A model generated the notes under the pieces. The model was not told the DNA's origin. It did not search any database and saw only the letters and a list, made by a program, of their open reading frames with translations. From Fusobacterium perfoetens (lineage in GTDB: Bacteria > Fusobacteriota > Fusobacteriia > Fusobacteriales > Fusobacteriaceae): a stretch of 64,000 bases of DNA. Positions 1-64,000 of this stretch are shown here, piece by piece (positions within the stretch are counted from its first letter, which is position 1; every line of letters begins with the position of its first letter). The stretch is from the NCBI RefSeq assembly GCF_021531595.1, contig NZ_JADYUD010000006.1, forward strand, positions 1 to 64,000, given 5' to 3'. Both the position numbers and the translations under genes were made by a program.

Positions 1-78
1 AACCTAGAAGTTAAGCCTGTAAACGCTGAAAGTACTTAGGGGGCAGCCCTTTGGGAGGATAGGAACTTGCCAATCTTT
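1..78 (+). rRNA. rrf: 5S ribosomal RNA, 3' part
   Basis: The window opens inside a 5S rRNA. The segment reading GAAGTTAAGCCT, followed by the AGTACT and GGGAGGATAGGAACTTGCCAA blocks, matches the conserved 3' two thirds of bacterial 5S rRNA. The 5' part lies outside the window, so the exact 3' end (about 76-78) is estimated because the closing helix cannot be paired. It is followed at 57 bases by a tRNA, as at the end of an rRNA operon. Confidence 0.9.
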
Positions 79-134
79 TACTAAATCTTGAAACAGTTTT
101 TCCGACAGGATTAAACAAAAGTTTCGAGACAGGT

Positions 135-210
135 GCTTCTTTAGCTCAGTCGGTAGAGCACACGACTGTTAATCGTGTTGTCGTTGGTTCAAGTCCAACA
201 AGAAGCGCCA
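135..210 (+). tRNA. tRNA-Asn (anticodon GTT)
   Basis: A 76-base cloverleaf: acceptor arm GCTTCTT pairs with AAGAAGC, the anticodon stem CACGA pairs with TCGTG around a 7-base loop with GTT at 168-170, the T arm GTTGG pairs with CCAAC, and the CCA end is encoded at 208-210. It lies just downstream of the 5S gene and probably belongs to the rRNA operon transcript. asnS, whose product charges this tRNA, starts 1.7 kb downstream but beyond a terminator. Confidence 0.97.
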
Positions 211-242
211 TTTTTTATTTTTTGGAAAAAATATTTTAATAT

Positions 243-306
243 AAAAAGCAGTTGTATTCAGAAGTATAAAATTTATTTTTATAAATTCTGCAGCTGCTTT
301 TTTATT
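243..306 (+). terminator. Intrinsic terminator of the rRNA/tRNA operon
   Basis: AAAAGCAGTTG (about 244-254) pairs with CAGCTGCTTTT (291-301), with an inner CAGAA/TTCTG extension and an AT-rich loop, followed by a T-rich tail. It is placed correctly to end the 5S-tRNA-Asn transcript. Confidence 0.75.
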
Positions 307-357
307 TTATTAATTTATTAAAATACCTAAAAAATAAAGTCTCTACATATGAAAATA

Positions 358-366
358 TGCTATAAT
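358..366 (+). promoter_or_regulatory. Extended -10 promoter of the ftsW/rodA gene
   Basis: TG at 358-359 and TATAAT at 361-366 form an extended -10 element. No good -35 box is visible at the expected distance (the bases at 338-343 are a poor match). Transcription would start near 373 and run into the SEDS gene at 405. Confidence 0.55.
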
Positions 367-404
367 ATTATTTGAAATATTGAGAGCGGGGAAATAATGA
401 TAAT

Positions 405-1634
405 ATGAAAATTGAGAATAAAAGTATTTATCATCAGCACAATGAAATAGATGAAAATATCCAAAAAAAAGCTGAAGGCATAAGAATAAGAAGAAGAAAC
501 AGAAGTATTCTTTTAATTATGGCAATACTTATTATTTTAAGTATTCTTAATATGTTAAGTGTAGGATTTTATAAAGAAGATTTATTTAGTGTAAAAAAGC
601 ATATACTTATAATGGGAGTTGCTTTAGGAACAGCACTTGTTCCTGCTGTTATGAGTTATCAAGTATATAAAAAACCTTTTATGAAAGGAATGCTTTTTTT
701 ATTATCAATAGGTATACTTATTTTTATTATAATAGGACCTAAAAGTATTGTAAAAACAGTTAATGGTGCAAGTGGTTGGATAAACCTTGGAATTACTACT
801 GTACAGCCAGCTGAAATACTGAAAATTCCTTTTATAATTCTTCTTGCAAATGTTTTGGCAAAGGGTGAAGAAAAGAATCTCCCAGCAAAAACTGTAGTAT
901 TTAATTCAGCATTAATTTTTGGAATATTTGCTATATTAATATGCCGTCAAAATGACCTTGGAACAGTTATTCATTATGGAGCAATTTATATTTTTATGCT
1001 TTTTCTAACTAGAATAGATAAGAAAATAATAACAGGAACAGTTGCTATTGGTGGAATTTTGGCTGCAGCAGGAAGTTATTTTATAGTTAACTATGGAGAT
1101 AAAATAGATGGTGGCTATAAAGTAGAAAGAATTAAAATATTTTTAGAAGGGCTTATAACAGATAAATATATAGGAAATGCAGATATAGGATATCAAGTTG
1201 GACAATCACTTCTTGCTTTTGGGAATGGAGGACTTTTAGGAAGATCTTATGGAAATGGAGTACAGAAATATAATTATCTTCCTGAAATACATACAGACTT
1301 TATAATGGCATTATTTGGTGAAGAAATGGGATTTATAGGAGTAATTTTAGTTATAGTATTATTTTTTACTCTTTATAATCTCATTGTTGAAACAGGAATA
1401 AGCTGCAAAAATAGTTTTGGTCGTTATCTTGCTCTTGGTGTAGGAGGATATATAATAAGTCAGTTTTTAATAAATATATTTGTAGCTTTAGGTCTTCTTC
1501 CTGTGTTTGGTATTCCAATGCCTGTATTTAGCTATGGAGGAAGTTCTCTTATAACTATATTTGCAGGAATAGGAATAGTTATTAATATAAATAAGAGTAT
1601 GTTTGACAAGAAACAAAATAAAATGTATAATTAG
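405..1634 (+). CDS. SEDS peptidoglycan glycosyltransferase, FtsW/RodA/SpoVE family
   Basis: A 409-aa integral membrane protein of the SEDS family, which polymerises lipid II into glycan strands with a partner class B penicillin-binding protein. It has about ten hydrophobic segments after a basic N-terminal tail of about 30 residues. Family signatures are visible: NGASGWI and QPAE near residue 130, NDLGT near 180, LPEIHTDFI near 293-301, and SYGGSS near 376. The LPExHTDFI wording leans toward FtsW, but RodA cannot be excluded. The chosen ATG at 405 overlaps the stop of a three-codon mini-ORF (396-407). No penicillin-binding partner gene is adjacent. Confidence 0.85.
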   Translation: MKIENKSIYHQHNEIDENIQKKAEGIRIRRRNRSILLIMAILIILSILNMLSVGFYKEDLFSVKKHILIMGVALGTALVPAVMSYQVYKKPFMKGMLFLLSIGILIFIIIGPKSIVKTVNGASGWINLGITTVQPAEILKIPFIILLANVLAKGEEKNLPAKTVVFNSALIFGIFAILICRQNDLGTVIHYGAIYIFMLFLTRIDKKIITGTVAIGGILAAAGSYFIVNYGDKIDGGYKVERIKIFLEGLITDKYIGNADIGYQVGQSLLAFGNGGLLGRSYGNGVQKYNYLPEIHTDFIMALFGEEMGFIGVILVIVLFFTLYNLIVETGISCKNSFGRYLALGVGGYIISQFLINIFVALGLLPVFGIPMPVFSYGGSSLITIFAGIGIVININKSMFDKKQNKMYN

Positions 1635-1676
1635 CAATATGATTTATGCTTATTTAAAAGCGAATAGGAGAAAAAA

Positions 1677-1877
1677 ATGGAAATGAAGGAAATAATAGAA
1701 AAAATAAATTATTTTTCTAAACTTGCAAAAACAAGACCTCTGACAGAAGAAGAGGCAGATGAAAGACATAAATACAGACAGCTTTACCTTGAAAAATTTA
1801 GAGCACAGGTAAAAGCTCAGCTTGATAATATTGAAATAGTAGACGACACAACAGAAGATAAAGAAAAACTAAATTAG
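1677..1877 (+). CDS. DUF896 (UPF0291/YnzC-like) small protein
   Basis: A 66-aa protein beginning MEMKEIIEKINYFSK with a central LTEEEADERHKYRQLYLEKF segment, the pattern of DUF896 proteins such as Bacillus YnzC. Family members form short helical hairpins; the molecular role is not established. A good AGGAG site precedes the ATG. It sits 42 bases after the SEDS gene and 12 bases before asnS, so it is probably co-transcribed with them. Confidence 0.85.
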   Translation: MEMKEIIEKINYFSKLAKTRPLTEEEADERHKYRQLYLEKFRAQVKAQLDNIEIVDDTTEDKEKLN

Positions 1878-1889
1878 GGGGATAATTTT

Positions 1890-3281
1890 ATGTGCAAGAC
1901 AACAGTAAGAAACTTATACAGAAATGAAAAAGAGTTTCTTGGAAAAGAAATAGAAGTTTCAGGTTGGGTAAGAAAACTTAGAGATCAGAAAAACTTTGGA
2001 TTTATAGAACTTAATGACGGTTCTTTTTTCAAAGGAATACAAGTTGTATATGATACAGAACTTGAAAATTTTGAAGAGATTTCACACCTTTCAATTTCAT
2101 CTTCAATAACAGTAAGAGGAATATTTAAAGAATCAGAAGGAAAAGGACAGGCAACAGAAATAAAAGCTACAGATGTAAAAATAATTCAAAAAGCCTCTCT
2201 AGACTATCCACTTCAAAATAAAAGACAGTCTTTTGAATATTTAAGAGAAATAGCTCATTTAAGACCAAGAACAAATACATTTGCAGCTGTATTCAGAGTA
2301 AGATCTGTACTTGCTTATGCAATTCACAAATTTTTCCAAGAACAAGGATTTGTTTATACTCACACTCCAATTATAACAGGTTCTGATGCTGAAGGAGCAG
2401 GAGAAATGTTCAGAGTAACAACTCTTGATTTCAATAATCTTCCTAAAACAGAAGCAGGAGCAGTTGACAACTCTAAAGATTTCTTTGGAAAATCAACTAA
2501 CTTAACAGTAAGTGGACAATTAAATGGAGAAACTTATTGTTCAGCATTCAGAAATATATATACATTTGGACCTACATTCAGAGCAGAAAATTCTAATACT
2601 TCAAGACATGCTGCAGAATTCTGGATGATAGAACCTGAAATTGCTTTCGCAGACTTAAATGCAAATATGGATTTAGGGGAAGCAATGATAAAATATATTA
2701 TAAAATATGTTATGGATGAATGTCCTGAAGAAATGGCATTCTTCAATCAATTTATAGAAAAAGGTCTTATAGATAAATTAAATAATGTTTTAAATAATGA
2801 ATTTGCAAGAGTTACTTATACAGAAGCTATAGATATTCTTCTTGCTTCAGGACAAAAATTCAGTTATCCTGTAAAATGGGGAATAGATTTACAAAGTGAA
2901 CATGAAAGATTCCTTGCAGAAAAACATTTTGGAAAACCTGTATTTTTAACAGATTATCCAAAAGATATAAAAGCTTTCTATATGAAACTTAATGAAGACG
3001 GAAAAACAGTAAGAGCAATGGATCTTCTTGCTCCAGGTATAGGAGAAATAATAGGAGGATCTCAAAGAGAGGATGATCTTGAAGCTCTTGAAAAAAGAAT
3101 GGATGAAGTGGGACTTAAAAAAGAAGATTACAGTTTCTATCTTGATTTAAGAAGATTTGGAAGTTTCCCTCACTCAGGATATGGACTTGGATTTGAAAGA
3201 ATGATGATGTATATTACAGGTATGACTAATATAAGAGATGTAATACCATTCCCAAGAACTCCAGGAAATGCAGCATTCTAA
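1890..3281 (+). CDS. asnS: Asparaginyl-tRNA synthetase
   Basis: This 463-aa class IIb synthetase charges tRNA-Asn with asparagine in the cytoplasm. An N-terminal OB-fold anticodon-binding domain (about residues 1-110, with [19 protein letters not shown]) is followed by the class II catalytic core. Motif 2 is seen as [11 protein letters not shown] near 230 and motif 3 as [11 protein letters not shown] near 430. The length is typical of bacterial AsnRS, and the C-terminal [10 protein letters not shown] is characteristic. The ATG has a GGGGG site eight bases upstream. No T-box leader is visible upstream. Confidence 0.97.
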
Positions 3282-3313
3282 TAAAATAAACTAAAATATA
3301 AAGGAGATGAAAA

Positions 3314-4339
3314 ATGGCACTTAATATATTAATAATATTGGCAGTTTTTTCTCTCCTTTTTTATATTGTTACATATCCTTATGATTTTAAACTTGAGAGA
3401 AAACTGAAAAGAGTAAAAAGTTTTTCTGAAGTGAGTTATGTAAGTAAAGAAGATAAATGTTTTAAAAAATATGATTTTGATAAGATAGATGAGTATCTTA
3501 ACATAGAAGAAAAATTTTTAGACAGTGTTCATGTAGATGAAAAAATGAGATATATTCTTGTTACACCGAAAGGAAAAATAAAAGAAGATACTCCTTGTCT
3601 TTTTCTTCTTCATGGAATAAGGGATTATCCTGAAGATTGGATAAACAGAGCATGTCTTCTTGAAAATTATCTAACTTTAAGAGAAATAAATCTTATAGAT
3701 GATATTATCTTTATACTTCCTGCTTCTGGATATAATGGTGAAAGCTGGTATACAAATTTTTTCAAAGATCCAAAGCATAAATATGAAGATTATTTTACTG
3801 GTGAACTTTATGAAGAAGCCAGAAAAATATCTCCTAAAGGAAAAATAGGAATAGCAGGTTTTTCAATGGGAGGATATGGAGCATTTAAATTAGGATTTAT
3901 GCATCCAGAAAAATACAGTGTAGTAGGAAGTTTTTCAGGAGCTGTGAGTCTTATAAGAATGAGTGTAAATAGAAGAGTAATGAGAATAATGAGGTATGTA
4001 TATATACCTAAGTTTCTTTTTAATGATGTTGATAAATCTCTTTTTATAAGAATATTTAGTTCATGGGGATGGAGAATTTTAAAGCAAGATCCTTACAGCA
4101 TAATAAAGGTTATTGATCCAAAGAGACTTAAAGGAAAAAAGTTTTATATAAGTGTAGGAGCTGAGGATAAAAAACCTTATCTTATGCTTCAGCAGTGGAT
4201 AGATATAGTAGGAAGATTAAAAAAATATCAAGTAGACTTTAAAGGATATATATATAAAGATGAAGTTCATACATGGGAATATATTTCAAAGGATCTTCCG
4301 AATTTTATTTGTTATTTTAACAGGGAAATAAAAAGATAA
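3314..4339 (+). CDS. Membrane-anchored alpha/beta-hydrolase, esterase D-like
   Basis: A 341-aa protein with one N-terminal hydrophobic segment (residues about 2-22), which suggests it is anchored with the enzyme domain outside the cytoplasm. The hydrolase domain (about 60-340) has a nucleophile elbow GFSMGGYGAF with Ser near 183, the FLLHG oxyanion-hole region near 98, a likely acid in GAEDKKPY near 281 and a likely His in DEVHTWEY near 319. This is the layout of the putative esterase family (tributyrin esterase, S-formylglutathione hydrolase-like). The substrate is unknown. It lies 32 bases after asnS. Confidence 0.8.
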   Translation: MALNILIILAVFSLLFYIVTYPYDFKLERKLKRVKSFSEVSYVSKEDKCFKKYDFDKIDEYLNIEEKFLDSVHVDEKMRYILVTPKGKIKEDTPCLFLLHGIRDYPEDWINRACLLENYLTLREINLIDDIIFILPASGYNGESWYTNFFKDPKHKYEDYFTGELYEEARKISPKGKIGIAGFSMGGYGAFKLGFMHPEKYSVVGSFSGAVSLIRMSVNRRVMRIMRYVYIPKFLFNDVDKSLFIRIFSSWGWRILKQDPYSIIKVIDPKRLKGKKFYISVGAEDKKPYLMLQQWIDIVGRLKKYQVDFKGYIYKDEVHTWEYISKDLPNFICYFNREIKR

Positions 4340-4345
4340 AACAGG

Positions 4346-4400
4346 TTGACTGGATGGTCGTAATATGGTATGCTATCATTGAAAATGACTGTTCAGTCAT
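4346..4400 (+). promoter_or_regulatory. Promoter with palindromic operator ahead of the envelope operon
   Basis: TTGACT (4346-4351) and TATGCT (4369-4374) are 17 bases apart, a good sigma-70 promoter. At the predicted start, 4385-4400, lies a perfect palindrome: ATGACTG and CAGTCAT around TT. Symmetric TGACTG/CAGTCA sites of this size are typical of TetR-family operators. An imperfect half-site copy (TGACTG..TGGTCG) overlaps the -35 region. No TetR gene is present in the window. Confidence 0.6.
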
Positions 4401-4439
4401 AAATTTTTATATTTACAAATAAAAGACAGGCAGGAATTA

Positions 4440-4745
4440 ATGAAGAAAAATATATTGGCAGTGGTTTTATCTGTAACATTTTTTTCATGTGCCTCATTAT
4501 CATATAATTATGATCAGTTTGAATTTGTAGATGAATACAATAAAACTGTAAAATATTTTGATAGAGTTGTGGAATCTCCAATAAAAAAATCGGATTTAAG
4601 AAAACTGAGAAGAAGATTTAATTTTCTTCGCAATCAGCTTTATAAAAATAATGAGAATTATGAGCGTATTAATGAAATGACAGTAAAATCTTATAGTGAA
4701 AAAATAGAAGAATATCTAATGTTTGTAGAAGACTTAAGTGATTAA
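4440..4745 (+). CDS. Small predicted lipoprotein, unknown function
   Basis: A 101-aa protein with a lipoprotein signal peptide: MKKN, a hydrophobic core, then a lipobox-like TFFSC with the acylated Cys near residue 17. The mature part is charged, rich in Lys/Glu/Arg/Tyr and predicted largely helical (KKSDLRKLRRRFNFLRNQLY). No family is recognised. It is the first gene of an operon with the glycosyltransferase-deacetylase fusion (21-base gap) and the OmpV protein, so an envelope role is inferred from context only. Confidence 0.75.
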   Translation: MKKNILAVVLSVTFFSCASLSYNYDQFEFVDEYNKTVKYFDRVVESPIKKSDLRKLRRRFNFLRNQLYKNNENYERINEMTVKSYSEKIEEYLMFVEDLSD

Positions 4746-4766
4746 CTTTTATAAAACGGAGGAATA

Positions 4767-6572
4767 ATGAATATATTAATGGCACTTTCTCAGCTTGAAG
4801 TTACAGGTGCAGAAGTATATGCAGTAAATCTTGCAAATGAACTTATAAAAAGAGGAAATAATGTATATATAGTATCTGATACTTTAACTAAAGAAACAGA
4901 AGCTGAGTATTTTAAAATAGAATTTAATAAAAGAAAATTATCACAGAGAATAAAGCATATAAAAGAGCTTTTAAGAATAATAAAAGAAAAAGATATTCAT
5001 GTGGTTCATGCTCATTCAAGAGCATCTTCATGGAGTTCTATGATAGCATGTAAAATAGCAGGAATACCTCTTGTGACAACTACTCATGGAAAACAGCCAG
5101 TTCACTTGAGCAGAAAACTTGTAAAAGGGTTTGGAGACTATTCTTTGGCAGTTTGTGAAAATGTTTATGAGCAGATGGCAGAAGAACTTCATTTTAAAAA
5201 AGAAAAAATAGAAGTTTTAAGAAATCCTGTAAATTGTGAGGAATATAGTTTTTCTGAAGTAGAAAAAGAAAAAGGAAAAACAGTGGTTTCTATTATAGGA
5301 AGACTTTCAGGCCCTAAAGGAGATGTTACTTATAATCTTTTAAAGGAGCTTATTAAAAATGATGGGTATAATATCCGTGTAATAGGTGGGAAAGATATTC
5401 CTGAAAGATTTAAGCAATTTAAAGAAAAAGTAAATTTCATGGGATATATAAATAATGTATCTGAAGAAATTTCAAAATCTCATGTAGTAATAGGGGCAGG
5501 AAGAGTAGCTGTAGAAGGGATTCTTTCTGGAACACCTGTAATAGCAGTTGGAGAATCAGAATATATAGGTGTTGTATCAGAAAATACAATTTCAGAAGGA
5601 TTAAAAAGTAATTTCGGAGATATTGGAAATATAGATTCTAAAGATATTGTTGATGTAAGTACAGTTAATAAAGATATAGAACTTTGCCTTGCTAAAAGCA
5701 GAGAGGAACTTTTAAGACTAAGAAATATAGTTCGTGAAAATTTCTCATTTGAAAAAATTGTTGATAGAATAGAAAAAATTTATTCAAAACAATATGTTCT
5801 TAAGAAAAAATATGAAATGCCTGTAATTATGTATCATAGAGTTATTGAGGACAGAGACGAGGAAAAAGGTGTTCATGGAACATATATTACAGTTGAAAAA
5901 TTTGAAGAGCATATGAAATATCTTAAAGATAAAGGATATCAGACTGTAACTTTTGAAGATTTAAAAAATGGGAATTACAGACATAGATTTGATAAAGGAA
6001 ATAAATGGATTGTTCTTACATTTGATGACGGATATAAAGATAATTATACTCATGCTTTCCCTATATTAAAAAAATATGGTTTTAAAAGTGTGATATATCT
6101 TCTTGGAACTTTAAAATATAATAAATGGGATGTGGATAATCCTGAAAATCCTGAAAAGAAATTTCCTTTAATGGATGATAATGAAATTCTTGAAATGCAG
6201 GAATATGGAATTGAATTTGGCGGACATTCTATGACACATTCAAAAATGAGCAGAATTGATAAAAATATTGCTCATGAAGAAATTGTTGAATCAAGAGATA
6301 TTTTAGAGAAAAAGCTTGGTAAAAAAATGAATTGTTTTGCATATCCTTATGGTGATAGAGATGAAGGAGTGAAAGAGTTTGTAAAAGAAGAGGGATATGA
6401 ATTTGCAGTTGCAACAGACAGTGGAGACATATCTTTTCAGGAAGATTTATATAATATAAGGCGTATAGGTATTTTTCCTACAAATGGGCTTAGAAGTTTT
6501 AAGAGAAAAACAAGTGGAAAATATAATTTTATAAAAATAAAAAGAGAGCAGAGAGCATCAGGAGGGAAATAA
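4767..6572 (+). CDS. Glycosyltransferase (GT4) fused to polysaccharide deacetylase
   Basis: A 601-aa two-domain protein. Residues about 1-345 form a GT-B glycosyltransferase of family 4 type: an N-terminal LEVTGAEVYAVNLANEL, HAHSRASSW near 88, GRLSGPKGD near 179 and VAVEGILSGTPVIAVGE near 250, the donor-nucleotide E-x7-E region. Residues about 350-601 form a NodB-type deacetylase: IMYHRV near 354, TFDDGY near 418 (motif 1 metal and base Asp), GGHSMTH near 485 (motif 2 His pair) and AYPYGD near 524. It probably builds and N-deacetylates a surface glycan. There is no signal peptide, so the deacetylase half would face the cytoplasm. It is one base from ompV. Confidence 0.88.
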   Translation: MNILMALSQLEVTGAEVYAVNLANELIKRGNNVYIVSDTLTKETEAEYFKIEFNKRKLSQRIKHIKELLRIIKEKDIHVVHAHSRASSWSSMIACKIAGIPLVTTTHGKQPVHLSRKLVKGFGDYSLAVCENVYEQMAEELHFKKEKIEVLRNPVNCEEYSFSEVEKEKGKTVVSIIGRLSGPKGDVTYNLLKELIKNDGYNIRVIGGKDIPERFKQFKEKVNFMGYINNVSEEISKSHVVIGAGRVAVEGILSGTPVIAVGESEYIGVVSENTISEGLKSNFGDIGNIDSKDIVDVSTVNKDIELCLAKSREELLRLRNIVRENFSFEKIVDRIEKIYSKQYVLKKKYEMPVIMYHRVIEDRDEEKGVHGTYITVEKFEEHMKYLKDKGYQTVTFEDLKNGNYRHRFDKGNKWIVLTFDDGYKDNYTHAFPILKKYGFKSVIYLLGTLKYNKWDVDNPENPEKKFPLMDDNEILEMQEYGIEFGGHSMTHSKMSRIDKNIAHEEIVESRDILEKKLGKKMNCFAYPYGDRDEGVKEFVKEEGYEFAVATDSGDISFQEDLYNIRRIGIFPTNGLRSFKRKTSGKYNFIKIKREQRASGGK

Positions 6573-6573
6573 A

Positions 6574-7320
6574 ATGAAAAAGGCAGCTTTATTTTTATGT
6601 GGAATGGTACTAGCAGGGCAGGCAGCTTTTGCAAATAGTATAGGTATAGGATATGGAGCAACAACAGAACTTTATAAAAGTGATGAAAATGGTTATGTTC
6701 TTCCTATGATAGATTTAGAATATGATAACTTCTTCTTAAAAGGAGCAACAGTCAATGGATTTAGTTTCGGATATAATGTTTATCAAGATGATTTTTATAC
6801 ATTATCACTTTATGTAAAACCATTTGGTGGATACAAAATGGATGCAGATGATATGAAACATGGTTATAGAAATATTGATGACAGAGATCATAAAGTTATG
6901 GGAGGAGCAGAAGTAACTATTTATACAGGACTTTATGATATTGAAATGCTTGCTTCTGTTGATTATGGAAAAGAAGGTGGAAATGTTTTATTCCAGCTTA
7001 ACAGACCTTATTATGTAAATTCAAAACTTACATTAATTCCTTCTGCAAACTTTGTATATTTTAACTCTGACTACATTGACTACTACTTTGGTGTAAGTCA
7101 AAGTGAAGCTTTAAGAAATTCTGGAATAAACAGAAGCTATGAAGGAGACAGTGCTTATACAATAGGTCTTAATTTAACAGGTTCTTACAGACTTACAGAT
7201 AGTTTCTCTTTAATGGGATTTGCAGGAGTGAACAGAGTGTCAAAAGAGATAAAAAATTCTCCTATAGTTGATGATGATATTGTTTATTTCGTAGGAACAG
7301 GACTTATTTATACATTCTAA
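6574..7320 (+). CDS. MipA/OmpV family outer-membrane protein
   Basis: A 248-aa protein with a clear signal peptide (MKKAALFLCG then a hydrophobic stretch ending AFA-N near residue 21). The rest shows alternating aromatic and polar beta-strands and ends ...LIYTF, with the terminal Phe expected of BAM-assembled barrels. The strand pattern (IGIGYGATTELYKSDEN, PMIDLEYDNFFLKG) fits MipA/OmpV, a family tied to envelope scaffolding or small-solute passage. It is the last gene of the operon starting at 4440; a hairpin at 7403 follows. Confidence 0.85.
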   Translation: MKKAALFLCGMVLAGQAAFANSIGIGYGATTELYKSDENGYVLPMIDLEYDNFFLKGATVNGFSFGYNVYQDDFYTLSLYVKPFGGYKMDADDMKHGYRNIDDRDHKVMGGAEVTIYTGLYDIEMLASVDYGKEGGNVLFQLNRPYYVNSKLTLIPSANFVYFNSDYIDYYFGVSQSEALRNSGINRSYEGDSAYTIGLNLTGSYRLTDSFSLMGFAGVNRVSKEIKNSPIVDDDIVYFVGTGLIYTF

Positions 7321-7383
7321 AATAAATCCAAAAGAAAAATTTAGAAAAAATAGTTTTTAAAGAAGTAGATTTAGAATTCATAA

Positions 7384-7429
7384 GTATATTAAACAAAAGA
7401 AAAGCGCGATTGATAATCGCGCTATTTTT
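7384..7429 (+). terminator. Hairpin repeat copy 1 / terminator of the ompV operon
   Basis: AGCGCGAT (7403-7410) and ATCGCGCT (7416-7423) form a perfect 8-bp stem with a 5-base loop, followed by ATTTTT. The stem and the 20 bases before it (AGTATATTA..AAAGAAA) recur almost unchanged at 12191-12233 on the other side of the autotransporter gene. Confidence 0.75.
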
Positions 7430-7519
7430 GTATAAGAATGTATTTTATGATTTTTTCAGGAAATTTTGAGCTAAAATAAAATATTTTGATTTATATTTAA
7501 ATTTTTTTTATAAAAGGAC

Positions 7520-7548
7520 TTGATAATTTTTTTATTTAGGCATATAAT
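7520..7548 (+). promoter_or_regulatory. Strong sigma-70 promoter upstream of the autotransporter leader
   Basis: TTGATA (7520-7525), a 17-base spacer and a perfect TATAAT (7543-7548). Predicted transcription starts near 7555, about 250 bases before the autotransporter start codon. No equally good promoter is visible closer to the gene. Confidence 0.75.
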
Positions 7549-7553
7549 AAGAA

Positions 7554-7690
7554 AAAAGATAGGCATAGAAGTGTAGAAAAACTTAAAAGTTATTAAACTA
7601 AAAGCATGAAAAGAAATTTTCATGCTTTTTTTGGCTTTTTTACAAAAAAGTATCAAAAGAATATGAAAATTTCTTCCTATCTTTTATGTT
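7554..7690 (+). ncRNA. Candidate switchable leader RNA / small RNA upstream of the autotransporter
   Basis: From the promoter at 7520, a transcript would meet a strong terminator: a perfect 12-bp stem (7601-7612 with 7617-7628), GAAA tetraloop and seven T's. That predicts an RNA of about 78 bases. Just downstream, 7663-7685 is complementary to two upstream pieces: 13 bases with 7611-7623, which is half of the terminator stem, and 10 bases with 7554-7563, the predicted 5' end. The two structures exclude each other, as in terminator/antiterminator switches. No known riboswitch class is recognised. Alternative reading: a free sRNA with a complementary target site in the autotransporter mRNA. Confidence 0.5.
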
Positions 7691-7805
7691 TAAATTTTTT
7701 TAAATATTTATACAATTATGCATTATTTTTTTCTTTTGGGTTAAAGAGATTTTATTTTTTTGTATGTAAAAACTTTTATTAAAATCAAGAAGGGGGATTT
7801 TGTTT

Positions 7806-10800
7806 ATGAACAATTATGTTAGCACAGAAAAATCATTGAAAAGATGGTTAAAAACGAGAGTAAAAGTAACAATGGCAACTGTAGTAGGATTCCTTATTGC
7901 AGGAACTGTAGCATTTGGAGCTACTGTAACAGGTGTTGGAGCAGAGGGAACAGCAACAAATGATGTAACTGAAATAACAGATAAATTTTTCTTAGATAAT
8001 AATCTAGGAGTACACATTAATACAGGTAGTAATGGAGAAAAGCGTTTTTCTGCAATAAACATAGCGAAAGGTAATGATAAAAATGAGATAACAGCAAAAG
8101 GTACTCTTCAGTCAAAAAATGAAAAATCATGGTTAATGACAGTTACAGATGGAATAACATTAACAATAGAAAAAGATGCTGTATTAAGTGGAAAAAATCT
8201 TAGTAGAACAACTTTAAATTTATTTGGAACTACAACTACAACTAATAACGGAACAATAGAAAAAGCTGAAAATGGTTGGGCAGCAATAACAATTTCTGGA
8301 GCAAAAGAAGAAGCAAAAGCAACTTTTACAAATAATGGAACTGTAAAAGGCGATATTAATGTAGAAGATAATATTATTCTTACTAATACAGGAGTAATAG
8401 AAGGAAAAATATATGCTGATAAAGAGGATGGAAATAAAGCTATAACTTTAAGTGGAGAAAAAGCTAAAGTAGGTGCAATTGAGTTAAAAGGAACAGGAAA
8501 TACTTTAGAAATAAAAGATGGAGTTAATGATACAATAGATAATGTTACAGGTGTAGATAAAATAAATGTAACAGGAAGTAATATAGTTATTTCTTCAGGA
8601 AAGATGGAAACTGCTTTATATGATGGAGCTTTATTAGCTATAAATAATTCCAACTTAGATATAAATGTTGATATTACAGGAAAAGGAGAGAAAGATGGTA
8701 CTTCTTCTTTAATTACTAACTACGGGAAAGAAGCAAAAGAATATAAATTAATAAACAGAGGAAATTTAACTTCTGAAAATGCTAAAAATGCTATTTATAC
8801 AAATGCTTCAAATGGTGCAAAAATGTTAGTTGAAAATACAGGAGATATAACTATTGGTAACGAAGGATGGAGTAATGCATTAAATGGTAAATTTGATGCA
8901 AATTCAGGTTCTGAAATTACAATAGTTAATACTGGAAAAATAGCAATAAAATCTGGATCAGCAATGGATATCACTAATGCAGGTGACAATACTAATAATG
9001 CTAACAAAGGAACACTATTAAATAAAGGAACAATAGAAGTTTCAGGAGGAGTTGGAATAATAGCTACAGGAGCAGGAGTAACAGGAATAAATGAAAATGT
9101 TATTACTGTCAATGGAGAAGGATATGGATTAAAAGCTTCTAATGGTGCAACTGTAGAAAATAAAGGAATTATTAACTTAGTACCTACTCCAGTTTCTGAA
9201 AAAGAAGGTGAAATAAAATTAGCATATGCTATTCTTGGAAAAACTGATGAAGAAGAAGGAGGAACCTTTATTAACTCTGCAGATATTAATGTGGCAGCAG
9301 GAACAACTTTAGTAAAAGTGGAAGACTTAACAGGTTCTTCATTTATCAACAATGCAAAAGTATCAGTTGCTAAAGATGGACATTTATTTATTGTACCTGA
9401 AATAAATTCTGCAACATTAAGAGCTGAAGAAGAAGTTTTCAAAATTACTAATGATGGAGTAATAGAATTAGCAAATGGTGCTGTTGGAGGAACTGGTAAA
9501 GTAGACTTTACTAACCAATCAGGAGCTAAACTTGTTCTTGGAGAAAAAGCTACTTTAGGTGGAGAAGGAAGTTCATTTACAAATGTCGGAACAGCAGAAT
9601 TTGGAAAAGATGCAAAAATTTCTGAGAAAGCTGAGTTTGAAGGAAATACTGGTATTCTTAAAGTAAACGGAGTAGATTTATCTAAAGTTGGAGAAGGTTT
9701 AGAAGGAGATAAATTAACAGTAGTTCAATTAAAAGCAATTGTAAAAGCTATTGGTGGAAATGACAAATCTCTAGAAGGAATAACTGAAGATACTTTAAAA
9801 GGAAATATGGGTATTGTTACTGCATATGATGAAAAAGGAAACCAAGTGGTACAAATAGTTGGTGGAAATGAATTAGAACATGGTGGAGATGCAGGAATAA
9901 TATTTGGTGACGGAAATAATGGTCAAGCTTATAAAGTAATAGGAAAAGCAATTGAAATAACTGGTGGAGAAGCTTCAGGAAAAGTACTTAATATTGTTTC
10001 TAAAGATACTCCAGCAGCAGGAGAAGGACAAAAACCTACAAAAGGAAATGCAGGTACTCTTAATATAACAGATGATACAACACTTTCTAATTTTGTAATC
10101 AATATAGAAGATACAGAATTAACTAAAGGTTCTGGAATTGTATTGGGAGCAGGAGTATCAGGAAATAATAATGTTTTAACACTAAAAGATTCTACAGTAA
10201 ATGCAGATAAAACTGAAACAGCTATAAAACTTGATTCTTATTCTACTTTAAAACTTGACAATACAACTGTATTAGGAAATATTGGTGATAGTAATAAAGG
10301 AGGAGTTGAAACAGCTGGAAAAACTACAATAAATGGAAAAGTTAAGGTTGGAAGATTAACAACAGATGGAAATACAATATTTGAAAAAGCAGTAACAGTT
10401 GGTTCAGCTGGATCAAATGGAATAACAACAAATGGAACAACATGGTTTAAAGATGCAGTAACAACTACTGGAGGTTCATTTATTAAAACAAATGGAACTA
10501 CATTATTTGATAAAGAAGTAACAGTTGCAGGAGCATTAACAACAAACGGAACTACTATCTTTAATGGAGATTTAACTACTGGAACAGGAGCAGCTTCTAC
10601 AGTTTTAGGAGAAACATTTATTAATAAAAAATTAACTCTAGGTGCTGGCTTAACAGTTGGAGATGGAATTGTTAAAAAAGTAGCTACAGATGCAACAGGA
10701 ACATTAATATTAGATTCAAAAGCTGAAATAGTAACAGGAGATGCTTTAAAAACAATAACAGTTGAAGAAGATGGAAAATTAGTAGTTAAAGTTGGAGCAG

Positions 10801-12104
10801 AAAAAGATTCTTTTGGAAGATTGACAGAAAATGCTCTTAACAATGGAGAAAAATTTGGAACTGAAAAACAAGGAATAAAATTAGAAGGAACAGGAGAAGT
10901 TCAATTTACAACTGAAAACTTTACTGGTAAAGATGTAATAGTTGCAATTGATGGAGTAGCAAATAATGAAGCTGATTTTGAACAAATATCAGATGATTTA
11001 AAAGTTACTGCAAATTCAGATATTTATGTATTTGATAAAGCTTTATCAGATTCAGTTGATGGAATAGTATTTACATATGATACTGAATTATTTGAAGATG
11101 GAACTTTAAATAATATGAATAATCAAGCTTATAATGTTGGTTCAGAATATTTATCTCACAATAAAGCTGAAAGAGCAGACCAATTAGACAGATTATATTC
11201 TTCTAATATCTATGCTGAAACAGTAAGAGCTTCTTATGATATGTTCAAATTAAATGAAGATACAGCTCTTTCAATGAACACAGCAGCAAAAGCAGGAGAA
11301 TTAGTAGCAGAAGGTAAAGCTCTATATTCTAAAACAGAATATGACAGAGATGGAATTTTAGGAGACAGAACTTCAGAAAATGAAACAACAGGACTTCTTG
11401 CTAACTTAGTTTACGGATTAGATGATAACTCATCATTAGGATTTGTATTCTCAGGAGCAAAACAAGATATAGATACAGACGGAGGAAATGCAGACGGAGA
11501 TGCATTCTACTTTGGAGTATATAAAGATACAACAATAGGAAAAGCTCAAGTAAGAACAGGAGCAGCTTACCAATTAAATAAATTTGATGCGGATAATACA
11601 GCAGCATTAAAATCAACAGATGCTTCTTATGATTCAAATGCATACGGAGTATATAGCCAAGCAACATTTACAAATGATTTAGGAAATGGATTATCAATTC
11701 AACCTAAATTAAGAGCAGGATTAACTCGTATAGAACAAGAAGCAGTGAAAGATGCTTACTTTGGATTAGACGAAGCAGAAATCACAACATTTGATTTAAC
11801 AGCAGGAGCAGATTTAGTAAAATCAGTTCAATTAGAAAAAGCATCAGCAGAATTTAAATTAGGTGCAGCTTATACTTATACAATGGGAGATACAGATAAA
11901 GACTTCAGAGGATCATTTAAAGGTGGAGCAGAAAGCTTTGATGTACTAGGAGCAGAAATAGCAGAAAATGTATTCTCAATCAACTTAGGAGCAGAAGTAT
12001 CTTATGAAAGTGGATTCTTCTACAATGGTGGATTTACTTATGAATTCGGAAGCAATGAAACAGAAGCTTACGGTGTAACAGCAGGTGTAGGATATAAGTT
12101 CTAA
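7806..12104 (+). CDS. Type V autotransporter (large surface passenger plus C-terminal beta-barrel)
   Basis: A secreted surface protein of 1432 aa. The ATG at 7806 is preferred over an in-frame TTG at 7800, because a GGGGG site (7792-7796) is nine bases from the ATG and only three from the TTG. The N-terminus is an extended signal peptide (MNNYVSTEKSLKRW, basic stretch, then a hydrophobic core ending VAFGA near 38), as in fusobacterial autotransporters. The passenger (about 40-1120) is Asn/Gly/Thr-rich beta-helix type with repeated NNGT, NTGxI and TNGTT units (clear around 870-950). The barrel (about 1150-1432) ends GVGYKF. No protease or lipase motif was seen; adhesin-like function is inferred. 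Confidence 0.93.
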   Translation: MNNYVSTEKSLKRWLKTRVKVTMATVVGFLIAGTVAFGATVTGVGAEGTATNDVTEITDKFFLDNNLGVHINTGSNGEKRFSAINIAKGNDKNEITAKGTLQSKNEKSWLMTVTDGITLTIEKDAVLSGKNLSRTTLNLFGTTTTTNNGTIEKAENGWAAITISGAKEEAKATFTNNGTVKGDINVEDNIILTNTGVIEGKIYADKEDGNKAITLSGEKAKVGAIELKGTGNTLEIKDGVNDTIDNVTGVDKINVTGSNIVISSGKMETALYDGALLAINNSNLDINVDITGKGEKDGTSSLITNYGKEAKEYKLINRGNLTSENAKNAIYTNASNGAKMLVENTGDITIGNEGWSNALNGKFDANSGSEITIVNTGKIAIKSGSAMDITNAGDNTNNANKGTLLNKGTIEVSGGVGIIATGAGVTGINENVITVNGEGYGLKASNGATVENKGIINLVPTPVSEKEGEIKLAYAILGKTDEEEGGTFINSADINVAAGTTLVKVEDLTGSSFINNAKVSVAKDGHLFIVPEINSATLRAEEEVFKITNDGVIELANGAVGGTGKVDFTNQSGAKLVLGEKATLGGEGSSFTNVGTAEFGKDAKISEKAEFEGNTGILKVNGVDLSKVGEGLEGDKLTVVQLKAIVKAIGGNDKSLEGITEDTLKGNMGIVTAYDEKGNQVVQIVGGNELEHGGDAGIIFGDGNNGQAYKVIGKAIEITGGEASGKVLNIVSKDTPAAGEGQKPTKGNAGTLNITDDTTLSNFVINIEDTELTKGSGIVLGAGVSGNNNVLTLKDSTVNADKTETAIKLDSYSTLKLDNTTVLGNIGDSNKGGVETAGKTTINGKVKVGRLTTDGNTIFEKAVTVGSAGSNGITTNGTTWFKDAVTTTGGSFIKTNGTTLFDKEVTVAGALTTNGTTIFNGDLTTGTGAASTVLGETFINKKLTLGAGLTVGDGIVKKVATDATGTLILDSKAEIVTGDALKTITVEEDGKLVVKVGAEKDSFGRLTENALNNGEKFGTEKQGIKLEGTGEVQFTTENFTGKDVIVAIDGVANNEADFEQISDDLKVTANSDIYVFDKALSDSVDGIVFTYDTELFEDGTLNNMNNQAYNVGSEYLSHNKAERADQLDRLYSSNIYAETVRASYDMFKLNEDTALSMNTAAKAGELVAEGKALYSKTEYDRDGILGDRTSENETTGLLANLVYGLDDNSSLGFVFSGAKQDIDTDGGNADGDAFYFGVYKDTTIGKAQVRTGAAYQLNKFDADNTAALKSTDASYDSNAYGVYSQATFTNDLGNGLSIQPKLRAGLTRIEQEAVKDAYFGLDEAEITTFDLTAGADLVKSVQLEKASAEFKLGAAYTYTMGDTDKDFRGSFKGGAESFDVLGAEIAENVFSINLGAEVSYESGFFYNGGFTYEFGSNETEAYGVTAGVGYKF

Positions 12105-12144
12105 TAATAGAACTCCTTATATCATAAATAAAAATTCTCACAAA

Positions 12145-12178
12145 AACAGGGCTCAGAAAAATCTGAGTCCTGTTTTTT
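12145..12178 (+). terminator. Intrinsic terminator of the autotransporter gene
   Basis: AACAGGGCTCAG (12145-12156) pairs with CTGAGTCCTGTT (12163-12174), 12 bp with one G-T pair and a 6-base loop, followed by a T run. Confidence 0.85.
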
Positions 12179-12190
12179 ATTAATTAGGAA

Positions 12191-12233
12191 AGTATATTAT
12201 ATAAAAGAAAAGCGCGATGGGCAATCGCGCTTT
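12191..12233 (-). terminator. Hairpin repeat copy 2 / terminator of metK
   Basis: AAAGCGCGAT (12209-12218) pairs with ATCGCGCTTT (12224-12233), 10 bp with a 5-base loop. Read on the minus strand it ends metK with a TTTTCTTTTA tail, 12 bases after the metK stop. Positions 12191-12218 repeat 7383-7410 with only a few mismatches. Confidence 0.7.
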
Positions 12234-12244
12234 CTGTTATATTT

Positions 12245-13399
12245 TTATTTGTTAAAATATTTTTTTAATTCTTCTGCTTTATTTAATTCTTCCCATGGAA
12301 GTTTTATATCTGTTCTTCCAATGTGACCAAATGCAGCAAGATCTTGATATTTAAATTCACAGCTTCTTAATTTAAGATCTCTTTCTATTCCTCTTGGTGT
12401 TAAATCAAATATTGATTTAACAGCATTTTCAAGTTCTATTACATCTACTTTTTCTGTTCCGAATGTCTCAACTTTTACTGATGTTGGTTCTGCAACTCCT
12501 ATTGCATAAGAAAGCTGAACTTCACATTTATCTGCAAGATCAGCAGCAACTATATTTTTAGCAACCCATCTTGCAGCATAAGCAGCTGAACGGTCAACTT
12601 TTGAAGGATCTTTTCCAGAGAAAGCTCCTCCACCATGTCTGAAGTATCCACCATAAGTATCAACTATGATTTTTCTTCCTGTAAGTCCTGTATCTCCGTG
12701 AGGACCTCCAATTTCAAATCTTCCTGTTGGGTTTATGTGAACTTTTTTAACATCATCAAAGTTTAGGCTGTATCTAGCAAGAACAGGTCTTATTACAAAT
12801 TCTTTTACATCGTGATGAATTTGTTCTTGTGTAACAAATTGATTATGTTGAACAGATACAACTACAGTATCTACAAACTGAACTTTTCCATTTCTGTCAT
12901 AAGCAAGAGTAACTTGAGATTTAGCATCAGGTCTTGCCCATGTTAATGTATTATTTCTAGTAAGTCTTGTAAGTTCAACTAAAATTTCTCTTGCAAGAAC
13001 AAGTGCAAGTGGCATAAGTTCAGGAGTTTCTTTTACAGCTCCTCCAAACATAATTCCTTGGTCTCCAGCTCCTCCAATATCAACACCCATGGCAATATCA
13101 GGTGATTGAGAGTGGATAGCATTTAAAACTCCACAGTCAGAGTCAAATCCCATACCAGGTTTATATCCTATTTCATCAATTTTTTTTCTTACAATATCTT
13201 GAATATCAACATAAGTTTTAGTAGTGATTTCTCCTCCTACAATAACTTGCCCAGTTGTACAGAATACTTCACAAGCAACTCTTGAATCAGGATCATTTGC
13301 AAGGCATGCATCAAGAACTGCATCAGAAATCTGATCAGAAATTTTATCAGGGTGTCCAGGTGACACAAATTCAGAAGTAAAATATGTTAAATTTTCCAT
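12245..13399 (-). CDS. metK: S-adenosylmethionine synthetase
   Basis: A 384-aa cytoplasmic enzyme that makes SAM from methionine and ATP. Visible signatures: [16 protein letters not shown] near residue 15 (ATP/Mg site), [11 protein letters not shown] near 117 and [16 protein letters not shown] near 256-271. All three repeated MetK domains are present and the length is normal. The ATG at 13399 follows a GAGGA site. It is monocistronic, with a SAM-I riboswitch in its leader and a hairpin terminator after it. Confidence 0.98.
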
Positions 13400-13455
13400 T
13401 AAAAATCCTCCTCAAAGTAATAATAAATAAAAATAAATTTAGTCAGTAAATAAAA

Positions 13456-13590
13456 AATCCCTTTCATCAAAATGAAAGGGAACATAATAACATTACTATT
13501 TCCTTCCATCTGCTGGAATTAGCACCACACTATATAAGCAGGTTGCTGAGACTTCACAGGGCCGCTCCCTCTGTCTCTCTTGATGGTTCT
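13456..13590 (-). promoter_or_regulatory. SAM-I (S-box) riboswitch controlling metK
   Basis: Read on the minus strand, the segment shows the conserved S-box core: AGAGAGACAGAGGGAG, GGCCCTGTGAAG, CAGCAACCTGC, and GGTGCTAATTCC, with P1 formed by CCATC/GATGG. A terminator stem (CCCTTTCATT/AATGAAAGGG at about 13458-13480) with a T run follows. SAM binding should favour termination and so limit metK transcription when SAM is plentiful. Confidence 0.96.
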
Positions 13591-13595
13591 CAATG

Positions 13596-13624
13596 ATTAT
13601 AATATTAAATACCATAAAAGTCAA
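13596..13624 (-). promoter_or_regulatory. metK promoter
   Basis: On the minus strand TTGACT (13624-13619), a 17-base spacer and TATAAT (13601-13596). It places the transcription start at the beginning of the S-box aptamer. Confidence 0.85.
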
Positions 13625-13663
13625 TAATAATTTTAAAAAAATTTGAAAAAAATATATAAATCG

Positions 13664-13693
13664 TTGCTTTTTTGGCTGTATCTATGATATAAT
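13664..13693 (+). promoter_or_regulatory. Promoter of the rimP-nusA-infB operon
   Basis: TTGCTT (13664-13669) and TATAAT (13688-13693) with an 18-base spacer. The promoter is divergent from the metK promoter 40 bases away. Confidence 0.7.
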
Positions 13694-13720
13694 TACTATG
13701 ATAAATCATACTAGTTCGAG

Positions 13721-13742
13721 AAGAGTGGGGCAACCCACTCTT
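13721..13742 (+). promoter_or_regulatory. GNRA-capped hairpin in the rimP leader
   Basis: AAGAGTGGG (13721-13729) and CCCACTCTT (13734-13742) make a perfect 9-bp stem with a GCAA tetraloop, about 46 bases before rimP. Similar AGAGTGGG/CCCACTCT hairpins precede rimP (ylxS) in many Firmicutes, as I recall. The tail is only weakly T-rich, so it may be a regulatory or processing element, not a terminator. Confidence 0.55.
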
Positions 13743-13787
13743 TATTTGTAGAATGAAAAAGTGAAAGAGAGGTGAAAGAATAAAAGT

Positions 13788-14261
13788 ATGAAAGAAACAG
13801 TTGAAGAAACTATTGTTAAAATTGAAAAAGTAGTACTGCCGGTGCTTAAAGAAATGGAACTTGAATTGGTGGATGTTGAATATCTGCAAGAAGGTGGATA
13901 TTGGTATGTAAGAATCTACATTGAAAAATTAGACGGAGATGTATCACTTGATGACTGTGCAAAAGTAAGTATGACAGTTGAAGATGATATAGACAGACTG
14001 ATTGACAAGAAATTCTTTTTAGAGATCTCTTCTCCGGGAGTAGAAAGACCTCTTAAGAAAGAAAAAGATTTTGTAAGATTTACAGGTTCTAAAGTAAAAG
14101 TAAGTTTAAAACATAAAATAAATGAAAAGAAAAATTTTGAAGGGATATTGTCTAAATTTGAGGATGGTATTTTATTTCTGTCAGCAGATGATACAGAATT
14201 AGAAATCCCTTTTAAAGAGGTTAGAAAAGCAAACCTTGTTTATGACTTTAAGGATATTTAA
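13788..14261 (+). CDS. rimP: Ribosome maturation factor RimP
   Basis: A 157-aa protein needed for 30S subunit maturation. The N-terminal domain carries the typical VLKEMELELVDVEYLQEGG and VRIYIEKLDGDVSLDDC segments, and the linker SSPGVERPLKKEKDF near 84-98 is diagnostic. First gene of the classic rimP-nusA-ylxR-infB-rbfA cluster; its TAA stop overlaps the first possible ATG of nusA. The GTGAAAGAGAGGTG region upstream supplies the ribosome site. Confidence 0.95.
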   Translation: MKETVEETIVKIEKVVLPVLKEMELELVDVEYLQEGGYWYVRIYIEKLDGDVSLDDCAKVSMTVEDDIDRLIDKKFFLEISSPGVERPLKKEKDFVRFTGSKVKVSLKHKINEKKNFEGILSKFEDGILFLSADDTELEIPFKEVRKANLVYDFKDI

Positions 14262-14284
14262 TGCCTAAATCAGGAGGAAGATTA

Positions 14285-15385
14285 ATGAAAGGTAAAGACG
14301 CAAAAATATTTTTAGAAGCATTGGAAGAACTTGAAAAAGAAAAAGGGATAAGTAAAGAAAGTTTACTTGAAACTGTTGAGCAAGCTCTTCTTGCTGCTTA
14401 TAAAAAACACTACGGTGACGAAGAAAAAGTTGAAGTAGAAATTGACAGAGAAACTGGAGAAATAGGAGTATTTGAAGTAAAAACTGTTGTAGAAGATGTT
14501 TACGATGCTGCTCTTGAAATTTCAGTTGAAGATGCAAGAGAGATTAAGAAAAGAGCTAAACCAGGAGACGAAGTAAAAATTGAAGTTAACTGTGAAGAGT
14601 TCAGAAGAAATGCTATTCAAAACGGAAAACAGATTGTTATTCAGAAAGTAAGAGAAGCTGAAAGACAAAATATATATGATAAATTTAAAGTTAAAGAAAA
14701 AGATATTATCAATGGAATTATAAGAAGAATTGACGAAAGAAAAAATATTTTTATAGAATTTGATGGAACAGAAGCTATTCTTCCTATGGCAGAACAATCT
14801 CCTGCAGATACTTACAGAGTAGGGGAAAGAATAAAAGTATATGTAGCTGAAGTTGAAAAAACAAATAAATTCCCTAAAATTGTAATATCAAGAAAAAATG
14901 AAGGGCTATTAAGAAAACTTTTTGAACTTGAAATTCCTGAAATAGCAGATGGATTAATTGAAATTAAATCTGTTGCAAGAGAAGCAGGATCAAGAGCAAA
15001 AATAGCTGTATATTCTGCTGATAAAAACATAGATACAGTAGGAGCATGTATAGGGCAAAAAGGTCTTAGAATCAAAAATATAGTTGATGAACTTAACGGA
15101 GAAAAAATTGATATTGTTGAATGGAAAGATTCAATAGAAGAGTTTGTATCAGCTGTTTTAAGTCCAGCAAAAGTAAATAGTGTAGAACTTCTTGAAGATG
15201 GAACAACTACAAGAGTAATAGTTGATCCTTCTCAGCTTTCTCTTGCTATTGGTAAAAATGGACAAAATGCAAGACTTGCTGCAAAACTTACAGGAATGAG
15301 AGTAGATATAAAAGTTAAAGAGGACTTAGAAAAAGCTGAAGAAGCAAAAACAGAGGAGCCTGCAGAAGAAAAAAATGAAGACTAA
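14285..15385 (+). CDS. nusA: Transcription termination/antitermination factor NusA
   Basis: This protein binds RNA polymerase and controls pausing, termination and antitermination. I chose the ATG at 14285 (366 aa), with AGGAGG seven bases upstream, because MKGKDAKIFLEALEELEKEKG aligns with the usual NusA start. An in-frame ATG at 14261 would add eight residues. Domain order: N-terminal RNAP-binding domain (1-125), S1 (about 130-200), KH1 and KH2 (about 200-345, with GxxGxNI-like GACIGQKGLRI and LAIGKNGQNARLA). The C-terminal acidic repeats of E. coli NusA are absent, as in most non-proteobacteria. Confidence 0.96.
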   Translation: MKGKDAKIFLEALEELEKEKGISKESLLETVEQALLAAYKKHYGDEEKVEVEIDRETGEIGVFEVKTVVEDVYDAALEISVEDAREIKKRAKPGDEVKIEVNCEEFRRNAIQNGKQIVIQKVREAERQNIYDKFKVKEKDIINGIIRRIDERKNIFIEFDGTEAILPMAEQSPADTYRVGERIKVYVAEVEKTNKFPKIVISRKNEGLLRKLFELEIPEIADGLIEIKSVAREAGSRAKIAVYSADKNIDTVGACIGQKGLRIKNIVDELNGEKIDIVEWKDSIEEFVSAVLSPAKVNSVELLEDGTTTRVIVDPSQLSLAIGKNGQNARLAAKLTGMRVDIKVKEDLEKAEEAKTEEPAEEKNED

Positions 15386-15899
15386 TTCTGAAAGAATGTG
15401 TGTAATATGCAGAGAGAAAAAAAATAAAGCTGACCTTTTCAGAATTGTTGAAAAAGATGAAGAGGGAAAATTTATTCTTGATGAAAAGCAGACAGCCCAA
15501 AAAAGAGGGCAATATGTATGCAGAACACATGAATGTATAAACAGACTGTCAAAACATAAGAAAATAAAAGTGGAAATAGAAGATTTACTTAAAATGTTGA
15601 ACTTGCTTAAAAAGGATACGAAAGACTATCTTAAGATTTTAAAAGCAATGAAGAATTCTCAGGAGCTTGTTTTTGGAATAAATATGATATTTGATGAAAT
15701 AGAAAAAGTTCATTTTATCATAATAGCTGAAGATATAAGTGAAAGAAATGATAAACGCATTACAGCAAAAGCAAAGGAAAAAAATATTCCTTATGTCCAT
15801 TATGGAAGAAAAAATGAACTTGGAGACATTTTCAATAAAGAGGAAATAAATGTAATTGCTGTTAAAAATAAGAAGGTAGCCCGTGGACTTATAGAGTAA
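15375..15899 (+). CDS. YlxR (RnpM)-L7Ae/YlxQ fusion protein
   Basis: A 174-aa protein occupying the place of two separate Firmicute genes. Residues about 1-85 are a YlxR domain (RMCVICREKKNKADLFRI, RGQYVCRTHECI, then a Lys-rich helix); YlxR/RnpM has been described as an RNase P-binding nucleic-acid protein. Residues about 90-174 resemble the L7Ae/YlxQ RNA-binding fold (KNSQELVFGINMI, HFIIIAEDISERNDKRI, IPYVHYGRKNELGDIF, VIAVKNKKVARGL). The gene overlaps the end of nusA by 11 bases and lies 22 bases before infB, so coupling is likely. Confidence 0.87.
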   Translation: MKTNSERMCVICREKKNKADLFRIVEKDEEGKFILDEKQTAQKRGQYVCRTHECINRLSKHKKIKVEIEDLLKMLNLLKKDTKDYLKILKAMKNSQELVFGINMIFDEIEKVHFIIIAEDISERNDKRITAKAKEKNIPYVHYGRKNELGDIFNKEEINVIAVKNKKVARGLIE

Positions 15900-15921
15900 G
15901 TTAAGGAGGTGCTTAGTTTTA

Positions 15922-18024
15922 ATGAAAGTAAGAGTACATGAATTAGCTAAGAAGTATGAAATAGGAAATAAAGAATTTTTAAGCCTTTTAAAAGATTTAG
16001 AAATAGAAGTATCATCTCATCTTTCTGGACTTTCAGAAGATCAAGTTGATAAAATAAAAAGCCATTTCAGTAAAGATGAAAAAGCTGCTGATAATGAAAA
16101 AGCAGGGAAAAAGAAAAAAAAGTCAAAAATAAAAGAGAAAAGTAAGGAGCCAGTATTGGAGTCAAAGAAAGATAAGAATAAGAAAAAGAAAAAAGGAAGA
16201 AGAACAGATTTCTTTGTAAAAAAAGCTGATACTGAAGTAGGAACAGTTGTAGAAGAAGATGGAATTAAAATAATAAAAATGAGAGGAGAAATGACTTTAG
16301 GAGAGTTTGCTGAAAAATTAAAAATAAACAGCTCTGAAATTATAAAAAAACTTTTCCTTAAAGGACAAATGCTTACAATAAACAGCCCTCTTAGCATAGA
16401 ACTTGCAGAAGAGATAGCTGCTGACTATGATGTTCTTGTAGAACAGGAAGAAGAAGAGGAAATAGCATTTGGAGATAAATTTGCCCTTGAAATAGAGGAC
16501 AAAGAGTCAGATCTTCAAGAAAGAGCTCCTGTTATTACAATAATGGGACATGTTGACCACGGTAAAACATCTCTTCTTGACGCAATAAGAAAAACAGAAG
16601 TAGTTGCAGGAGAAGCAGGAGGAATCACTCAAAAAATAGGTGCTTATCAAGTAACTAAAAATGGAAAGAAAATCACTTTCGTAGACACACCAGGTCACGA
16701 AGCGTTTACAGATATGAGAGCAAGAGGAGCAAAGGTTACTGATATAGCTATACTTGTTGTAGCAGCAGATGACGGAGTAATGCCTCAAACAATAGAAGCT
16801 ATATCTCATGCTAAAGCAGCAGGAGTTCCTATTATTGTTGCAATCAATAAAATAGATAAACCTGAAGCTAATCCAATGAGAGTTAAACAAGAACTTATGG
16901 AACATGGACTTGTTTCAGTTGAATGGGGGGGAGATGTAGAGTTTGTTGAAGTATCAGCAAAAGCTAAAATCAACCTTGATATACTTCTTGAAACAATACT
17001 AATTACAGCAGAAATTCTTGAACTTAAAGCAAATCCTAAGAAAAGAGGAAAAGGTGTTGTTCTTGAATCTAAACTTGATCCAAAAGTTGGGCCAGTTGCA
17101 GATATTCTAGTTCAGGAAGGAACTGTAAGAATAGGTGATGTTATTGTTGCTGGAGAATCTTATGGAAAAATAAGAGCATTAATGGACGACAAAGGAATGA
17201 GAGTAAATAGTGCAGAAATGTCACAGCCAGTGGAAATAATTGGATTTAACAGTGTTCCAGAAGCTGGAGATACTATTTATGTTATTCAAAATGAACAACA
17301 TGCAAGAAGAATAGTTGAAGAGATGGCAAAAGAAAGAAAAATGGCAGAAACTGGTAAGAAAACTATAACTCTTGAGTCTTTATCAGAAAGTTTTGACAAT
17401 GAAAACTTAAAAGAACTTAATCTAATCTTAAGAGCAGATTCAAAAGGTTCTGCACAAGCTTTAAAAGAATCTTTAATGAAACTTTCTACAAATGAAGTAG
17501 CAGTTAATATTATTCAGTCAGCTCCTGGAGCAATAACTGAAAGTGATATTAAACTTGCTGAAGTTTCAAGTGCAATCATTATAGGATTTAATGTAAGACC
17601 TACTACAAAAGCTATAAAAGAAGCTGAAGTATCAGGAATAGAAATAAGAACATCTTCTATTATTTATCAAATTATAGAAGACATTGAAAAAGCACTTACA
17701 GGAATGCTTGAACCTGAATTCAAAGAGATGTATCTTGGAAGAATTGAAATTAAAAAAGTATTCAAGGTTGCAAAAGTTGGAAACATTGCAGGATGTGTTG
17801 TTGTAGACGGTAAAGTAAGAAGAGATTCTAATATAAGAATAGTAAGAGATGGAGTTGTTGTTTACGAAGGAAAACTTGCATCACTTAAGAGATTTAAAGA
17901 CGACGCAAAAGAAGTTGTTGCAGGTCAGGAATGTGGACTTGGTATTGAAAACTTTAATGATATTAAAGAAGGAGATATCGTAGAAGCATTTGATATTCAG
18001 GAAGTAAAAAGAACTCTTAGATAA
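15922..18024 (+). CDS. infB: Translation initiation factor IF-2
   Basis: A GTPase of 700 aa that brings initiator tRNA to the 30S subunit. It has a short N-terminal IF2 domain, a Lys-rich linker (about 55-95), a second IF2-N domain (about 115-165), then the GTPase domain with GHVDHGKT near 209-216, DTPGHEAF near 255 and NKID near 310. Domains II to IV follow, ending KEGDIVEAFDIQEVKRTLR. The N-terminal extension is short compared with E. coli. It follows an AAGGAGG site. Gaps of 22 bases upstream and 42 bases downstream fit one operon. Confidence 0.98.
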   Translation: MKVRVHELAKKYEIGNKEFLSLLKDLEIEVSSHLSGLSEDQVDKIKSHFSKDEKAADNEKAGKKKKKSKIKEKSKEPVLESKKDKNKKKKKGRRTDFFVKKADTEVGTVVEEDGIKIIKMRGEMTLGEFAEKLKINSSEIIKKLFLKGQMLTINSPLSIELAEEIAADYDVLVEQEEEEEIAFGDKFALEIEDKESDLQERAPVITIMGHVDHGKTSLLDAIRKTEVVAGEAGGITQKIGAYQVTKNGKKITFVDTPGHEAFTDMRARGAKVTDIAILVVAADDGVMPQTIEAISHAKAAGVPIIVAINKIDKPEANPMRVKQELMEHGLVSVEWGGDVEFVEVSAKAKINLDILLETILITAEILELKANPKKRGKGVVLESKLDPKVGPVADILVQEGTVRIGDVIVAGESYGKIRALMDDKGMRVNSAEMSQPVEIIGFNSVPEAGDTIYVIQNEQHARRIVEEMAKERKMAETGKKTITLESLSESFDNENLKELNLILRADSKGSAQALKESLMKLSTNEVAVNIIQSAPGAITESDIKLAEVSSAIIIGFNVRPTTKAIKEAEVSGIEIRTSSIIYQIIEDIEKALTGMLEPEFKEMYLGRIEIKKVFKVAKVGNIAGCVVVDGKVRRDSNIRIVRDGVVVYEGKLASLKRFKDDAKEVVAGQECGLGIENFNDIKEGDIVEAFDIQEVKRTLR

Positions 18025-18066
18025 TAAGAGCCATGCAGCCTTCTATGCAGAATGGAGGTATAAAAA

Positions 18067-18432
18067 ATGAGAAAACAAAGATTAGCATCTATAGAAAAAG
18101 AAGTCTTAAGAGTTATCTCAACAGCTCTTTTAGAGGATGTAAAAAACCCTAAAGTAAAAGGGATGGTATCACTTACTAAAGTAAGAGTTACTGAAGATCT
18201 TAAATTTGCAGATCTTTATTTTACAATTCTTTCAATGGAAGGACTTGAAGTAAATAAAGAAAGAGTTGAAGAGGGGCTTAATGAGATAAGAGGATTTTTA
18301 AGAAAGAAAGTTTCTGAAGAACTTAATCTTAGATTTATTCCTGAAATGAGAATAAAAATAGATGATTCTATAGAATATGCAGTTAAAATTTCTAAACTGC
18401 TTGACGATATTAAAAAGAAACAGGAAGAATAG
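18067..18432 (+). CDS. rbfA: Ribosome-binding factor A
   Basis: A 121-aa 30S assembly and cold-adaptation factor with a single KH-like fold. Visible family segments: IEKEVLRVISTALLEDVKNP, VTEDLKFADLYFTIL, and the C-terminal LNLRFIPEMRIKIDDSIEYA. Length is typical. It follows infB in the standard order and lies 12 bases before recJ. Ribosome site GGAGG is at about 18053. Confidence 0.96.
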   Translation: MRKQRLASIEKEVLRVISTALLEDVKNPKVKGMVSLTKVRVTEDLKFADLYFTILSMEGLEVNKERVEEGLNEIRGFLRKKVSEELNLRFIPEMRIKIDDSIEYAVKISKLLDDIKKKQEE

Positions 18433-18444
18433 GACAGATAAGCT

Positions 18445-20130
18445 ATGATATGGAAAAATAATAATATTTCAGATTCCATTGTAGCAGAAAAAGCAGATGC
18501 TTGGAAAACTTCCAAAATATTAACAAGACTCTTATTAAATAAAAATTTAGTTGAAAAAAAAGATGTGGAAAGATTTATAAATCCCAGTCTTGACCAGTTG
18601 AGAAATCCCTTTGATTTTGAAAAAATGGAAGAAGCTGTGGAAAAAATCATAAAATTGAGAGAAAAAAAACAGAGGATTTATATATATGGAGATTATGATG
18701 TAGATGGAATTACAGCAGCCTCGTTTCTTGTTCTTGTAATGAGAGAAATAGGAATAGATACAAGATATTATATTCCTAGCAGAATGGAAGAAAATTATGG
18801 ACTTGATAAAAAGACTATAGATTTCATAAATGAAAGAGACGGAAAAATGGTAATAACTGTTGATACTGGAGCTAATTCTATAGAAGATATAAGATATGCT
18901 CAGAGTATTGGAATAGAAGTTATTGTTACAGATCATCATAAATCTGCAAAAGAAAAATCAGATGAAGAATATATTCTAATAAATCCGAAGCTAAGTGAAA
19001 ATTATAAATTTAAATATTTATCAGGAGCAGGTGTAGCTTTAAAACTTGCTCAAGGTATATACAGAAAACTTGGAATATCAGAAGAGAGACTATATAAATA
19101 TCTTGATATAGTAATGATAGGAACAGTTGCTGATGTTGTGCCAATGACAGATGAAAATAGAGTTATAATAAGTAAAGGGCTTCAGGTTTTAAAAGAAACA
19201 AAGGTAAAAGGTCTTGTTTATCTTATAAGATATCTTAAATTTCAAAATAAGAATATAAACACAACTGATGTAAGCTATTTTATATCTCCTCTTATTAATT
19301 CTCTTGGAAGAATAGGTGTTTCTAAAATAGGAGCAGATTTCTTCATAGAAGAAGATGATTTTAAAATCTACAACATAATTGAAGAGATGAAAAAAACCAA
19401 TAAAATAAGAAGAAAACTAGAAAAGAAAATATATGATGAAGCAATTGAAATTCTAGAAAAAGAAAATAGGACAAAAGAGATGTCATATATATTTCTGACT
19501 TCTAAAAACTGGCATCCCGGAGTAATTGGAGTTGTATCTTCAAGGCTAAGTATAAAGTTTGGTGTTCCAGTTATATTGGTTGCAGTAAAAAACGGAGTGG
19601 GAAAAGCATCATGTAGAAGCAACAATGGTGTAAATATTTTCAACATATTTAAAGAGATGGAAAATAAACTTGTCCGTTTCGGAGGGCATGATCTTGCAGC
19701 AGGATTTATTGCTGAAACAGGAAAGCTTAAAGAAATTGAAGAAAAATTTGCAGAAGAGATAGAAAAGCTTAAAACTGTAAGAGAGGAAAAGGTTATTGAT
19801 GTTGACCTTGAACTTTCTATAGATAAAATAAATGAAGAACTTCTGGAAGATATAAAGCTTCTTTCACCATATGGGTTGGATAACCAACAGCCTTTATTTA
19901 TGGACAGAGGTGTTCACATAAAAAATATTGAAAAATTTGGTGTTGAAGACAGACACTTTAATGGAATAATTGAAAAAAATAAAAAAGAATATCCTTTTAT
20001 TGCATTTAACCTGTCTAATGAAATAGAACACAGAAATATAAAAGATGAATTTGATATTGTATATTATCCTGAAAAGGTTAATATAAAAGGAAAAGACAGA
20101 TACAGTATCAAAATAAAAAGCATAAAATAA
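18445..20130 (+). CDS. recJ: Single-stranded-DNA exonuclease RecJ
   Basis: A 561-aa 5'-3' exonuclease used in recombination repair. The DHH phosphoesterase motifs are present: DYDVDGITAAS near 86 and VTDHHKS near 160; the DHHA1 part contains GVIGVVSSRLS near 358 and GGHDLAAGF near 413. An OB-fold C-terminal region follows (about 455-561). The ATG lies 12 bases after rbfA with only a weak ribosome site, suggesting translational coupling. Last gene of the rimP operon. Confidence 0.95.
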   Translation: MIWKNNNISDSIVAEKADAWKTSKILTRLLLNKNLVEKKDVERFINPSLDQLRNPFDFEKMEEAVEKIIKLREKKQRIYIYGDYDVDGITAASFLVLVMREIGIDTRYYIPSRMEENYGLDKKTIDFINERDGKMVITVDTGANSIEDIRYAQSIGIEVIVTDHHKSAKEKSDEEYILINPKLSENYKFKYLSGAGVALKLAQGIYRKLGISEERLYKYLDIVMIGTVADVVPMTDENRVIISKGLQVLKETKVKGLVYLIRYLKFQNKNINTTDVSYFISPLINSLGRIGVSKIGADFFIEEDDFKIYNIIEEMKKTNKIRRKLEKKIYDEAIEILEKENRTKEMSYIFLTSKNWHPGVIGVVSSRLSIKFGVPVILVAVKNGVGKASCRSNNGVNIFNIFKEMENKLVRFGGHDLAAGFIAETGKLKEIEEKFAEEIEKLKTVREEKVIDVDLELSIDKINEELLEDIKLLSPYGLDNQQPLFMDRGVHIKNIEKFGVEDRHFNGIIEKNKKEYPFIAFNLSNEIEHRNIKDEFDIVYYPEKVNIKGKDRYSIKIKSIK

Positions 20131-20173
20131 AGTTTATAAATAAAGTTAGTAAAAAACACTTAAGGAGGAAAAG

Positions 20174-21463
20174 ATGAAACACGAAATCAAAAAACTTGAA
20201 AAATCTGCAGTAGAGATTGTAATGACTTTATCAAAAGAGGAGTTTGCTCCAATAAAAAATGAGATAGTTAAAAATGCTCAAAAAACTGTAGAAATTCCAG
20301 GATTCAGAAAAGGACATGCTCCTATTGACCAAATTGAAGCTAAATATGCTGAAGGAATAAAAGAGGAATTAACAGATAAAGTGTTAAAAAAATACTTTGG
20401 AGAAGTTGTAACAGCTGAAGGATTAAAACCAGTAAGCCCAATGTACAATGTAAATGTTAAAATGGACGAAGAAACTTTTGAAGTAACTTGTTCTGTTGAT
20501 GTTTTCCCTGAAGTAACTTTAGGAGAATACAAAGGAATTGAAATAGACAAAGCTGTATTTGAAATGACAGATGACAAATTAAATGAAGAAATAGAAAGAA
20601 TGCGTAATGCAAAAGCTCAATTAAAAGATGCTGAAGATGGATACCAAGCTCAAATGGGAGATACAGTTGATTTAGCATTTGAAGGATTTATAGATGGAGT
20701 TGCTTTTGAAGGTGGAAAAGCTGATTCTCACTTATTAAAACTTGGAAGCAAAATGTTTATTGACAACTTTGAAGATCAATTAGTAGGATACACTAAAGGA
20801 CAAGAGGGAGAAATAACTGTAACTTTCCCTGCTGAATACCATGCAGCTAACCTTGCTGGAAAACCAGCTGTATTCAAAGTAAAAATCAATGCAGTTAAAT
20901 TATTAGAAAAACCTGAATTAAATGATGAATTTGCAAAAGAATGTGGATTTGAATCAGTTGAAGATTTAAAAGCTAAAAAATATGAAGAAGTTGCAAAAAG
21001 AGGAGAAGAAAACGCTAAAAACGAAAACAGAGGAAGAATGCTTATAAAAGTAACTGACGGTGCTAAAGTTGAAGTTCCTCAAAGCTTAGTTATAAGAGAA
21101 GTTGAAGCTAAAATTTCTGAACTTGAGCAACAACTTATGATGCAAGGAATGGACTTAAACGGATACTTAAAAATGACTGGAATGACAATAGATTCTATCT
21201 ATAATCAATTAGCTCCAATGTCTGAAAGCAAAGTTAAAATGGACTTAATCCTTGACAAAATAGCTAAAGTTGAAAACTTAGAAGTTTCAGAAGAAGAAGT
21301 AAAAGAAAAAGCTGAAGAAGTTGCAAAAATGTATGGAATGACTCCAGAAACTCTTAAAGAAGAATTAGACAAAACTAAGAGATATGACAACTTCATTGAA
21401 AGCTTAAAAACAGATTTATTAATGAGCAAAGCTATTGAACTAATTGAAAATAACGCAAAATAG
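20174..21463 (+). CDS. tig: Trigger factor (ribosome-associated chaperone/prolyl isomerase)
   Basis: A 429-aa chaperone that meets nascent chains at the ribosome exit. The ribosome-binding signature GFRKGHAP is seen at about 41-48 (GFRKG loop). A PPIase FKBP-like domain spans about 155-245 (GDTVDLAFEGFIDG, ADSHLLKLGSKMFIDNFEDQL) and a helical C-terminal domain follows. Preceded by AAGGAGG. A hairpin without a strong T tail lies between tig and clpP. Confidence 0.97.
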   Translation: MKHEIKKLEKSAVEIVMTLSKEEFAPIKNEIVKNAQKTVEIPGFRKGHAPIDQIEAKYAEGIKEELTDKVLKKYFGEVVTAEGLKPVSPMYNVNVKMDEETFEVTCSVDVFPEVTLGEYKGIEIDKAVFEMTDDKLNEEIERMRNAKAQLKDAEDGYQAQMGDTVDLAFEGFIDGVAFEGGKADSHLLKLGSKMFIDNFEDQLVGYTKGQEGEITVTFPAEYHAANLAGKPAVFKVKINAVKLLEKPELNDEFAKECGFESVEDLKAKKYEEVAKRGEENAKNENRGRMLIKVTDGAKVEVPQSLVIREVEAKISELEQQLMMQGMDLNGYLKMTGMTIDSIYNQLAPMSESKVKMDLILDKIAKVENLEVSEEEVKEKAEEVAKMYGMTPETLKEELDKTKRYDNFIESLKTDLLMSKAIELIENNAK

Positions 21464-21499
21464 TTTTATACTTAATAAATAACAAAATAATTTAATTGG

Positions 21500-21541
21500 G
21501 AAGAACCGCTGCATATTTTTAATGTAGCAGTTCTCTCCCCT
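21500..21541 (+). other. Intercistronic hairpin between tig and clpP
   Basis: AGAACCGCTGCAT (about 21502-21514) pairs imperfectly with TGTAGCAGTTCT (21523-21534), extended by GGG/CCC outside. The following CTCCCCTTTAAAT is not a proper T tract, so it is more likely a processing or partial-attenuation hairpin than a full terminator. Confidence 0.5.
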
Positions 21542-21607
21542 TTAAATAAGAAATAAAATATTTTTAACAGAAATCTTTTATTTTTTATTTAAGGAGGAGA
21601 TAAGAAT

Positions 21608-22183
21608 ATGTACAATCCAATAGTTATAGAAAATACAAGTTACGGAGAAAGAAGTTATGATATATATTCAAGACTGTTAAAAGACAGAATAATATTTTTA
21701 GGGACAGAAATAAATGATAATGTTGCCAATGCAATAGTGGCACAGCTTTTATTTTTAGAAGCAGAAGATCCTGAAAAAGATATTACTATGTATATAAACA
21801 GTCCTGGAGGAGTTGTAACTGCAGGAATGGCAATATATGACACAATGAATTATATAAAACCAGATGTTCAGACAATATGTGTAGGACAAGCAGCAAGCAT
21901 GGGAGCTTTTCTTCTTTCAGCTGGTGCAAAAGGAAAGAGATTTTCACTTGAAAATTCAAGAATAATGATACATCAACCTTTAGGGGGAACTCAAGGTCAG
22001 GCAGCTGATATAGAAATTCATGCTAAAGAAATATTAAGATTAAAGAAAAAATTAAGTGAGATTTTAGCTGAAAACTGTGGAAAAACAGTTGAAGAAGTTT
22101 ACAGAGATACTGACAGAGATAATTTTATGTCTGCAGAAGAAGCTGTAGAATATGGTCTGATAGACAAAGTTATAAAGAGATAA
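21608..22183 (+). CDS. clpP: ATP-dependent Clp protease proteolytic subunit
   Basis: A 191-aa serine peptidase forming the Clp proteolytic chamber. Catalytic Ser is near 97 in [11 protein letters not shown], His near 122 in MIHQPLGG, and Asp near 171 in the region after [12 protein letters not shown]-terminal [23 protein letters not shown] is typical. It is immediately upstream of clpX (20-base gap), so the ClpXP pair is co-transcribed. Confidence 0.98.
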
Positions 22184-22203
22184 TCATAAGAGAGGAGAAT
22201 AAG

Positions 22204-23448
22204 ATGAAAAAACCGGAATGTTCTTTTTGTGGAAGAAGTCAGGAAGAAGTCGGAGGAAAACTTTTTTCAGGAATGAACGGAGCTTTTATATGTAAAGATT
22301 GTATAGAAGCTTGTTATGATATGCTGGATTACTCTCTTGCAGAGGAAAAAATAAGAGAAGGTTCTTCTTATGACGAAATAGAAACAGAACTTCTTACACC
22401 AAAAGAAATAAAAGCAAAACTTGATGAATATGTAATCGGTCAGGATGAAAGTAAAAAAGTTTTGGCTGTTTCAGTATATAATCACTATAAAAGAATAAGA
22501 CTAGCTGATGAAAGTGACAACAGTGTAGATGTACAAAAATCAAATGTACTTATAATAGGACCTACAGGATCAGGAAAAACACTTCTTGCACAGACATTAG
22601 CAAGAATACTTAATATACCTTTTGCTATAGCTGATGCTACAACACTTACAGAAGCAGGATATGTTGGAGACGATGTTGAAAATGTTCTTGTAAGACTTCT
22701 GCAATCTGCAGACTATGATGTTGAAGCAGCAGAAAGAGGAATAGTATATATAGATGAGATTGATAAGATAGCAAGAAAATCTGAAAATATGTCAATAACA
22801 AGAGATGTTTCAGGAGAAGGAGTACAGCAAGCACTTCTTAAAATAATAGAGGGAACAAAGTCACAAGTTCCACCTATGGGAGGAAGAAAACACCCTAATC
22901 AGGAACTTATTGAGATAGATACTAAAAATATTCTTTTCATTGTTGGGGGAGCTTTTGAAGGACTAGAAAAAGTTATATCAAAGAGAACACAGCAGAAAAG
23001 TTTAGGTTTTGGTGCTGATACAAGCAGAATAAAAAGAGGAGAAGAGGGAGAAGTTCTAAGAAAAGTTACTCCTGAAGATCTTATTAAGCAAGGAATAATT
23101 CCAGAGCTTGTAGGAAGACTTCCTCTTGTTACAACACTTGACAGCCTTAATGAAGAAGCTCTTTTAAGAATACTTGTTGAGCCTAAAAATGCTATTGTAA
23201 AACAATATCAAAAATTCTTTGAAATGGAAGGAATTGAACTTGAAATAACAGAGGGAGCTTTAAGAGAAGTTGCTAAAAGAGCAATGGCAAGAAGAATAGG
23301 AGCAAGAGGTTTAAGAGCAATTCTTGAAAATACAATGCTTGAACTTATGTATGAAGTTCCTTCACAAGAAAATGTAGAGAAAGTAATTGTTGATATAGAT
23401 GGACTTGATGATTACAAGAAAGTTCAGATAATCAAAAAGGAGGGATAA
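22204..23448 (+). CDS. clpX: ATP-dependent Clp protease ATP-binding subunit ClpX
   Basis: A 414-aa AAA+ unfoldase that feeds ClpP. The N-terminal zinc-binding domain has CSFC and CKDC pairs (residues about 6-40). Walker A GPTGSGKT is near 119-126, the pore and sensor regions follow, and [13 protein letters not shown] near 360 marks the C-terminal small domain. Ribosome site GAGGAG precedes the ATG; six bases separate it from lon. Confidence 0.98.
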
Positions 23449-23454
23449 TAGCTT

Positions 23455-25770
23455 ATGGAAAATAGATTACCGTTTCTGCCTACAAGAGATTTAGTTATCT
23501 TCCCTGGAGTAGTAACACCTGTATATGTTGGAAGAGAAAAGAGCATGAAGACTCTTGAAAAAATAGGAAACAGCGAAAACAGCAAAATGCTTTTTGGAAT
23601 GCAGAAAGATACAATGAAAGAAGAGCCTAAACTTCCTGAAGATGTATATACAACAGGAGTTATTGTTAATGTTCTTCAAACTGTAAAAATGCCTAACAAG
23701 ACAGTAAAAATTCTTGTTGAAGCAGAAAATAGAGTTCTTTTGGAAAATCCAAAAGAAGAGGAAGATGGATCATATACATCAGGATATATAATGCTTGAGT
23801 GTAAAAATTCAGAATCTAAAGAAACTCTTGCAGTATATAGAAAAGTCATAGAATATTATGAAAAATATACTAAGTTTTTAGGGAAAACACTTCCTGAAGT
23901 CCTTGTGACTTTAAAATCAACAAAAGATTTGAACAGTGGTTTTGATTTAATCGCCAATAATTTATTTATAGATTCAAAAGATAAGCAAAAAATACTTGAA
24001 GTTCTTGATATTGAACAGAGAGGATATATGATTCTTGACTTTCTTTCAAGAGAAATTGAAATAAATGAAATTGAAAAGAAAGTGGAAGATAAAGTAAGAA
24101 ATAAAATGAATGATGCTCAGAAAGCATATTATTTAAAAGAAAAAATAAATGCTATGAAAGAGGAAATACAGGATTATACTCCTGAAGACGATAATTCTGA
24201 TTTAGCAGATAAGATAGAAAAAGCTAAGCTTCCTGCAGAGGTTAAGAAAAAAGTAGACGAAGAATTAAAGAAAATGAGTAAAATGCCTGCTTTTTCAGCT
24301 GAAGCATCAGTATCAAGAAATTATATAGAAACACTTCTTGAACTTCCATGGAGAAAAACAACAAAAGATGACTTGGATATAGAAAGAGCATCATCTGTCC
24401 TTGACAGAGATCACTATGGACTTAAGGAAGTAAAAGAAAGAATACTTGATTATCTAGCAGTAAAAAAACTTAATCCAAAAATGAAAGGAACAATAATTTG
24501 TCTTGTAGGACCTCCTGGAGTAGGTAAAACATCTCTTGCTAAATCTGTAGCAGATTCAATGGGCAGAAAATTTGTAAGAGTTTCACTTGGAGGAGTAAGA
24601 GATGAAGCTGAAATAAGAGGACATAGAAGAACATATATAGGATCTATGCCTGGAAGAATAATGAAAGCAATGAAGCTTGCAGGAGTAAAAAATCCTCTTA
24701 TTCTTCTTGATGAATTAGATAAAATGTCAAGTGATTTTAAAGGAGATCCAGCATCAGCAATGCTAGAGGTTCTTGATCCAGAGCAAAATATTCATTTTGA
24801 AGATCATTACATAGATGTTCCTTATGATTTATCTCAGGTATTTTTCCTTGCAACAGCAAATGATTTAAGAAATATTCCTGAACCTCTTATAGACAGAATG
24901 GAGATTATATCTCTTTCTTCATATACTGAGTATGAAAAACTTCATATTGCAAAACAATATCTTGTAAAACAGCTTCAAGAAGAAAATGGATTAAAAGATA
25001 TAAAAATAACTATATCAGACAATGTAATTTTAAAAATTATAAATGAATACACAAGAGAGGCTGGAGTAAGAAGCCTTAAGAGAGAAATAAACAATCTTTT
25101 CAGAAAACTTGCAAGAAAAGTTGTGAAAGAAAAACTTGATAAAGTTACAGTTAATGTAAATAATCTTGAAAAGTATCTTGGAAAAGCTAAATTTAGACCA
25201 GAAAAGATGAAAGAAAGAAGTTATAAAGTAGGGATAGTAAATGGACTTGCATGGACAGCAGTTGGAGGAGTGACTCTTGAAGTTCAGGGAGTTTTAATTC
25301 CTGGAAAAGGAACTCTTAATCTTACAGGAACTTTAGGAAATGTAATGAAAGAGTCAGCAGAAGTTTCATTTACTTATGTAAAATCAAACTTTGCTAAATA
25401 TAATATAAATGAAAAAGAATTCCTTGAAAATAAAAATATTCACCTTCACTTCCCAGAAGGAGCAACACCTAAAGACGGACCTTCAGCAGGAATAACTATA
25501 ACTACTGCAATTCTTTCAGTTCTTACTGGAAGAGAGATAAGACAAGATATAGCAATGACAGGTGAGATTACAATAACAGGAGAAGTTCTTCCAATAGGAG
25601 GAGTGAAAGAAAAAGTTATAGGTGCTCATAGAGCAGGAATAAGAGAAGTAATTCTTCCTGAAGACAACAGACCTGATATTGTGGATATTCCTCATGAAGT
25701 AGCAAAAGATATGAAAATAGATTTTGTAAAAAATTATGATGAAGTTGAAAAATTAGTTTTCAAAAAATAA
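23455..25770 (+). CDS. lon: ATP-dependent protease Lon
   Basis: A 771-aa homo-oligomeric protease for misfolded and regulatory proteins. The N-terminal LON substrate-binding domain (about 1-190) starts [17 protein letters not shown]+ Walker A GPPGVGKT is near 352-359. The catalytic Ser is near 676 in GPSAGI and the Lys near 718 in [14 protein letters not shown]. Length and order fit LonA. It sits between clpX and engB, the order known from Bacillus. Confidence 0.98.
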
Positions 25771-25784
25771 AATAGGAGAGAGCT

Positions 25785-26393
25785 ATGATAATAAAACAAG
25801 CAGAATTTGTTAAATCTGCTGTATATGAAAAAGATTATCCTGAAGAACTTTCCAACATAGAATTTGCTTTTGTAGGAAGGTCAAATGTAGGAAAATCTTC
25901 TCTTATAAACAGCATAACAAGAAGAGGAAAACTTGCTAGAATAAGTAAGACTCCAGGAAGAACTCAGCTTATAAATTATTTTATAATAAATAATGAATTT
26001 TTCCTTGTAGATTTACCAGGATATGGATTTGCTAAAGTTCCTAAAGCTATGAAAGCTGAATGGGGACAAACGATGGAAAGATATCTTGCAAGCAAAAGAA
26101 AAAAACTTGTTTTTGTTCTTCTTGATATAAGAAGAGTTCCCACAGCAGAAGATATGGATATGCTTCACTGGCTTGATCACTTTGATATTCCATTTAAAAT
26201 TATTTTTACTAAAATGGATAAAGTGTCAAATAATGAGAAGTTTAAATGTTTAAAAGCAATAAGAACTAAGCTTGAATTTCATAATGAAGATGTATTTTTC
26301 CATTCTTCATTAAAAGATACAGGCAGAGATGAAATATTAGATTATATTGAAGAAGTTTTAAATGAAGAAAAAATAAAACAGGAGGGAAATTAA
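25785..26393 (+). CDS. engB: Ribosome-biogenesis GTPase YsxC/EngB
   Basis: A 202-aa small GTPase for 50S assembly. G1 GRSNVGKSS is near 29-37, G2/G3 GRTQLINYF and DLPGYGFAKV near 60-80, and G4 TKMDK near 146. Its stop codon shares a base with the valS ATG (TAATG), implying translational coupling. Confidence 0.96.
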   Translation: MIIKQAEFVKSAVYEKDYPEELSNIEFAFVGRSNVGKSSLINSITRRGKLARISKTPGRTQLINYFIINNEFFLVDLPGYGFAKVPKAMKAEWGQTMERYLASKRKKLVFVLLDIRRVPTAEDMDMLHWLDHFDIPFKIIFTKMDKVSNNEKFKCLKAIRTKLEFHNEDVFFHSSLKDTGRDEILDYIEEVLNEEKIKQEGN

Positions 26394-29053
26394 TGAAAGA
26401 ACTGGAAAAAATCTATTCTCCTAGTGAAATTGAAAAAAAATGGTATAAGCACTGGGAAGAATCTAAGTATTTTGCTGCTACTTTAGATGATGGTAAGGAG
26501 AACTATTCAATAGTCATCCCTCCTCCAAATGTAACAGGAATACTTCATATGGGGCATGTTTTAAATAACTCTATTCAAGATACTCTTGTAAGATACAACA
26601 GAATGACAGGAAAAAATACTTTATGGCTTCCAGGATGTGACCATGCTGGTATTGCAACTCAAAATAAAGTAGAAAGAAAACTTGCTGAAGAAGGACTTAC
26701 AAAAGAAGATTTAGGAAGAGAAGAATTCTTAAAAAGAACTTGGGAATGGAAAGAGGAGCACGGAGGAATAATAACTAATCAGCTTAGAAAACTTGGAGCT
26801 TCACTTGACTGGGACAGAGAAAGATTTACAATGGACGAAGGACTTTCAGAAGCTGTAAGACATATATTTGTTGATTTATATAATGATGGACTTATTTATC
26901 AGGGAGAATATATGGTAAACTGGTGTCCAAGATGTGGAACAGCTCTTGCAGATGATGAAGTTGACCATGTGGAAAAACCTGGAAATTTCTGGCATATTAA
27001 ATATCCTGTAAAAGATACAGACAAGTTCCTTATAATTGCAACTACAAGACCAGAAACAATGCTTGCCGATGTTGCTATTGCAGTAAATCCTAATGATGAA
27101 AGATACAAAGAATTTGTAGGTAAGAAAGCAATACTTCCATTAGTAGGAAGAGAAATAGAAATTATAGCTGATGAATATGTTGATATGGAATTTGGAACAG
27201 GAGCTTTAAAAATTACTCCTGCTCATGATCCTAATGACTTTAACATTGGAAATAAATATAATCTTCCAATTATAAATATGATGACAGCTGATGGAAAAAT
27301 CGTAGAAGATTATCCAAAATATGCAGGGCTTGATAGATTTGAAGCAAGAGAAAAAATCGTTGAAGATTTAAAGGCCGAAGGATATCTTGTAAAAATAGAG
27401 CCACATAATCATAATGTAGGAACATGTTATAGATGTGGAACTATAATTGAACCAAGAGTTTCTAAACAATGGTTTGTAAAAATGGAACCTCTTGCAAAAA
27501 GAGCTCTTGAAGTAGTAAGAAACGGCGAAATTAAAATAATGCCTAAGAGAATGGAAAAAATATATTATAACTGGCTTGAAAATATAAGAGACTGGTGTAT
27601 TTCAAGACAACTTTGGTGGGGACACAGAATACCTGCATGGTATGGACCTGACCAAAAAATGTTTGTTGCAATCAGTGAAGAAGAAGCAATGAAACAGGCA
27701 GAAGTTCATTATGGAAAAAAAGTTGAACTTGTTCAAGAAGAAGATGTTCTTGATACATGGTTCTCATCAGCACTTTGGCCTTTCTCAACTCTTGGATGGC
27801 CTGAAAAAACAAAATCTCTTGAAACTTTCTATCCTACTTCAACACTTGTAACAGGTGCTGATATTATATTCTTCTGGGTAGCAAGAATGATTATGTTTGG
27901 ACTTTATGAAATGGATGAAATTCCATTTAAAAATGTATTTTTCCACGGAATAGTAAGAGATGAAATAGGAAGAAAAATGTCTAAATCTTTAGGAAACTCT
28001 CCTAATCCTTTAGATCTTATTGAAAAGTATGGAGCAGATGCTATAAGATTTGCGATGATATATAATACTTCTCAAGGACAAGATGTTCATTTCTCTGAAA
28101 AACTTATTGAAATGGGAAGAAACTTTGCAAATAAAATGTGGAATGGTTCAAGATTTGTTATTATGAACCTAGAAGGATTTGATCCAACAAAAGTTGATAA
28201 GTCAAGACTTAAATATGAGCTTGTTGATAAATGGATATTCTCAAGACTTAACGAAACAGCAGCAGAAGTAGCAGATAAACTTGATAAATTCCTTCTTGAT
28301 GAAGCAGCAAAAGCTGTATATGAATTTTTAAGAGGAGATTTCTGTGACTGGTATGTTGAAATGGCAAAAATAAGACTTTACAACTCTGAAGATGCTGATT
28401 CAAAACTTACAGCACAATATGTGTTATGGACAGTTCTTGAAGCAGGAATGAGACTTCTTCATCCATTTATGCCTTATATAACAGAAGAAATCTGGCAGAC
28501 AATAAAAGCAGAAGGGGATACAGTAATGCTTGCACAATATCCTGTTGCTGATGAAAGATTAATAGATAAAGATGCAGAAAAATCTTTTGAATATATTAAA
28601 GAACTTATTTCTTCATTAAGAAACATAAGAGCAGAAGCTGGAATTTCACCTGCAAAACCAGCAAAAGTTGTAATCAAATCTTCTGATGACAGTGAACTTG
28701 AGACAATAAAAGAAAACTATTTCTTTATAACAAGACTTGGAAATCTTGAATCTATTGAATATGGAAAAGATATGGAAAAACCTGCTCAAAGTGGATTCAG
28801 AGTTACAGGAAATTCAGAAGTATATATGATACTTACAGGTCTTCTTGATGTAGAAGCAGAAGTTAAAAAATTACAAGCTCAGCTTACTAAAGTTGCAGCT
28901 GAACTTGAAAAGATGAATGCTAAACTTTCAAATGAGAAGTTTACTTCAAAAGCTCCTGCTCATATTTTAGAAAGAGACAGAAGAATTCAGAAAGAATACC
29001 AAGATAAATTTGATAAACTTTCTGAAAATATTAAAGAATTACAAAATCAATAA
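26393..29053 (+). CDS. valS: Valyl-tRNA synthetase
   Basis: An 886-aa class I synthetase. The HIGH motif appears as PPPNVTGILHMGH near 43-55, an editing CP1 domain follows (TTRPETMLADVAIAV near 222), and KMSKS is seen as GRKMSKSLGNS near 526. The C-terminal coiled coil (about 820-886, VEAEVKKLQAQLTKVAAELEKM) is the tRNA-binding arm. Last gene of the tig-valS cluster. No T-box leader is present upstream. Confidence 0.98.
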   Translation: MKELEKIYSPSEIEKKWYKHWEESKYFAATLDDGKENYSIVIPPPNVTGILHMGHVLNNSIQDTLVRYNRMTGKNTLWLPGCDHAGIATQNKVERKLAEEGLTKEDLGREEFLKRTWEWKEEHGGIITNQLRKLGASLDWDRERFTMDEGLSEAVRHIFVDLYNDGLIYQGEYMVNWCPRCGTALADDEVDHVEKPGNFWHIKYPVKDTDKFLIIATTRPETMLADVAIAVNPNDERYKEFVGKKAILPLVGREIEIIADEYVDMEFGTGALKITPAHDPNDFNIGNKYNLPIINMMTADGKIVEDYPKYAGLDRFEAREKIVEDLKAEGYLVKIEPHNHNVGTCYRCGTIIEPRVSKQWFVKMEPLAKRALEVVRNGEIKIMPKRMEKIYYNWLENIRDWCISRQLWWGHRIPAWYGPDQKMFVAISEEEAMKQAEVHYGKKVELVQEEDVLDTWFSSALWPFSTLGWPEKTKSLETFYPTSTLVTGADIIFFWVARMIMFGLYEMDEIPFKNVFFHGIVRDEIGRKMSKSLGNSPNPLDLIEKYGADAIRFAMIYNTSQGQDVHFSEKLIEMGRNFANKMWNGSRFVIMNLEGFDPTKVDKSRLKYELVDKWIFSRLNETAAEVADKLDKFLLDEAAKAVYEFLRGDFCDWYVEMAKIRLYNSEDADSKLTAQYVLWTVLEAGMRLLHPFMPYITEEIWQTIKAEGDTVMLAQYPVADERLIDKDAEKSFEYIKELISSLRNIRAEAGISPAKPAKVVIKSSDDSELETIKENYFFITRLGNLESIEYGKDMEKPAQSGFRVTGNSEVYMILTGLLDVEAEVKKLQAQLTKVAAELEKMNAKLSNEKFTSKAPAHILERDRRIQKEYQDKFDKLSENIKELQNQ

Positions 29054-29056
29054 TCA

Positions 29057-29094
29057 TAAAAAAGGACGGTTTTTTAGCCGTTCTTTTTTAATAG
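29057..29094 (+). terminator. Terminator of the tig-valS cluster
   Basis: AAAGGACGG pairs with CCGTTCTTT around a TTTTTTAG loop, followed by a T run, directly after the valS stop. Confidence 0.8.
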
Positions 29095-29109
29095 AAAGAA
29101 TGTTAAAAT

Positions 29110-29142
29110 AAAAAAACCTGCTATTTTTAAGCAGGCTTTCTA
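29110..29142 (-). terminator. Terminator of brnQ
   Basis: On the minus strand GCCTGCT pairs with AGCAGGT around TAAAAAT and is followed by a run of seven T's, 14 bases after the brnQ stop. Confidence 0.8.
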
Positions 29143-29155
29143 TATAAAAAGTTTA

Positions 29156-30451
29156 TTATTTTTCAGTTTTTGCTTTTAATTTAGCAGCTTTTCTAATAGG
29201 AGCAGCTACAGAACCTATAATAATACTGATTAAACATGGAAGAACCCATACAAATCCTTCTTTTGCAAGAGGGATATTTAAAAGAGCATTTGAAAGAGAA
29301 GTAATTCCGAAAGTACTTGCTCCAACTTCAAGTGTAATTACAACAAGAGTTGTATATGTTGCTAGTCTGTAAACAAGAACATGACTTACTCCAAATATAT
29401 TTAAAAGAATAAGAATGATTGTAACAGGATATAAAATACATAAAACAGGAACAGAAAGTTTTACTATAAAGTCAACTCCTTCTATTGCAACAACACCAGA
29501 GAAGACACAGATAATAACTGACCATACTTTATAAGATATAGGTGTAAATCTTGAGAACCAGTCACTTGAAATAGCAACAAGCCCTACAGATGTAGTAAGA
29601 CATGCAGTTGCAACACAGATACCGAAAGCAATTTTTCCAGCAGAACCAAGAGTAACTTCAGCAAGATAAAGAGCAGCACTTGTAGTAGAGAAAGTTCCTA
29701 CACCACTTACTTTTGCTCCAAGGAACATAAGACTGAAATAGATAAGTCCTAAACCAATTGCTGCAATAAGACCTGAACCAGATAAGAAATATCTTTGTTC
29801 TTTTTCATCAGTTATTCCTTTTCCTTCAAGACCTTTAACAATGACTACACCAAATATAACAGAAGCAAGAGCATCCATTGTTTGATAACCACTTACAAAT
29901 CCTTTTGAGAATACACTTGTAATATGTTTATCAACTGCAGTTCCAATGTCTCCAGTAATTCCAAGTATAGCTATTGCAGCAAGAATAACAAGAATAATAG
30001 GAGTTAAAAATTTTCCAATAATATCAGTTATTTTTGATTCTCTTATAACAAGAATAAGAGTAAGACCAAAGAAAAGCACAGCTGTAATAATAGAAAGCAT
30101 TTTTGGATCAGTATTTGGAAAAGAAGGAAGAACTCCCATTTCAAAAGTAGTTGCTCCAGTTCTTGGAATAGCAAATAGAGGTCCTATTACAAGAACAAGG
30201 GCTGTACAATAAAGAGTATTAAATCTTGAAGAAATTTTTACAGAGAAATCTTCAAGTCTTCCTACTTTTGTGAAAGCAAGAACTCCAAGAAGAGGAAGTC
30301 CTACACCTGTTAATAAAAATCCTATTCCTGCAAGAAGCCAGTCTTTTCCCATTTCAATTCCAAGAGAGGGAGGGAAAATAAGGTTCCCAGCACCAAAGAA
30401 CATAGCAAATAAAGCAAAACCTAAAATTAAAACTTCTTTTTTCCTATTCAT
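29156..30451 (-). CDS. brnQ: Branched-chain amino-acid cation symporter BrnQ (LIVCS family)
   Basis: A 431-aa inner-membrane carrier importing Leu, Ile and Val with a cation. The N-terminus RKKEVLILGFALFAMFFGAGNLIFPP is the LIVCS hallmark, and about 12 hydrophobic segments follow. AGGAGGATTTT before the ATG supplies the ribosome site. A promoter, a BCAA-rich leader ORF and a terminator precede it, implying attenuation by BCAA supply. It stands alone between two terminators. Confidence 0.95.
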   Translation of the reverse strand: MNRKKEVLILGFALFAMFFGAGNLIFPPSLGIEMGKDWLLAGIGFLLTGVGLPLLGVLAFTKVGRLEDFSVKISSRFNTLYCTALVLVIGPLFAIPRTGATTFEMGVLPSFPNTDPKMLSIITAVLFFGLTLILVIRESKITDIIGKFLTPIILVILAAIAILGITGDIGTAVDKHITSVFSKGFVSGYQTMDALASVIFGVVIVKGLEGKGITDEKEQRYFLSGSGLIAAIGLGLIYFSLMFLGAKVSGVGTFSTTSAALYLAEVTLGSAGKIAFGICVATACLTTSVGLVAISSDWFSRFTPISYKVWSVIICVFSGVVAIEGVDFIVKLSVPVLCILYPVTIILILLNIFGVSHVLVYRLATYTTLVVITLEVGASTFGITSLSNALLNIPLAKEGFVWVLPCLISIIIGSVAAPIRKAAKLKAKTEK

Positions 30452-30494
30452 AAAATCCTCCTAAAAGTTGTTTAAAATAATTATTCACACTAAT

Positions 30495-30524
30495 AAAAAA
30501 ACAGCCGTAGTAAATTAGGCTGTT
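30495..30524 (-). terminator. Attenuator terminator upstream of brnQ
   Basis: On the minus strand AACAGCC (30524-30518) pairs with GGCTGTT (30506-30500) around an 11-base loop, followed by a T run. It lies between the leader peptide ORF and brnQ, 44 bases before the brnQ ATG. The left arm and loop share ACAGCCTAA with the liv attenuator. Confidence 0.75.
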
Positions 30525-30586
30525 CATAATTTTAAATATAAGTTTAAAACATCAAATAAGTGTGTTTTGTATAACTTAAGGAATTC

Positions 30587-30670
30587 CTAATATACTTTAG
30601 AGTTCATATTCAATTTAATGCTTTGTATGACTATCAGGCTTAATATGAATATGACTGCTATGTGTAACAT
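30587..30670 (-). CDS. Branched-chain-amino-acid-rich leader peptide of brnQ
   Basis: A 27-codon ORF starting MLHIAVIFILSLIVIQ, with an AAGGAG site six bases before the ATG at 30670. It lies between a consensus promoter and an intrinsic terminator. Of residues 2-15, ten are Ile, Leu or Val, encoded with GTC, CTG and ATA codons. This is the expected architecture of a ribosome-stalling leader peptide. A small single-pass membrane protein is the alternative. The stop region ATTAGG could pair with CCTAAT in the terminator. Confidence 0.6.
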   Translation of the reverse strand: MLHIAVIFILSLIVIQSIKLNMNSKVY

Positions 30671-30710
30671 GTGAAACTCCTTTTTTAAAATATTTGTTTA
30701 TTACATGAAA

Positions 30711-30739
30711 ATTTTATCAAAGAAACAAAAGCATGTCAA
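30711..30739 (-). promoter_or_regulatory. brnQ promoter
   Basis: On the minus strand TTGACA (30739-30734), 17-base spacer, TAAAAT (30716-30711). It fires about 35 bases before the leader peptide ATG. The remaining stretch 30740-30892 is AT-rich with no ORF; only a weak TAACAAA/TTTGTTA hairpin (about 30846-30875) might end the liv operon. Confidence 0.8.
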
Positions 30740-30892
30740 TAATTATTTTTTTCAATTCTTATAAATAAGAAAATATATGGATGTAATAGTTAATTTTATA
30801 TAGAGATAAAAAGAATGAAAAAAAATAAAAAATCACTTAAATTTTATAACAAAAGTATGAAAAATTTGTTACAAATCTTTTTAATCTCTTTA

Positions 30893-31621
30893 TTATGCTC
30901 CAAGATAAGCTTTTTTAATATCAGGATTATTTAAAAGTTCTTGAGCAGGTCCTTCAAGAGTAATTTTTCCTGTTTCTATAACATAGGCATAATCAGCAAT
31001 AGAAAGTGCCATTTTTGCATTTTGTTCAACAAGAAGGATAGTAACACCATCTTCTTTTAATTTTTTAATGACAGAAAAAATTTCTTTAACAAAAAGAGGA
31101 GAAAGTCCCATTGATGGTTCATCTAAAATTAAAAGTTTAGGTCTGCTCATAATAGCTCTTCCCATAGCAAGCATTTGTTGTTCTCCTCCTGAAAGAGTTC
31201 CTGCCATTTGATTTTTCCTTTCTGACATTCTTGGGAAATCTTTATAGAATTTTGCTCTGTCTTTCTCAAGGTTTTCAGGAGTGTCTTTAACAGTAAAAGC
31301 TCCTAGTTTAAGATTATCTTTAACTGCAAGCCTTGAAAAAATTCTTCTTCCTTCAGGAACTTGAGCAATTCCAGCTTGACAGATTAAGTGTGGTTTTTCT
31401 TTTGTAATGTCTTTACCACGGAAGATAATTTTTCCTTGTTTTGACTGAATAAGTCCCGAAATAGTTTGAAGAGTTGTTGTCTTACCTGCACCATTTGCAC
31501 CAATAAGAGAAACAATTTCTCCTTCTTTTACTTTAAGAGAAACTCCTTTTAGAGCATGGATATTATCATAATAGACATGTAAATCTTTAATTTCAAGCAT
31601 TGTTTTAGCTTCTGTATTCAT
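30893..31621 (-). CDS. livF: Branched-chain amino-acid ABC transporter ATPase LivF
   Basis: A 242-aa ABC ATPase. The ATG at 31621 (MNTEAKTMLEIKDL) is chosen because GGAGG lies nine bases upstream; a longer upstream reading would run into livG. Walker A GANGAGKT is near 41-48, signature LSGGEQQM near 142, and Walker B LLILDEP near 163. LivF proteins end with a short C-terminus as here. It is the last gene of livJHMGF and energises Leu/Ile/Val import with LivG. Confidence 0.95.
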   Translation of the reverse strand: MNTEAKTMLEIKDLHVYYDNIHALKGVSLKVKEGEIVSLIGANGAGKTTTLQTISGLIQSKQGKIIFRGKDITKEKPHLICQAGIAQVPEGRRIFSRLAVKDNLKLGAFTVKDTPENLEKDRAKFYKDFPRMSERKNQMAGTLSGGEQQMLAMGRAIMSRPKLLILDEPSMGLSPLFVKEIFSVIKKLKEDGVTILLVEQNAKMALSIADYAYVIETGKITLEGPAQELLNNPDIKKAYLGA

Positions 31622-31625
31622 AAAA

Positions 31626-32405
31626 TTATTCCTCCTCCTGTCCAAGATATGCAGTGACAACTGCAGGTGTATTGATAACTTCAATAGGATCTCCAGCTGC
31701 AATAGTAGTTCCGTGATCAAGAACAACTAATCTTTCACATATTCCAAGAACAAGCTTCATATCATGTTCAATTAAAAGAATTGCAATATTGAAACGATCT
31801 CTTATTAAACGGATAGTATTCATAAGCTCTTCTGTTTCAGTAGGATTCATTCCAGCTGCAGGTTCATCAAGCAGAAGAAGTTTTGGATTTGTTGCCATTG
31901 CACGAGCTATTTCAAGCTTTCTTTGTTTTCCATAAGGAAGATTTCCTGCCATAGTATCTGCATATTGGTCAAGATCAAAAATCTTAAGAAGTTCAAGAGC
32001 TTTCTCTCTTGCTTTCTTTTCTTCTTTCCAATAATTTGGGAAACGGAAAATACCAGTTAATATTCCATATTTCATATTGAAATTATTTGCTACAAGAACA
32101 TTATCAAGAACAGACATATATTTGAAAAGTCTTATATTTTGGAAAGTTCTTGCAAGACCTTTTTTTACAAGTTTAAATGTTGGAGTTTTTGTTACAGGTT
32201 CTCCATTAAAATGATATTCTCCACTTGTAGGTGAATATACTCCTGTAATAATATTGAAAACAGTTGTTTTACCAGCACCATTTGGTCCGATAAGTCCAAC
32301 AAGTTCATTTTCTCTTATTTCAAGATTAAAATCTGTTACAGCTTTTAATGCACCGAAGGTAATAGAGATGTTTTTTGCACTTAGTACCACTTTATTATTG
32401 TTCAT
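31626..32405 (-). CDS. livG: Branched-chain amino-acid ABC transporter ATPase LivG
   Basis: A 259-aa ABC ATPase. The start at 32405 (MNNNKVVLSAKNI) has an AAGGAGGGT site nine bases upstream and overlaps the livM stop region by 11 bases. Walker A GPNGAGKT is near 39-46, the signature reads LPYGKQRKLEIARA, and Walker B LLLLDEPAAGMNP carries the LivG-type insertion. The C-terminal GDPIEVINTPAVVTAYLG is characteristic. Confidence 0.95.
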   Translation of the reverse strand: MNNNKVVLSAKNISITFGALKAVTDFNLEIRENELVGLIGPNGAGKTTVFNIITGVYSPTSGEYHFNGEPVTKTPTFKLVKKGLARTFQNIRLFKYMSVLDNVLVANNFNMKYGILTGIFRFPNYWKEEKKAREKALELLKIFDLDQYADTMAGNLPYGKQRKLEIARAMATNPKLLLLDEPAAGMNPTETEELMNTIRLIRDRFNIAILLIEHDMKLVLGICERLVVLDHGTTIAAGDPIEVINTPAVVTAYLGQEEE

Positions 32406-33372
32406 CTTTACCCTCCTTATTTTTGAAAAATCTTTTGATAATTGGTGTAATTTGAAATTCTTTACGCCCAAATAATCCAGTTGGACGGAATATCATAGTA
32501 AGTATTAATAAAAGTGAATAAATAATCATACGATAATCAGAGAATCCACGAAGCACTTCAGGAAGCACAGTAAGTGCAATTGCTGATAAAATAGATCCAG
32601 TGAAACTTCCCATTCCTCCAAGTACAACTATAGTAAGAATATTGATTGAATAGTTAAAGTCAAATTGTTTTGCTCCTAAAATTCCTAGATGATGAGCATA
32701 TACAGCTCCTGCTACACCTGCAAAAACAGCTGATACAGTGAATGCAAATGTTTTATAATAAGTAGTGTTTACTCCTGAAGCTCCACTTGCTATTTCATCA
32801 TCACGGATAGAAAGAACAGCACGGCCATGACGGCTTGTCATAAGTGAGAACATCATCATAACAGAAATAATCATTACAAAATAAATTATTGTAAAATTAC
32901 TGTTTGTACGAGGAATACCACGAAGTCCTTGAGCTCCTCCTGTAAATTTAAAATATTCTATTAGAACTCTTATGATTTCTCCAAAAGCAAGAGTAATGAT
33001 TGCAAGGTAGTCACCATTAAGTCTAAGAGCAGGAATACCAATAATAATTCCAACTATACCAGCAACAATTCCTCCAATAATAAGAGCTACAATATATCCA
33101 GGAAGTCCGTCAATAATACCAGATTTAGAAAAAAGAGCAGCAGCATAAGCACCTACTGACATAAATCCAGCATGACCTATTGTAATCTGTCCAAGGCAAC
33201 CAACTGTTATATTAAGACTTACTGCAAGAATAATATTGATACAGATAATAATTAATATACCAGTCTGATATCTAGAAATTATTCCTGAACCAATAAGACT
33301 TCCAAGAACTGCATAAAGAACCAGAACCAGTATAAGAGTAAATGTGTAACTTAATTTTTTATATTTATCCAT
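32395..33372 (-). CDS. livM: Branched-chain amino-acid ABC transporter permease LivM
   Basis: A 325-aa inner-membrane permease with about nine hydrophobic segments. Family signatures include GCLGQITIGHAGFMSVGAYA near 58 and LRLNGDYLAIITLAFGEIIR near 118. It pairs with LivH to form the channel. It is 13 bases after livH and overlaps livG. Confidence 0.95.
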   Translation of the reverse strand: MDKYKKLSYTFTLILVLVLYAVLGSLIGSGIISRYQTGILIIICINIILAVSLNITVGCLGQITIGHAGFMSVGAYAAALFSKSGIIDGLPGYIVALIIGGIVAGIVGIIIGIPALRLNGDYLAIITLAFGEIIRVLIEYFKFTGGAQGLRGIPRTNSNFTIIYFVMIISVMMMFSLMTSRHGRAVLSIRDDEIASGASGVNTTYYKTFAFTVSAVFAGVAGAVYAHHLGILGAKQFDFNYSINILTIVVLGGMGSFTGSILSAIALTVLPEVLRGFSDYRMIIYSLLLILTMIFRPTGLFGRKEFQITPIIKRFFKNKEGKDEQ

Positions 33373-33385
33373 GTGAAGAATCCTC

Positions 33386-34270
33386 CTATACCTTTTCTCT
33401 TATATTTTTACCTAAAATACCTGTAGGTTTAACTAAAAGTACAACAATAAGTATTGCAAAAACAAAAGCATCAGCAAGCTGAGAAGAAAGATATGCTCTT
33501 GTAAGACTTTCTACAATTCCAAGAATAAATCCTCCAAGAACAGCACCTGGAAGAATTCCAATTCCTCCAAGAACAGCAGCAATGAAAGCTTTTATTCCTG
33601 GCATAGAACCCATAAGAGGTTGAACTTGAGGATAAGCAGCAACATAAAGAACGGCAGCAACAGCAGCAAGTCCACTTCCTATAGCAAATGTAAGTTGAAT
33701 AGTATGATCTACATTAATTCCAACAAGTCTTGCAGCACCATAGTCTTCACTAGTAGCTAACATAGCTTTTCCATATTTAGTCTTTTTCATAAAATATTGA
33801 AGACCTACAGAAAGAACGATTGTAACAATGATAGTAACAATAGTTCCAAAGTTAAGGTGAAGAGCTCCAAAAGTAAGAGGAGGTTGTGTAAACACCTTAG
33901 GGAATGGTCTTGTATTTGGCGTAAATAATTTCATAAAAAGATTTTCAAGTAATAAGCTTACTCCTATGGCTGTGATAAGGTTAGAAATTCTTGGAGAATT
34001 TCTAAGAGGTCTGTAAGCAACTCTTTCAGTAAACATTCCTAAAAGGACACAAACAATGACAGCAGGTATCATTGTAAGCCATACGGGTAATCCCATTTTT
34101 GTAAAAGCTGGAATACAGAAAAGTGAAATGTATGCTCCAACCATTATGATATCCCCATGTGCAAAGTTGATTAACTGTGCAATTCCATAAACCATGGTAT
34201 ACCCAAGTGAAATAAGAGCATAGATGCTTCCTATTTGTAAACCGTTGATAATTTGAAGTAAAAATTCCAT
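33386..34270 (-). CDS. livH: Branched-chain amino-acid ABC transporter permease LivH
   Basis: A 294-aa permease. The N-terminal GLQIGSIYALISLGYTMVYG and INFAHGDIIMVGAY segments are the LivH hallmark; the EAA-like loop near GIKAFIAAVLGGIG (about 225) faces the ATPases. Ribosome site AGGAGAGA lies before the ATG. It is separated from livJ by an 84-base gap holding a strong hairpin. Confidence 0.95.
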   Translation of the reverse strand: MEFLLQIINGLQIGSIYALISLGYTMVYGIAQLINFAHGDIIMVGAYISLFCIPAFTKMGLPVWLTMIPAVIVCVLLGMFTERVAYRPLRNSPRISNLITAIGVSLLLENLFMKLFTPNTRPFPKVFTQPPLTFGALHLNFGTIVTIIVTIVLSVGLQYFMKKTKYGKAMLATSEDYGAARLVGINVDHTIQLTFAIGSGLAAVAAVLYVAAYPQVQPLMGSMPGIKAFIAAVLGGIGILPGAVLGGFILGIVESLTRAYLSSQLADAFVFAILIVVLLVKPTGILGKNIREKV

Positions 34271-34295
34271 ATCTCTCTCCTTAAGTTTATTTAAA

Positions 34296-34336
34296 CAGTT
34301 GGAAAAACTGAAATATTTTCAGTTTTTCCATACTGT
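34296..34336 (-). other. Intercistronic hairpin between livJ and livH
   Basis: GGAAAAACTGAAA (34302-34314) and TTTCAGTTTTTCC (34318-34330) form a perfect 13-bp stem with a 3-base loop, extended by ACAGT/ACTGT outside (34296-34300, 34332-34336). A hairpin after the binding-protein gene usually stabilises the upstream mRNA or partly terminates, giving more LivJ than permease. No proper T run follows. Confidence 0.75.
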
Positions 34337-34354
34337 GTTATTAATTATTTTATA

Positions 34355-35500
34355 TTATTTAGCTGGCTCAACAACAGAATCAAATGTGTATTCACCATTT
34401 ACTATTTTTAAAACAGTTACAGCTTTTACAGGATTATTCTTTTCATCAAATGTAAGATGTCCTGTAACACCACTGTAGTCAAGAGATTTTAAAGCATCTA
34501 CAACAGCTTGTTTTTCTGTAGTTCCAGCTTTTTCAATAGCAGCTTTTACCATGTAAGCAGCATCATAAGAAAGAGCAGAGAATGCAGAAGGTTCTTCATT
34601 ATAAGCTTCTTTATATGCTTTTAAGAAATTCTGAACTTTTTCTGATTGATCCTGTAATGAGTAGTGATTAGTGAAGTATGAATTTTCAATAGCTCCATAT
34701 GCACTAGGATCAAGAGTTTTAGCAACTCCGTCCCATCCATCAGGTCCTACAAAAGTAGCTTTAATTCCAACTTCTCTTGCTTGAGTTGTGATAAGTGCAA
34801 CTTGTTCATAGTAATCAGGAACTACAAGAACATCAGGATTAGTTGGAAGAATTTTTGTAAGCTGAGCTCTGAAATCTTTATCTCCATCAGAGTATCCTTC
34901 TTTAGCCACAACTTTTAAACCAAGTTTTTCAGCCTGTTCAATAAATGCTTTTGCAACTCCATCAGAATAATCATTTGAGTTATTTACAACAACAGCAACT
35001 GTTTCAGCATTAAGATTATTTTTAGCAAAGTTTGCAAGAACAACTCCTTGATAAGGATCTGTAAAACATACACGGAAAACATTTGGTCCAGCTTCGGTGA
35101 TATTGAATTGAGTTCCTGTAGGAGTAATCATAGGCATATTATCCTGAGCAGCAACTTCAGCAACAGCAAGAGATGGTTTTGAAGTGATATCTCCAATAAG
35201 AGCAACAACTCCTTCATCTACAAGTTTGTTATAAGCAGTAACAGCTTCAGTTGAATCTCCTTTTTCATCAAGAACAATATATTCAACTTGTTTTCCAAGG
35301 ATACCTCCATTTTTATTGATTTCCTCCATAGCAAGTTTTGATCCATTTGTAGAAGTAACTCCATAAATAGCAAGAGGCCCAGTTAGAGGTCCGATACCTC
35401 CGATTTTAACAACATCAGCTTCAGTTGAAGTTTCTTTTGCACCTCCACATGCAGTAAGAAGTAAAGCAGCTCCTAATAAAACAACATTAAATTTTTTCAT
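34355..35500 (-). CDS. livJ: Branched-chain amino-acid ABC transporter binding lipoprotein LivJ/LivK
   Basis: A 381-aa periplasmic binding protein of the type 1 fold, tethered by lipid: signal MKKFNVVLLGAALLLTACGG with the acylated Cys near 18. The mature domain starts VKIGGIGPLTGPLAIYG and has the LivJ-type TPTGTQF, SNDYSDG and FVGPDGWDG segments. It captures Leu/Ile/Val for LivHMGF. First structural gene after the liv leader; GGGGGAA lies before the ATG. Confidence 0.95.
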   Translation of the reverse strand: MKKFNVVLLGAALLLTACGGAKETSTEADVVKIGGIGPLTGPLAIYGVTSTNGSKLAMEEINKNGGILGKQVEYIVLDEKGDSTEAVTAYNKLVDEGVVALIGDITSKPSLAVAEVAAQDNMPMITPTGTQFNITEAGPNVFRVCFTDPYQGVVLANFAKNNLNAETVAVVVNNSNDYSDGVAKAFIEQAEKLGLKVVAKEGYSDGDKDFRAQLTKILPTNPDVLVVPDYYEQVALITTQAREVGIKATFVGPDGWDGVAKTLDPSAYGAIENSYFTNHYSLQDQSEKVQNFLKAYKEAYNEEPSAFSALSYDAAYMVKAAIEKAGTTEKQAVVDALKSLDYSGVTGHLTFDEKNNPVKAVTVLKIVNGEYTFDSVVEPAK

Positions 35501-35529
35501 TTTTATTCCCCCTTCCCTAAAAAAATTTA

Positions 35530-35560
35530 TAAAAAAAGGACAACCTTGTTAGGCTGTCCT
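35530..35560 (-). terminator. Attenuator terminator upstream of livJ
   Basis: On the minus strand AGGACAGCC pairs with GGTTGTCCT (one G-U) around a TAACAA loop, followed by seven T's, 30 bases before livJ. The left arm and loop contain CCTAACAA, complementary to TTGTTAGG inside the leader ORF. Confidence 0.75.
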
Positions 35561-35651
35561 AAAACTACTAAAGTTATTATTTAAAAATATTTTTTATAAA
35601 ATAAACTTTTAAATGATATTTATGTATCATCTAAAAAATTAACTTATGCTA

Positions 35652-44410: not shown

Positions 44411-44439
44411 ATTATATTATAAATTTAAAAGATTTCCAA
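44411..44439 (-). promoter_or_regulatory. Promoter of the AbgT-family gene
   Basis: On the minus strand TTGGAA (44439-44434), 17-base spacer, TATAAT (44416-44411). Confidence 0.7.
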
Positions 44440-44518
44440 ATAAAAATAAAAAATGTGTAAAATTATCAGATGTTTTGAAAGATATTGAAAAACAAATGTT
44501 AAATAAAAAATAAAGAAA

Positions 44519-44569
44519 AAACCTGCCTATATTAAATATAGAATAACTATATAAAAATAAGCAGGTTAT
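44519..44569 (-). terminator. Terminator of the CvfB-like gene
   Basis: On the minus strand AACCTGC (about 44568-44562) pairs with GCAGGTT (about 44528-44522) around a long AT-rich loop that has its own inner pairing (TATTCTATATTTAATATAG), followed by TTTTTT. Confidence 0.65.
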
Positions 44570-44626
44570 ATTTAAAAATAAAAATAAATATATAAATTTT
44601 ATATAAGACTAATTAAATAGTACAAA

Positions 44627-45478
44627 TTATTTTTTTATAGCAAATCCTTTGTCTGTTTTTTCAATAAGATTTTCTTTAAGAAGATTTCCAATAGCTCTTT
44701 TAAATGCTTTTTTACTTATTCCAAAATAGTCATAAATTTCTTCAGGTGAAGTTTTATCATTGAAATAGAAAGCACCTTTTAAAATTTTCATTTTTTCAAA
44801 GATAAGCTTTGAGTCTTCATCCATTTGCTGATAAGCAAGCATTCTTGGAGCAAGATCAAGTTTTCCATCTTCACGGACTCTTATAACTCTTACTGTTACT
44901 TCCTCACCTATTTTAAAATGTTTGAAATATTCATTTTTAGGAATCATTCCAAAATATCTGTCATCAACAGCAATAAAAACTCCAATATTTTCATCTATAT
45001 TGTAAACAGTTCCTGTAACAATATCATTTTTTTTGTAGTCTCTGCAAGGAAGAAGGAAACTATATATTTTCATTGTTGCAGATATACGCCCTTTTTTATC
45101 TTCATAAAGTCCTACAAGATATTTTCTTCCAGGTTCAATAGGACATATTTCTTGTCCTTTAGGAAGAAGAAGTTCTTTTTTTAGTCCCCAGTCAAGAAAA
45201 GCTCCAAGTCTTGGATTAACATCAGTTGCAGTAAGTTTTGCAAGCATTCCAACAGTGGCAGCAGTTTTTCTTAAAGTTGCAATTGGTCTATCTTCAGAAT
45301 CCATATATATAAGAACATCAAGTTCGCTTCCTATTTCAGGTTTTTCTTCCATATCTTCAAATTCATTTTTAGGAAGAAGAATATTATCATCTTCATTTCC
45401 TGTTTCAGCATCTAAGTACAATCCGATGGCAGTATAATTATTTACTTTCATCTTTTGTCTTTTTCCCATTTTTATCAT
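44627..45478 (-). CDS. S1-domain RNA-binding protein, CvfB/YitL family
   Basis: About 283 aa. The ATG at 45478 is preferred over a GTG at 45490 that abuts the AGGAG site. It carries tandem S1-like beta-barrels: GMLAKLTATDVNPRLGAFLDWGL near 75 and GTVYNIDENIGVFIAVDDRYFGMIP near 150, then a winged-helix C-terminus (SPEEIYDYFGISKKAFKRAIGNLLKENLI). This is the layout of CvfB of Staphylococcus, an RNA-binding virulence regulator. The function in this organism is inferred. Confidence 0.85.
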   Translation of the reverse strand: MIKMGKRQKMKVNNYTAIGLYLDAETGNEDDNILLPKNEFEDMEEKPEIGSELDVLIYMDSEDRPIATLRKTAATVGMLAKLTATDVNPRLGAFLDWGLKKELLLPKGQEICPIEPGRKYLVGLYEDKKGRISATMKIYSFLLPCRDYKKNDIVTGTVYNIDENIGVFIAVDDRYFGMIPKNEYFKHFKIGEEVTVRVIRVREDGKLDLAPRMLAYQQMDEDSKLIFEKMKILKGAFYFNDKTSPEEIYDYFGISKKAFKRAIGNLLKENLIEKTDKGFAIKK

Positions 45479-45686
45479 TTTGAAATTCACTCCTTATATT
45501 CTGAAAAATAATATTTATTTTAAAATTATTTTGATTTATATTTAATATGTTTCAGTAATAATATATTATACATGGTAAGCAGAGAAATTACAAATGATAT
45601 TTCTTTCCTTGAAAAAGAAATATTTAGATAGGAAGAAGAATATGATATAATAAATAAGAAAAAATAAGGGCAGAGGGGTAAGAAAA

Positions 45687-46172
45687 ATGAAAAAAGTACT
45701 GCTTGCAGTTTTATTAATTTTTTTATTTACAGGGTGTACAGTTGTAAAAAAAAGAAATAATTATAAAATTTCAAAACATTTTACTTTTTATGAAGCAACA
45801 AACAGCAGAACAGCTAAAAAATATGGGGTAAAGAATTATCCAGGAAGAGGAGATTTTAAAACTATAAAATATACAGCAGGGCGTATGGAAAAAATAAGAA
45901 ATATTGTAGGACAGCCTCTTACAATAAACAGCTGGTATAGAAGTCCCAATCTTAACAGGATAATTGGAGGGAGCACAACATCAGCTCACAGAGACGGTCT
46001 TGCAGTTGATTTTACAATAAAAGGAAATGCAAGAATAGCTTTTGACAGGATAAGGAGATCAGGATATAGTTTTGATCAGATGATTTATTATAAAAAAAGA
46101 AATTATGTGCATATTTCATTTAGAAAAAATAAAAGAACAGAAAGAAAACAGACTTTTATAAAAAGACATTAA
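45687..46172 (+). CDS. M15-like peptidase domain lipoprotein
   Basis: A 161-aa protein with a lipoprotein signal (MKKVLLAVLLIFLFTGC, Cys near 17). The rest matches the peptidase M15_3 pattern: SKHFTFYEATNS near 29, NSWYRSPNLNRIIGG near 85, SAHRDGLAVDFTI near 103 (zinc His and Asp), and YVHISFR near 147. Such domains cut peptide cross-links of peptidoglycan and are frequent in phage endolysins. The lipid anchor suggests a host-adapted version. TATAAT lies near 45640. Confidence 0.8.
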   Translation: MKKVLLAVLLIFLFTGCTVVKKRNNYKISKHFTFYEATNSRTAKKYGVKNYPGRGDFKTIKYTAGRMEKIRNIVGQPLTINSWYRSPNLNRIIGGSTTSAHRDGLAVDFTIKGNARIAFDRIRRSGYSFDQMIYYKKRNYVHISFRKNKRTERKQTFIKRH

Positions 46173-46175
46173 AAA

Positions 46176-46219
46176 GGCTGTTGCAAATTTTATTTTATAA
46201 ATTAGAAAATGCAACAGTC
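46176..46219. repeat. Deletion derivative of the MITE-like element (copy C), also a bidirectional terminator
   Basis: GGCTGTTGCA at one end pairs with TGCAACAGTC at the other. On the minus strand the 5' part, GACTGTTGCATTTTCTAATT and on through TTATA and AAATAAAATTT, matches the left end of copy A (GGAACTGTTGTATTTTCTAA...) almost base for base, but the central 150 bases are missing. A/T runs on both sides make it a plausible terminator for the two converging genes. Confidence 0.7.
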
Positions 46220-46231
46220 TTTTTAATACTC

Positions 46232-47017
46232 TTATTTTATATCCTTATGAACACGGACAGAAGAATTTGCTTTATAAAATTCTTCTTTGGTAATTAAAGG
46301 AGTAATAGGTATATGATATTTCTTTTCTTGAGAAAGTTCTCCTATATATGCTTTATTTGAAAGTATGTATTTTACTTTTGTATGATGCATTGGCACACAG
46401 AAAACATTTTCTATGTATCTTGATATTTTTCTATAAGAAAAATTTTTATTTCTTAAAACAAAAATACATTTAATAATAGGAGCTGTTTTTTCATCAATTT
46501 GTATAAAATCGTTTCCAACTATTTTATAGCCAAGAGGAATTTTACCTCCAGTAAAGAGTCTTTTTTCAATTTTATTTTTTTTACCACTTGAAGTTCTCAT
46601 ATTAATCATATTTTTTTCAAATGCAGCAAAAGCACTGATAATATCTTTCATCAATTTTCCAGAAGGATCGTTGTTGAATTTTTGATCTGCAGCTAAAAGT
46701 TCACAGTTGCATTTTTTTAATTCAAATTCAAGATACCCTAGAAGAATAGTATCTCTTGCAAATCTATCAAGCTTTTGAACTATAACATATTTTACTTCTT
46801 CTTTATTTTTTCTGATATATGCAAAGCACTGGGCAAGCCCTTCTCTTTTTTCAATATCTTCTGCACCTGAAATTCCCTCATCTGAAAAGATATCTAAGAG
46901 TTTGATATCTTGTTTTTCACAAAATTGAATAATTGCTTTTTTTTGAACTTCAAGCCCGCCTCCTTCTTTTACCTGCTTATCACTGGATACACGGACATAA
47001 CCTATAGCTTTTTTCAT
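46232..47017 (-). CDS. Serine site-specific recombinase (resolvase/invertase family)
   Basis: A 261-aa protein starting MKKAIGYVRVSSDKQ at 47017, with GAGGT upstream. The catalytic resolvase domain (1-145) has the nucleophilic Ser near 11, GISGAE near 51 and KLDRFARDTILLG near 84. A recombinase-type DNA-binding domain follows (about 165-255, IPLGYKIVGNDFIQIDEKTA, KYILSNKAYIGELSQEKKYH). It lacks the zinc ribbon and coiled coil of large phage integrases. No transposon ends or prophage genes flank it, so its target is unknown. Confidence 0.9.
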   Translation of the reverse strand: MKKAIGYVRVSSDKQVKEGGGLEVQKKAIIQFCEKQDIKLLDIFSDEGISGAEDIEKREGLAQCFAYIRKNKEEVKYVIVQKLDRFARDTILLGYLEFELKKCNCELLAADQKFNNDPSGKLMKDIISAFAAFEKNMINMRTSSGKKNKIEKRLFTGGKIPLGYKIVGNDFIQIDEKTAPIIKCIFVLRNKNFSYRKISRYIENVFCVPMHHTKVKYILSNKAYIGELSQEKKYHIPITPLITKEEFYKANSSVRVHKDIK

Positions 47018-47212
47018 AAATGACCTCTTTAAATTAAATTTAATTTTGAAGGTAACAAAAAAATTATACCAAACTAATAATATCACTTAATTTATAATAA
47101 TACAATAAAAATATAGTAAGAAAATTTTTTTAAGATTTATAAAGTATTTTAATTAAAAAGTTTTGAAAAGAAAAAAATTAAAATATAAAAGTCTGAAAGA
47201 AGCATGGAAAGG

Positions 47213-47244
47213 AAAAAGGTGGCATTAAAAGCCACCTTTTTTGA
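47213..47244 (-). terminator. Terminator of metF-metH
   Basis: AAAAAGGTGGC (47213-47223) pairs with GCCACCTTTTT (47231-47241) around ATTAAAA; on the minus strand it ends the metH transcript 9 bases after the stop. Confidence 0.85.
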
Positions 47245-47252
47245 AATAAATT

Positions 47253-50200
47253 TTAATCTAAATTAAAATAAAAACTTTTAGGATTTGAAACATATAATCC
47301 ACAGACACTGCTTAAAGGTGTCATTGCAAAAGAGGAAGTAAGTGTTGCTCCAGTTCTTTCTCCTTCAATTAAATCAAAAATAGTTTTTTTTATTGAATGG
47401 TCAGGAAGAGAAGGATATCCAGGTACAGGTCTTATATTTATTTTCCATAAATTTTTATCAATGTATTTTTGAAGACATTCTGCTCCTGCTTCAGCTATTC
47501 TTGTAAGAACAAGAGTCTCTAAAAGACTTAAATAATCATTATCTTTAAAAAAATTACTGAAAACAGAAATAGTAAATGCTCCTATATAATCTTCTTTATT
47601 GAAAAAATCACTTAAAGAAAGAGAAGTGCTCTGAGGTTTATAGATTCCTCTTTTTAAAGGAATAGAAAAATTCTTTTGATTTTCTGTGATTGTAATACTG
47701 TCTTCATTTTTTTTACATGGAAAAATACCAAAGGAGCATTTAACAGTAAGTTTTTCTTTTTTCATTGTATCTAAGATCATTTTAATATCTTTTTCTACTT
47801 CTTTTTCTTCTTTTGTATCTTTTACTTTAAGATTATGAAAAATAAGTCCGTATTTAATAAAAGGTTCTGTATCTTTAATAGAAAATTCAATGAAATCTTT
47901 TCCTGTTTTTAAAGGAGAAGAAACAGGACTTAAAAATTTATCATTTGAACCTTCAGCTGAAGGTTTATTTTCTATACTTTTATTTTTATTATTATCATAA
48001 TATATTTTTGCAATCTTATTAAGTTCATCAGCTTTTTCTTTAAGAAAATTATCTTTTTTATCAGAACATAACATTTCAGCTGCAGTAAGTGTATCAAGAG
48101 CATCAGCTGCATATAAAGTTTTATTTCTATAAATAGGTGCAAGTTTTATAGAGGTATGAAGCATTGAAGCAGCTGCCCCTGCAATAATAACAGGAATATT
48201 TAGACTATTTTCATTAAAAAGATTAAGAACTTTTTCCATTTCTTTAAGAGAAGGACTAATAAGCCCACTTAAAGTTACAACATCAGCTTTTTCTTTTACT
48301 GCAGTTTCAAATATTTTTTCTTTTGAAACCATAACTCCTAAATCTATAATTTCAAAGCCACTGCATTTTAAAACTGTTCCTGTTATATTTTTTCCTATAT
48401 CATGCACATCTCCTTCTACAGTTGCCATAATAATTTTTCCTTTAGACTGGATTTTTTCATTTCCTGCAAGAAGAGGGGTTATAATATCAACTGCTTTATT
48501 CATAACACTTGCTGAACGAATAAGCTGTGGAAGATAAAGTTCTCCTTTTTCAAACATACTTCCTACTTTTTCCATTCCAGGCATAAGGATATTCTGAATT
48601 ACTTCAATAGGGGAAAAAGTATTTAATGCTTCTGAGATGTCATTTTCAAATGAAGTGCTTCCTCCATATATAAGAGCCTTATGTATTCTGTTATAAAAAT
48701 TATCTTCAAGATTTTCTTTTTTTACAGTATCAGTTTTTTTAACTGAAAGTGAAAGTATTTCATCAAGACTGTTTTCTTCTCCTCTTAAAAGTTTTTCAAT
48801 AACAGATATTTCATGTTCTGAAAGTTCAGGAGCAGACTCACCTGAATTCATTATAGCAAAATTCATTCCTTCTTTTTTAGCTGTTTTAAGAAATACAGAA
48901 TGAATTGAAGCACGAAGAGCATTATTTCCTCTGAAAGAGAAAGAAAGATTACTAAGTCCTCCTACAACGCCTCCACATTTTAGATTCTCTTTAATCCAGC
49001 ATACAGCTTTTATATAGTTTATTCCATTAAATCTATCAGATTCACTTCCAGTTCCTACAGCAAGAATATTAGGATCAAAAATAATATCCCAGTCATTAAA
49101 TCCAAGTTCTTTTAATATTTTGTATGAACGACTGCATATTTCTATTTTTCTTTCATAAGAAACTCCTTGTCCCTTTTCATCAAAAGCCATAGCAATAACA
49201 GCAGCACCATATTTTTTAATAATAAGAGCCTTTTTTCTAAAAATTTCTTCCCCTTCTTTAAGACTTATGGAATTTACTATAGATTTCCCTGCTGTATTTT
49301 TAAGTGCAGTTTCAATAGTTTTAAAATCAGAAGAATCAATCATAACAGGGACTTTTGAAGCAAGAGGATCATTTTGAATAACTCTTAAATATTTTTCTAT
49401 TTCTTCGTGTGAAATAAGAAGTCCGTCGTCCATGTTTATATCAATAACAGCTGCTCCTTTTTCAATTTGAGTACGGGCAATTTCAAGAGCTTTAGTATAA
49501 TTTTTTTCTTCTATCAGCTTTTTAAAAATTTTTGAACCAGCAACATTATTCCTTTCCCCTACAGGTGTAAATCTGTCTTTAAAAGAGTAAATTTCATTTC
49601 CTGAAAGAAGATGAGTTTTCTTTAATGAAAGACTAGGTTTTCTAGGTTCTTTTCCAGAAACAAGTTTTGATATAGCCTTAATGTGTCCAAAATGTGTCCC
49701 ACAGCAGCCTCCAAGAATATTAACAGCTTTTTCTTCAACAAGTTCTTTTAAAAATTCAGCTGTTATTTCAGGAGTTTCTTTGTACTCTCCATTTTCATCA
49801 GGAAGTCCTGCATTTGGATAAAGAGATATATATTTATCTGTAAAAGAACTTAACTTTTTAATAAGAGGAACAAGATCTTTTGCTCCAAAGGAACAGTTAA
49901 GTCCAAAAGAGATAATATATTCTCTGTCAAGGGCTGTTATAAGAGATTCAATACTCTGTCCTGAAAGAAGCTTTCCTTGTTTATTTACAGTAGCTGAAAT
50001 CATAACAGGAAAAAATTTATTTTTTTCTTCAAAAATTTCTTCTGTAGCTATAAGGGCAGCTTTTGCATTAAGTCCATCAAATATAGTTTCTATAAGAATA
50101 ATGTCTGCTCCTCCATCAATAAGCCCTCTTATTTGATCAGAGTAAGAATTCTTTAGTTCATCAAAAGATATTTCTCTTTCATAGGGAATATCTCCAGTAG

Positions 50201-50591
50201 GAATAGAAGCACTTTTACTTGTAGGACCTACAGATCCTGCAATCCATATTTTTTTCCCTGAAATTTCTGAGAAATTTTTTACAGCTTCACAGGCAATAGA
50301 AGCTGATATTTTTGAAAATTCATAAGATTTTTCAGCTAAATTATATTCAGAAAGAGAGATACTGTTACAATTAAATGAATTTGTTTCAATAATATCTGCT
50401 CCAGCTTTCATATAATTAAGGTGTATTTCTTTAATAATATCTGGTCTTGTAATGTTTAGAATTTCACTGCACCCTTTTTTTCCAAGAAAATCTGTATCAC
50501 TTAGATTATACTTTTGTATAGCAGTTCCTGTTGCACCATCAAGGACAAGTATTCTTTTTTCAAGTTCTTTTTTTAAAATTGTGAAATTCAT
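47253..50591 (-). CDS. metH: Cobalamin-dependent methionine synthase
   Basis: A 1112-aa enzyme methylating homocysteine from methyl-THF via B12. Domains in order: homocysteine methyltransferase (about 1-310, with LDGATGTAIQ near 17 and zinc ligands in GLNCSFGAKD and GGCCGTHFGH), pterin-binding (about 335-590, VGERNNVAGSK, MIDSSD), B12 cap and B12-binding (about 640-860, DVHDIGKNITG with the lower axial His), and a SAM activation domain (about 885-1112, IRPVPGYP, TGATLTSSFAMTP). The activation domain is about 100 residues shorter than in E. coli, total 1112 against about 1227. Two bases from metF; under the S-box. Confidence 0.97.
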   Translation of the reverse strand: MNFTILKKELEKRILVLDGATGTAIQKYNLSDTDFLGKKGCSEILNITRPDIIKEIHLNYMKAGADIIETNSFNCNSISLSEYNLAEKSYEFSKISASIACEAVKNFSEISGKKIWIAGSVGPTSKSASIPTGDIPYEREISFDELKNSYSDQIRGLIDGGADIILIETIFDGLNAKAALIATEEIFEEKNKFFPVMISATVNKQGKLLSGQSIESLITALDREYIISFGLNCSFGAKDLVPLIKKLSSFTDKYISLYPNAGLPDENGEYKETPEITAEFLKELVEEKAVNILGGCCGTHFGHIKAISKLVSGKEPRKPSLSLKKTHLLSGNEIYSFKDRFTPVGERNNVAGSKIFKKLIEEKNYTKALEIARTQIEKGAAVIDINMDDGLLISHEEIEKYLRVIQNDPLASKVPVMIDSSDFKTIETALKNTAGKSIVNSISLKEGEEIFRKKALIIKKYGAAVIAMAFDEKGQGVSYERKIEICSRSYKILKELGFNDWDIIFDPNILAVGTGSESDRFNGINYIKAVCWIKENLKCGGVVGGLSNLSFSFRGNNALRASIHSVFLKTAKKEGMNFAIMNSGESAPELSEHEISVIEKLLRGEENSLDEILSLSVKKTDTVKKENLEDNFYNRIHKALIYGGSTSFENDISEALNTFSPIEVIQNILMPGMEKVGSMFEKGELYLPQLIRSASVMNKAVDIITPLLAGNEKIQSKGKIIMATVEGDVHDIGKNITGTVLKCSGFEIIDLGVMVSKEKIFETAVKEKADVVTLSGLISPSLKEMEKVLNLFNENSLNIPVIIAGAAASMLHTSIKLAPIYRNKTLYAADALDTLTAAEMLCSDKKDNFLKEKADELNKIAKIYYDNNKNKSIENKPSAEGSNDKFLSPVSSPLKTGKDFIEFSIKDTEPFIKYGLIFHNLKVKDTKEEKEVEKDIKMILDTMKKEKLTVKCSFGIFPCKKNEDSITITENQKNFSIPLKRGIYKPQSTSLSLSDFFNKEDYIGAFTISVFSNFFKDNDYLSLLETLVLTRIAEAGAECLQKYIDKNLWKINIRPVPGYPSLPDHSIKKTIFDLIEGERTGATLTSSFAMTPLSSVCGLYVSNPKSFYFNLD

Positions 50592-50593
50592 AA

Positions 50594-51475
50594 TTATACA
50601 GCCTCCTCAAACTCAGCTCTGATATTTTCTATACTGTCCATAATTTTTTTGGCTGTTTCAACTTTATTCATAGTATAAATATGAATTCCATCAATATCAG
50701 AGGCTATAAGATCTATAATTTGTTCTGTTGCATAGGCTATTCCAGCTTCCTTAAGAGCTTTTGGATTGCTTTCATATCTATCAAGAATTTTTCTTAATTT
50801 TTCTGGGATAGAGCATCCACACATAGATGTTATTTTTCTTATTTGTTTTGCATTTGTAACAGGCATAATTCCAGCAATAAGAGGAATATTTATATTTAAT
50901 TTTTTTAATTTGTCTCTGAATTGATAAAACTGTTCGTTGTCAAAAAATATTTGTGATATTAAGAAATCAGTTCCAGAATCAACTTTTGTTTTAAGATTAA
51001 AAAGATCAAGCAAATCATTTGTATCTTGATGTCCTTCAGGATAATATGCTCCTCCTACAGAGAAAGAAGTTTTTTCTTTTAGAAATTTTACAAGGTCACT
51101 TGCATGTGCAAAATCTCCATTTTTAAAATCAGTGCAGTCTTTAGGATAATCTCCTCTTAATGCTAGAATATTTTCTATATTATTTTTTTTAAGTTCTTCA
51201 AGAATATTATTAATTTCAGAAGTTTCAGCACCTATACATGTAAGATGTGCAAGTGCTTCTATATGATTTTTATTTTTAATTTTTGAAGCAATTTCAACAG
51301 TTCTTCCCCTTGAAGTTCCTCCAGCTCCATAAGTTACACTTATAAAATCAGGTTTAAGTTTTGCAAGTTCATCTATAACTTTATAGACTTCATCAAGAGA
51401 ATATATTTCATTTGGTGGAAATACCTCAAATGAAACAGTTGGTTTTTTCTTTGTAAAAAGATTAGCAATTTTCAT
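50594..51475 (-). CDS. metF: 5,10-methylenetetrahydrofolate reductase
   Basis: A 293-aa flavoenzyme supplying methyl-THF to MetH. The ATG at 51475 (MKIANLFTKKKPTVSFEVFPP) has GGGGG just upstream; an earlier ATG overlaps that site. Signatures: SFEVFPP near 15, FISVTYGAGG near 48, HLTCIG near 78, LRGDYP near 104 and ISQIFFDNEQF near 182. First gene of the metF-metH operon. Confidence 0.96.
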   Translation of the reverse strand: MKIANLFTKKKPTVSFEVFPPNEIYSLDEVYKVIDELAKLKPDFISVTYGAGGTSRGRTVEIASKIKNKNHIEALAHLTCIGAETSEINNILEELKKNNIENILALRGDYPKDCTDFKNGDFAHASDLVKFLKEKTSFSVGGAYYPEGHQDTNDLLDLFNLKTKVDSGTDFLISQIFFDNEQFYQFRDKLKKLNINIPLIAGIMPVTNAKQIRKITSMCGCSIPEKLRKILDRYESNPKALKEAGIAYATEQIIDLIASDIDGIHIYTMNKVETAKKIMDSIENIRAEFEEAV

Positions 51476-51514
51476 AAATACCCCCATAAAAACATTTGTG
51501 TATATTAATATTTA

Positions 51515-51670
51515 AAATAAAAAAACTTCTTTTATCTATTCTTGATAGATGAAAGAAGTCTAATGTTTTTTTAGAGATATTACCATCTATCAGGAATTAG
51601 CACCACACTTTTTTAAAAGCAGGTTGCTGAGGTATCAAAGGGCCTGTCCCTACACCTCTCTACATGGATT
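51515..51670 (-). promoter_or_regulatory. SAM-I (S-box) riboswitch controlling metF-metH
   Basis: On the minus strand: AGAGAGGTGTAGGGA, GGCCCTTTGATACC, TCAGCAACCTGC and GTGGTGCTAATTCC, with a CCAT/ATGG P1 pairing. The terminator arm ACTTCTTT.../...AAAGAAGT with a T run lies at about 51520-51560. SAM should switch off the methionine pathway genes. Confidence 0.96.
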
Positions 51671-51687
51671 AAATTTATATTGTGAGA

Positions 51688-51716
51688 ATTTTAGCACAAA
51701 TAATTTTACCTGTCAA
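51688..51716 (-). promoter_or_regulatory. Promoter of metF-metH
   Basis: On the minus strand TTGACA (51716-51711), 17-base spacer, TAAAAT (51693-51688), directly upstream of the S-box aptamer. Confidence 0.85.
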
Positions 51717-51810
51717 CAGATAATTAAAACTTTTACATATTTTATATAGACTGAAAAAGGAAAAAATGATAAAATTTTTTTTACAAGACAGACATTAAGG
51801 AGCAGATACA

Positions 51811-53154
51811 ATGTTGAAATATGTAAAAGAAATATTAAAATTAGCACTTCCTGCTGTTGGTGAAATGGTGCTTTATATGCTTATATGGATTTTTGATACA
51901 ATGATGGTAGGACATTATGGGGGGCAGGCAGGAGTATCTTCTGTAGCTCTTAGCTCTGAACTTTTATATACTTTTATAAATATTCTTATGGGAATGGGAC
52001 TTTCAATAGCAATGACTTCAATAGTTGCAAGGGCTATGGGAAATAAAAATGTAGTTCTTGCTAAAAGCTATGCAAATCAAGGAATAAAGATAGGAATATT
52101 TATTTCTTCAGTTGTTACAGTTACTTTTTTTATTTTTGCTGAAAATATTTTAAGTGCAGCAAATGCAGAAGGTGAAATTTTAAAAACAGCTGTTTCATAT
52201 ATGAGGATTTGTTGCAGTGGAATGTTTTTTTATATGTGTGCCAATATGCTCAATGGAATTTTTAGAGGATGTAAAGATACTAAGACTCCTCTTTATGGGG
52301 CTGCTGTAATGAATGTTGTAAATTTAACCTTTGATTATCTGTTGATTTTTGGAAAATTTGGTTTTCCTGAAATGGGGATAAGAGGAGCAGCAGCTGCAAC
52401 TGCAGGAGCTCAGATTTTATATTTTGTTTTTATTTTTACTCAAAGAAATAAACTTCCTTTTAAAATATCTTTGTCAGAAAAAATAAATTTTAAAGAAATG
52501 AAAGAGCTTATAAAACTTGCAGTTCCTTCTGCAATGCAGGAAGGAGCATCTAGTATTTCAAGGCTTCTTGGAATTATGATGGTTATGAGTTTAGGAAGTT
52601 TGGCTTTTTCAGCAAATCAGATAACAGTAACTATAGAAAGCATTTCATTTATGCCAGGATGGGGATTTTCTCTAGCTTGTACTGCACTTGTGGGACATAG
52701 TATAGGGGAAAAGAATTTTAGACAGGCCAAAAACTATGCAAATACTTCAGCTATTATTTCTGCATTTGTAATGGGATTTTTTAGTATAATATTTCTTATA
52801 TTTTCAGAAGAACTTGTATCTTTGTTTATAAAAAAAGAAGAAGCAGAAGTTATAAGACTTGGAAGCCAATGCCTTATGATTGGAGCAGCACAGCAGATTC
52901 CTATGGCTGTTGATATGGTTCTTGCAGGAGCTTTAAAGGGAAGTGGAGACACGAAAACTCCTTTTAAAGTGGCTTTTATATGTAACTGGTTTATAAGACT
53001 GCCTCTTATGTATTACTTTATCTATGTGAAAAAAATGCCAATCACATATTTTTGGATTATCACTGTTGTTCAATGGTTTATAGAAGCAGGTATTCTTATT
53101 TATAAATATAGAAAAAAATTTAAAGCAATGATACAAAAAAATGAACTAAAATGA
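51811..53154 (+). CDS. MATE-family multidrug efflux transporter
   Basis: A 447-aa membrane protein with 12 hydrophobic segments in two related halves: IFDTMMVGHYGG near 28 and the paired GLSIAMTSIVARAMG and GFSLACTALVGHSIGE segments are MATE features. MATE pumps export cationic drugs or metabolites using Na+ or H+. AAGGAGC lies before the ATG. It stands alone between the metF riboswitch and MITE copy B; substrate unknown. Confidence 0.92.
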   Translation: MLKYVKEILKLALPAVGEMVLYMLIWIFDTMMVGHYGGQAGVSSVALSSELLYTFINILMGMGLSIAMTSIVARAMGNKNVVLAKSYANQGIKIGIFISSVVTVTFFIFAENILSAANAEGEILKTAVSYMRICCSGMFFYMCANMLNGIFRGCKDTKTPLYGAAVMNVVNLTFDYLLIFGKFGFPEMGIRGAAAATAGAQILYFVFIFTQRNKLPFKISLSEKINFKEMKELIKLAVPSAMQEGASSISRLLGIMMVMSLGSLAFSANQITVTIESISFMPGWGFSLACTALVGHSIGEKNFRQAKNYANTSAIISAFVMGFFSIIFLIFSEELVSLFIKKEEAEVIRLGSQCLMIGAAQQIPMAVDMVLAGALKGSGDTKTPFKVAFICNWFIRLPLMYYFIYVKKMPITYFWIITVVQWFIEAGILIYKYRKKFKAMIQKNELK

Positions 53155-53207
53155 AATTAATCTGCTTATAAAAAATAGTTTTATTAATTTATTGTTAAAG
53201 GTAAAAT

Positions 53208-53407
53208 GGGACTGTTAGAAAATTATAAAAATAAAATTTTATTCTGTGAAAATATTTTTTATTTATATTGTTCGTTTCACTAAAAATGACAAACTCACTT
53301 CGTTCAGACAGTGTCATTTTTTATCGTTCAACTCACTTCATAAATTACAAAAATATTTTCAATATCCTAAAATTTTACTTTTTATAAATTAGGAATTCAA
53401 CAGTCCC
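53208..53407 (-). repeat. MITE-like 200-bp inverted-repeat element, copy B
   Basis: Ends GGGACTGTT and AACAGTCCC are perfect 9-bp inverted repeats. The inner sequence is the reverse complement of copy A at 36076-36275, with the central 100 bases nearly identical (shared GACACTGTCTGAACGAAG block). It is placed 53 bases after the MATE stop and 61 bases beyond the convergent surface-protein stop, so it may also act as their terminator. Flanking AAAAT/ATTTT extends the symmetry; no direct target duplication is visible. Confidence 0.8.
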
Positions 53408-53468
53408 ATTTTTTACACTTTATTTTCTGTATTAATTAAAGAGTAAACTATTTTTTTGTAGATATTTT

Positions 53469-54047
53469 TTAGAATGATTTTCTAAAGTTTACTATTGGAA
53501 GAACAGGAAGCACTCCATTTGCAGCATAGTTTACAAATCCTACCTGAACACCTTCAAGATTTTTTGTAGCATTTACAAAACCAAATTGAAGACCTTTTGT
53601 AGTTTCTGCATAGTTTACAAAACCAAGCTGAACAGTAGCCTCTCCTCTTGTTACATTGACTCCTCCAAGATTAAATACAGCATTACCATCTGTTGTGTTA
53701 ACTACACCTATTGTTCCTCCATTTAAATTTCCATGAACATCATTCCAAAGTGCAAGAGAAACTCCATTCATATTTCCATTTACTCTGAAAGCCTCAAATC
53801 CAAATAAAGCAACATGGAAACCACTGAAATTTCCATTTACTTGTCTGTATCCAACTAAAGAAACATCAAGACCTGAAACATTTTGGTTTTCTGCTCCTAA
53901 AAGGTTAAAACTGAAGTTTGCTACAGAATCATATTTAGTTGCTCCAAACTGAACTCCAGGAAGAACAGAAAACTGAGCAGGTTTTACAGCTCCAAAAGAT
54001 ACTGTTGAAGCAAGTATAGCTCCAGCTGTTAATAATTTTAAATTCAT
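53469..54047 (-). CDS. Surface repeat-containing protein (LA_2272-like)
   Basis: A 192-aa exported protein: signal peptide MNLKLLTAGAILASTVSFGA. The mature part repeats a 12-18-residue unit with the consensus GxQxGFVNxA (examples: TVQLGFVNYAETTKG, LQFGFVNATKNLEG, VQVGFVNYAANG, and earlier GVSLALWNDVHGN). This suggests stacked beta-strands on the outer surface. It resembles the LA_2272 surface-repeat family as I recall it; function is unknown. It has its own promoter and converges on the MATE gene. Confidence 0.75.
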   Translation of the reverse strand: MNLKLLTAGAILASTVSFGAVKPAQFSVLPGVQFGATKYDSVANFSFNLLGAENQNVSGLDVSLVGYRQVNGNFSGFHVALFGFEAFRVNGNMNGVSLALWNDVHGNLNGGTIGVVNTTDGNAVFNLGGVNVTRGEATVQLGFVNYAETTKGLQFGFVNATKNLEGVQVGFVNYAANGVLPVLPIVNFRKSF

Positions 54048-54088
54048 ATATTACCTCCCCAATGTTTTGATAAAAAATTATTAATAAT

Positions 54089-54116
54089 ATTATATTCTAA
54101 TAATAATAAAAATCAA
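54089..54116 (-). promoter_or_regulatory. Promoter of the surface repeat protein gene
   Basis: On the minus strand TTGATT (54116-54111), 16-base spacer, TATAAT (54094-54089). Confidence 0.65.
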
Positions 54117-54122
54117 GAAAAA

Positions 54123-54461
54123 TTATTCAAATTCTCTTACAGCTTTTTCTGTAACTACTTTTATATTTTTATAATCTTCTTCAGGAATACTTTTTGAGCA
54201 TGATGAACATGAGTGTTTTTCATTTGAATCACAGCAGTTTTTCCCACAAGATGAACTGCATTCATTTTCTTTTGAATTAAAGCTATTTTGTGTTCTTGCA
54301 AGATAATCTGTATAATTTTCAAGATATCCCTCTTTTGTAAGAATTTCATAAGATTTTTGAAGTTCTTCAAAAGTTACTCCTGTATTTTTTAAAATAGCAG
54401 TGTCACTGTATGCTTTTCCACTGACTAAAAATTTTATTATTTTAATATCTATATCTCTCAT
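54123..54461 (-). CDS. Cys-rich winged-helix protein, FeoC-like
   Basis: A 112-aa protein. Residues about 1-55 look like a winged helix (IDIKIIKFLVSGKAYSDTAILKNTGVTFEELQKSYEILTKEGYL). Residues 68-88 hold six cysteines (68, 72, 76, 77, 85, 88) arranged C-x3-C-x3-CC-x7-C-x2-C, which could hold an Fe-S cluster or zinc. This winged helix plus Cys cluster recalls FeoC, and feoA/feoB lie 2 kb away on the other strand. The link to Feo is inferred; no confident family match. Divergent from the TtcA-like pair. Confidence 0.65.
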   Translation of the reverse strand: MRDIDIKIIKFLVSGKAYSDTAILKNTGVTFEELQKSYEILTKEGYLENYTDYLARTQNSFNSKENECSSSCGKNCCDSNEKHSCSSCSKSIPEEDYKNIKVVTEKAVREFE

Positions 54462-54567
54462 TTTATTTGTCCTTTCTTAAAAATAAAGTATTATATTGAA
54501 GATATTATACCATAAATATATTTTTTTATGATATAATAAAGCCTAAAGATTTTAATGGAGGATAAAA

Positions 54568-55410
54568 ATGAGTGAGTGTAAAAATTGTATACATATAGAA
54601 GAGAAAAAAGATTTAAATGAAGATATGGTTCTTGATAGTTTAAGAACTTCATATAGAAAGAAAATATGGAGAAAATTTATAAAAGCTGTAAATGATTTTA
54701 ATCTTATAGAAGATGGAGATAGGATAGCAGTAGGAGTTTCAGGGGGAAAAGACAGTCTTCTTTTGTGTAAACTTTTTCAAGAACTAAAAAGAGATAAAAG
54801 TAAAAATTTTGAAGTGGCTTTTATATCTATGAATCCGGGTTTTGAAGCTATAGATATAGAACAGTTTCAGAAAAATTTAGAAATTCTTAATATTCCTTGT
54901 GAAATTTTTAATTCAGATGTATGGAGAATAGCTTTTGAACAAGATCCTGATAATCCTTGCTTTTTATGTGCTAAGATGAGAAGAGGAGTACTTTATAAAA
55001 AGGTTGAGGAATTAGGATTTAATAAACTTGCACTTGGTCATCATTTTGATGATATAGTTGAAACAGCTCTTATAAATATGTTTTATGCAGGAACGATAAA
55101 AACAATGATTCCAAAAGTTCCATCAACAAGTGGAAGACTTGCAGTAATAAGACCTATGGCTTATGTAAAAGAAGCAGATATTATTTCTTTTGTAAAAAGA
55201 AATGGGATAAAAGCTATGGGCTGTGGCTGCCCTGTTGAATCAGGAAAAGTTGATTCAAAAAGAAGAGAGATAAAACTTCTTTTAAAAGATTTAGAAGAGA
55301 AAAATCCAAATATAAAACAAAGTATATTTAACTCTCTTAAAAATATAAACATTGATTATGTTATGGGGTATACAAAAGGAAATAAGGAAAAACAGGGAGG
55401 AAGTTTGTGA
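54568..55410 (+). CDS. TtcA-like tRNA-thiolation ATPase, copy 1
   Basis: A 280-aa PP-loop ATPase of the TtcA/TtuA group, which activates tRNA with ATP for sulfur insertion, using an Fe-S cluster. The PP-loop GVSGGKDSLLL is near 56-66. CFLCAKMRRG has cysteines near 131 and 134, and the third cluster ligand probably comes from GCGCP near 218-221. LALGHHFDDIVET near 154 is typical. An N-terminal CKNC pair (residues 4 and 7) is extra. Its stop overlaps the GTG start of copy 2. Confidence 0.85.
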   Translation: MSECKNCIHIEEKKDLNEDMVLDSLRTSYRKKIWRKFIKAVNDFNLIEDGDRIAVGVSGGKDSLLLCKLFQELKRDKSKNFEVAFISMNPGFEAIDIEQFQKNLEILNIPCEIFNSDVWRIAFEQDPDNPCFLCAKMRRGVLYKKVEELGFNKLALGHHFDDIVETALINMFYAGTIKTMIPKVPSTSGRLAVIRPMAYVKEADIISFVKRNGIKAMGCGCPVESGKVDSKRREIKLLLKDLEEKNPNIKQSIFNSLKNINIDYVMGYTKGNKEKQGGSL

Positions 55411-56360
55411 TAAAAATAAAAAATATAAGAGAACTTCATGGAAAAGAAGAAGAAAATTACAAATTTTCAGTTGTAGAAAGTACAGAAAAAAATATTGTTG
55501 TTATTGAAAATAAAAAAGAAAAAATAAATATAGAGATAGAATATAATCCTTTTAATACTATCAGTGTTTTTGAAAAAATAAAAAAATTAACAGAAATAAA
55601 AATTGTGACAGAGGAACTTAATGAAAGAGAAATTCTTTCATATATTCAATCAAAGGGATATGATAAAGTTTTATGGAATCCAATAGGAAAAGCTATGCAC
55701 CAATTTAATATGATAGAAGATGGGGATAAAATAGCAGTAGGAGTTTCAGGAGGAAAAGACAGCCTTGTAACTCTTAATGCTTTTGTAAGAGTAAAAAAAA
55801 TAGCGAAAATAGATTTTGAAATTATTCCAATCCACATACATCCTAAACAAGATCAGGCAGATTGCTCTGAAATAAAAGAATATTGCAGAAAATTAGGGCT
55901 TGAACTTAAAGTTATAGAAACTAATCTTGATGATATGCTTTTTGGTGAAACAAAAGAAAAAAATCCTTGCTTTTTATGTGGAAGAATAAGGAGAGGGATT
56001 TTATACAGAGTAATGAAAGAGGAAGGAATAAATAAACTTGCTCTGGGACATCATAAAGATGATATAATAGAAACTTTTCTTATGAATATTTTATATCAAG
56101 GAAACAGAAATATTATGAGACCTTCATATATATCAGAGGAACATGGAGTAAAAATAATAAGACCTCTTGCCTATGTTGAGGAAAAAAATATTATAAGTTA
56201 TGCAAGAAAACTTTCACTTCCTATTATGAAATCAAAATGTCCTTACGAAACAAGTGAGGATTCAAAAAGACTGAAAATAAAAAATATGATAAAGGAATTT
56301 TCTTTAGAAAATAATGACATTAGAAGCGTTATAATGAACAGTATAAAGGATTTATTTTAA
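55407..56360 (+). CDS. TtcA-like tRNA-thiolation ATPase, copy 2, with N-terminal extension
   Basis: A 317-aa paralog of the preceding gene, starting with GTG at 55407 in a four-base overlap with GGGAGG upstream. Residues about 1-85 are an additional, unrecognised alpha/beta segment. The PP-loop GVSGGKDSLVT is near 111-121, CFLCGRIRRG near 188-197 and LALGHHKDDIIET near 212. Near 278 a single KCPYETSEDSKR replaces the CGCP of copy 1. Both copies keep the nucleotide site and three possible cluster cysteines, so both may be active, perhaps as a heterodimer. Confidence 0.83.
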   Translation: MIKIKNIRELHGKEEENYKFSVVESTEKNIVVIENKKEKINIEIEYNPFNTISVFEKIKKLTEIKIVTEELNEREILSYIQSKGYDKVLWNPIGKAMHQFNMIEDGDKIAVGVSGGKDSLVTLNAFVRVKKIAKIDFEIIPIHIHPKQDQADCSEIKEYCRKLGLELKVIETNLDDMLFGETKEKNPCFLCGRIRRGILYRVMKEEGINKLALGHHKDDIIETFLMNILYQGNRNIMRPSYISEEHGVKIIRPLAYVEEKNIISYARKLSLPIMKSKCPYETSEDSKRLKIKNMIKEFSLENNDIRSVIMNSIKDLF

Positions 56361-56422
56361 GTTTCATTGTTTTAATATTCTTTCAACAGAATAAAAAATA
56401 TTTTTAATATCAAAGTTTTTGC

Positions 56423-56455
56423 TTGACCGTTAGTATCATTATAGAGTATAATGAT
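56423..56455 (+). promoter_or_regulatory. Promoter and palindromic operator of the feo genes
   Basis: TTGACC (56423-56428), 18-base spacer and TATAAT (56447-56452). A perfect inverted repeat overlaps the -10 box: ATCATTATA (56435-56443) and TATAATGAT (56447-56455) around GAG. A repressor bound here would block RNA polymerase; a metal-responsive regulator of Fur/PerR type is the natural guess given the iron genes. Confidence 0.65.
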
Positions 56456-56484
56456 TTTGAAAATAAGGTTAAGGAGGAATTGAT

Positions 56485-56703
56485 ATGTTAGTTCCATTAG
56501 CTTTTGCAGAACAAAACAAATATTTTACAATAAAAAACATAAATGGAAATTCTAAAGATAAAACTGTCTTAGCAGAAAAAGGAATATGTTGTGGTGGGAA
56601 AATTTGCCTTATGAGAAATATGAACAATAATTTTGTTGTAAAGACAGGGCAGTGTCAATATATAATAGGTTTCGGATTTGCCAAAGACATTATGGTAGAA
56701 TAA
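56485..56703 (+). CDS. feoA: FeoA-domain protein 1
   Basis: A 72-aa single SH3-like FeoA domain: the LAEKGICCGGKICLMRNM segment corresponds to the conserved LxxxGhhxGxxhxh core. FeoA-type proteins support the FeoB ferrous transporter. Good AAGGAGG site. It is followed by a hairpin terminator, so it may be expressed more than feoB. Two adjacent cysteines (34-35) in the core are unusual for FeoA. Confidence 0.78.
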   Translation: MLVPLAFAEQNKYFTIKNINGNSKDKTVLAEKGICCGGKICLMRNMNNNFVVKTGQCQYIIGFGFAKDIMVE

Positions 56704-56710
56704 AAAAATA

Positions 56711-56737
56711 ATTACAGCCGTGAGGCTGTAAATTTTT
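56711..56737 (+). terminator. Terminator/attenuator between the two feoA genes
   Basis: ATTACAGCC (56711-56719) pairs with GGCTGTAAT-like GGCTGTAAAT bases (56724-56732) around a GTGA tetraloop, followed by TTTTTA. Confidence 0.75.
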
Positions 56738-56800
56738 ACGAATTTTACTTTGAAACACTAAATATTTTAAATTTTAAATAGAAGATTATGGGAGGATGTT

Positions 56801-57028
56801 ATGAAACTTAATGAGTTAAAAAGAGGAGAAAAAGCCAAAATTATAAAAATAGGAAAAATTGGTGAGCTAAAAAAAAGGCTTGTAGATATGGGGGTAACAG
56901 CTGGTGAAATAATTCTTCTTGAAAGAGACGCACCTCTTGGAGATCCTCAAGAATTCCGTATTAAAGAAAATGGTATTGCCATAAGAAAAGAAGATTCAGC
57001 AAATATAGAAATAGAACTTATAAAATAA
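56801..57028 (+). CDS. feoA: FeoA-domain protein 2
   Basis: A 75-aa FeoA domain close to the standard pattern: LNELKRGEKAKIIKIG, then LKKRLVDMGVTAGEIILLERDAPLGDPQEF and a C-terminal IAIRKEDSANIEIEL. It lies 41 bases before feoB and is probably the regular FeoA partner, while copy 1 is more divergent. GGGAGGA precedes the ATG. Confidence 0.93.
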   Translation: MKLNELKRGEKAKIIKIGKIGELKKRLVDMGVTAGEIILLERDAPLGDPQEFRIKENGIAIRKEDSANIEIELIK

Positions 57029-57069
57029 TAGATAAAGGGATTAAATTTTATTACAGGGGGACAAATAAG

Positions 57070-59256
57070 ATGATTAAAATAGCTTTTGCAGGAAATCCTA
57101 ATGTAGGAAAATCTGCACTTATAAATGCAATAGCTGGTTCTAAACTTAAAGTTGGAAACTGGCCAGGTGTTACAGTTGAAAAGAAAGAGGCACATTTTAT
57201 ACATAATGGAGAAGAAATAACAATGATTGACCTTCCAGGAGTATACAGCCTAAGTCCTTTTTCATTAGAGGAAAAAATTACAAGAGATTTCATAATAAAT
57301 GAAAATCCTGATGTTGTTATAAATGTAGTGGAATCTACAAATATAGAAAGAAACTTGTATCTTACTATGCTTCTTCAGGAATTAGGGAAGCCTATGATAA
57401 TGGCTCTTAATTTTTATGATGAGTTTGAAAAATTAAATTATACACTTGATTTAAAAAGACTTAGTGAACTTACAGAAATAGAGATAATAAAAACATCTGC
57501 AATAAAGAAAACAGGACTTTCAGAACTTCTTGAAAAAGCCGTTGCTATTGCTAAGAAAGGAGAAAAAAGCAGAGAGTATAAAATAACTTTTGATTCGTTT
57601 ATAGATGGTCAATATGCTCTGATGAAAGAGGAAGTAAAAAAAGATGAAAAGTTTAAAGATGTATTGAAAAAATATAGTCTTGATTTTGTAACAATAAAAA
57701 CACTTGAAAAAGACAGTGACTTCCTTGAAAAAATGAAAAAAGAATATGGAATTGACTGTGAGGGATATTTCAGATCTTATACTGAAGAAATTGAAAATAG
57801 ATATGATGAAGAGATAGAAACAGTTCTTGCAGAAAAAAGATATGGAAAAATAAAAGGAATTATTGCAGATACTTTAAAGACTTCATTGAAATCAAGACTT
57901 GATTTTACAGATAAAGTTGATAAAATTTTTCTTAACAGAGTTTTAGGACTGCCTATTTTCTTTGTAATAATAGCAGGTCTTATGACAATCGTATTTAATG
58001 GAAGTGCTCCTTTCATTGACTGGATTGATGGATTCGTTGGAGGATTTATAGGAAAATATGCAGGAATACTTATGGAAGGTACTCCTGACTGGCTGAATTC
58101 TTTAGTGGTTGATGGAATAATTGGTGGAGTAGGAGGAGTTCTTACATTTGTGCCTCTAATGTTTTTCCTTTATTTCTTCCTTTCAATATTAGAAGAAAGT
58201 GGATATATGACAAGAGTTGCTTTTCTTATGGATAAAATTATGAGAAAACTTGGGCTTAATGGAAAAGCATTTGTTCCTATGGTTTTAGGATTTGGTTGTA
58301 CAGTTCCTGCAATTTATGCAACAAGAACTCTTGAAGATGAAAAATCAAGAAAGCTTACAGCAGCCCTTGCTCCTTTTATGTCATGTGGTGCAAGACTTCC
58401 TGTTTACGGATTATTTACAGCTGCATTCTTTGGTGCAAAAGCAGGTCTTGTAGTAGTATCTCTTTATCTTTTTGGAATATTTACAGCAATTCTTTTAGGA
58501 ATGATTTTAAAAAGATTTGAATATTTTAAAGTTGATAATAAAGCTCTGCTTATAGAACTTCCACCATATAGAATTCCGAGCTTTAAAGTTATTATGAATT
58601 CTACTTTAACAAGAACAGGAAGATATCTAAAAAAAGCAACAAGTATTATTCTTGGTATTTTGATTCTTCTTTGGGGACTTACTTATTTCCCTAATCATGG
58701 AGATGCAGAAAAATCATATATGGCAAGTGTTGGAAGAGTAATAGCTCCTGTTTTAAAGCCTACAGGATTTGCTGATAGATGGGAGACAGTTGCAGCTATT
58801 GTTCCAAGTATTGCTGCTAAAGAAGTTGTAGTAGGATTTATGGCACAGGTTCTTGAACTTCCTGAAGAAGAAGGAGAAGAGGCAGAAGTAACCTTTAGTG
58901 AAGATTTAAAAGAACAAGTTTCAGCTCTTGGTGGTGCAGTAAAAGATTCAGTTTCAGGAATAATAAGTTTTGATGTAAGTTCTCTTTTTGCAGCACCTGA
59001 TGCAGAAGAAATAGAGGAAGAAGGAAGAGGAGTGGTAGAAGCAACTGCTGGATTATGGGCTGGAGATCCTTTAGCTCCTTTAAGAGCATACTCATTCATG
59101 GTATTTATTCTTCTTGTTGTTCCTTGTGCAGTTACTTTAGGAGCAATTAAACAAGAATTTGGAAAAGAATATTTGTTTAAGCTTATAGGAATCATGCTTA
59201 TAGTTCCATATATCGCTTCAACTCTTATATTCCAAGTAGGGCGTTTATTCTTTTAA
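57070..59256 (+). CDS. feoB: Ferrous iron transporter FeoB
   Basis: A 728-aa inner-membrane Fe(II) transporter. The N-terminal G domain has GNPNVGKSALIN near 7-18, DLPGVYSL near 55 and NFYDE near 117 in the G4 place, where NxxD is expected (N-F-Y-D). A helical GDI-like domain follows, then about ten membrane segments with the two Gate/core regions (YMTRVAFLMDK near 379 and GRYLKKATSIILGIL near 517). The loop 600-655 before the last helices is acidic. Ribosome site GGGGG. Works with the FeoA proteins and the Cys-rich peptide downstream. Confidence 0.97.
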   Translation: MIKIAFAGNPNVGKSALINAIAGSKLKVGNWPGVTVEKKEAHFIHNGEEITMIDLPGVYSLSPFSLEEKITRDFIINENPDVVINVVESTNIERNLYLTMLLQELGKPMIMALNFYDEFEKLNYTLDLKRLSELTEIEIIKTSAIKKTGLSELLEKAVAIAKKGEKSREYKITFDSFIDGQYALMKEEVKKDEKFKDVLKKYSLDFVTIKTLEKDSDFLEKMKKEYGIDCEGYFRSYTEEIENRYDEEIETVLAEKRYGKIKGIIADTLKTSLKSRLDFTDKVDKIFLNRVLGLPIFFVIIAGLMTIVFNGSAPFIDWIDGFVGGFIGKYAGILMEGTPDWLNSLVVDGIIGGVGGVLTFVPLMFFLYFFLSILEESGYMTRVAFLMDKIMRKLGLNGKAFVPMVLGFGCTVPAIYATRTLEDEKSRKLTAALAPFMSCGARLPVYGLFTAAFFGAKAGLVVVSLYLFGIFTAILLGMILKRFEYFKVDNKALLIELPPYRIPSFKVIMNSTLTRTGRYLKKATSIILGILILLWGLTYFPNHGDAEKSYMASVGRVIAPVLKPTGFADRWETVAAIVPSIAAKEVVVGFMAQVLELPEEEGEEAEVTFSEDLKEQVSALGGAVKDSVSGIISFDVSSLFAAPDAEEIEEEGRGVVEATAGLWAGDPLAPLRAYSFMVFILLVVPCAVTLGAIKQEFGKEYLFKLIGIMLIVPYIASTLIFQVGRLFF

Positions 59257-59301
59257 GTGATTATTTTAAATATTTAATTTTTTAGAAAGAAGGCGAAAAA
59301 T

Positions 59302-59454
59302 ATGAAAACAATAATAATTATTGCAGTGCTTGCAGTAGCAGTATTCTATTCTTTCAGAAGTATTGTGAGACATTTTAAGGGAGAAGATGGGTGCTGTGGA
59401 GGATGTGCAGCTTCAAAAAATGGAACTGGATGTCACTGTGGGCATAAAAAATAA
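59302..59454 (+). CDS. FeoB-associated Cys-rich membrane protein
   Basis: A 50-aa ORF 45 bases after feoB. It has one N-terminal membrane helix (residues about 3-19), then a tail DGCCGGCAASKNGTGCHCGH with five cysteines and a His. This is the pattern of the FeoB-associated Cys-rich family, found after feoB in many anaerobes and thought to bind metal. GAAGGCG upstream gives a moderate ribosome site. Confidence 0.9.
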   Translation: MKTIIIIAVLAVAVFYSFRSIVRHFKGEDGCCGGCAASKNGTGCHCGHKK

Positions 59455-59487
59455 AAAAATTATCTAAATAATATATAAAATATATGT

Positions 59488-59531
59488 AAAAAAGTTCAAA
59501 CATTAAAAAAAGTGCTTGAACTTTTTTTTTT
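59488..59531 (+). terminator. Terminator of the feo cluster
   Basis: AAAAAAGTTCAA (about 59488-59499) pairs with TTGAACTTTTTT (59516-59527), followed by more T's. Confidence 0.8.
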
Positions 59532-59654
59532 AGTATTATATAATGGCTGAGTAATTGAAATAATTTATAAAAAAATATAAAAATATATAAATAATAAATT
59601 ATTTAAAAGATTATTGTTTTTACTAAAATATTTTACAAAGGAGAATATGAAATT

Positions 59655-60869
59655 ATGAATACTGAAATTTTTAAATATACTTTTGGAATGCCTGAAACTC
59701 TTGCAACAGCAGTTGTCCTTCTTCTTTTAGGAAGATGGATTAAAGAAAAAGTGGCAGTTTTGAAGAGATTTTTTATTCCAGCCCCTGTTGTAGGAGGACT
59801 TATCTTTTCTGTTTTTACACTTATAGGTTATGAATATAATCTATTTCAGCTTTCATTTGACAGTCAGCTTAAATCTCTTTTAATGCTTGCATTTTTTACT
59901 ACAATAGGATTTGCAGCAAGTATAAAAATGCTTTTAAAAGGTGGCCTTCAAGTAATGGTATTCCTTGTAGTTTCAATTATTCTTATCATTTTTCAAAATG
60001 TTGTGGGAATAACTTTATGTGGAGTTCTTGGAATAAATAAACTTTTAGGACTTGCAGCAGGTTCAATCGCTCTTACAGGAGGACATGGAACAGCAGCAGC
60101 TTTTGGCCCAGAACTTGTTAAGGCTGGAGCAGAAGCAGGTATATCTGTTTCAGTTGCAGCAGCAACATTTGGTCTCGTTGCAGGATGTATGATAGGAGGT
60201 CCTATTGCTAAAAGACTTATGAATAAAAATAACTTAAAAGCTACTTCTGAAGGGGAAAATACAGAAATTGTTGAGGGAAAACTTACAAAAGATGAAAAAA
60301 ATATAGATGAGAACTTGTTATTTAATGCATTAATGTATATAATAATTAGTATGGGTATCGGAAGTTTCATTATTCTTGGATTTAAGAAGCTTGGAATGGT
60401 TTTTCCTGCTTATCTTGGTCCTATGATAGTTGCTTCAGTTATAAGAAATTTTATGGATAAAAAAGGAAAATCACTTCCTCTTCATTGCATAAATATAATA
60501 GGTTCTATATCACTTCAGCTTTTCCTTGGAATAGCACTTATGACTATGCAGCTTTGGGAACTTGCAAATCTTGCAGTGCCTCTTATTTCTATACTTTTAG
60601 TTCAGACAGCAATAATGGCTCTTTATGCTTATTTTGTAACATTTAGAATTATGGGAAAAGATTATGATGCTGCAGTTATAGCAACTGGTCATTGTGGATT
60701 TGGAATGGGAGCAAGTCCTAATGCAATAGCAAATATGGAAACTTTTACAAAAGCTAATGGATATTCTCCTAAAGCATTTTTCGTTGTACCTATAGTAGGG
60801 GCTATGTTTATAGACTTTGTCAATGCTCCTATAATAACATTCTTTATTGAGGTGTTAAAAACAAAATAA
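59655..60869 (+). CDS. gltS: Sodium/glutamate symporter GltS
   Basis: A 404-aa inner-membrane carrier. Signatures: RFFIPAPVVGGLIFS near 38, ALTGGHGTAAAFGPEL near 139, and the second-half GHCGFGMGASPNAIANM near 347. Both inverted-repeat halves with their re-entrant GxG loops are intact. The ATG at 59655 overlaps the stop of a three-codon ORF (59647-59658). It is 19 bases before murI, coupling glutamate import to D-glutamate production. Confidence 0.95.
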   Translation: MNTEIFKYTFGMPETLATAVVLLLLGRWIKEKVAVLKRFFIPAPVVGGLIFSVFTLIGYEYNLFQLSFDSQLKSLLMLAFFTTIGFAASIKMLLKGGLQVMVFLVVSIILIIFQNVVGITLCGVLGINKLLGLAAGSIALTGGHGTAAAFGPELVKAGAEAGISVSVAAATFGLVAGCMIGGPIAKRLMNKNNLKATSEGENTEIVEGKLTKDEKNIDENLLFNALMYIIISMGIGSFIILGFKKLGMVFPAYLGPMIVASVIRNFMDKKGKSLPLHCINIIGSISLQLFLGIALMTMQLWELANLAVPLISILLVQTAIMALYAYFVTFRIMGKDYDAAVIATGHCGFGMGASPNAIANMETFTKANGYSPKAFFVVPIVGAMFIDFVNAPIITFFIEVLKTK

Positions 60870-60888
60870 ATAAAAATGGTGATACAGT

Positions 60889-61677
60889 ATGGATAGAAGG
60901 TGTAATATAGGTATATTTGACTCAGGTATAGGAGGAGTCAGTGTTTTAAAAAAAATAATAAAATTACTTCCAAATGAAAATATAATGTATTTTGGAGATA
61001 CTAAGAATGTTCCTTATGGAGGAAGAACAAAGGAAGAAATTCAAAATTTAAGCAGAAGAATAGTTGAATTTTTAATTTTAAATAATTGTAAGGCTATTGT
61101 TATTGCATGTAATACAGCAACAATAGCTACTTTGGAAATGCTTAAAACACAATGCAGCATACCTGTTGTAGGAATAATAGATGCTGGAGTTGAAGCAGTT
61201 TCTTCAAATGGATATGATGAAATATCTGTTCTTGGAACTCCTTTTACAATAGAGAGTGGTGAACATTTAAAAAAAATAAAGAAAAAAAATAAAAAAATGA
61301 AAATAAATACAGTTGCTTGTGAAGAATTATGCCCAATGATAGAAGAGGGATGGGAAAAATTTGGAAAAAGATATGAAGTTTTAGGTGAATATATGTCACA
61401 TATTCCTAAAAGTTCAGAGGCTCTTCTTTTAGCATGTACACATTACCCATTTATAATTGAAGATATACAAAAAAGATTTGAAGGCAAGGTAATTGATCCT
61501 AGTGAAGAATGTGCAAGAGAACTTTTCAGGGTTCTGAAAAAAGAAGATATTCTTAATAATGATAAAAATAAAGGAAGAATAGAATTTTATGTGACAGGAG
61601 ATAAAGAGAGTTTTAAAGTAAAAGCTGAAAAATTTCTTGGAACAGAAATCAAAGATATTTATAAAGTGAATATTTAG
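60889..61677 (+). CDS. murI: Glutamate racemase
   Basis: A 262-aa enzyme making D-glutamate for peptidoglycan. IGIFDSGIGGVSVL is near 7-20, the first catalytic Cys near 75 in IACNTAT, and the second near 183 in ACTHYPF. The substrate-site YFGDTKNVPYGGR near 35 is present. It follows gltS with a weak ribosome site, consistent with translation coupled to gltS. A terminator follows at 61689. Confidence 0.97.
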   Translation: MDRRCNIGIFDSGIGGVSVLKKIIKLLPNENIMYFGDTKNVPYGGRTKEEIQNLSRRIVEFLILNNCKAIVIACNTATIATLEMLKTQCSIPVVGIIDAGVEAVSSNGYDEISVLGTPFTIESGEHLKKIKKKNKKMKINTVACEELCPMIEEGWEKFGKRYEVLGEYMSHIPKSSEALLLACTHYPFIIEDIQKRFEGKVIDPSEECARELFRVLKKEDILNNDKNKGRIEFYVTGDKESFKVKAEKFLGTEIKDIYKVNI

Positions 61678-61688
61678 AAGAATGGAAA

Positions 61689-61719
61689 AGGAGATTGTTT
61701 AAAAAACAACTCTTTTTTT
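61689..61719 (+). terminator. Terminator of gltS-murI
   Basis: GGAGATTGTTT pairs with AAACAACTC (one bulged base) around a short A loop, followed by TTTTTTT. Confidence 0.75.
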
Positions 61720-61797
61720 ATTGTAAAAATGAAAAAGATGTGTTATAAAATATTAGGGTTTAAAAATGGGTTAATACTTTAAGATGATGGTGGTAAA

Positions 61798-64000: not shown

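What the first reader, a model, noticed from the sequence alone, without database searches (positions are those of the whole stretch)
30495..30739. Candidate leader-peptide attenuator for the BCAA carrier brnQ
Seen: on the minus strand, a consensus promoter (TTGACA-17-TAAAAT), an AAGGAG site, a 27-codon ORF in which ten of residues 2-15 are Ile/Leu/Val, and an intrinsic terminator 44 bases before brnQ. ATTAGG at the leader stop codon is complementary to CCTAAT in the terminator left arm and loop. Known: ribosome stalling on hungry codons in such ORFs controls the ilv/leu operons of enterobacteria. Inference: brnQ is read through when BCAA-tRNAs are uncharged. I know of no described attenuator of this kind for BCAA transport in fusobacteria.
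Basis: partly seen in the sequence, partly recalled or inferred. Interest (0 to 1): 0.72.

Follow-up and report, generated by a model that had tools for sequence, protein, structure and literature searches.

The report
Fusobacterial BCAA leader-peptide attenuator family
A short hydrophobic reading frame and a transcription terminator in front of a branched-chain amino acid transporter gene form a starvation switch, and related switches sit in front of many transport and metabolism genes for the same amino acids across Fusobacteriaceae, where no such control had been described in the papers searched.

Summary
The brnQ leader is one of two attenuators in the window. Across Fusobacteriaceae I assembled 71 such leaders in 26 genomes. 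They precede livJ (three paralogues), ilvE, brnQ, leuA, ilvB, BASS transporters, peptide-binding proteins, M20 hydrolases and a few others. Each has an SD, an Ile/Leu/Val-rich ORF (a minority class is not), an RTTAGG-type element near the ORF end (region 2), and a terminator whose left arm and loop carry the complement (region 3). The 2:3 pairing covaries (score 0.307 against 0.174 +/- 0.019 shuffled, at most 0.124 slid), and some lineages have replaced both sides. Region 2 is read in all three frames, so it is kept as RNA. In 39 of 44 leaders it also pairs with the start of the ORF (region 1). leuA leaders are Leu-rich; livJ and ilvE leaders are Ile-rich. The window genome lacks ilvC, ilvD and ilvE, so uptake should be essential. 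The mechanism is the known ribosome-mediated attenuation; lineage, regulon and ORF topology are new. Starvation-dependent readthrough is untested.

The parts
30711..30739 (-). brnQ leader promoter, TTGACA-17-TAAAAT with TG before the -10
   Evidence: same type of promoter upstream of the leader in G031 and G034
30677..30682 (-). Shine-Dalgarno AAGGAG of the brnQ leader ORF
30587..30670 (-). brnQ leader ORF, MLHIAVIFILSLIVIQSIKLNMNSKVY and stop TAG
   Evidence: rare codons; orthologous leaders in G031 and G034
30632..30641 (-). candidate region 1 of the brnQ leader (AAGCCUGAUA, pairs with UAUUAGG); weak, not in the leader's MFE fold
30586..30596 (-). region 2 of the brnQ leader, AGUAUAUUAGG, spanning the leader stop codon
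   Evidence: identical in G031 and G034 although read in another frame
30509..30519 (-). region 3 of the brnQ leader, CCUAAUUUACU, terminator left arm and loop, partner of region 2
30493..30525 (-). intrinsic terminator of the brnQ leader (regions 3 and 4 and U run)
29156..30451 (-). brnQ, branched-chain amino acid carrier (controlled gene)
   Evidence: PF05525, E=4.7e-116
35851..35880 (-). candidate promoter of the livJ leader (TTGCTT-18-TATACT)
   Evidence: sequence; similar elements upstream of other livJ leaders
35793..35808 (-). Shine-Dalgarno region AAGGAGG of the livJ leader
35652..35792 (-). second leader ORF in the window, livJ leader, MFLLLSIIFVICVILLIIRNTTKYADSFVRESLSHILLPLFKYNFL
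   Evidence: model R1 E=1.9e-18 in the window (R1 was built with this sequence)
35765..35780 (-). region 1 of the livJ leader, CUUAGCAUAAUAUUUG
   Evidence: MFE fold
35702..35712 (-). region 2 of the livJ leader, UUUUGUUAGGG
35546..35553 (-). region 3 of the livJ leader, CCUAACAA
35531..35559 (-). intrinsic terminator of the livJ leader, GGACAGCCUAACAAGGUUGUCC and U7
34355..35500 (-). livJ-like BCAA substrate-binding protein, first gene of the liv operon (controlled gene)
   Evidence: PF13458 E=1.4e-70
30893..34270 (-). livH, livM, livG, livF; on the same strand between livJ and brnQ
   Evidence: ORFs; names from the sequences and gene order

Best explanation
The region is a ribosome-mediated transcription attenuator. 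RNA polymerase starts at the TTGACA/TAAAAT promoter and a ribosome translates the 27-codon leader. When charged Ile-, Leu- and Val-tRNAs are plentiful the ribosome reaches the stop codon, which lies inside region 2 (AGUAUAUUAGG). It covers region 2, so region 3 (CCUAAUUUACU) is free to form the terminator and transcription stops before brnQ. When BCAA-tRNAs are scarce the ribosome stalls on codons 2-15 and region 2 stays exposed. It then pairs with region 3 before the terminator's right arm is made, and brnQ is transcribed. The livJ leader works the same way, but its ORF runs on past region 2, so after full translation region 1 (start of the ORF) should re-pair with region 2 behind the ribosome and again release the terminator. 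Shown here: the anatomy, its conservation, gene-matched codons, covariation of 2:3 and recurrence of 1:2. Inferred: co-transcriptional timing, ribosome stalling and the direction of the response.
For: Anatomy confirmed. Rare BCAA codons; GTC makes 50% of Val codons in the leaders against 2.4% in window genes. A terminator motif search found 26 of 61 family genomes with hits and none for the pattern read backwards; many hits lie between a short leader ORF and a BCAA gene. Region 2 present in 45 of 47 of the first set; R:Y pairs G:C 28, A:U 8, G:U 4, A:C 0. Native 2:3 duplexes beat permuted ones, -7.59 against -6.45 +/- 0.14, 0 of 5000. Pair counts: 79.9% of cells paired against 73.3 +/- 1.3 shuffled; 26 double-changed cells against 11.9; every slid version lower. 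Whole-element replacement: UGUUAAGA:UCUUAACA, AACAAGAU:AUCUUGUU, AUAUGUUAGA:UCUAGCAUAU, AAUAAUAUUAG:CUGAUAUUAUU. Region 2 is read in three frames (7, 16, 28 leaders). Region 2 pairs with the ORF start in 39 of 44. RNA ending just after region 3 has the 2:3 antiterminator as its MFE for both window leaders; with the full terminator the MFE switches. leuA leaders 47% Leu, 13% Ile; livJ 33% Ile, 17% Leu. No ilvE, ilvD or ilvC domain in the window genome.
Against: No expression, TSS, 3'-end or ribosome data. G030 and G032 keep the brnQ promoter and CCTAAT terminator but have no leader ORF; G033 and G035 have neither. Region 1 of the window's brnQ leader is weak, and model R1 does not score that leader within E=5. 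In the opp leaders with UUAAGG the 2:3 pairing is weak (-3.1 to -4.3) and region 2 is not the best partner. The NICWTT class of livJ2 leaders is not Ile/Leu/Val-rich, so the sensed signal may differ there. Covariation counts include related sequences, and 7 of 34 rows use pairs I chose by eye.
Confidence: 0.87

Rival explanations
1. The terminator is controlled by a ligand or protein that binds the leader RNA (riboswitch or antiterminator protein recognising CCUAAY); the ORF is incidental.
For: G030 and G032 keep a brnQ promoter and a CCTAAT terminator without any leader ORF. Region 3 is well conserved.
Against: Region 2:3 covaries and in several lineages is replaced on both sides, which a fixed protein site would not allow. 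No Rfam family reaches threshold at the leaders. SD, ORF and gene-matched codons recur.
Confidence: 0.06
2. The ORFs encode small functional membrane proteins co-transcribed with transporters, and the terminators only tune expression.
For: The peptides look like one hydrophobic helix with a basic tail and are fairly conserved within close species.
Against: Rare-codon bias against synonymous expectation; C-terminal frames differ over the same conserved RNA element (KNYVRL, KIMLGL, KIY-stop, LKC-stop); length varies from 23 to 58 codons; composition follows the downstream gene (Leu for leuA).
Confidence: 0.03
3. Attenuation by translation, but sensing something other than BCAA-tRNA charging, such as general translation speed or nascent-chain arrest.
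For: Contexts include MATE, lactate permease and Fe-ADH genes; one class has a conserved NICWTT motif and few BCAA codons.
Against: Most target genes are BCAA genes and codon content tracks the gene.
Confidence: 0.04

Closest known systems
Enterobacterial ilvL, ivbL and leuL leader-peptide attenuators (own knowledge)
   Same: Short BCAA-rich ORF, alternative 1:2, 2:3 and 3:4 pairing, intrinsic terminator, gene-matched control codons
   Different: There the targets are biosynthetic operons and, as I recall for the trp-type paradigm, region 2 lies after the leader stop codon; here region 2 lies inside the ORF, often 28-73 nt before its stop, and the main targets are transporters and ilvE; no sequence relation expected
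Listeria monocytogenes Rli60 and Staphylococcus aureus ilvD attenuators (PMC5864092, PMC5794164)
   Same: BCAA-rich leader ORF followed by alternative terminator and antiterminator; supported by mutants and reporters there
   Different: Firmicutes, a single ilv-leu operon each and with CodY; here a multi-copy family in Fusobacteriaceae
Corynebacterium ilvB uORF (PMC11109978, PMC10272879)
   Same: uORF rich in Ile, Leu and Val, with terminator and complementary antiterminator
   Different: Actinobacteria, one biosynthetic operon
T-box control of BrnQ-family (LIVCS) transporters in Firmicutes (PMC2494555)
   Same: Starvation-responsive antitermination of BCAA carriers through uncharged tRNA
   Different: Direct tRNA binding, no ORF; that survey found 0 T-boxes in its Fusobacteria/Thermotogae genomes, and no T-box match occurs here

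Membership tests
Ribosome-mediated (leader-peptide) transcription attenuator | Promoter, SD and short translated ORF upstream of the gene | tested here: met
   Sequence features present and recurring in relatives; translation itself not measured
Ribosome-mediated (leader-peptide) transcription attenuator | ORF enriched in codons of the amino acid linked to the gene | tested here: met
   10 of 14 Ile/Leu/Val here; Leu-rich for leuA and Ile-rich for livJ and ilvE; NICWTT class is an exception
Ribosome-mediated (leader-peptide) transcription attenuator | Intrinsic terminator between leader ORF and gene | tested here: met
Ribosome-mediated (leader-peptide) transcription attenuator | Antiterminator mutually exclusive with the terminator | tested here: met
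   2:3 covariation and nascent-fold switch
Ribosome-mediated (leader-peptide) transcription attenuator | Protector pairing 1:2 that restores termination | tested here: inconclusive
   Predicted in 39 of 44 leaders including the window's livJ, not clear for the window's brnQ
Ribosome-mediated (leader-peptide) transcription attenuator | Readthrough rises when the cognate amino acid is scarce | not testable with these tools
   No expression data available
T-box riboswitch | Stem I with specifier loop and T-box sequence | tested here: not met
   No T-box match in the window or in seven leader loci
Amino-acid leader families in Rfam | Covariance model match at gathering score | tested here: not met
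   None at gathering; one sub-threshold Phe_leader match near brnQ on the opposite strand (31 bits against 55)

The most novel reading that the evidence does not exclude
Fusobacteriaceae carry one family of paralogous BCAA attenuators that serves as a regulon-wide sensor of BCAA-tRNA charging for uptake and metabolism. In it the switch element lies inside the leader ORF, so that in most members complete translation turns the gene off by letting the ORF's own start re-pair with region 2 behind the ribosome, rather than by the ribosome masking region 2.
Probability: 0.5. Interest if true: 0.68.

Novelty: new variant of a known kind. Interest (0 to 1): 0.6.

Why it matters
In the open-access papers searched, leader-peptide attenuation is described for Proteobacteria, Actinobacteria and Firmicutes; I found no account of it in Fusobacteriota. 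Here it would be a main control of BCAA uptake in organisms that feed on amino acids. In the window's genome, which lacks ilvC, ilvD and ilvE, the transporters with leaders (brnQ and three livJ) should matter for growth whenever BCAA are scarce. The codon content of each leader also predicts which amino acid its gene handles, for example Leu-rich leaders on livJ3 of this genome and livJ2 of G029, and gives a direct way to annotate unknown transporters.

Tried and rejected
Rfam search for T-box or known leader families: nothing at threshold. BrnQ search of genome contigs found only one Cetobacterium locus; whole-genome search replaced it. DNA similarity with the G034 leader found only G031: the leaders diverge too fast. 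A RNAalifold consensus on the first MAFFT alignment gave no pairs because region 1 was misaligned; individual folds and anchored pair counts were used instead. Pattern hits without a leader ORF (L054, L065-L068, L070, L075, L080, L089, L090, L139, L140, L144, L148) were discarded as ordinary terminators. Weak R1 hits (L196, L197, L200, L202, L205, L207, L208, L210, L211) turned out to be coding or unrelated and were not counted. R1 finds nothing at E<=1e-4 in the 37 genomes of the phylum outside the family.

Full report
What was checked. The complementarity of leader end and terminator is longer than described: AGUAUAUUAGG against CCUAAUUUACU, 10 of 11 positions with one U.U mismatch, -8.2 kcal/mol.

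Codon choice. In the window's long ORFs CTT makes 61% of Leu codons, CTG 1.8%, and GTC 2.4% of Val codons. The brnQ leader uses GTC twice and CTG once and never CTT, and its codons are rarer than in all 2000 synonymous resamplings (the same holds for the G031 and G034 leaders, scored with the same codon table). This is unlike an ordinary small protein.

A second attenuator in the window. Reading upstream of the liv operon showed the same device before livJ: SD AAGGAGG, a 46-codon ORF MFLLLSIIFVICVILLIIRNTTKYADSFVRESLSHILLPLFKYNFL with GTC ATA TGT GTC ATA CTG CTG ATA ATA codons, UUGUUAGG near its middle, and a terminator GGACAGCCUAACAAGGUUGUCC-U7. Here the pair is UUGUUAGG:CCUAACAA where brnQ has AUUAGG:CCUAAU, a compensatory change between two switches 5 kb apart. 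These two are the only ones of 21 SD-preceded short ORFs in the window with at least 9 of 14 Ile/Leu/Val.

The family. Terminators of the form CARCCTAA-N-GGYTG-TTTT occur in 26 of 61 family genomes, while the same pattern read backwards has no hit in any. Many sit between a leader ORF and a BCAA gene. Adding upstream regions of livJ and hits of a sequence model of the leader (R1) gave 71 instances in 26 genomes: livJ paralogues 23, ilvE 15, BASS transporters 8, peptide-binding proteins 6, leuA 4, an unnamed permease 4, brnQ 3, M20 hydrolases 3, lactate permease 2, ilvB, Fe-ADH and MATE 1 each. Representatives of most genes were checked with Pfam or NCBIfam; the unnamed permease had no match, and MATE and the leuA of G050 are named from their sequence only. 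The model finds nothing at E<=1e-4 in 37 genomes of the phylum outside the family.

Pairing 2:3. In the first 47 instances an RTTA(A)GG element lies near the leader end in 45 or has a shifted complement. Its R and the Y of CCTAAY match as G:C 28, A:U 8, G:U 4, A:C 0 (Fisher p=1e-4 on distinct pairs, not corrected for relatedness). The strongest partner of region 3 in the leader is region 2 in 38 of 44. On 67 distinct instances native pairs average -7.59 kcal/mol against -6.45 +/- 0.14 when region 3 is dealt to other leaders, 0 of 5000. On 34 distinct ungapped pairs the counts are 79.9% paired, 26 double-changed cells (11.9 expected), covariation 0.307 (0.174 +/- 0.019), and no slid register exceeds 0.124. 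Three of those rows were misaligned by MAFFT and counted against the structure; seven rows with altered elements were chosen by eye. Several lineages have replaced the whole element: ilvE of G035 and G033 (UGUUAAGA:UCUUAACA), of G031 (AACAAGAU:AUCUUGUU) and of G030 and G032 (GCUAAG:CUUGGC), the Fe-ADH of G034 (AUAUGUUAGA:UCUAGCAUAU), and leuA and ilvB of G054 and leuA of G059. The terminator search fixed CCTAA, so that part of region 3 is not independent evidence; its next base, region 2 and the replaced pairs are.

RNA rather than peptide. TTAGG is read in frame 0 in 16 leaders, frame 1 in 28 and frame 2 in 7: KNYVRL, KIMLGL, or a stop codon inside the element as in the window's brnQ. AGTATATTAGG is identical in the three brnQ leaders, although in the window it reads KVY-stop and in G031 and G034 KSILG.

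Pairing 1:2. Folding leader start to region 2 puts at least five of the last six bases of region 2 opposite the first 45 nt of the ORF in 39 of 44 cases, typically CUUAAC or CUUAGC with GUUAGG, CUAAUAAA with UUUAUUAG, or CUAACAUUU with AAAUGUUAG. The brnQ leader of the window is among the exceptions; it is one of the leaders whose stop codon lies in region 2, where a ribosome at the stop would cover region 2 directly. In most others the stop lies 28-73 nt further on, so re-pairing of 1 with 2 behind the ribosome is the likely way back to termination. This last step is inference.

Timing. RNA ending just after region 3 folds as the 2:3 antiterminator at minimum energy in both window leaders; adding the right arm shifts the minimum to the terminator. 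This is what an attenuator that decides during transcription needs.

Biology. The window genome (99.94% complete) has no match to Aminotran_4 (ilvE), ILVD_EDD or KARI_C, so it probably cannot make BCAA; here the device is seen only on transporters (brnQ and three livJ). livJ-HMGF and brnQ lie on one strand, and the pattern scan shows no terminator between livF and the brnQ promoter, so liv readthrough would also meet the brnQ attenuator. Leader composition follows the gene: leuA 47% Leu and 13% Ile, livJ 33% Ile and 17% Leu; the third livJ of this genome has a Leu-rich leader, which suggests a Leu-preferring protein.

Known or new. Rfam has no matching family at threshold. The open-access papers searched describe BCAA leader attenuation in Listeria, Staphylococcus and Corynebacterium (PMC5864092, PMC5794164, PMC11109978) and T-box control of BrnQ-family carriers in Firmicutes (PMC2494555, which lists no T-box in its Fusobacteria/Thermotogae genomes), but nothing of this kind in Fusobacteria. 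Most subscription papers were not searchable, among them the 2010 comparative survey by Lopatovskaya and colleagues, so earlier mention cannot be excluded. The genomes used are unnamed; the family is identified only by one Cetobacterium record, and whether the F. nucleatum group has the element is open.

Noticed in passing
window 35531-35880 (minus): Second, stronger member of the same attenuator family before livJ of the liv operon.
   Followed up: yes
L071, L073, L132, L135 (G018, G020, G021, G023), upstream of a second livJ: A leader class with conserved NICWTT...SY.L.KC peptide, few Ile/Val codons, and the same 1, 2, 3 elements; it may sense another amino acid or act by nascent-chain arrest.
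   Followed up: partly
L008 and L009, about 60-140 nt upstream of brnQ (G030, G032): Promoter directly followed by a CCTAATTTA-type terminator with no leader ORF: perhaps a remnant after deletion of the leader, or a different control.
   Followed up: partly
L138, L084 (G030, G032): Leader rich in Met and Leu (MAMLFMALNLIMILMLLMLLL) before a permease without a Pfam or NCBIfam match (L138); may indicate a Met/Leu transporter.
   Followed up: partly
window 36060-36280: Intergenic element with long imperfect inverted ends (GGGACTGTTG...CAACAGTTCC), MITE-like, upstream of the livJ leader.
   Followed up: no
window 13503-13589 and 51563-51665 (minus): Two SAM riboswitches (Rfam RF00162).
   Followed up: no
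window 26393-29053 (plus): valS (valyl-tRNA synthetase, named from its sequence) lies convergent to brnQ.
   Followed up: no
L010-L020 (Cetobacterium-like brnQ upstream regions): A different conserved upstream block (TAGATAACAATTTTTTTATTTTTTTGTTCGTATTT) precedes brnQ in several genomes that lack the leader.
   Followed up: no
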